Positions 1 to 25,266 of a stretch of DNA of 25,266 nucleotides are shown in pieces. The DNA lies in IMG/VR virus record IMGVR_UViG_3300021376_000318, positions 1 to 25,266 of that record. The stretch is one strand, 5' to 3'. Numbering within the stretch: position 1 is the first letter of the stretch; every line of letters begins with the position of its first letter. The DNA is from a virus. The notes beneath the pieces are model-generated. The model was not told where the DNA came from, ran no database searches, and worked only from the letters and a program-made list of their open reading frames with translations. The position numbers and the translations under genes are program-made.

Positions 1-2
1 TT

Positions 3-56
3 TTAGACGTGGACTATAAACACGTTTATGAATTATGGCTCAACCCTTTTATTTAA
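3..56 (+). CDS. C-terminal end of an upstream gene (partial)
   Basis: One frame is open from the window edge to a TAA and would encode a 17-residue tail ending YELWLNPFI. The next gene begins about 70 bases later after a typical leader, so a gene ending here fits the spacing of this block. With so few residues nothing can be said about function, and a chance open frame is possible. Confidence 0.4.
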   Translation, partial: LDVDYKHVYELWLNPFI

Positions 57-127
57 GCCTTTCGGCGCGTTCCTTTAATTCGTAAACCTTTAACCCTTTA
101 ATACCTTTAACCAAAAACACAAAACAC
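57..127 (+). promoter_or_regulatory. CCTTTAA-rich leader before the first complete gene
   Basis: This gap contains a TTTCGGCGCG word and then a run of CCTTTAA/TTTAACC units, followed by an A- and C-rich stretch directly before the ATG. The last part, TTTAACCAAAAACACAAAAC, recurs exactly before the amidoligase gene. There is no Shine-Dalgarno sequence and no clear TAnnTTTG box. It is probably a translational leader, possibly with a processing or regulatory role (inference). Confidence 0.45.
106..125 (+). repeat. 20-bp direct repeat, copy 1
   Basis: The 20-mer TTTAACCAAAAACACAAAAC sits just before the start codon of the 88-residue gene and is repeated without mismatch at 551-570 before the amidoligase. 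Both copies lie at the same distance from their start codons within one base, so they probably act in translation initiation. Confidence 0.8.
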
Positions 128-394
128 ATGAAAACCTACACCATAGGCAACAAACCAATACCAAAAACTTGGCGTTACATCTCTAAAGACAAGAATCAAA
201 AGGCAAGTAGAGTTTTTGCCAAAGTGATTAGTAAATTACATCCGGACTGCAAAGGAGCATATCTCCAAAGCTCTTGGCCGGTGAATTTTGAAGACGACAG
301 CAAAATAATTGAAATCGCAGGATTTAAGGTTGTTTACGCAGAATATTTGCTCCGACCAGGTACATATCTATTTTCATTCATTCAAACCCTCTAA
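128..394 (+). CDS. Hypothetical protein, 88 aa
   Basis: I do not recognise this small basic protein. It has no membrane segment or obvious motif; its middle contains HPDCKGAYLQSSWPVNFED, suggesting a compact globular fold. The ATG follows a strong leader of the type used across this block. Its stop codon lies inside the CTCTAACCCC string that begins the leader of the next gene, so the two are only 11 bases apart and are probably co-transcribed. Function unknown. Confidence 0.65.
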   Translation: MKTYTIGNKPIPKTWRYISKDKNQKASRVFAKVISKLHPDCKGAYLQSSWPVNFEDDSKIIEIAGFKVVYAEYLLRPGTYLFSFIQTL

Positions 395-405
395 CCCCTT
401 TAACC

Positions 406-546
406 ATGTTCAATTTACAAAAAGAAACCCAAAGAATCAAGGCAGCAAAGCGCCGGGACACTATCAATGGCATTATTCTAGGCCTTGGGATTATTTGCGC
501 GGGCTTTTGCTCTTCAGTTTTACTTATTACGTTTTTTAACCTTTAA
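406..546 (+). CDS. Small membrane protein, 46 aa
   Basis: The frame begins MFNLQKETQRIKAAKRRD, a charged cytoplasmic-like head with several Arg/Lys, followed by one long hydrophobic helix (about residues 21-45, GIILGLGIICAGF onward). It is preceded by CCCCTTTAACC and ends in CTTTAA, both typical of genes in this block, which supports it over the competing frame that extends the downstream gene. The positive head predicts an N-in topology. No family is recognisable. Confidence 0.6.
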   Translation: MFNLQKETQRIKAAKRRDTINGIILGLGIICAGFCSSVLLITFFNL

Positions 547-550
547 TCCG

Positions 551-570
551 TTTAACCAAAAACACAAAAC
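551..570 (+). repeat. 20-bp direct repeat, copy 2, in the amidoligase leader
   Basis: This is an exact copy of the 20-mer at 106-125. It ends one base before the ATG of the amidoligase gene. The exact conservation contrasts with the looser CCTTTAA leaders elsewhere. Confidence 0.8.
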
Positions 571-571
571 C

Positions 572-1801
572 ATGCTTAGAGAAATGTACTCCTATTGGCG
601 GGAGCAAAAGCCAACAGACACCTTTCGTGATTTTTACGAAGAGGTAAAAAACGATTGGGACGAACTTTATCCAAGTCTCAAAGATGGCAATTTAACCCTT
701 AGAGAATATTCCTATGGCGAATATCTTAGGCACGATGGCCGGCTTTGGAGTAGTGAACGCTACTGCACAACTATGAAAGGCACATTCGCCCATACAGGCG
801 ACGTATATTGGTGCGAATATTATGACGATTACACCGATGAGGTCTATACGGTTTACATTGGCAGGAGCGAGCGTCGATATTCAATGTCGGGCATTGAGCG
901 GTATGAGCAAAGAAACGAAAGCCTATACGAATATAGGGGCGAATTCTATGACCATGATGCACTATCTAGGCACGACCTTGTGATAATGTACAATGGCAAC
1001 ATTGAAGAATCAGACGTTGCCTATTACCACGAATCTGACGGCCAATACTACTACGAGCCAGAAGAAGAAGAGGAAGAACACACTAGGGATTATCATACTT
1101 ATCGCAACCAAGAGAAAATAATCTTTAGCAAAGCTCCTCAGTTTTTTATTGGCATAGAGGTTGAAAAAGAAGACCAAGACGTAAAGGAATCTATACCAAT
1201 AGATGACTTTGAAGACCAATGCCCAGGCTACAAGAAAGAACGAGACGGCTCACTAGACAGCACTTCGGGCTTTGAGATGGTTACACCTCCATACGAACTT
1301 GTCCCTGATAAGATTATGGAGCATATCAAGGCAAATAAAGTTCTTGTTGACCATTTTAACGCCGAACATTCTCTAAGCTGTGGTGGGCATGTTAACTTGT
1401 CGGAGGAAGGTCTTTCGGGCGAGGAATTATTCTCAAAACTCAAAGGATACAATCCCCTGCTCTACGCCCTATACTACAAGCGAATAGATAAAAGCTACTG
1501 CAAAGGCAAGAGCAACCATGACCTAAAAAGCGAGAACGAAAAATACCAAGCCGTAAAAATACACAATAATAGAATTGAGTATAGGCTTGTCTCCGCTGTG
1601 CATGACCTCAACACCTTAGAATGGAGGCTCAAGCTATTTGAATTGATAACCAAATATCCAACAGCATGCCCAAAGGTTGCATTTTACTTTGTGCATACTA
1701 AACTCAAAAAACACCTTAAAAAAATGTACCCTGATACCTTCGACACCTTAGTAGAACGTATCATATCTATGACCGATAAATTTGAACAAGTAAAACTATA
1801 A
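572..1801 (+). CDS. Amidoligase family enzyme (COOH-NH2 ligase, glutamine-synthetase-like fold)
   Basis: This 409-residue protein has family hallmarks in order: IGIEVEKED (about 193-201), ERDGSLDS (223-230), FEMVTPPY (234-241), CGGHVNLS (270-277) and IEYRL (335-339). Enzymes of this family are predicted to ligate amines to carboxylates using ATP, for example on peptides or cell-wall precursors. The N-terminal 190 residues are very rich in Tyr, Asp and Glu, with loose repeats such as GDVYWCEYYDD and GEFYDHDAL that resemble zinc-ribbon repeats that have lost most cysteines (inference). I chose the ATG after the conserved leader; a longer frame starting at 485 would swallow the upstream membrane-protein gene. 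The next gene, a glutaminase-type amidotransferase, starts four bases after the stop and could supply ammonia. Confidence 0.85.
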   Translation: MLREMYSYWREQKPTDTFRDFYEEVKNDWDELYPSLKDGNLTLREYSYGEYLRHDGRLWSSERYCTTMKGTFAHTGDVYWCEYYDDYTDEVYTVYIGRSERRYSMSGIERYEQRNESLYEYRGEFYDHDALSRHDLVIMYNGNIEESDVAYYHESDGQYYYEPEEEEEEHTRDYHTYRNQEKIIFSKAPQFFIGIEVEKEDQDVKESIPIDDFEDQCPGYKKERDGSLDSTSGFEMVTPPYELVPDKIMEHIKANKVLVDHFNAEHSLSCGGHVNLSEEGLSGEELFSKLKGYNPLLYALYYKRIDKSYCKGKSNHDLKSENEKYQAVKIHNNRIEYRLVSAVHDLNTLEWRLKLFELITKYPTACPKVAFYFVHTKLKKHLKKMYPDTFDTLVERIISMTDKFEQVKL

Positions 1802-1805
1802 AACC

Positions 1806-2591
1806 ATGTGCATCGCAATCTTAAACACCTCAAAACAACTCCCAGACAACTACATTAAGAACTCTTGGGACAATAACAACCAAGGCGCTGGCCTACTATG
1901 GCAAGATGCCGGCATGCTCCATACCTACAAGACATTCTCTTACAAGGAATTTCTTAAAAAGTACAAGCAGGTACGCAAGGCAACCAAAGGCAAGGTAGTT
2001 CTTCACTTTAGAATAGCTACCTCAGGCTATAAAGGGCTAGAAAATCTACACCCTTTCCTTGTCAACGAGCATCTAGGCTTCGTACACAATGGCGTTATTG
2101 ATGGGCTAGGCAACATGCAACACTCAGACACCTACCGGTTCAACGAAATGCTCAAAGACCTGCCGAATAATTTTCTAGAGTCCGCAACCATTCGGGAATT
2201 TATCTCTAGCTATATTGGGTATTCAAAACTAGTGTTCTTATCCTCAGGCAATACCCATACCATAATCAACGAAGATATGGGGCACTGGGTGGGCGATGAT
2301 TGGTTCAGCAATACCTCCTACCAACATTACAACGATTATGTGTGGGCAGGCAACACAAAGGTGAGCAAGAAAAACCAGTCAACACTATTCGATGATGAGA
2401 TAGACGAAATTGCAGGCAAAATAAGTTATTGGTTTGATGATGTTTCTGCAAGAGAGGTTCAAAGGTTTGTTGACCTTACTGGTTGTGGCTTTTATCAACT
2501 ATTGGAAGAGATAGAATTATGGTGTGGCCACTATAAAACCTACTCTCTCATAGAAGTCAATGACGCTATCGAATCTAATTTTGTAATGTAA
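1806..2591 (+). CDS. Class II glutamine amidotransferase (Ntn-hydrolase glutaminase domain)
   Basis: The protein starts MCIAILN, so removal of Met would expose Cys2 as the N-terminal nucleophile of GAT-II enzymes. Further family features are NNNQGAGLLW (about 24-32), HFRIATSG (67-74) and FVHNG (92-96). These are the glutamine-binding and oxyanion parts of the fold. At 261 residues it is a stand-alone glutaminase domain plus a short C-terminal region of unknown role, with no fused synthetase or isomerase. It is tightly linked to the amidoligase, a pairing predicted in published genome-context work on phage peptide-modifying systems. It probably releases ammonia from glutamine for that ligase (inference). 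Confidence 0.88.
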   Translation: MCIAILNTSKQLPDNYIKNSWDNNNQGAGLLWQDAGMLHTYKTFSYKEFLKKYKQVRKATKGKVVLHFRIATSGYKGLENLHPFLVNEHLGFVHNGVIDGLGNMQHSDTYRFNEMLKDLPNNFLESATIREFISSYIGYSKLVFLSSGNTHTIINEDMGHWVGDDWFSNTSYQHYNDYVWAGNTKVSKKNQSTLFDDEIDEIAGKISYWFDDVSAREVQRFVDLTGCGFYQLLEEIELWCGHYKTYSLIEVNDAIESNFVM

Positions 2592-2598
2592 TCCCTTC

Positions 2599-2622
2599 GG
2601 CGCCGGCCTAAAAACCGGCGCT
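2599..2622 (+). terminator. GC-rich intergenic hairpin, copy 1
   Basis: GCGCCGG, loop CCTAAAAA, CCGGCGC gives a perfect 7-bp stem plus a G-T closing pair. The downstream sequence TATCTTAATCC is only weakly T-rich, so it may be an attenuator, RNA-processing or stability element rather than a full terminator. Nearly identical copies follow the next two larger genes. Confidence 0.65.
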
Positions 2623-2639
2623 ATCTTAATCCTTAACCT

Positions 2640-2786
2640 ATGAAAAAACTAACTATTGCCTTCGGCCTGCTAGGTCTAGCCTTCGGCGCCCTACTCCTTC
2701 ACCACAGCCAGGACATCATCATCACTGTGCTAGGCGTGGCAACTATTTTGCTCTCTATTTTAACCCTTAAAAACTATAAACTTTAA
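2640..2786 (+). CDS. Small two-helix membrane protein, 48 aa
   Basis: The reading frame MKKLTIAFGLLGLAFGALLL continues through a short polar turn (HHSQD) into a second hydrophobic helix and ends KNYKL. This is a helical hairpin, or a signal-like first helix with a second anchor. Its stop is in CTTTAACCC, the leader of the next gene, as for other genes here. It contains TTCGGCC and TTCGGCG words in the first helix codons. Function unknown; tiny phage membrane proteins often act in superinfection exclusion or lysis control, but nothing here shows that. Confidence 0.6.
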   Translation: MKKLTIAFGLLGLAFGALLLHHSQDIIITVLGVATILLSILTLKNYKL

Positions 2787-2805
2787 CCCTTTAATTCTAA
2801 ACACT

Positions 2806-3354
2806 ATGAACACTACCCAAATGACAGATGAACAGGCTAAAATTATAGCCCTTCATCAACACCTCGGCACAGAGTTTTTTATCCTGGAAGATGAAGATTA
2901 TTTCTACATCTTTGAGGGAGACGAAGACGAAGCCAGGGAGGATTTTGAAAACGAAGTTGATGGGACAGACGATCCCCCAACAGACTGCAATTTTATTATC
3001 TATTGCCAGAATAATCTAACAGAGCTTGAGCTTGATGACGACTATCTGGTGCTAACAGATGAAGAGGCAGACGAAAGAGCCAAAGAGTATATTTTGGATT
3101 CTTTGTGGGCTTTTACCCCTAACTTTCTAAGTTCGGCAACTGGAGTGCATGAAGATGTTTTTATTGCCATACAAGACAACGGCAAATATGAAGGCAACAA
3201 CGATGCTATCCTTTCCCTAGTTGATGATGAAGACGGGCTGGCAGAAGAGGCTATCCAGTGGGATGGCAGAGGACACTTTCTCTCTCACTATGACGGCGAC
3301 GAGAATGAAGAAACCGTTAACGGAGTTACTTACTTTATCTATCGTCAAAATTAA
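2806..3354 (+). CDS. Acidic conserved phage-type protein, 182 aa
   Basis: The protein is strongly acidic, with clusters such as EDEDYFYIFEGDEDEARED near the N-terminus. The C-terminal half has a more ordered pattern: LTDEEADERAKEYILDSLWA, EDVFIAIQDNGKYEGNNDAI, and GRGHFLSHYDGDENE. I recall similar strings in uncharacterised phage and plasmid proteins but cannot name a family. The charge could suit DNA mimicry or binding of a basic partner, which is speculation. It is flanked by two copies of the GC-rich hairpin and preceded by a CCCTTTAATT leader. Confidence 0.8.
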   Translation: MNTTQMTDEQAKIIALHQHLGTEFFILEDEDYFYIFEGDEDEAREDFENEVDGTDDPPTDCNFIIYCQNNLTELELDDDYLVLTDEEADERAKEYILDSLWAFTPNFLSSATGVHEDVFIAIQDNGKYEGNNDAILSLVDDEDGLAEEAIQWDGRGHFLSHYDGDENEETVNGVTYFIYRQN

Positions 3355-3361
3355 CCCTTTC

Positions 3362-3385
3362 GGCGCCGGCCTAAAAACCGGCGCT
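3362..3385 (+). terminator. GC-rich intergenic hairpin, copy 2
   Basis: Same stem and loop as copy 1 (GCGCCGG, CCTAAAAA, CCGGCGC), directly followed by TCTTTT, so this copy looks most like an intrinsic terminator. It lies eight bases after the stop of the acidic protein and upstream of the clamp leader. Confidence 0.7.
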
Positions 3386-3423
3386 CTTTTACAAACCCTT
3401 TAACCCTTTAATCCTTTAACACT
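3386..3423 (+). promoter_or_regulatory. Tandem CCTTTAA leader of the clamp gene
   Basis: Three near-perfect units, AACCCTTT, AACCCTTT and AATCCTTT, precede AACACTATG. This is the clearest tandem form of the leader motif seen before most genes of the left block. No Shine-Dalgarno sequence is present; an A is at -3, as is common for Bacteroidetes starts. Confidence 0.5.
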
Positions 3424-4653
3424 ATGAACATTCAAATTGTAACCTACTCGGAGAAAGCCATCAAAATATATGGCGACACCAAACCCCTAAAAGAACAGCT
3501 GAAAAGCCTAGGGGCAAAGTATAACCCCTATCTTAAGGGCGGCCCAGGCTGGATCGCCTCAAAGACAAAGGAAGTGGAGATACGCGCTGTAATTAGTAAC
3601 CCTCAGCCCGTTACCTTGGCAAACGTGGAAGTTGTTTCGGCGCCCATCTATGCGCCACCAACACCACAGGAACCAGCGCCACCTATCCCAGCGCCACCAG
3701 CGCCACCCAAACCAGCGCCCAAACCCTCAACCATAACGGCAAAGGAATTGCTCAGGGTATTGCCGGCGAATAAATCAGTGCCTTACATCTGGTTTAACCA
3801 GGGCAATATGCACTACCTTAGTAATCGCGGCTCGGTTGTCCTGCAAGGCACAAACCTGCCAGACTGTGCCCTCGATGCAAGCTACATAAAAGCAAACGGC
3901 CTGCCGGTTAGTATTGACTCAGGCTTCGCCACCTTTACCAATGGGATAAAAGCCAAGACCTCAGATAATGATAACGTGCCAACACCCCTAGAGGCTGATG
4001 AGCTTATCTTATCAGTGCCTCAGACAGATTGCTCAGGGATTATTCCTTACCTAGGGAAAGATGAGCGAAGGGAAGCTATGACAGGCGTTTATTTTGATGG
4101 GGAGAATATGGTAGGGACAGATGCCCATAGGCTTAGAGTCATTTCGGCGCCCTCGGAAGGCTCGGCAATACTATGCAAAGAGGTTGCCACCCTACTCAAA
4201 TACTCTGGGGCTAAAGCCTACAAGAACGGCAGGGTTGAACTTGATGGCGTGGTAATTGACAAAGGGGTAATTGATGCCAGATACCCAGACTATAAATGTG
4301 TAATCCCCAAAATAGAGGGCATGGCCAACACAATTTTTGTGCAGGATAAAAAGACCTTCATTGGCTTTGCAGAGACCGCCGCAAAGATTAACACCTCAAC
4401 CAGGGCTGTTAAGCTAACCCTCAAAGATGGCAACCTAAATATCTATGCCTCAGATATTGACACAGGGGCAGAGGTCAGCTTTGATATGCCTGCCTCTGGA
4501 AATGATTGCTATGTGGCGTACAATGGCAGACTATTAGCCGAGTGCCTTAAAAGCATTGAAGGCAGCTCCTTTAGCCTGCACTTTGAAAACGCAAACAGGC
4601 CATCACTTATCAATGATGAGACTGTGCTTATCATGCCTGTAATGATTGATTAA
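3424..4653 (+). CDS. DNA polymerase III beta-like sliding clamp with an N-terminal extra module
   Basis: The 409-residue protein has three parts. Residues 1-58 form a small module containing KSLGAKYNPYLKGGPGWIAS, a pattern I associate with short DNA-linked modules in phage proteins. Residues 72-102 are a Pro/Ala-rich flexible linker. From about 105 the sequence is DnaN-like: MTGVYFDGENMVGTDAHRLR (220-239) matches the domain II signature, DARYPDYKCVIP the interdomain segment, and YNGRLLAECLK with the C-terminal VLIMPVMID match domain III. The clamp part, about 305 residues, is shorter than the usual 365 or so, so domain I may be reduced. It should form a ring on DNA that tethers replication or repair proteins. 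A second, divergent clamp-like gene lies at 15930-16979. Confidence 0.87.
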   Translation: MNIQIVTYSEKAIKIYGDTKPLKEQLKSLGAKYNPYLKGGPGWIASKTKEVEIRAVISNPQPVTLANVEVVSAPIYAPPTPQEPAPPIPAPPAPPKPAPKPSTITAKELLRVLPANKSVPYIWFNQGNMHYLSNRGSVVLQGTNLPDCALDASYIKANGLPVSIDSGFATFTNGIKAKTSDNDNVPTPLEADELILSVPQTDCSGIIPYLGKDERREAMTGVYFDGENMVGTDAHRLRVISAPSEGSAILCKEVATLLKYSGAKAYKNGRVELDGVVIDKGVIDARYPDYKCVIPKIEGMANTIFVQDKKTFIGFAETAAKINTSTRAVKLTLKDGNLNIYASDIDTGAEVSFDMPASGNDCYVAYNGRLLAECLKSIEGSSFSLHFENANRPSLINDETVLIMPVMID

Positions 4654-4663
4654 ATAACCTTTC

Positions 4664-4685
4664 GGCCCGGCCTAAAAACCGGGCC
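4664..4685 (+). terminator. GC-rich intergenic hairpin, copy 3, with compensatory changes
   Basis: The stem is GGCCCGG with CCGGGCC around the same CCTAAAAA loop. Relative to copies 1 and 2, two adjacent base pairs are swapped on both arms, so pairing is kept while sequence changes. It is followed by AACTTTAACCCTTTAATAATT, the leader of the next gene, and not by a strong T-run. Confidence 0.68.
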
Positions 4686-4713
4686 AACTTTAACCCTTTA
4701 ATAATTAAACACT
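4686..4713 (+). promoter_or_regulatory. CCTTTAA leader after hairpin 3
   Basis: Contains TTTAACCCTTTAATAATT followed by AAACACTATG. It repeats the hairpin-then-leader arrangement seen before the clamp gene. Confidence 0.4.
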
Positions 4714-5103
4714 ATGAAAAAAATTGTAAATGACTTTATCTGGTTAATTGTAACCGACAAAGCAAAAGAAATCTTTAGCGCTGACTTATTCCAGCTCTAC
4801 ACCCTGCACGATGATGGCAGCGAGGCTTTGATTGAAACCTTTGAAGACCTTAACGAAGCCCTAGAGAATGGCCTGGAGATTGGCGTTGAGGTTGGGCGCA
4901 TATCTACGGAAAAAGCAAAGTTAACTCTTGAATCAAGGGGATATTTCACCAAGAATCTTTGGCACATTGATGATGTTAGAACTCACGATGAAACCCTGAC
5001 AGATGATGAGTGCATGGAGGTGCTTAATGAGGTTATGACATCCCCATACATCATGGAATCAATCAACGAGCAAATCGAATACACACTAAACGAAAACCTT
5101 TAA
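4714..5103 (+). CDS. Hypothetical protein, 129 aa
   Basis: An acidic soluble protein beginning MKKIVNDFIWLIVTDKAKEI. It has no transmembrane segment or catalytic motif that I recognise. The pattern LWHIDDVRTHDETLTDDECM in the second half resembles small phage proteins of unknown function. It ends in NENL with the stop inside CTTTAACACT, and the next gene starts four bases later, so the two are almost certainly translated from one message. Confidence 0.7.
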   Translation: MKKIVNDFIWLIVTDKAKEIFSADLFQLYTLHDDGSEALIETFEDLNEALENGLEIGVEVGRISTEKAKLTLESRGYFTKNLWHIDDVRTHDETLTDDECMEVLNEVMTSPYIMESINEQIEYTLNENL

Positions 5104-5107
5104 CACT

Positions 5108-5377
5108 ATGTACCCTCTCTTTTTAACCCGTTTCAATGGGCGCTTTTATAGGGCGCTCATCACAAAGGACTTTGTGTTCTACGTTAACTTCCAAGAAGGC
5201 GATGAGAATGGCTCCTGCGAAATGTATAACCGAGATATGGAACTTATCTCCGACAACTACTTTGCAAGTGTAGGCTTATTCGATGAGCTGGCAACCGGCA
5301 AATGGGAGTACATCTCACCCACCATGAAACAAAACTACAAACTAGCAAAGGCCAATGGATGCTTTGAAAACCTTTAA
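5108..5377 (+). CDS. Hypothetical protein, 89 aa
   Basis: Begins MYPLFLTRFNGRFYRALITK and is rich in aromatic residues, which suggests a small beta-rich fold. No motif identifies it. It ends in FENL with the stop inside CTTTAACCC, as does the gene before it. The minimal spacing on both sides supports a shared transcript. Confidence 0.65.
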   Translation: MYPLFLTRFNGRFYRALITKDFVFYVNFQEGDENGSCEMYNRDMELISDNYFASVGLFDELATGKWEYISPTMKQNYKLAKANGCFENL

Positions 5378-5389
5378 CCCTTATCAACC

Positions 5390-5818
5390 ATGACACCAGA
5401 AATCAAATTAAAGAAAGTCAAGACCGACTTCCCAAAGGTAAAAATCACAACCTCCAAAGCCGCCGAAGAGTTTATCCGGCGCTTCTATGCCGATGATATT
5501 GGTATTTATGAAAGCTTCTTTATGCTATTGCTTAACCGAGCCAATAGTACGATAGGCTTCGTAAAGATTAGCCAAGGCGGAGTGGCCGGCACCTATGTAG
5601 ATGTTAAGGTGATCGCCAAGTACATAGCAGAAACAATGTGCTTCGGCGTTATCCTCGCCCACAACCACCCATCTGGGAACCTCAACCCAAGCCAAAACGA
5701 CAAGGACATAACAAAAAGGATTAAAGACATGGCAGCCTTCTTTGATTGCCAAGTCCTGGACCACATTATCCTTTCCGAAGAGGGCTACTATTCATTCGCT
5801 GATAACTCTAACCTTTAA
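5390..5818 (+). CDS. radC: RadC-like JAB/MPN-domain protein
   Basis: The 142-residue protein has the JAMM metal motif: Glu41 in ESFFMLLLNR, then ILAHNHPSGNLNPSQND (about 88-104) with two His and a later Asp, and the family ending VLDHIILSEEGYYSF. This is the complete RadC JAB domain without the N-terminal helix-hairpin-helix of chromosomal RadC, a form common on Bacteroidetes plasmids and phages. The family fold is a metal-dependent protease or deubiquitinase type, but the role of RadC is unsettled; it is often linked to recombination or anti-defence regions. It shares the spacing and leader style of its neighbours. Confidence 0.92.
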   Translation: MTPEIKLKKVKTDFPKVKITTSKAAEEFIRRFYADDIGIYESFFMLLLNRANSTIGFVKISQGGVAGTYVDVKVIAKYIAETMCFGVILAHNHPSGNLNPSQNDKDITKRIKDMAAFFDCQVLDHIILSEEGYYSFADNSNL

Positions 5819-5829
5819 TAATTACAACT

Positions 5830-6441
5830 ATGCCAAATCACGTTTATTGCTTCCTAAGTTCTGACTCAGAACTATTAAAAGAAATTGCAAAGGTAGGACT
5901 GCCACAGTTCCTTTTGCCGATGCCAAAAGAACTGGCAAACACTACATCTCCAACACGAATTATTTCCGAACTTGAAAAGGAAAATGGAAAGATTGGAATA
6001 ACAAAAGAAGAAAGCCAAGAGCTTATTAAAAAGTACGGACAAGATAATTGGTATGACTGGGCGCTTGAAAATTGGGGCACAAAATGGGGCGCATACGACA
6101 ACGAAATGGATGGAGATACCTATCGTTTTACCACAGCGTGGTCTCCGGTTTCACTAAACATACTTGAGATGCTAGCCAAAATTATCCCAAACTTTACTTT
6201 TGAATGGGAAGAAGAGCAAGGTTTTGGAGCATCATTTGTTTGCGAAAACGGAGAGATTGAAGAAGTTTTGTCTTGGGATATGCCTTCATTTGAGCATATT
6301 GAAGATGAGATATGTTTTCTTGAAGAGCCTTACTCAAATGGAACAGGGCATTATGATGCGGGGTACTATTATTCATGGGACTTGCACGCATACCTTGGAG
6401 AAAATTTAGAAGACGCAAGGCTTGCTTGTAAAAACTATTAA
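5830..6441 (+). CDS. Api92-like / DUF1281 ferredoxin-fold protein
   Basis: Starts MPNHVYCF and contains LLPMPKEL, then KYGQDNWYDWALENWGTKWG (about 68-87), FTTAWSPVS and FEWEEEQGFGASF. These are hallmarks of the Api92-like family (Pfam DUF1281), found on plasmids and phages including the enterobacterial YubB type. The fold is ferredoxin-like but carries no Fe-S cysteine set here. Its biochemical role is unknown. The A+T-rich codons differ somewhat from the GC-richer clamp gene, which may mean separate acquisition (inference). Confidence 0.85.
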   Translation: MPNHVYCFLSSDSELLKEIAKVGLPQFLLPMPKELANTTSPTRIISELEKENGKIGITKEESQELIKKYGQDNWYDWALENWGTKWGAYDNEMDGDTYRFTTAWSPVSLNILEMLAKIIPNFTFEWEEEQGFGASFVCENGEIEEVLSWDMPSFEHIEDEICFLEEPYSNGTGHYDAGYYYSWDLHAYLGENLEDARLACKNY

Positions 6442-6460
6442 CCACTAACCACTATCAACC

Positions 6461-6685
6461 ATGACTTACAAAATCACAAACCAACAGCTGTTTGACAGCA
6501 AGCTAGACGATGTTAACCTTGCCGACCTTCGTGGCGGCAGGGACATTCGGGGGAAGGAAATCATCACCGGAGATGTTACCCTTGTCTTTGGTAATAACCA
6601 ATCCCAAAATTATTCCGGTTGCTTCTACTTTAAGGACTTTGAAGAGGAGTATGGCTTTGTCCTTGTTATCCCTGACAACCAGTAA
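6461..6685 (+). CDS. Hypothetical protein, 74 aa
   Basis: The frame begins MTYKITNQQLFDSKLDDVNL after the leader AACCACTATCAACC. Residues such as GDVTLVFGNNQ and YFKDFEEEYGFVLV suggest a small beta protein. No family is recognised. An overlapping frame starting at 6510 is Ser/Leu-rich and looks like a shadow. Confidence 0.65.
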   Translation: MTYKITNQQLFDSKLDDVNLADLRGGRDIRGKEIITGDVTLVFGNNQSQNYSGCFYFKDFEEEYGFVLVIPDNQ

Positions 6686-6709
6686 CTTAACCCCTATTAG
6701 TTGAAATAT

Positions 6710-6889
6710 ATGATGCTATTACTCTTTATCCCCCTCTGGCTATTAGCTATGGGGATAGTTATCTACCTATTGTTTACTTCACAAACAAACTATACCTTTA
6801 CCAAGCATCAGCTTAAAGTTGCTAGGAGAAGATATAAGGAAAGAAAAATTAACCCAACCAATTTCCCTAACCATTACATTGAGTTATGA
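6710..6889 (+). CDS. Small membrane protein, 59 aa
   Basis: Begins MMLLLFIPLWLLAMG with a single strongly hydrophobic N-terminal helix of about 25 residues, then a basic tail (KVARRRYKERK). I chose the ATG over an in-frame TTG three codons earlier. The charge distribution predicts N-out/C-in or a type I-like anchor with a cytoplasmic basic tail. Its stop overlaps the next start as ATGA, marking the change from leader-separated genes to coupled genes. Confidence 0.55.
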   Translation: MMLLLFIPLWLLAMGIVIYLLFTSQTNYTFTKHQLKVARRRYKERKINPTNFPNHYIEL

Positions 6890-7182
6890 TAAAAGTACAA
6901 TCCACCGTTAACGTTAACCCAGCTAAAGATTTTAATGACTTCGTAAACAATTTGAAAAATGAAAACACCTTTAAGAGTTCTTATCAGCCTAGAGGAAACG
7001 CCTCAGGAGAAAGTTTACACAATCCTATTTGCAGGCTCCGGGCCTCAAACCAACCTCTTCTTGATCCGACACCTCGCATCGAAGGGGATTGTGAGGAGTG
7101 GCCTGGAATGGATATTACCTTCCAACGAGGCAACCTCATTGATAGATTTACAAGCCGGCAAGGTAACCCTCCCCAACCTTAA
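6886..7182 (+). CDS. Uncertain 98-aa ORF overlapping the next gene
   Basis: The ATG forms an ATGA overlap with the preceding stop, which supports real initiation here. The first 24 residues (to FVNNLK) look protein-like, but the remainder is rich in Pro, Arg and Asn and looks out of frame compared with the downstream frame that starts at 6959. It may be a short coupling ORF, or the N-terminus of the 6959 protein joined by a +1 shift or a sequencing error. Confidence 0.35.
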   Translation: MIKVQSTVNVNPAKDFNDFVNNLKNENTFKSSYQPRGNASGESLHNPICRLRASNQPLLDPTPRIEGDCEEWPGMDITFQRGNLIDRFTSRQGNPPQP

Positions 7183-7330
7183 CATTGAAAGATATGGCAG
7201 GGAAGATTTTAAGAGACTTGGCTTTTCACCTGAGAACATCAAGGCGGCTGTCAAGGGCGCGAATGTATCTTTACGGGTTGATAAAGAGACCGGTGGCACC
7301 GCTATTGTTATTAGCACTCTGTCTGCTTAA
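6959..7330 (+). CDS. Hypothetical protein, 123 aa
   Basis: The sequence has a good mix of strands and helices: LRVLISLEETP, YTILFAGSGPQTNLFLIRHL, GREDFKRLGFSPENIKAAVK and ending GGTAIVISTLSA. No family is recognised. The start codon lies inside the other-frame ORF beginning at 6886, and an in-frame TGA at 6953 limits upstream extension. Of the frames in this stretch it is the most convincing. Its neighbours are a membrane microprotein and a DNA-binding-like protein. Confidence 0.6.
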   Translation: MKTPLRVLISLEETPQEKVYTILFAGSGPQTNLFLIRHLASKGIVRSGLEWILPSNEATSLIDLQAGKVTLPNLNIERYGREDFKRLGFSPENIKAAVKGANVSLRVDKETGGTAIVISTLSA

Positions 7331-7357
7331 ACTGTACATCATTGCAATTATTTTGTT

Positions 7358-7780
7358 ATGGCCGATACTCGCAAGCATAGAGCAAAAGGATGGCGGGAGA
7401 ATAAATGGGATCAACAGCCTCTAAAGTATAACGCTCTCCTTTCTGCTGAGGTTTATCTCCAGAGGGTAGAGAAAAACGTTCAGGCTATTTTAATCTCTAC
7501 TGGCGTTTCATCTATGGCTCTGGGCAGGTACTTGAAGAAGAATAAACTAGGGATTGCTAGGTATCTTTTTAAGGATAGAAAAGGGTATTACCAAAGGATT
7601 GAACTCTCGGAGCTTATTGCACTGTCTTGGTTCTTAAAAGTACCTCTGGAAGAAATCCTTTTCGGCGATCTTGAAACACCCCTAAAAGACTCGCTGACCA
7701 TAACTAGAGAAATAAACTCTCAAAAAACTGCTGCTAAAATGCTGAAACACAATAAGTTAAGCACAGAGGACTCTTATTAG
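7358..7780 (+). CDS. Putative DNA-binding (HTH-like) protein, 140 aa
   Basis: A basic N-terminus (DTRKHRAKGWRENKW) is followed by helices; NVQAILISTGVSSMALGRYL suggests the first helices of a helix-turn-helix, and ELIALSWFLKVPLEEILFGD strongly resembles the last helices of Cro/C1-type domains. It ends just before an intrinsic terminator and a strong promoter, a sensible place for a regulator of the downstream operon (inference). A fold search should separate an XRE-like fold from other helical folds. Confidence 0.65.
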   Translation: MADTRKHRAKGWRENKWDQQPLKYNALLSAEVYLQRVEKNVQAILISTGVSSMALGRYLKKNKLGIARYLFKDRKGYYQRIELSELIALSWFLKVPLEEILFGDLETPLKDSLTITREINSQKTAAKMLKHNKLSTEDSY

Positions 7781-7816
7781 TATGTTAATGATTTGGTTTA
7801 ATAGGTAAAGGGAAAG

Positions 7817-7849
7817 TACACCCCCTTGAAATATAGGGGGGTATTTTTT
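7817..7849 (+). terminator. Intrinsic terminator closing the left block
   Basis: TACACCCCC pairs with GGGGGGTA (one interruption) across the loop TTGAAATATA, followed directly by TTTTTT. It lies about 36 bases after the 140-aa gene and just before the promoter of the replication operon. Confidence 0.8.
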
Positions 7850-7858
7850 CATAAAAAC

Positions 7859-7888
7859 TTGGTAAACATAAATAAATTTATACCTTTG
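7859..7888 (+). promoter_or_regulatory. Bacteroidetes-type promoter of the replication operon
   Basis: TTGG at 7859 and TACCTTTG at 7881-7888 are separated by 18 bases and fit the Bacteroidetes consensus of a TTTG-like -33 box and TAnnTTTG at -7. The spacer is A/T-rich. Transcription would start near 7895, leaving a leader of about 20 bases (with ACCTTTAATTTTTTAACC) before the ATG at 7914. This is the best promoter in the window. Confidence 0.75.
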
Positions 7889-7913
7889 TAACAAACCTTT
7901 AATTTTTTAACCA

Positions 7914-8144
7914 ATGGCAAAAGACAAAAAAAGACAAAGAGCCTACGGCGAAGAGCTGCAAGTAGGCGATGTTGTAGTTATCAACGCTTGGCAAGGTGAA
8001 ATGAGAATAACCATTGACCAGGTAGATGCAACCACAGCCTCTAAGGGTGGCTTTATGTTCCCCAGAATTTATGACAGAGGCTTTAAGGCAATCAACCCAA
8101 AGATTGATAGCTCAGAGTATAGTGTATGGGAACCATTACCATAA
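7914..8144 (+). CDS. Hypothetical protein, 76 aa, first gene of the replication operon
   Basis: A small protein with a basic start (MAKDKKRQRAYGEEL) and then LQVGDVVVINAWQGEMRITI, which resembles the strand-turn-strand of small SH3- or KOW-like barrels. No catalytic motif is visible. It follows the promoter directly and overlaps the next start by 19 bases, so it is probably the most strongly expressed early gene of this transcript. Confidence 0.7.
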   Translation: MAKDKKRQRAYGEELQVGDVVVINAWQGEMRITIDQVDATTASKGGFMFPRIYDRGFKAINPKIDSSEYSVWEPLP

Positions 8145-8383
8145 CGGTTAACGGCACAGAGTTCACCGATGAGTTTACCTCGCCGAATGAACTAACCGGC
8201 CACTACCTTGCTGCCAGGGCAGACTTGGAAACCTTTGAAGGTGATGATGTCTTTGTGATTTACGCTGTGGAATATGAAGGCAAGAAGTACGGCCACATGG
8301 ACTACTGTAAGAAAAAGAACTTGGGCGTGCTTATCCCCCTTCAGGCCTCAGTTTACCGAATGAGACTAAAACAGAAACAATGA
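8126..8383 (+). CDS. Hypothetical protein, 85 aa
   Basis: Begins MGTITITVNGTEFTDEF and contains GDDVFVIYAVEYEGKKYG, suggesting a small all-beta protein; it ends with a basic RMRLKQKQ tail. Not recognised. The start lies within the preceding gene, and its stop overlaps the next start as ATGA, so translation is coupled on both sides. Confidence 0.65.
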   Translation: MGTITITVNGTEFTDEFTSPNELTGHYLAARADLETFEGDDVFVIYAVEYEGKKYGHMDYCKKKNLGVLIPLQASVYRMRLKQKQ

Positions 8384-8778
8384 CAGAGAGCGGTATGGCA
8401 TTAGGCCGAAACTTGCAAGCCCTCCGCAAGGCAAGGGGCATGACCTTGAAAGAGGTTGATGGCTCCTCTGGACCAAGGATCGAAAGGGGGGAAGATGTAG
8501 ATATGAAGCTCGTTGTAAGGTACATTAAAGCTATGAGCCTAGCCTTAGAGTTTAAGGTTAAGTTCAGGGGCAGCTACACTCCCCACACTGACCGACCATT
8601 CCTAGAGGTTATCCGCTATGCAATGGTAGCGAAGAAGCTAAAAGTCGCTCAGGTGGCTAACCTGCTGGATATGTCTTATGATAAGTTTTTCCGATTGCAT
8701 GGCGGCTACCGGCCAATACGGTTTAAGGATTGCGAAAAGATTTTTAAGTTGCTTGGAATTACAACGAAGTTTATATGA
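8380..8778 (+). CDS. XRE-family helix-turn-helix protein, 132 aa
   Basis: Residues 8-50 (LGRNLQALRKARGMTLKEVD through IERGEDVDMKLVVRYIKAM) fit a Cro/C1 HTH: helix, turn, recognition helix and the IERG turn. A second half, residues 68-130, has another HTH-like pattern (VAKKLKVAQVANLLDMSYDK), so the protein may carry two DNA-binding units. Its place near the start of the operon suggests autoregulation or early-gene control (inference). The start overlaps the previous stop as ATGA. Confidence 0.75.
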   Translation: MTESGMALGRNLQALRKARGMTLKEVDGSSGPRIERGEDVDMKLVVRYIKAMSLALEFKVKFRGSYTPHTDRPFLEVIRYAMVAKKLKVAQVANLLDMSYDKFFRLHGGYRPIRFKDCEKIFKLLGITTKFI

Positions 8779-9173
8779 AGATAGTTGTTGAAAATAATAC
8801 GTTGAAGGCCGTTATCCCTATGAATTTGTTTAGGGTTGTTAAGGTGTCTAGTATGGCTTCTATGCTTGGTTCTTTCGGGCCGATTATGGTGTTGGTTTAT
8901 CAGCATTTGGAAGAGATTTTCGGCGCCGTTGAACATTCCGGAGAGATACTCTACGCCAAGGAAACCCTAGACAAATTTCGCTGGGAACAGACAAAGAAAA
9001 ACTACCACCCAGAAGAATACTTTGTGAGAATGAAAGAACTCATCTCCAACTACCACACCCTATACACCAACTCCTTCAAGCCAAACAAACATATCGAGCA
9101 TAACTTTGCCAACATTCACCAATTACTTGAACTCCATGAATCACTACAACACAAGCTCAGGGAGGGTGTCTAA
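8775..9173 (+). CDS. Hypothetical protein, 132 aa
   Basis: Begins MKIVVENNTLKAVIPMNLFR, contains a hydrophobic stretch (SSMASMLGSFGPIMVLVYQH), and then a long helical, His-rich second half. Not recognised. It is ATGA-coupled to the HTH gene, and its 3' end overlaps the start of the HNH nuclease gene by 38 bases. Confidence 0.6.
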   Translation: MKIVVENNTLKAVIPMNLFRVVKVSSMASMLGSFGPIMVLVYQHLEEIFGAVEHSGEILYAKETLDKFRWEQTKKNYHPEEYFVRMKELISNYHTLYTNSFKPNKHIEHNFANIHQLLELHESLQHKLREGV

Positions 9174-9504
9174 GAGCATCATTGACGCGAAGGTAAAGGA
9201 AGCTAAGCAATCCCTTGTGGATAGCGCAGAGCATTACTGCCACGCCTCTGGCCGAACAGATGAAAGGTTAGACTGTTCCCACATCATCAGCGTTAAGCGG
9301 TGCCAAGAAATGGGCAAGAGTGAACTGGCTTGGGATTTGAACAACCTCCAACTCGAAGGTAGGACTGCCCACAACCAATGGGAGAGCTGGGAGGCTTATG
9401 TAGAAGAGGTTAAGGGGCATAACAATTTAAGAGTTAAACTAGATTACATACAAAAACACGATCCACAATCTTATGAGCGCTTTAAGGCTTTCGGAATTGA
9501 ATAA
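9136..9504 (+). CDS. HNH-type endonuclease, 122 aa
   Basis: The core reads YCHASG (34-39), LDCSHIISVKRC (45-56) and LAWDLNNLQLEGRTAHNQWE (64-83). The SHII histidine, the central Asn and the AHN histidine fit a beta-beta-alpha metal nuclease. I took the ATG that gives 122 residues over an in-frame TTG ten codons upstream. The protein is small and free-standing. It could be a homing-type or packaging-related nuclease, but its position among replication genes suggests recombination or host DNA cutting (inference). It overlaps genes on both sides. Confidence 0.78.
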   Translation: MNHYNTSSGRVSKSIIDAKVKEAKQSLVDSAEHYCHASGRTDERLDCSHIISVKRCQEMGKSELAWDLNNLQLEGRTAHNQWESWEAYVEEVKGHNNLRVKLDYIQKHDPQSYERFKAFGIE

Positions 9505-9820
9505 GCTAGAACTCATTGAGCTTGGGCTGGCGATACAGAACAGGATTAGGCAGATGGATGCCGCCCAGAACTCTGTTGACCATATCTTAGCCTACTACAA
9601 TGTTACAATGGAAGAGGTTAAGAGCAAGAAAAAGAACCGGGAGATTGTAAAAGCCCGAATAGCAATACACTTTTACCTTTCCAACCTAAACATTGCCAGA
9701 AAAGTTATCTGGTCGTTTATAGGTAAGGATAGAACCACCTTGCTGTATTACGACAAGCAAATATCCAACGCCCAGAAGTTTGATAGGGCTTTTTACCAAG
9801 AGTTAAAACAGTTTGCATGA
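9473..9820 (+). CDS. Orphan DnaA domain IV-like DNA-binding protein, 115 aa
   Basis: Residues 34-100 match the layout of DnaA domain IV: VDHILAYYNVTMEEVKSKKK, then REIVKARIAIHFYLS, then FIGKDRTTLLYYDKQI. The IGKDRTT loop corresponds to the DnaA signature that contacts the DnaA box, with Arg in place of the usual His. There is no AAA+ domain, so it cannot act as a full initiator. It may bind DnaA-box-like sites at the phage origin or compete with host DnaA (inference). The start lies inside the HNH gene and the stop overlaps the next ATG. Confidence 0.72.
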   Translation: MSALRLSELNKLELIELGLAIQNRIRQMDAAQNSVDHILAYYNVTMEEVKSKKKNREIVKARIAIHFYLSNLNIARKVIWSFIGKDRTTLLYYDKQISNAQKFDRAFYQELKQFA

Positions 9821-10074
9821 CTATCTACGCCACCATAAAGGAAGGGATGATCATTGTTGACGAGGACTTTAAGAAGTTCTTGCCTAAAATGACTGGCAGG
9901 GTGGTTATTACCACAGCCAATAGGGGTAAGGAGGCTATGTATGCCTATTACCATGCTGTTGTGCTGGAGGTTTGTATGACTTTCTTGAGGGATATGGGCG
10001 AGCCGGCAGATGAGAGTTATGCAGATGATTTTTTGAAGTTTCAATTTGCAAAAAGAAATGTGCATACCCTTTGA
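9817..10074 (+). CDS. Hypothetical phage recombination-region protein, 85 aa
   Basis: A short N-terminal beta part (MTIYATIKEGMIIVDEDF) precedes helices with YAYYHAVVLEVCMTFLRDMG and SYADDFLKFQFAK. This YYH...ADDFLK arrangement resembles small phage proteins found near recombination genes, where a similar helix pair is linked to NinB- or DUF1367-like folds, but the match is too weak to name. ATGA-coupled to the DnaA-like gene. Confidence 0.65.
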   Translation: MTIYATIKEGMIIVDEDFKKFLPKMTGRVVITTANRGKEAMYAYYHAVVLEVCMTFLRDMGEPADESYADDFLKFQFAKRNVHTL

Positions 10075-10123
10075 CTGGGGAAGATACACCTGTGCTAATG
10101 GGAAAGAGGGATATGAGTTTTAA
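10058..10123 (+). CDS. Possible 21-aa micro-ORF
   Basis: Encodes MCIPFDWGRYTCANGKEGYE plus Phe, with two cysteines. It begins within the end of the previous gene and its stop lies within the start region of the following small gene. It may be no more than a coupling ORF; coding evidence is minimal. Confidence 0.22.
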   Translation: MCIPFDWGRYTCANGKEGYEF

Positions 10124-10226
10124 CAGGCTCAAGACCTTTGTTAGCGATTGTGTTTTGTACCTGGAGAGAATGGGTTATGAAGTACCAACATCAGAAGATT
10201 ATAGACATGAAAAAAGTATTGATTAA
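10098..10226 (+). CDS. Small hypothetical protein, 42 aa
   Basis: Encodes MGKRDMSFNRLKTFVSDCVL followed by YLERMGYEVPTSEDYRHEKS. A second in-frame ATG at 10113 gives 37 residues and may be the true start. The layout is a short amphipathic helix and a polar tail; no family recognised. It overlaps the following membrane microprotein by 20 bases. Confidence 0.45.
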   Translation: MGKRDMSFNRLKTFVSDCVLYLERMGYEVPTSEDYRHEKSID

Positions 10227-10338
10227 GGCATTTATGATTTTGCTCTGGGCAGGTGTTGCTGTGCTGGGGTTAAAGTATTTTCCTCCCCTTATTGTTTTTG
10301 CTGCTGGGAGGGTTAACGGTGTAATTTTTGATGTATGA
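10207..10338 (+). CDS. Small membrane protein, 43 aa
   Basis: Starts MKKVLIKAFMILLWAGVAVL, a basic N-terminus with one hydrophobic helix, then KYFPPLIVFAAGRVNGVIF, possibly a second shallow segment. I chose this ATG over a TTG-started extension that would give a less plausible polar head. Its stop overlaps the next ATG. No known family. Confidence 0.5.
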   Translation: MKKVLIKAFMILLWAGVAVLGLKYFPPLIVFAAGRVNGVIFDV

Positions 10339-10478
10339 AACTACTTGTTTTAATTATTGTTTCGGCGGCCTTGGGCGTTCCGGAGTATGAAGTCAAAACC
10401 ATTGATGGGGAGCGCGGAAAGCTATTCACCTCCGAGCAACATCAAGTGGGTGATACCGTAATAATTTGTATCCCATGA
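10335..10478 (+). CDS. Small secreted or membrane-anchored protein, 47 aa
   Basis: Begins MKLLVLIIVSAALGVPEYEV, which looks like a Sec signal peptide with a possible cleavage after the small residues before PEYEV. The remainder (TIDGERGKLFTSEQHQVGDT) is a short beta-like mature part. ATGA overlaps on both sides make it part of a chain of three coupled membrane or exported microproteins. Function unknown. Confidence 0.5.
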   Translation: MKLLVLIIVSAALGVPEYEVKTIDGERGKLFTSEQHQVGDTVIICIP

Positions 10479-10636
10479 TGTTCCTAGCCCTACTCCTTGT
10501 AGCCTCTGTGTTTATCTACTATGATAACAAGGTTGAAAACTGCGAACCTCTTGACGTTGAAGATATTGCCATCATAGTCTTGTCCGTTGTGGCCGCTTTT
10601 CTTTTAACTATTTTTAACTTTTTGATGTGGGAATAA
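10475..10636 (+). CDS. Small two-helix membrane protein, 53 aa
   Basis: MMFLALLLVASVFIYYDN is a first membrane helix; after an acidic loop (KVENCEPLDVED) a second long helix (IAIIVLSVVAAFLLTIFNFL) follows. The acidic loop between two helices is holin-like in shape but is not evidence of lysis function, as the true holin is in the late operon. ATGA-coupled to the gene before. Confidence 0.55.
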   Translation: MMFLALLLVASVFIYYDNKVENCEPLDVEDIAIIVLSVVAAFLLTIFNFLMWE

Positions 10637-10652
10637 TACTTAACATTGTGCT

Positions 10653-11693
10653 ATGCTAACAAACAAACACAACCTCCCAGAGGTAATATGCAAGGCCGCC
10701 CAGTGCCAGACGTACATAAACAAGGGCGACATAAGCGTTACCAGTCTTATTGACAGCCCAAAGATTAGGCTCTTCAAGAAGCAATACAGCACTAAAGTAC
10801 ATAAAGATGTGTCAGATATGCTCCCAGCTATTGAGGGCACAGCGCTACACTATGTACTTGAAATGGCTGATGTGTATAACGCCGAAGCCAGAACCTTGCA
10901 CCGAGCCATAGACGTAATGGAAAAGCTCGTTAACCAGTTTAACAACCCTGCTCAAATGAAATTCCACCACAAAGCCAAACAGCTAAGAGATGGAATGCAA
11001 GAGGTACTTGCTGCCGGTTACAAGCATTACCGTAAGTATGTTATCACTGAGGAGATAATGCAAGTTGAAGTGTTGGGCTGGCACCTAAAGGGGCAGTTTG
11101 ACAGGGTGGAACTTGATAAGAAGAAGCTCATTGACTTTAAGAAGGTGTCGGTATGGTCATATGCCAACAAGTACGAATCAAAGCAGCACAACCTTCAACA
11201 AAACATTTACCGGTGGATGATCAAGAAGGAGTTAGACATAGACATTGCCCAATCGGTACTTGTAAAGTGGTTTAGGGATTGGCAGAAAACTAAGGCTCAG
11301 TCCACTCCTTCCTCTGTGTACCCTCCCCAAAGGGTAATGGAAATTGAAGTGCCTTTAATGGGCTTTAAGGAAGTTGAGGAGTATGTTACCGAAAGGATAG
11401 CCTTGCACCAAAGGGTAGAGCTTGAGGGCTTGGATTCGTACCAATGCACCCCTGAGGAGAAGTGGCAGAGTGCAAGTTCCTGGAAGGTGTATAATGCCAA
11501 CCCAGAGAAGCAGAAGAGGGCGTTAGTGAGTGAGTTTTATCGTGAGAAAGATGCGTTGAAGTGGGTGTTAGGCAATGAGCATAAGTACCCAGAGGGCGTG
11601 ATAGTAAAGAAGCTAGAGGGGGAGAACAAACGCTGTAAGGAGTATTGCGAGTTTAGAGATTTTTGTAACCAATATAAATTAGAAAACCAATGA
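10653..11693 (+). CDS. PD-(D/E)XK nuclease, RecB/AddB/Cas4-like
   Basis: This 346-residue protein has GTALHYVLE (62-70) with the RecB-family His, GQFDRV with Asp150, IDFKKV with Asp161 and Lys163, and QHNLQQNIY (178-186), matching the ordered motifs of RecB-like nucleases. At the C-terminus Cys328, Cys332 and Cys338 (CKEYCEFRDFC), with Cys13 or Cys18 near the N-terminus, could bind an iron-sulfur cluster as in AddB and Cas4. It probably acts as a DNA exonuclease in recombination or host DNA breakdown, with the ATPase and SNF2 helicase downstream as possible partners (inference). Confidence 0.88.
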   Translation: MLTNKHNLPEVICKAAQCQTYINKGDISVTSLIDSPKIRLFKKQYSTKVHKDVSDMLPAIEGTALHYVLEMADVYNAEARTLHRAIDVMEKLVNQFNNPAQMKFHHKAKQLRDGMQEVLAAGYKHYRKYVITEEIMQVEVLGWHLKGQFDRVELDKKKLIDFKKVSVWSYANKYESKQHNLQQNIYRWMIKKELDIDIAQSVLVKWFRDWQKTKAQSTPSSVYPPQRVMEIEVPLMGFKEVEEYVTERIALHQRVELEGLDSYQCTPEEKWQSASSWKVYNANPEKQKRALVSEFYREKDALKWVLGNEHKYPEGVIVKKLEGENKRCKEYCEFRDFCNQYKLENQ

Positions 11694-11839
11694 ATTACTA
11701 CTTTCACAAAAATGCCTTTTACCTTTTGCCAAGCATAAGAGTAGATTATTTCCGGCGAATGAAGGCGCTGTTGCACTTGGAGTTTAGCGTAAGCTGGCTC
11801 TGGTTTAGTTTGTATTACGAAGTAAGGAACTGGAAATGA
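11690..11839 (+). CDS. Small hypothetical protein, 49 aa
   Basis: Encodes MNYYFHKNAFYLLPSIRVDY followed by an aromatic-rich second half (SVSWLWFSLYYEVRNWK). Amphipathic rather than clearly transmembrane. ATGA overlaps link it to the nuclease before and the next gene after, which supports translation. Function unknown. Confidence 0.5.
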   Translation: MNYYFHKNAFYLLPSIRVDYFRRMKALLHLEFSVSWLWFSLYYEVRNWK

Positions 11840-12066
11840 GTGGCGTTGATTTTTTAGAAGAGATGCTCTTGCCCAATATGTATGGTGGCAAGGAGTTGTT
11901 TAAGGTTGCCAGGGAGAGGGAAAGCGCCGAAAGGTTACGCTTTGCCATTGAACAGTTAAGTCTTGCCCTCGGCCACATACCTATTGAAGCAGAGTTTGCC
12001 AAGGGCAGAGTATTGTCAATGATTAGTGCTTTACAAGTTGAACTTAAAACCAATGAGCAAATTTGA
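11836..12066 (+). CDS. Hypothetical helical protein, 76 aa
   Basis: Mostly alpha-helical: GKELFKVARERESAERLRFA and LSMISALQVELKTNEQI. Not recognised. It sits between the nuclease and the ATPase and may be an accessory subunit, but only position supports that. Coupled by ATGA to the preceding gene. Confidence 0.62.
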   Translation: MSGVDFLEEMLLPNMYGGKELFKVARERESAERLRFAIEQLSLALGHIPIEAEFAKGRVLSMISALQVELKTNEQI

Positions 12067-12448
12067 GATAGATTTCTTTGAGCTTGCTTTCCTTGCCGAG
12101 GCGTGCATTCCCCCAGTGCCAATAGCTAGATTTTCTTTTTGGCAAGACTTGACTAGGGTGTATTGGGAGAAAATGACCGAGGAAGAAAGGGCACACTTGT
12201 TTGAGTGGATGCAGAAAAATTATAGGTATAAGGATAGTTTACATTCCCAAGACAAAGATGTTGCCATTTTCAATGCAAGGTTTGATCCAGACAACCAGTA
12301 CATAGTTGAAACAAGGGAGAATGGTGAGCATCGGGCGTTTAAGCTAAATGACCGGTACTATAAGACCATAAACATTTCCTTTTCAGAAGAGCATATTGTT
12401 AGTGTAAAAAAATTAGACACCCATGAAACTACAAAGCGCACATATTAA
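12053..12448 (+). CDS. Hypothetical protein, 131 aa
   Basis: Starts MSKFEIDFFELAFLAEACIP; contains LTRVYWEKMTEEERAHLFEW, a helical region recalling a repeated phage motif of unknown role, and a C-terminal beta region (DRYYKTINISFSEEH). I chose this ATG over one nine codons upstream because its overlap with the previous gene is shorter. Its end overlaps the ATPase start by 26 bases. Confidence 0.62.
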   Translation: MSKFEIDFFELAFLAEACIPPVPIARFSFWQDLTRVYWEKMTEEERAHLFEWMQKNYRYKDSLHSQDKDVAIFNARFDPDNQYIVETRENGEHRAFKLNDRYYKTINISFSEEHIVSVKKLDTHETTKRTY

Positions 12449-13673
12449 GAACTACAAGGGCATAGCCGAGAGCTACATAAACGTAGATGGCAAGTCTTTC
12501 ATTGTTACCGCCCCCAATGGTGCCGGTAAGACAAGTACCATTCAGGCATTCCTTTCCACCCTTTCCGGCCAGGGGCATCCAACAGAAGTTATCCGTAAAG
12601 GGGAAACTATGGCAGAGGTAGTTGTGGAGGTGGGAGATGAGCAAGACACCTACAAGGTAAGGGCTGTATGGTCTAACAACACTGGCAAGACCGAAGGGAA
12701 TATCACAGTGCATAATTCCCAAGGCCAGAAGTTAGGTATAAAGGCTTTTCGGCAGATGCTTGGCACTATCTCCTTTGACGTGGTTGAAAACTTCCTTAGA
12801 CGCAAGAAAAACGAGCAAATTGAGCTTCTTAAAACTTTGTCTGGGAAAAAGAAAGAGTTAGACATATTAGATGTTGAAAGGAAAAAGGCTTATGATGATC
12901 GTACAGAGGTTAACCGAAAGGTTGCCGAGTATGAGGGGAAACTTAAAGGTCAAGAGCTGGGGGAGATGTTGAAGGCTATTGATACCTCAGAGATTTATTC
13001 CCAGATGCAAAATGTAGGGAAAGAGGTTGAGCTTTATGTTAGGGCGGAGAGTGGCAAGGCGGAGAGGCTTGATAAGTTGAATGATAACCTTTCGGCGATT
13101 GAGGCTTATCGGGAAAAGATTAAGGCATTAGAACTTGAAAACCAAACCCTACAAGCAGAGATTGAAAAGGCTGATGCTTGGCTAAAGAAAAGGGAGAAGC
13201 CTTCGGTGGAACACCTTTCCGAAAAGCTAAAGGCCGCCGAAGAGCATAACGCCAAAGTAAAAACCCAAGAGGCCCTCATATCCCAACACCAAGAACTCCA
13301 ACACTACAAAAAGGCAAGCGTTTCCCTAACAAACAAACTTGCCGACATAGACAGGGAAAAGGCAGAGATACTCTCAAGCAGCTCCCTGCCAGTTGAAGGC
13401 CTGAGCTTTGATGACGATGGCGTGTATTTAGATGGCCTGCCGTTTGAGGAAGGGCAAATAAACACCGCTAGAATATACGAGGTAGGCTTCCATATCTTCC
13501 GGGCGCTAGGCTCAAACTTTAGGGTTATGAAACTAGACATGAACTCAATGGACAAAGACACCTTTGAAAGGATTATTTATTTGGCCGGAGAGGATATTCA
13601 GCTTATCTTTGAAAAGGTTGGCTGGGACGTGGAAGAAGGCGTAGAAATTAAATTTACTGAGGAATTACTATAA
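12423..13673 (+). CDS. Rad50/RecF/SMC-like ATPase, 416 aa
   Basis: The N-terminus MKLQSAHIKNYKGIAESYIN with Walker A PNGAGKTS (31-38) is typical of RecF/Rad50-type ABC ATPases. Residues about 150-330 are a coiled coil (EKIKALELENQTLQAEIEK, then KLKAAEEHNAKVK). The C-terminal lobe has GQINTARIYEVG, where the ABC signature is expected, and FRVMKLDMNSMDKD, where Walker B is expected; there Asp-x-Asn replaces the usual Asp-Glu. At 416 residues it is short, with a compact coil and no zinc hook. It may pair with the upstream PD-(D/E)XK nuclease as a phage counterpart of SbcCD/Rad50-Mre11 or gp46/47 (inference). Confidence 0.87.
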   Translation: MKLQSAHIKNYKGIAESYINVDGKSFIVTAPNGAGKTSTIQAFLSTLSGQGHPTEVIRKGETMAEVVVEVGDEQDTYKVRAVWSNNTGKTEGNITVHNSQGQKLGIKAFRQMLGTISFDVVENFLRRKKNEQIELLKTLSGKKKELDILDVERKKAYDDRTEVNRKVAEYEGKLKGQELGEMLKAIDTSEIYSQMQNVGKEVELYVRAESGKAERLDKLNDNLSAIEAYREKIKALELENQTLQAEIEKADAWLKKREKPSVEHLSEKLKAAEEHNAKVKTQEALISQHQELQHYKKASVSLTNKLADIDREKAEILSSSSLPVEGLSFDDDGVYLDGLPFEEGQINTARIYEVGFHIFRALGSNFRVMKLDMNSMDKDTFERIIYLAGEDIQLIFEKVGWDVEEGVEIKFTEELL

Positions 13674-13676
13674 CCT

Positions 13677-13913
13677 ATGAAAACAGCACAACAAATGCGA
13701 GAAATCGCAAACTCAAAAGCATTCATATCCCTGGAAGAGATTGAAAAGAGTATTGAAAGCCAAGCAAGTATTGGCGAATACTCCTACACAATTTATGATA
13801 GGGAAATTTCAAAGACAGACATTGAAATGTTAGAGCAAAACGGATATGCGATTAACTTCTGTGAATACCCGGCCCACTTTTCCGCAAATTTTAGTTACAC
13901 TATATCTTGGTAA
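13677..13913 (+). CDS. Hypothetical protein, 78 aa
   Basis: Starts MKTAQQMREIANSKAFISLE and continues with a YTIYDREISKTDIEMLEQNG segment. The TAQQMREIA helix and the later DIEMLEQNGYAINF pattern resemble short phage proteins whose role is unknown. Spacing of three bases to the ATPase and two to the next gene supports one message. Confidence 0.65.
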   Translation: MKTAQQMREIANSKAFISLEEIEKSIESQASIGEYSYTIYDREISKTDIEMLEQNGYAINFCEYPAHFSANFSYTISW

Positions 13914-13915
13914 CA

Positions 13916-14344
13916 ATGAGAGTTCATATCCTAACCAGCCAAGAGTTTACAGATGTGTATAAGTACAGCACTGAGGTAACAATTCACTTTGACGATGACA
14001 ACACCTTTCTTTTTCTCAAAGGGGCACAGACCGCCACCATTATCTTTGAGAATGGCTACCTTCAAGTTGATGGCTATGGCACTTACCGTTTTGATGGTGA
14101 GGTATGCCTAGACCACGAAGGTGATGGTGTTCACCTTATTGCCACCGGAACACATTTAGTTTTTATCAAGGAGGATAAGTGGTCGTTTACCTCTTCCAGT
14201 GAAACCTATGAGCTTATGTTTTCGGCGCTTAGAAGCGCTGCGGAAATGATTGAAGAAAACAACTGGAAGATTGAAGAACTGCCGACACGCCTAAAGCCAG
14301 TGTTTAACGCTTACAAGACATTAGACACGTTTTTTAACCAATGA
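13916..14344 (+). CDS. Hypothetical protein, 142 aa
   Basis: A beta-rich N-terminal part (VHILTSQEFTDVYKYSTEVT) is followed by a C-terminal helical part with EETYELMFSALRS-like features (residues about 100-135). No recognisable family. I take the ATG rather than a TTG three codons earlier. The stop overlaps the SNF2 helicase start. Confidence 0.63.
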   Translation: MRVHILTSQEFTDVYKYSTEVTIHFDDDNTFLFLKGAQTATIIFENGYLQVDGYGTYRFDGEVCLDHEGDGVHLIATGTHLVFIKEDKWSFTSSSETYELMFSALRSAAEMIEENNWKIEELPTRLKPVFNAYKTLDTFFNQ

Positions 14345-15933
14345 TGCACTTAAAGGAGAATGGAAACCTATATCTAGAGTATAGGGAGGGGGAGTATTAT
14401 GCAGAGCTGTATGGCATGACTAAGGTTGTGGTGGGAGGGAAAGCCTATTGGAAGGGAAACCTTTCGGCGCTCCGCAAAGAGGCGGTGAAAAATCTCCTTG
14501 AAGATCGTGGCATAGATTGGAAGTCCCCCCAAGGGACCATAATCGCCGAAAAGCTAAAAAGTATGTACGCTAAACTGTACAAAATGTTTGATGCCAAGGT
14601 ACACTCCCTATTCCCCCTCAACGGCAGGAAACTACGCCACCACCAAATAGACACCCTAATGTTTGCCTGCACCAACAAGCACACCCTAGCGGCCCTAGAC
14701 CAAGGCACAGGCAAAACCATTACCACCATCATGAAGTCTAAGTACAGAAACCTCTACCCAACCTTAATAGTTTGTGAGGCTAGTGCCAAAGACAACTGGG
14801 TAACATCTCTCAGCGAACAATGGGGTTTTAATTCCTTTGAGTTTACGGTAGTGTACTCCCAGCGCCGGCACTTTATCCAAGCCTTAAATGAAAAGTTTAT
14901 CATCATCAACTATGACTTATTGCATAGGAGTGTTGACTACCTTAGAAGCAAGGGCATAAAGCACATTATCCTAGACGAGTGCCAACGTATTAAGAGTACC
15001 AAAACCCAAAGGTTTAAGGCGGTGAAGGCTATCCTTAAAGGCTCTGATGCTCATATTACCTTTGCCTCTGGTACACCTAACACAAATAGGGCAGATGATT
15101 TCTTTGCGTACCTTAAACTTTCCGGCCACCCTTTAGGCTCTAACAAGTTAAAGTTTGACCTAAAGTTCCTAGAGAAAGATGGCTTTAAGGTTAAAGGGGC
15201 GAAGAATATCCCCCAGCTAAGAAAGGAAATGGCAAACTTTATGGTAAGGTATAGGCTGGAGGATTGCTGGGATATGCCTAAGAAAAACTATGTGCTTTAT
15301 AGCGTGAAGGGTGATGGCCAATGGCTAGAACAGTATGAGGCTGAGATTAAAAGAATTTGCGACGAAGAGGTTAGGACCAGGCAACAGCTTGAAAACAATA
15401 TCCATTCCCTTAATCGCATTATTTCCCTAGCCAAAGTGCCAATCATTAAGGAAACTATTGACAATATTATTGAGGCGGGGAAGAAAGCTGTGGTGTTTGG
15501 TAGTTATACTGCCCCTTTGCAAGAGGTGTATAGGTTATACCCTTCGGCGGCCTACATTGATGGGAGCGTTTCAACAGAAAAGCGTGGCGACATTATTAGA
15601 AGGTTTACAGGAGATAATAGGTGTAAAGTATTCATTGGCAATATGAGGGCAGCAGGGACTTCTATTGAGCTTCAAAACGCCTCCGATGTACTCTTCTTGA
15701 ATTGGGCGTTTATACCTACCGACTTCGCCCAAGCAGTCAGTAGGGTGTATCGTGCCGGCCAGACCAAGCCAGTGAACATCTATACCATACTTGTAAAAGA
15801 TACTATTGATGAGCATATTTGGAACTTAATGGGAAACAAAATGGAAGACATTGATAAAATTATTGATGGAAAGCCATATAATATGAAAAAGGAAAATATC
15901 TTTGAGGAAATATACAATTACATAAAAAAATGA
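14341..15933 (+). CDS. SNF2-family (SF2) DNA helicase/translocase, 530 aa
   Basis: Motifs in order: LRHHQIDTLMFAC (Q-like, about 98-110), DQGTGKT (Walker A/motif I, 120-126), DECQ (motif II, 212-215, where most family members have DEAH or DESH), SGTP (motif III, 243-246) and QAVSRVYRAGQTKPV (motif VI, 464-478) with two arginine fingers. This is the complete two-lobed SNF2 core of a small phage translocase with a short N-terminal extension and no extra binding domain. It would move along duplex DNA using ATP, remodelling replication or recombination intermediates. It is coupled to the second clamp gene by ATGA. Confidence 0.92.
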   Translation: MMHLKENGNLYLEYREGEYYAELYGMTKVVVGGKAYWKGNLSALRKEAVKNLLEDRGIDWKSPQGTIIAEKLKSMYAKLYKMFDAKVHSLFPLNGRKLRHHQIDTLMFACTNKHTLAALDQGTGKTITTIMKSKYRNLYPTLIVCEASAKDNWVTSLSEQWGFNSFEFTVVYSQRRHFIQALNEKFIIINYDLLHRSVDYLRSKGIKHIILDECQRIKSTKTQRFKAVKAILKGSDAHITFASGTPNTNRADDFFAYLKLSGHPLGSNKLKFDLKFLEKDGFKVKGAKNIPQLRKEMANFMVRYRLEDCWDMPKKNYVLYSVKGDGQWLEQYEAEIKRICDEEVRTRQQLENNIHSLNRIISLAKVPIIKETIDNIIEAGKKAVVFGSYTAPLQEVYRLYPSAAYIDGSVSTEKRGDIIRRFTGDNRCKVFIGNMRAAGTSIELQNASDVLFLNWAFIPTDFAQAVSRVYRAGQTKPVNIYTILVKDTIDEHIWNLMGNKMEDIDKIIDGKPYNMKKENIFEEIYNYIKK

Positions 15934-16979
15934 AAGTAACCCGAACACAACTGAAAAACGCCTTGGCAGCCTTGGCACCAGTAGCAAAAGCAAAAAGCAC
16001 CGCCCCAGCAACTTCTTGGCTGAGGGTAACAGACAGGACAATATCTTGTGCTGGTTTAGATGCTGCCATAATGATTAACATTGAGGCTATCCCCGACACC
16101 ATTCCCAACGACTTTTATGTTTCATACTATGACCTTGAAACAATCGCAAATAAGGGAAACGCCGAAGAGATAGACCTTACCGCTTCCGATGTGCTATACT
16201 TCAAAAGCGGTAGAGGTAAAGGCCAAGTGCCCCTCCAAGATGGTTCTTCGGCTCTATCCTTTGACTATACCTTGGCAGAGCCTTTATTCTCCGAGCCAGT
16301 TAAAGACCTTATTTCGCACCTTTCATTAGCTGGCAGGTTTGCAGGTAACGATGACCTCCGGCCACAAATGTGCCAGGTAAACCTTCAAACACGAAGGGAT
16401 AAGGTGTATTGCTACGCCACCAACGCGTATAGTGTTTACCTTGCAGTTATCAAAGATATTGATAGGGTGGAGGAAAACGATGGCAAGATTGTAAGCATTA
16501 CCCCAAGGTACATTCCGGTAGTTGCGAGTATGCAAGGCATGGTGAATGTTGGTGCCTCTGAGAAATGGCAGCAGTTTAGCGATGGCATTACTTCTTTGTT
16601 TGTGCGTACTGCCGACAACCCAATGAAATTAGAGGTTATTGAGAGTGTGATTATCAAAGAGTACCCAATACTTTGTGAGGTTTCTTTACCTGAGTTTTTG
16701 GGCGCTGTGGAAAGGTGTATATCTTTCAGCCCGAAAGCCACTTCCCTTGTTAGGATTGGTAAGGGTAAAGTGTCCTCGGAGGATATTGACTTTGGCAAGA
16801 ACTATGAGGAAGAGTTTGATGGCTTGCTGGAAGAGAATGTTGTGGGGTTGAATGGTAAACAGTTGCTTCAAGCTGTGGGAATGATTGGCGAGGCTACTAT
16901 TGGCTTCCAAGCAGATAACCGAGTGGTAGGAATTATTAAGGGAGATGTTGCCTTGTACTTTATGCCGGTGATGATATGA
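15930..16979 (+). CDS. Divergent DnaN-like sliding clamp, 349 aa
   Basis: The protein begins MKVTRTQLKNALAALAPVAK, like domain I of beta clamps, has a middle segment FAGNDDLRPQMCQVNL followed by CYATNAYSVYLAV (the domain II TDxxRLA region, with Asn-Ala-Tyr), and ends GDVALYFMPVMI, matching the domain III C-terminus. The length is close to that of full clamps (about 365). It differs greatly from the clamp at 3424-4653 and lacks that gene's N-terminal module and linker. It lies between a helicase and a primase, so it is probably the clamp for replication itself (inference). Confidence 0.75.
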   Translation: MKVTRTQLKNALAALAPVAKAKSTAPATSWLRVTDRTISCAGLDAAIMINIEAIPDTIPNDFYVSYYDLETIANKGNAEEIDLTASDVLYFKSGRGKGQVPLQDGSSALSFDYTLAEPLFSEPVKDLISHLSLAGRFAGNDDLRPQMCQVNLQTRRDKVYCYATNAYSVYLAVIKDIDRVEENDGKIVSITPRYIPVVASMQGMVNVGASEKWQQFSDGITSLFVRTADNPMKLEVIESVIIKEYPILCEVSLPEFLGAVERCISFSPKATSLVRIGKGKVSSEDIDFGKNYEEEFDGLLEENVVGLNGKQLLQAVGMIGEATIGFQADNRVVGIIKGDVALYFMPVMI

Positions 16980-17821
16980 TTTGCACCGTCCTCCAAGACA
17001 ATTACCAGTTAGAGGGAAAGCCTGTGCATATCAAGGCTATCATAGGGCACATTAAAAGTGATGCTATGAGGGATAGGATTGGTGCAATTAGGAAGATGAA
17101 AAAGGAAGAGGCTGATGCTGCCAAGATGATGCTTCCTGCCTTTTTCCCCTCTGGGGTGTTTTCTGGGGGGAAGAAGGCCACCGACTTAGTTAAACATTCA
17201 GGAATTATACACTTAGACATTGATGGAAAACAACGCGCCGAAAGGGTACTATCCCACCTTGACACAACATACGTTTTATTTCTTTTCCGCTCCCCAAGGG
17301 GAGGAGTTAAGATTGGCTTTAAGACAGCTATCCCAAAGGACAATCACCATCACAAGTGGGCATGGGAGTGTATTGATAGAGAGTTTGCCTTCGGCCTTTC
17401 CGACAAAGCCGGAAAGCCTGTAAACAAACAGTGTAACTTGTCCTACGATCCGGAAGCATACCTAAACCTTGAAGCTCCTACCTACACGCCACCCATTATG
17501 CCAGAGGAAAAACCTATCTACTTTAACCCTATGGAGGTAAGGGGTATAGATGATGCGTTAAGGATAGCTGAAAAGGGAGTGCAGAATACAGGCATAACCT
17601 TTCGGCCCGGCCAGCGAAACCTATACGTTTTTAAGATATGCTGTATCCTAAATAGAATGGGCATAGAAATGAACGTGGCAGATAGGTTACTTGCTGGCAG
17701 GTTTGAAGGTAGAAAGTTTGATGGCAAAGAAATAAATGTTACTTTGCGTGGTGTTTATGAAAGGTACGCTAATGAGTTTGCCTCTCGGCCAATTAAATCT
17801 AAAAATAACGGATTGCTATGA
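16976..17821 (+). CDS. Primase-polymerase, BT4734-like / VirE_N (archaeo-eukaryotic primase fold), 281 aa
   Basis: The core contains HLDIDG (79-84) with the paired catalytic Asp residues, SPRGGVKIGF (106-115) and CNLSYDPEAYLN (153-164), the known motif order of the BT4734-like/VirE N-terminal domain. The C-terminal part, about 200-275, is helical (RNLYVFKICCILNRMGIEMN, then VYERYANEF), like a small PriCT-type domain. No fused helicase is present, unlike many larger members. It should lay primers at the phage origin, and in some relatives such enzymes also extend DNA. It is coupled to the second clamp (before) and a zinc-ribbon microprotein (after). Confidence 0.83.
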   Translation: MICTVLQDNYQLEGKPVHIKAIIGHIKSDAMRDRIGAIRKMKKEEADAAKMMLPAFFPSGVFSGGKKATDLVKHSGIIHLDIDGKQRAERVLSHLDTTYVLFLFRSPRGGVKIGFKTAIPKDNHHHKWAWECIDREFAFGLSDKAGKPVNKQCNLSYDPEAYLNLEAPTYTPPIMPEEKPIYFNPMEVRGIDDALRIAEKGVQNTGITFRPGQRNLYVFKICCILNRMGIEMNVADRLLAGRFEGRKFDGKEINVTLRGVYERYANEFASRPIKSKNNGLL

Positions 17822-17934
17822 ACCACTGCCCAATATGCTCTGGGGCGTTAATCAAGCCCGAAAGATGCCCAGACAAGGTGTATCAATGCAAAGAATGTAA
17901 AGCTAAACTTTTTATACTTGTTGTGAAGAAATGA
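17818..17934 (+). CDS. Zinc-ribbon microprotein, 38 aa
   Basis: Encodes MNHCPICSGALIKPERCPDK followed by VYQCKECKAKLFILVVKK. Two CxxC knuckles (CPIC and CKEC) spaced by about 20 residues form a classic zinc ribbon. The start overlaps the primase stop and its stop overlaps the methyltransferase start as ATGA. It may bind nucleic acid or serve as an accessory subunit for either neighbour (inference). Confidence 0.7.
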   Translation: MNHCPICSGALIKPERCPDKVYQCKECKAKLFILVVKK

Positions 17935-19130
17935 AACTGATAAGCCTTTTTAGTGGGATTGGTGGCTTTGAGCTTGCAGCAGAATGGGCTGGCTGGCAGA
18001 ATGTGGTTTCTTGCGAGATTAACCCTTTTGGCAGACAAGTTCTTAACCACTACTGGCCAAACGCCTACCACCACGATGATATTAAAACACTAACTTTTGA
18101 AAAGATAGATTATGAACTCACACAAAGATTTGGGGCAAACTGGAACGCAGATGACATTATTCTCACAGGTGGATTTCCTTGCCAGCCATACTCAGCCGCC
18201 GGGAAGCGACTTGGAAAAGAAGATGAACGCCACCTGTGGCCCGAAATGCGTCGACTCATTCGGGAGGTTCAACCGAAATGGGTTGTGGGCGAAAATGTTC
18301 TCGGCCTTGTTAATTGGAATGACGGGTTGGTCTTCGAGGAGGTGCAAGCTGACTTGGAAAGTGAAGGGTACGAAGTACAACCGTATGTACTTCCAGCTGC
18401 GGGGGTCAACGCCCCCCACAAACGAGATAGAGTTTGGTTTGTTGCCTACCGAACTACTCCCCACCCCGGAAAGTTACGACTGGAACTCAGCCCGACACCC
18501 CGAACTTTGGGAGAAGGACAAGAAGAAATATGCCGAGAAGGGAATAAACCTTCATTGCAACCTACGGCAAATGGCAAGGTTGAGCCTGCTACCGACACCC
18601 ATATCCTCCGAAATACATCATGCGGAGAGGGTAAAGAAACTCAAGGAATCGGGTGCGGAAACAATGGCGAGCAGAAAACTGGGTGCCAGCAGACCGAACG
18701 GCTTGATGGACTTCTTGGACTTCAACCAAATGCTACCGACACCACAAGCATCGGATTTTGTCACCACAGTGAGGGACAACGATTATTCCCTAAGACACTT
18801 GGAGCATCAATCGGGATGGGTCAACAAAATACTCCCCACCCCAGTTTCAGGCGAGTGGAGGGATACCAGGGACAAAGTAAAAGGCAATACTTACAAGCAG
18901 CAAAATCTTACAAGGACAATAGCGAACAATTCCCAAGAATGGGGTGGGAGCAATTCCCAACTCAACCCCCTATTCGTAGCCGAAATGATGGGATTTCCCC
19001 CCAACTGGTTGGAATTACCGTTTCAAAACACCGAAACGAATCCATAAAAGCCTACGGAAACGCCATCGTGCCACAAGTCGTTTACCAAATTTTTAAGGCA
19101 ATAAACGAGTACCAAACTAAAACAACGTAA
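17931..19130 (+). CDS. DNA (cytosine-5) methyltransferase, 399 aa
   Basis: All key motifs are visible: motif I FSGIGGFELA (7-16), motif IV GGFPCQPYSAAGKR with catalytic Cys84, motif VI ENV (121-123), motif VIII HKRDRVWFVA (163-172) and motif X KAYGNAIVPQVVYQIF ahead of the C-terminus. The stretch between motif VIII and the C-terminal block (about 173-335) is polar, low in hydrophobics and Gly/Gln/Thr-rich, an odd makeup for a target-recognition region. A second 311-codon frame runs through most of the gene. It probably methylates phage DNA to evade host restriction. The target sequence cannot be read from the protein. Confidence 0.93.
   Translation: MKLISLFSGIGGFELAAEWAGWQNVVSCEINPFGRQVLNHYWPNAYHHDDIKTLTFEKIDYELTQRFGANWNADDIILTGGFPCQPYSAAGKRLGKEDERHLWPEMRRLIREVQPKWVVGENVLGLVNWNDGLVFEEVQADLESEGYEVQPYVLPAAGVNAPHKRDRVWFVAYRTTPHPGKLRLELSPTPRTLGEGQEEICREGNKPSLQPTANGKVEPATDTHILRNTSCGEGKETQGIGCGNNGEQKTGCQQTERLDGLLGLQPNATDTTSIGFCHHSEGQRLFPKTLGASIGMGQQNTPHPSFRRVEGYQGQSKRQYLQAAKSYKDNSEQFPRMGWEQFPTQPPIRSRNDGISPQLVGITVSKHRNESIKAYGNAIVPQVVYQIFKAINEYQTKTT
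18112..19047 (+). CDS. Overprinted 311-aa ORF inside the methyltransferase gene (+1 frame)
   Basis: This frame is open for 311 codons wholly within the methyltransferase gene. It carries four LPTP motifs: LLPTPESYDW (115-), LLPTPISSEI (159-), MLPTPQASDF (207-) and ILPTPVSGEW (240-), a CKLTWKVKGTKYNRMYFQL segment (78-96), and a C-terminal LNPLFVAEMMGFPPNW (284-299). I recall proteins with the same LPTP and MGFPxxW layout in phage genomes, sometimes labelled as methyltransferases, but cannot verify this here. It may be an independent protein, or reach the ribosome by frameshifting from the enzyme's N-terminal half. The ATG at 18112 and one at 18151 are candidate starts; neither has a Shine-Dalgarno sequence. 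Confidence 0.6.
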   Translation: MNSHKDLGQTGTQMTLFSQVDFLASHTQPPGSDLEKKMNATCGPKCVDSFGRFNRNGLWAKMFSALLIGMTGWSSRRCKLTWKVKGTKYNRMYFQLRGSTPPTNEIEFGLLPTELLPTPESYDWNSARHPELWEKDKKKYAEKGINLHCNLRQMARLSLLPTPISSEIHHAERVKKLKESGAETMASRKLGASRPNGLMDFLDFNQMLPTPQASDFVTTVRDNDYSLRHLEHQSGWVNKILPTPVSGEWRDTRDKVKGNTYKQQNLTRTIANNSQEWGGSNSQLNPLFVAEMMGFPPNWLELPFQNTETNP

Positions 19131-19151
19131 TTTTTATTTTACTTTACTCCT

Positions 19152-19226
19152 ATGAAACTAAAATTAAACGAATCCACCCCCAAGCAGTTTAAAGCAATCA
19201 ATGAGTACCGAGAAAAATATCCATAA
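19152..19226 (+). CDS. Possible 24-aa micro-ORF before the nuclease gene
   Basis: Encodes MKLKLNESTPKQFKAINEYR and four more residues, ending KYP. It follows an A/T-rich stretch (TTTTTATTTTACTTTACTCCT) and overlaps the nuclease start by 26 bases, so it could couple translation. Coding evidence is weak. Confidence 0.35.
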   Translation: MKLKLNESTPKQFKAINEYREKYP

Positions 19227-19662
19227 AGCCTTTGCCTCTTACATGCACTTGCGCTATCCCCACACAATCTTTACCAGTGAGAGCAGTGGCGTGAGGGTTA
19301 GTATCGGCCAGGCACTTGCCCTTAAAGCTACTCGCTCTGAACATACCCACCTTGATGTGTTTGTTTCCGAGGCCAAAGGAGCTTACCACGGCCTTTATAT
19401 TGAGCTTAAAAGGGAATCACCTTTGAAGAAAGATGGTAGCCTTAAAACTGAAAATAAAAAGGTGCGTTTCGGCCCGATATTCAAAACGGTAAACCACCTA
19501 GAAGAACAATACAAAACAATGATACTCCTCAGGGATAAAGGCTATTGCGCCTTCTTCTCCAAATCCCTTGACGATGCCATTAACCTGGTGGATACCTACC
19601 TCGCCCTTGGCCCCAATGAAACAATACAAGGAAAATATTTGTTTGAAAAATTTGGTGGTTAA
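19201..19662 (+). CDS. VRR-NUC-like PD-(D/E)XK nuclease, 153 aa
   Basis: The core is HLDVFVSEAKGAYHGLYIEL followed by KRES, the Asp...ExK active-site arrangement of VRR-NUC proteins, then HLEEQYKTMILLRDKGYCA and a C-terminal DDAINLVDTYL helix. Small phage versions of this family are free-standing Holliday-junction or flap-type nucleases. It probably resolves branched DNA during replication or packaging (inference). The start was chosen as the first ATG after the upstream micro-ORF. Confidence 0.82.
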   Translation: MSTEKNIHKAFASYMHLRYPHTIFTSESSGVRVSIGQALALKATRSEHTHLDVFVSEAKGAYHGLYIELKRESPLKKDGSLKTENKKVRFGPIFKTVNHLEEQYKTMILLRDKGYCAFFSKSLDDAINLVDTYLALGPNETIQGKYLFEKFGG

Positions 19663-19682
19663 GAAAATACTACTTTACTTTG
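19651..19682 (+). promoter_or_regulatory. Possible internal promoter before the transglycosylase-like gene
   Basis: TTTG at 19651-19654 and TTACTTTG at 19675-19682 are about 20 bases apart and differ from the Bacteroidetes consensus by one base in the -7 box. It overlaps the end of the nuclease gene and would place a start near 19689, close to the ATG at 19700. Confidence 0.35.
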
Positions 19683-19699
19683 CATTAAACACAAGAATA

Positions 19700-20014
19700 A
19701 TGAAGATAATTGTTTTAATTGCCGCTATGGTAATGGTGGAAAGCAAGGGAAACCCTTCGGCGCAAAATGGCGATGCGGTGGGTTGCTTGCAGATCCGCCC
19801 CACAATGGTACAACACTTCAACAATATCGGCATACACTTTACCCTAGAGGATAGGCTAGACTGTGAAAAGTCTAAGGCTGCCCTTGCCAAGTGGGTGAAG
19901 ATTAGCGGATATACCGACTTTGAAGTTATTGCCCGGAAATGGAATGGCGGGCCGAAAGGACACCTTAAAGAATCTACCCTTAACTATTGGAAAAAAGTAA
20001 AATCAAACCTATGA
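19700..20014 (+). CDS. Lytic-transglycosylase-like (lysozyme-fold) protein, 104 aa
   Basis: The sequence VMVESKGNPSAQNGDAVGCL (12-31) then QIRP fits the catalytic-Glu motif of goose-lysozyme/SLT-type transglycosylases, with Glu14 as the acid and the GD..G.LQI turn after it. Residues RKWNGGPKGH later match the usual xWNGG segment. The frame can be extended upstream by 44 codons, but those overlap the nuclease gene and read poorly. No signal peptide is clear. A cell-wall enzyme among replication genes is unexpected; it may be a virion or DNA-entry enzyme, or a truncated relative used for something else. Confidence 0.78.
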   Translation: MKIIVLIAAMVMVESKGNPSAQNGDAVGCLQIRPTMVQHFNNIGIHFTLEDRLDCEKSKAALAKWVKISGYTDFEVIARKWNGGPKGHLKESTLNYWKKVKSNL

Positions 20015-20361
20015 AAAAAACAGTGCGCGGAGCAACCCTCCCCACAGCAATCCAAACCCTTATCCCAAGCATTGAATCTTGGGCACAGGCTAGAGGCATA
20101 ACCTCCCCCCAATCCCAACTCCTAAAGTTCTTTGAAGAAGGTGGTGAGCTTGCAAGCGCACTGCTTAAAAACAAAGAGGAAGAGGAAAAAGACGCTGTGG
20201 GAGATGTGCTTGTAACACTCATAATCTATTGCAAACTCCGAAACATTAACCTCGCCGAATGTCTTACCCTAGCATGGGAACAAATCAAAAACCGTACTGG
20301 CAAGACGCAAGGTGGCATATTTGTAAAAGATGAAACAGACAGCACTACACCTAATAAGTAA
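20011..20361 (+). CDS. MazG-like nucleotide pyrophosphohydrolase, 116 aa
   Basis: The all-alpha NTP-PPase signature is visible: LKFFEEGGELASALLKNKEE then EKDAVGDVLVTLI, giving the paired Glu and the ExxD metal-binding helices, and it ends with AWEQIKNRTGKTQGGIFVKD, a common tail in phage MazG proteins. It would hydrolyse (d)NTPs, or alarmone-type nucleotides, to monophosphates. I chose the ATG that overlaps the previous stop (ATGA) rather than an upstream ATG eight codons earlier. Confidence 0.83.
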   Translation: MKKTVRGATLPTAIQTLIPSIESWAQARGITSPQSQLLKFFEEGGELASALLKNKEEEEKDAVGDVLVTLIIYCKLRNINLAECLTLAWEQIKNRTGKTQGGIFVKDETDSTTPNK

Positions 20362-20527
20362 CATTGAGGACTTAATCGTAGAGTTAAAACTCCACATTGA
20401 AGAAGCCGACAATGGAAGCAAGACCGCCCAAAGAACTATGAGCAAAGCCTCCTTCCGGCTGGTCAGAAACGCCACAGCATTCAAAAACATTATCAAAGAC
20501 TTAAAGCCATACGGCAGAAAATTTTAA
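20330..20527 (+). CDS. Histone H1-like Hc1-type small protein (tentative), 65 aa
   Basis: A helical protein, MKQTALHLISNIEDLIVELK onward, with ADNGSKTAQRTMSKASFRLV (about 25-44), which resembles the GNKxAGTRARKASL segment of small Bacteroidetes Hc1-like proteins, and a basic C-terminus. It may coat or compact DNA. The assignment rests on this one segment and is tentative. Its start overlaps the MazG gene by 32 bases. Confidence 0.5.
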   Translation: MKQTALHLISNIEDLIVELKLHIEEADNGSKTAQRTMSKASFRLVRNATAFKNIIKDLKPYGRKF

Positions 20528-20545
20528 CCACTAATCCGTTAAACT

Positions 20546-21226
20546 ATGAGCAGATTTAAGCCTCGTAACAACAACCAGCACCCTTGCACTCTTTGGTTAG
20601 AGTGGGGTGGTGCTGATGGTAACTTCCGCTACTATGACAAAGCAGCAGGTACCAGAGTCCCATTTGAACTGGGGCGGTTTATCGTGCTAGATGTCCTTAG
20701 CACCATCACTGGTTTTGACGAAAGTTCAAACCAAGGCGTTTATGCCAATGAAGTGAGGGACACCACAAAGCAAGAGATAACCGTCAGAAGCAAATCTGGG
20801 ATAATTAAAAAAGGGCTGTATAGCCAAATCAAGGAAAGCCTGCCCAAAGGCATTAAGTTCACCTCCTCTATTTACATCGCCCTAGAAGTCGATGGCGAGG
20901 TTAAACTTGGCAACATTAAACTCTCCGGCGCTGCCCTTAACTCATGGGTTGATTTCCAAAAGAACAACCGTATGTATGAAGGAGCAGTTAAATTCACAGA
21001 TGCTGGCACCGGTAAGAAAGGAGCCGTTTCCTACAAGTTTCCAAAGTTCACCCTAGAGCAATCAACCCCACAAGAGGAAGAGTCTGCAAAAGGCGTGTGG
21101 CAACTCCTAGAGGATTACCTGGAAGCATACTTTGGTACGGCTACCCCACCAACCCAAGAGCAACCCCTAACCCAAGGCGAAGAGGAACTCTTGGCCGAAG
21201 GTGATGATGAGGACTTCCCATTCTAA
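20546..21226 (+). CDS. ssb: Single-stranded DNA-binding protein, 226 aa
   Basis: The N-terminal 170 residues look like a beta-rich OB-type fold (PCTLWLEWGGADGNFRYYDK early; IYIALEVDGEVKLGNIKLSG mid), followed by an acidic, Gln/Pro-rich linker and the terminal DDEDFPF. That acidic tip ending in Phe is the protein-docking tail of bacterial and phage SSBs. The domain is longer than E. coli SSB's (178 aa total) and its core is not obviously homologous by eye, so it may be one of the separate phage SSB families. It is preceded by a leader with CCGTTAAACT and followed directly by a strong terminator. Confidence 0.72.
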   Translation: MSRFKPRNNNQHPCTLWLEWGGADGNFRYYDKAAGTRVPFELGRFIVLDVLSTITGFDESSNQGVYANEVRDTTKQEITVRSKSGIIKKGLYSQIKESLPKGIKFTSSIYIALEVDGEVKLGNIKLSGAALNSWVDFQKNNRMYEGAVKFTDAGTGKKGAVSYKFPKFTLEQSTPQEEESAKGVWQLLEDYLEAYFGTATPPTQEQPLTQGEEELLAEGDDEDFPF

Positions 21227-21235
21227 ATTAACCAC

Positions 21236-21263
21236 AGCCCCAGCGTAACAGCTGGGGCTTTTT
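21236..21263 (+). terminator. Strong intrinsic terminator after the SSB gene
   Basis: AGCCCCAGC pairs perfectly with GCTGGGGCT (9 bp) around the loop GTAACA, followed by TTTTT. It is the strongest terminator in the window and ends the main replication operon. The 132-aa gene begins 11 bases later, so that gene needs read-through or its own promoter. Confidence 0.92.
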
Positions 21264-21273
21264 AACTTTTACT

Positions 21274-21672
21274 ATGAACCGAAAACAAAGAAAGATTTAC
21301 GATAAGGCTGTGGAGAACGATCAACGCCTACTTGGCAAATTCATTGACTCTGCCAAAAACATTACCTTTCAAGTGGCCGAAGGGGAGACAGATATGCAAG
21401 CCGCCCAAAAAGCCATGTTTAAAAAAGGCATGGAGTTTAAGGCTCTCTGGAATAAGCGCCACGCCGAAGGCAAACGTGCCAACGCACTTAAAGATGACTT
21501 CCCATTACAACTACTACAATTATTTGGACTTTATGAAGAAGATACAACTCAAGACACTGAAATTCGTGATGAAGTACATGCTCCCGATGGAGGATTACGA
21601 CATAATAACACTCCTAATAAACGGCGCAGAACCACTAAAAAAAAGAGTGAAAACCCCACATCATCTCTTTAG
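21274..21672 (+). CDS. Hypothetical protein, 132 aa
   Basis: The first ~85 residues are helical and charged (MNRKQRKIYDKAVENDQRLL onward, then FKALWNKRHAEGKRANALKD), and the last part is basic with NKRRRTTKKKSENPTSSL. This layout suits a small nucleic-acid-binding phage protein. No family is recognised. Its final 104 bases overlap the next ORF in another frame. Confidence 0.6.
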   Translation: MNRKQRKIYDKAVENDQRLLGKFIDSAKNITFQVAEGETDMQAAQKAMFKKGMEFKALWNKRHAEGKRANALKDDFPLQLLQLFGLYEEDTTQDTEIRDEVHAPDGGLRHNNTPNKRRRTTKKKSENPTSSL

Positions 21673-21820
21673 CATTACCCCCACAATAATACCCTTACTT
21701 ATAGTTAATAAGCAAGACCTTGTAAATGTAAAGAAAGATGAAAAGGGAATGATTGTTTGGTTTGACAATCAAATATCGTGGACGGAATCCACCCACCTAT
21801 CAACTATTTTGAATAAGTGA
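21569..21820 (+). CDS. Hypothetical protein, 83 aa, overlapping both neighbours
   Basis: Begins MKYMLPMEDYDIITLLINGA and continues with FSITPTIIPLLIVNKQDLVN, DEKGMIVWFDNQISW and a polar tail. The frame is open from 21332, but the residues before about 21533 look like a shadow of the previous gene. The exact start is uncertain (21533, 21569 or 21578). Its end overlaps the convergent minus-strand gene by about 50 bases. Confidence 0.45.
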   Translation: MKYMLPMEDYDIITLLINGAEPLKKRVKTPHHLFSITPTIIPLLIVNKQDLVNVKKDEKGMIVWFDNQISWTESTHLSTILNK

Positions 21821-22110
21821 GGGTTGCCAGCACAGCCTATTACAAACATCTTTCGGCGCACTAAAACCCTCCGGTTAATTACCCCACTACGCAACTGCTT
21901 CAAGACAAACATTCTGTCTATCCCCTTAAAAGAAACACAAGAAAAATCTACAAAGTATATGTCTGGGGAAAACTTATCGTCAAAAGGCAAGATGGCCTCA
22001 AAGCCCCTACGCCTTATGCAATATATGTCCTTGTCGGTTAAAACATCTTCATAGTGCCTAGCCATTATAGGGTCAGCACAAAGAATAGCACATTTAATCA
22101 GGCTTGACAC
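21769..22110 (-). CDS. Hypothetical protein, 113 aa, last gene of the late operon
   Basis: Begins MSSLIKCAILCADPIMARHY and contains GFEAILPFDDKFSPDIYFVD, an alternating beta-alpha pattern that recalls a truncated receiver domain, but no phospho-acceptor Asp in the usual place is certain. It overlaps the holin gene by 17 bases. Competing plus-strand frames here read worse. Function unknown. Confidence 0.5.
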   Translation of the reverse strand: MSSLIKCAILCADPIMARHYEDVLTDKDIYCIRRRGFEAILPFDDKFSPDIYFVDFSCVSFKGIDRMFVLKQLRSGVINRRVLVRRKMFVIGCAGNPHLFKIVDRWVDSVHDI

Positions 22111-22540
22111 TTTTGATAATACCTAATCCTTTCTTTACCTTCTTGACAAAGTCAAATATCCTATCAGTTATGCCTTTTCCTGTTGCCCATTTAATCTTCT
22201 CATCTATGGATGAGTATTCTATCCAAATCAAAAATAAAGCCGTTAGAAGCGTTGAAAGGTGTTCTTTGGGGAAGTACATTATTACAATGTCATTCAACAC
22301 CCAAGAATCAAGCAAAAAGACAAATGTAAGGCCACCACAATAGCTTACCATTTTCGCCGTAAAGCCTTCCCTAGTTTTCTTGCTTATTACCTCTTCGCCT
22401 TTCCTCCTAGCATACCACCGGCCAACAAAGGTATCAGCAACTACCGCAAAAAATACCAACACCAACAAAGGGGCTAATGGGATAAAGAATGAAATTACTA
22501 CCGATAGGTAGGATAAGATTGTTAGTTTGAACTTGTCCAT
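22094..22540 (-). CDS. Phage holin, 148 aa
   Basis: The signature VISFFIPLAPLLVLVFFAVV followed by ADTFVGRWYARRKGE fits the small phage holin family common in Bacteroidetes, with the acidic DT-xG turn and a basic ARRKGEEVISKKTREG stretch. Two further membrane segments follow (around 68-85 and 92-108), then the IEYSSIDEKIKW tail. It would make the pores that let the amidase or ions cross the inner membrane at lysis. It overlaps the spanin-like gene by 19 bases on the 5' side. Confidence 0.85.
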   Translation of the reverse strand: MDKFKLTILSYLSVVISFFIPLAPLLVLVFFAVVADTFVGRWYARRKGEEVISKKTREGFTAKMVSYCGGLTFVFLLDSWVLNDIVIMYFPKEHLSTLLTALFLIWIEYSSIDEKIKWATGKGITDRIFDFVKKVKKGLGIIKSVKPD

Positions 22541-22956
22541 CGTTTTACTGCAAAAATTATTATACTCACCAGGAGCAAAAATAAGAAAAATTTACCCATC
22601 AAAGAAAATAGCCTTTCGTGCCAAGAAGCTTTGAGTGTTCTAGTTATTATGCGGTAATGCTCAGGAATCGTGAACAAAGCGCTTTTCGGCGCGGTAACAC
22701 AATCCACCCACATTCTACCCTTCTCCCTAACTATCCTTACCCTACCCTTCTCCTTACCACCTTCCTTAACAATAAACACCGTATCCAAGTCCTGGCAAGT
22801 GTCTATAAACGTGAAAGCTATTGTGTCGGGGGGAAGGATTATAGTCGTATCGCGATATACAATACTGTCCCTAACACTAGGGGGAAACTTCTCATAACAC
22901 CTCTTCTCAGTGATGCACGATGATAGTAAAAGGAAAAGAATGGCAATCCGGATCAT
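22522..22956 (-). CDS. Lipoprotein with C-terminal membrane anchor, candidate unimolecular spanin, 144 aa
   Basis: The start MIRIAILFLLLSSCITEKRC has a lipobox-like LSSC with Cys14 as the lipidation site. The C-terminal FFLFLLLVSIIIFAV (123-137) is a transmembrane helix followed by a short positively charged tail. A protein lipidated at the outer membrane and anchored in the inner membrane is the design of a unimolecular spanin, which fuses the two membranes at the last lysis step in Gram-negative hosts. I chose this ATG, which overlaps the amidase stop, over one nine codons upstream. The gene lies between amidase and holin, as expected. Confidence 0.68.
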   Translation of the reverse strand: MIRIAILFLLLSSCITEKRCYEKFPPSVRDSIVYRDTTIILPPDTIAFTFIDTCQDLDTVFIVKEGGKEKGRVRIVREKGRMWVDCVTAPKSALFTIPEHYRIITRTLKASWHERLFSLMGKFFLFLLLVSIIIFAVKRWTSSN

Positions 22957-23375
22957 AACTCTTGTTTTACCTCCTCCCACCAAGCACGTGCGTCAAAACA
23001 AGGACAAGCCTTGACGACATTTGGGAAATCCCGATGCCCTAAAACCTCGGCGTTTGGGAATTTAGCGGTCAGCTTTTTAACCAGTTCGGCCATTGCCGCC
23101 TTTTGCTCCTTCGTGCGGTTGTCGGTAGGTTTTCCTTTTGCATCGATACCGCCAATGTAGCTGATATGTATGCTATCGTGGTTGTGGCCTTTTGCGCCGT
23201 TGCTTGTCTTTTCAATTGGCCAGTTGTCAACGACCTTGCCGCCCCGTTCAATGATAAAATGATAGCCGGGCGAACCCCAGTTCAGCACCTTCTTGTGGTA
23301 GCGGTTAATGCTGTCGGCCGTTGCCGTAACTGCGCTTGCTGTGGTGTGCAGTACGATGTGGTTAATTGGTCGCAC
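22953..23375 (-). CDS. N-acetylmuramoyl-L-alanine amidase (endolysin, Amidase_2/T7-lysozyme type), 140 aa
   Basis: His10 (IVLHTTAS), Tyr38 (GSPGYHFII), His114 (LGHRDFPN), Lys122 and Cys124 (VKACPCFDA) match in order the zinc and catalytic residues of T7 lysozyme (His17, Tyr46, His122, Lys128, Cys130). The protein is close to the T7 length (151). It cleaves the amide bond between MurNAc and L-Ala in peptidoglycan. No signal peptide is seen, so release probably relies on the holin encoded downstream. It is ATGA-coupled to the spanin-like gene. Confidence 0.93.
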   Translation of the reverse strand: MRPINHIVLHTTASAVTATADSINRYHKKVLNWGSPGYHFIIERGGKVVDNWPIEKTSNGAKGHNHDSIHISYIGGIDAKGKPTDNRTKEQKAAMAELVKKLTAKFPNAEVLGHRDFPNVVKACPCFDARAWWEEVKQEL

Positions 23376-23610
23376 TTTTAATTATTGGTTCGTTAACATC
23401 AAATTCAGTAGGCTGCCCAAGTATAGGCAAAAGGCTTTCATCATATCTAATGTACCAAAATGGTGTTTCATTTAATTCCGCGTATTGATAATCAACCCAA
23501 TACTGAGTAGTGTCTTCAGGAGAAACAGGAATCCCATAATAGTCAGAGCAATCCTTTCTTGCCTTTTGAGCATCTTCTTCGGTTAAATATTTATATCCTA
23601 AAATTGTCAT
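23362..23610 (-). CDS. Hypothetical protein, 82 aa
   Basis: Begins MTILGYKYLTEEDAQKARKD and is rich in Tyr and Trp (TQYWVDYQYAELNETPFWYI). It resembles small proteins found next to tail-fibre genes in Bacteroidetes phages. It is ATGA-coupled to the preceding tail-associated gene and overlaps the amidase start by 14 bases. Function unknown; a tail accessory or chaperone is possible (inference). Confidence 0.68.
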   Translation of the reverse strand: MTILGYKYLTEEDAQKARKDCSDYYGIPVSPEDTTQYWVDYQYAELNETPFWYIRYDESLLPILGQPTEFDVNEPIIKSATN

Positions 23611-24422
23611 AATGCAATTGAATAATGTGAACTCATGTTTGTTTCAATAGGTGTTTTATATCCTGTTTGTTGATTTGTTGGATATACAATGCATTCAGAC
23701 ATTTTACCTAAAAACCATCTTGACAAAAAAGTTACATCACTTATGCCAAACTTTTTTGTAAGAGCTGATAATGCAAAAGAAGATAAAATGTGTGGATTTA
23801 AAAAATTGTTCGATGTTGTATGTAAGTTGCTGTTAAAGTACATATTACTTCCATTTGTAAAATCATATAAATCTGTTGCCGATGTACTTGGTGTTCTCCA
23901 ATAGTTCGGAGAAATAGAACGAATCCAAGGACCAAAACCTTGACTTAAATGGTCAAATGAAATTAGCGATTGAAGCTGATTATATGTAACAACTTGTGCA
24001 ACCGTAAAAATACTTTGTGCTGTGACATCTTGTGTACTTGTACCTGTAAAAGTATTTGATATGTAATTTATTGTAGGCTTAGAATTTAATGTTTCTAAAA
24101 CCCCACTTAAAACAATTCTTGGTTGTGAGACTGCTGAAGATTGCACATTGTTTTTTCCATTTCCACTTTGGTCATAGAATGTAGTGACAAACCCACTTCC
24201 ACTTCCACAAAAACTAAGCAACGCAGAAGTATCTAAAACATCTCCAACAAAACCTATGTTTTGTTCTGCGTTGTCGCTTGACCTTCGCACCCGTATTGCG
24301 TTGCCAGTATATAATGTCCTTAATTTGCGAAGCGAATATGCTGCCGCTGCGCCCGGATAAAGGTCAAGCAGAAGCTGAACAACACTGCCCCCACTCATAA
24401 ACGCTAAACGTACCCTTCTCAT
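23607..24422 (-). CDS. Arabinofuranosidase-like (concanavalin-fold) tail-associated protein, 271 aa
   Basis: Contains AAYSLRKLRTLYTGNAIRVR, then RSSDNAEQNIGF and TTFYDQSGNGKNNVQ. These residues fit the N-terminal part of the alpha-L-arabinofuranosidase B catalytic-domain family, a jelly-roll fold that phages reuse in tail proteins. The start is placed where a TAATG links it to the fibre gene; a longer frame to 24470 overlaps that gene. It may bind or trim polysaccharide on the host surface (inference), but its catalytic residues cannot be assigned by eye. Confidence 0.72.
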   Translation of the reverse strand: MRRVRLAFMSGGSVVQLLLDLYPGAAAAYSLRKLRTLYTGNAIRVRRSSDNAEQNIGFVGDVLDTSALLSFCGSGSGFVTTFYDQSGNGKNNVQSSAVSQPRIVLSGVLETLNSKPTINYISNTFTGTSTQDVTAQSIFTVAQVVTYNQLQSLISFDHLSQGFGPWIRSISPNYWRTPSTSATDLYDFTNGSNMYFNSNLHTTSNNFLNPHILSSFALSALTKKFGISDVTFLSRWFLGKMSECIVYPTNQQTGYKTPIETNMSSHYSIAL

Positions 24423-25264
24423 TAAACCGCTGGTGTTATGATGTAACCTACATTCGTGCCGCCCATCCAAAAGAAAACAATGATGTTAACCTTGGTAAGG
24501 TTGTAACTTTCCGTTCCGAACTTAATAGCCGTGCCACCCGTTACAACAATTGTTGGGGCAACGGTGTCGTCGTGGTAAAGTATTTGGTCAACACCCCGAA
24601 CCGCACCAGTAAGGCTAACTGCAATATTACCCGTGGCTGGGCTTCCATAACTTGCGTATTCTTGCGGTGTGGCAAGGCTTATTGATGTGCCTGTTGTGGT
24701 CGCAATCGTGTTTTGCTTTGCCGCTAAACCCGTATCAACATAACCCTTGGTTGCAGCGTCAGTCGATGCAGAAGGTGTAGCAAGGTTGGTTAAACCTTGT
24801 GAACCCATGTTCAACGCCCCCGTCATTGTACCCCCTGACAAATTTAGCTTCAACGCACCAGCCGTATCAACATAACCCTTGGTTGCAGCGTCAGTCGATG
24901 CAGAAGGTGTAGTAAGGTTTGTCAAGCCTTGGCTACCCATATTCAATGCCCCTGTCATTGTACCGCCTGACAAATTTAGCTTTAACGCATTGGCGGTGTC
25001 AACATAACCTTTAGTGGCAGCATCGCTTGAAGCCGAAGGCGTAGTAAGGTTGGTTAAACCTTGACTGCCCATATTTAGCGCACCAGTCATTGTGCCGCCC
25101 GACAAACTTAATTTTAACGCATCAGCCGCATCAACGTAGCCTTTTGTCGCCGCATCGGTAGAGGCGAATGGTGTGCCAACATTCTCAACTTGGTTGCCAC
25201 CCATATCAAGGTCGCCTGTCATTGTGTCGCCCGTCTTTTGAACCGCCGTGCCAACTTGCGAAAG
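24422..25264 (-). CDS. Phage tail fibre with tandem repeats (5' end outside window)
   Basis: The frame is open to the window edge, so the N-terminus is missing. Four copies of a 44-residue unit with MTGxLxMGxxxxxNxxTPxA followed by S-x-DAATKGYVD and a KLxLSGGT linker make the shaft; these are typical of collagen-like or T4-gp12-like trimeric fibre repeats. A non-repeating C-terminal head of about 100 residues follows (AAKQNTIATTTGTSISLATP onward), ending IITPAV. An upstream QKTGDTMTGDLDMGG segment, typical of such fibres, precedes the first repeat. The protein should bind the host surface. Confidence 0.9.
   Translation of the reverse strand, partial: LSQVGTAVQKTGDTMTGDLDMGGNQVENVGTPFASTDAATKGYVDAADALKLSLSGGTMTGALNMGSQGLTNLTTPSASSDAATKGYVDTANALKLNLSGGTMTGALNMGSQGLTNLTTPSASTDAATKGYVDTAGALKLNLSGGTMTGALNMGSQGLTNLATPSASTDAATKGYVDTGLAAKQNTIATTTGTSISLATPQEYASYGSPATGNIAVSLTGAVRGVDQILYHDDTVAPTIVVTGGTAIKFGTESYNLTKVNIIVFFWMGGTNVGYIITPAV
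24733..25222 (-). repeat. Four tandem copies of a 132-bp repeat in the tail fibre gene
   Basis: Unit starts fall at 25222, 25090, 24958 and 24826 on the minus strand, exactly 132 bases apart. The last three are very similar in DNA; the two leftmost share a stretch of about 45 identical bases. The first copy is divergent (MTGDLDMGGNQVENVG). This layout can vary the number of units by recombination. Confidence 0.9.
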
Positions 25265-25266
25265 GG

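Follow-up and report, generated by a model that had tools for sequence, protein, structure and literature searches.

What does a second long reading frame, lying entirely within a complete DNA methyltransferase gene of a phage, encode? The question is raised by the window, the whole 25,266-nucleotide stretch of virus DNA analysed here (IMG/VR virus record IMGVR_UViG_3300021376_000318). A preliminary description had pointed to a 311-codon +1 frame, open throughout, within a complete 399-codon m5C DNA methyltransferase (MTase), and both open reading frames were found in the window. The start of the second frame, ORF2, is offset by 181 nt from that of the MTase, which places it in the +1 frame. 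The features of the pair are listed below.

17931..19130, + strand: m5C DNA methyltransferase (MTase), alpha-like chain, 399 aa, motifs I-VIII and X
18112..19047, + strand: ORF2, overlapping +1-frame gene, beta-like chain, 311 aa
18148..18162, + strand: QMTLF, candidate beta-sliding-clamp-binding motif, ORF2 residues 13-17, from the motif class count in relatives
18168..18194, + strand: MTase motif IV GGFPCQPYS with the catalytic Cys84, from the sequence
18343..18399, + strand: conserved N-terminal core of ORF2, CKLTWKVKGTKYNRMYFQL, conserved columns in alignments A1 and A3
18457..18468, + strand: LPTP module 1, ORF2 residue 116, from the sequence
18589..18600, + strand: LPTP module 2, ORF2 residue 160, from the sequence
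18733..18744, + strand: LPTP module 3, ORF2 residue 208, from the sequence
18832..18843, + strand: LPTP module 4, ORF2 residue 241, from the sequence
18955..19008, + strand: motif-IX-like block SQLNPLFVAEMMGFPPNW, ORF2 residues 282-299, from alignment A1 and hhalign
19056..19076, + strand: MTase motif X GNAIVPQ, from the sequence

The MTase matches the Pfam family DNA_methylase (1.4e-41) and PHROG_363 (2.5e-71). The Pfam match is confined to residues 1-177, in agreement with the earlier remark that the MTase sequence is bland from motif VIII to about residue 335. Inspection of the sequence identified motif I, motif IV with Cys84, ENV, the motif VIII region and GNAIVPQ; the last four had been claimed in the preliminary description, and all are present.

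ORF2 behaves as a real protein-coding gene that lies wholly within the MTase, and in a large family of phages purifying selection acts on both frames. An IMG/VR scan with ORF2 identified 569 stretches that encode relatives, and the best 80 of the 569 were taken for locus analysis. The ORF2 frame is the +1 phase of an MTase in all 80 loci. Frequent stops in this frame, which the preliminary description had named as evidence against a second gene, were not found: ORF2 is interrupted by a stop in only one of the 80 loci (L074), and the MTase frame is broken in a few. A second scan was blind to ORF2, the query being the DNA of MTase motif IV alone, and gave at least 117 phage MTase sites; among the matches listed, ORF2 is present in 109 of 117 phage MTases. 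The two-frame substitution comparison proposed earlier was run on 48 homologue pairs, and every change in the overlap, whether possible or observed, was assigned to a class according to what it does to each of the two proteins. Changes per site were 0.18 where both proteins are altered (NN), 0.25 where only the MTase is altered (NS), 0.29 where only ORF2 is altered (SN) and 0.76 where both are unaffected (SS). MTase-silent changes that alter ORF2 are held back (SN/SS 0.38, 95% interval 0.33-0.44), as are ORF2-silent changes that alter the MTase (NS/SS 0.32, 95% interval 0.29-0.37); the absolute values of these ratios are approximate, given multiple hits and a fixed transition weight, and the contrast is large. 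Taken separately, the part spanning motifs IV-VIII, the variable part and the C-terminal part each give values under 1 for the two ratios, intervals included. Two frames that are both open and conserved, each under purifying selection, are the marks of an overlapping gene pair. The constant phase, the single broken ORF2 and the dual selection strongly support the earlier proposal of an overlapping gene with a protein product of its own. In dsDNA phages it is unusual for a long same-strand overlap to have both products under strong selection. The present overlap is near-universal within a phage enzyme class that is itself common, and the hidden protein is labelled a methyltransferase in databases.

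That label probably derives from the overlapping frame. A comparison of the 311-aa product with phage proteins, suggested in the preliminary description, gave a match to PHROG_1008 (1.2e-28), which is also matched by 115 of 115 family members scanned. PHROG_1008 is named "DNA methyltransferase", a name probably inherited from the MTase frame, and ORF2 contains none of the catalytic MTase motifs. Searches of Pfam and NCBIfam gave no match to ORF2, the HNH domain likewise being absent, and hmmsearch with an ORF2 profile gave no match among PDB sequences. AlphaFold2 models of ORF2 alone were of low confidence with 62 and with 115 sequences (pLDDT 59, pTM 0.27 for the latter), and Foldseek found no fold match for the model in the PDB. 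Predicted strands at residues 79-86 and 92-99, in the N-terminal core, are among the most confident parts of the model. Poor folding of ORF2 alone would fit an obligate partner, yet it is not evidence for one.

Insights into the function of ORF2 come from its C-terminus, the most conserved part of the protein, where the LNPLFVAEMMGFPPNW sequence noted earlier is present. Ser282, Leu284, Pro286, Phe288, Val289, Met292, Met293, Gly294, Phe295 and Trp299 are invariant in 62 sequences, and 11 of the 13 invariant columns of alignment A1 fall inside the motif-IX-like block or at its ends. The block, LNPxFVxEMMGFPxxW, has the same spacing as m5C motif IX (LTPxExxRLQGFPxxW). The resemblance of the MGFPPNW end to the RLQGFP region had been noticed before, and profile-profile comparison with hhalign against seven MTase ORFs from bacterial genomes places the block on motif IX: the best ORF2 alignment puts residues 283-301 on the canonical motif (P 0.0025), with a probability of 12% that is low because the match is short. 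The MTase profile in the same comparison covers residues 2-178 and weakly 370-393, that is, motifs I-VIII and weakly X. According to this profile, the MTase family lacks a recognisable motif IX, which canonical single-chain enzymes carry within the same chain. A motif-IX-like regular expression matched 148 of 192 ORF2 C-termini versus 2 of 192 MTase frames. As the expression detects the motif in just 7 of 36 bacterial MTase ORFs, its scarcity in the MTase frame carries less weight than it seems to. The Arg and Glu of motif IX (R-x-L-T-x-x-E) are missing from the ORF2 block. With a motif IX PSSM, the same block is the top match in most ORF2s, although with low scores, and only 11% beat 99% of shuffles. 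Because of the missing Arg and Glu, the low PSSM scores and the insensitive expression, "motif-IX-like" is the right wording for the block. One complete phage MTase (L182) carries canonical motif IX (RRLTPLEYERAQAFPDNW) in the MTase frame itself and has no ORF2.

The window MTase has the motif set, I-VIII and X, of the large chain of M.EcoHK31I-type MTases, and ORF2 has the motif-IX-like block. The two chains are most likely one enzyme, as those of M.EcoHK31I are, and judging from the motif layout we consider that ORF2 is probably the second (beta) subunit of a two-polypeptide m5C MTase of this kind. The alpha chain, encoded in the MTase frame, would provide SAM binding, catalysis and motif X, and the beta chain the motif-IX-like block of the small domain. 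Translation of ORF2 would begin at a separate start codon on the shared mRNA, probably the ATG at 18112. If the model is true, activity would be missed when an annotated MTase of this class is expressed by itself.

Lee, Kam and Shaw reportedly found in 1995 that the small chain of M.EcoHK31I, of ~176 aa, is read from another frame within the gene of the large chain. ORF2 is unlike this chain in that it is larger (311 aa), contains LPTP modules and a clamp-type motif, and is widespread in phages; M.EcoHK31I (YGGCCR) is likened to the MTase/ORF2 pair by motif layout. In M.EcoHK31I, motifs I-VIII, motif X and a predicted TRD are in the large subunit and motif IX is in the small subunit (PMC3404938). 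M.AquI, like the enzyme proposed here, is a two-polypeptide m5C MTase with motif IX in the smaller chain (PMC3404938), but in the window pair motif X remains in the MTase frame. Out-of-frame coding inside a phage methylase is also found in ShiLan (PMC11855218), where it is a mobile HNH insertion, whereas ORF2 overlaps the core and the variable region of the enzyme.

The QMTLF sequence near the ORF2 N-terminus suggests a link to the sliding clamp. A clamp-type motif is found at this end of ORF2 in 111 of 192 relatives. With shuffled residues the mean count is 3.1 and the maximum 9, and the other two frames give 0 and 2. Variants include QLTLF, QISLF and QLSLW. The motif occurs at several distances from motif IV and is therefore not simply forced by the MTase frame. 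The clamp-binding consensus is QLxLF (PMC4549789); QMTLF is a variant of this short motif of beta-clamp-binding proteins, with Met at position 2. The window encodes a sliding-clamp-like protein upstream of the MTase, with one gene in between, and this protein is a plausible partner of the ORF2 motif. In the two-subunit model, the enzyme would be held at the clamp by QMTLF and may methylate newly made phage DNA behind the fork, and DNA modification by the phage would be tied to its replication fork. Two sliding-clamp-like genes are encoded by this one phage, and the MTase is surrounded by a phage DNA-metabolism region with the following members.

1806-2591: weak glutamine-amidotransferase-like protein
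3424-4653: first clamp-like gene, PF02768 2.6e-8, PHROG_947 6.8e-24
10653-11693: PD-(D/E)XK exonuclease
14341-15933: SNF2 helicase
15930..16979, + strand: sliding-clamp-like protein, PHROG_947 (DNA polymerase processivity factor) 1.9e-25, residues 1-348
16976-17821: BT4734-like protein

Between its two ends, ORF2 contains the four LPTP motifs reported in the preliminary description, spaced 44, 48 and 33 residues apart as stated there. Relatives have 0-5 LPTPxAxD modules each in this region, with a median spacing of 39 aa, and ORF2 length correlates with module number (r 0.58). In the two-subunit model, these modules, ~39 residues long and variable in number, would probably be part of target recognition. 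That they recognise DNA is a guess based on their size and their place in the variable region of the MTase, and such a role is not favoured by the location of the predicted TRD of M.EcoHK31I in the large subunit (PMC3404938).

Other readings of ORF2 were considered. The open frame could be an untranslated by-product of MTase codon bias. In 20,000 synonymous-codon shuffles of the MTase, the longest +1 open run had a mean of 132 codons and reached at least 312 in 0.04%; a P of 4e-4 for one window is not negligible if many genes are scanned, and the single window is thus suggestive and the comparative evidence decides. This explanation is contradicted by the substitution pattern, with its narrow interval for SN/SS, and by the existence of ORF2 residues that are invariant across 62 aligned sequences, and it is extremely improbable. 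In Paenibacillus phage Shelly, gp56 was annotated by the depositors at the same place as 'g55 internal gene', which also argues against a by-product. The presence of an internal gene was thus already noticed by the Shelly annotators; our literature searches found no paper explaining it. The preliminary description preferred programmed frameshifting, by which the N-terminal part of the MTase would be fused to the C-terminal part of ORF2 in a variant enzyme with a different recognition region. The ORF2 end does resemble the RLQGFP region, and in one relative (L111) the MTase frame ends in a motif-IX-like tail, making such a fusion possible as a genomic change. However, a TAG in the ORF2 frame at 18106-18108 lies two codons ahead of ATG 18112, the fusion product would be without motif X, and relatives retain, upstream of the shared core, a potential ORF2 start codon as well as a clamp-like motif, which points to a separate start for ORF2. 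Frameshift fusion as the main mode was rejected on these grounds and is very unlikely, and the likeness to RLQGFP is better explained by a separate subunit that carries the block.

A more substantial alternative is that the ORF2 protein is real but does other work, such as anti-restriction, MTase regulation or clamp modulation, and only shares DNA with the MTase. ORF2 has no detectable fold or Pfam family, its resemblance to motif IX is weak, clamp binding might serve other purposes, and on a Bacteroides finegoldii plasmid three TGA codons lie in the MTase frame, the ORF2 frame being open. Against this reading, an MTase accompanies ORF2 in every locus examined (80 of 80), and MTases of this kind have no recognisable motif IX in their own frame. 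We regard a separate job as fairly improbable, and the two-subunit enzyme as the better account of ORF2.

Some relatives of the MTase are interrupted at the catalytic site. Four distinct loci among the first 80 have six extra bases, a stop and one codon, exactly between Pro83 and Cys84; the window MTase has no insert at motif IV. A scan for any six-base insertion at the Pro-Cys of GGFP-CQP motifs, with the insert sequence unspecified, identified 53 MTase contigs, all with a stop followed by YYN, and the 13 remaining matches were unrelated DNA. Later scans brought the total to 56 distinct MTases with stop+YYN (loci L002, L035, L044, L052, L082-L134, L149, L150, L325, L330, L335, L353, L354, L356-L358, L362-L364 and L366); 53 of the 56 have ORF2. 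The signature is GGS TTC CCD TRR YYN TGY. The stop is TAA in 29 of the 56 inserts, TGA in 20 and TAG in 7, and the landing codon is CCN, CTN or TCN, never TTN (YYN was required in the later scans but not in the first). The Pro codon before the insert is never CCC, compared with CCC in 66 of 171 MTases without an insert, and the bases upstream are TTC in 44 of 44 and GGS in 41 of 44. Two loci have longer inserts that also end in YYN: nine bases with two stops, TGA TAA CTG, in L336 (about 969-998, + strand), and seven bases, TGAATCA, in L349 (about 7937, + strand), where the frame would be broken unless hopped and a sequencing error is possible. On a quick MTase tree, the insert requires 7-19 changes. 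The third base of the first Gly codon did not pair with that of the Pro codon more often than in shuffles.

Two causes of the insert were rejected. Pseudogene decay would be expected to leave ~7.7 stops per locus in the MTase frame of insert carriers if unconstrained; downstream of the insert the frame is open to motif X in most, and selection ratios are below 1 (NS/SS 0.19 in the catalytic part). A cause driven by ORF2 is excluded by L366, an MTase of another subfamily (CQAFS) with the same signature and no ORF2, which indicates that the stop+YYN element is independent of ORF2.

The signature suggests that the element is a candidate for translational bypassing, in which the ribosome would hop over the stop. 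In this hypothesis, peptidyl-tRNA-Pro would stall at the Pro-stop, hop the stop and re-pair with YYN (anticodon 3'-GGU-5', G-C or G-U pairs), restoring the P-C-Q of motif IV; the mechanism leaves the requirement for GGS TTC unaccounted for. Natural bypassing is scarce, with examples in T4 gene 60 and yeast mitochondria (PMC5009743). The catalytic-site stop in relatives is a directly testable candidate case of programmed translational bypassing. DNA searches of a phage collection found no named cultured phage with the insert, and literature searches found no paper on the ORF2 overlap or the stop+YYN element in phages.

A broader proposal, which we put forward tentatively and hold to be rather doubtful, is that a large class of phage m5C MTases is normally built with this overlap. 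A clamp-tethered modular specificity subunit would be printed over the catalytic gene, gain or loss of LPTP modules would alter both chains simultaneously, and a subset would also carry the conserved stop+YYN at the Pro-Cys of motif IV and need a ribosome hop, which would give phages another bypassing system in addition to that of T4 gene 60.

Several relatives have other irregularities. L018 has a TAA at MTase residue ~345 (3922) and L009 one at residue ~17 (1949); ORF2 is intact in both, and neither stop is of the motif IV type. In L109, L111 and L112, the frames seem swapped toward the 3' end, with motif X in the ORF2 frame in L109 and the motif-IX-like tail in the MTase frame in L111, reflecting either a real indel or a sequencing error. 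On the Bacteroides finegoldii plasmid (L367, NZ_OY725938.1), the three internal TGA codons of the MTase frame are at 1404, 1977 and 2475, and two of them are at conserved Trp positions, indicating either decay or TGA read as Trp.
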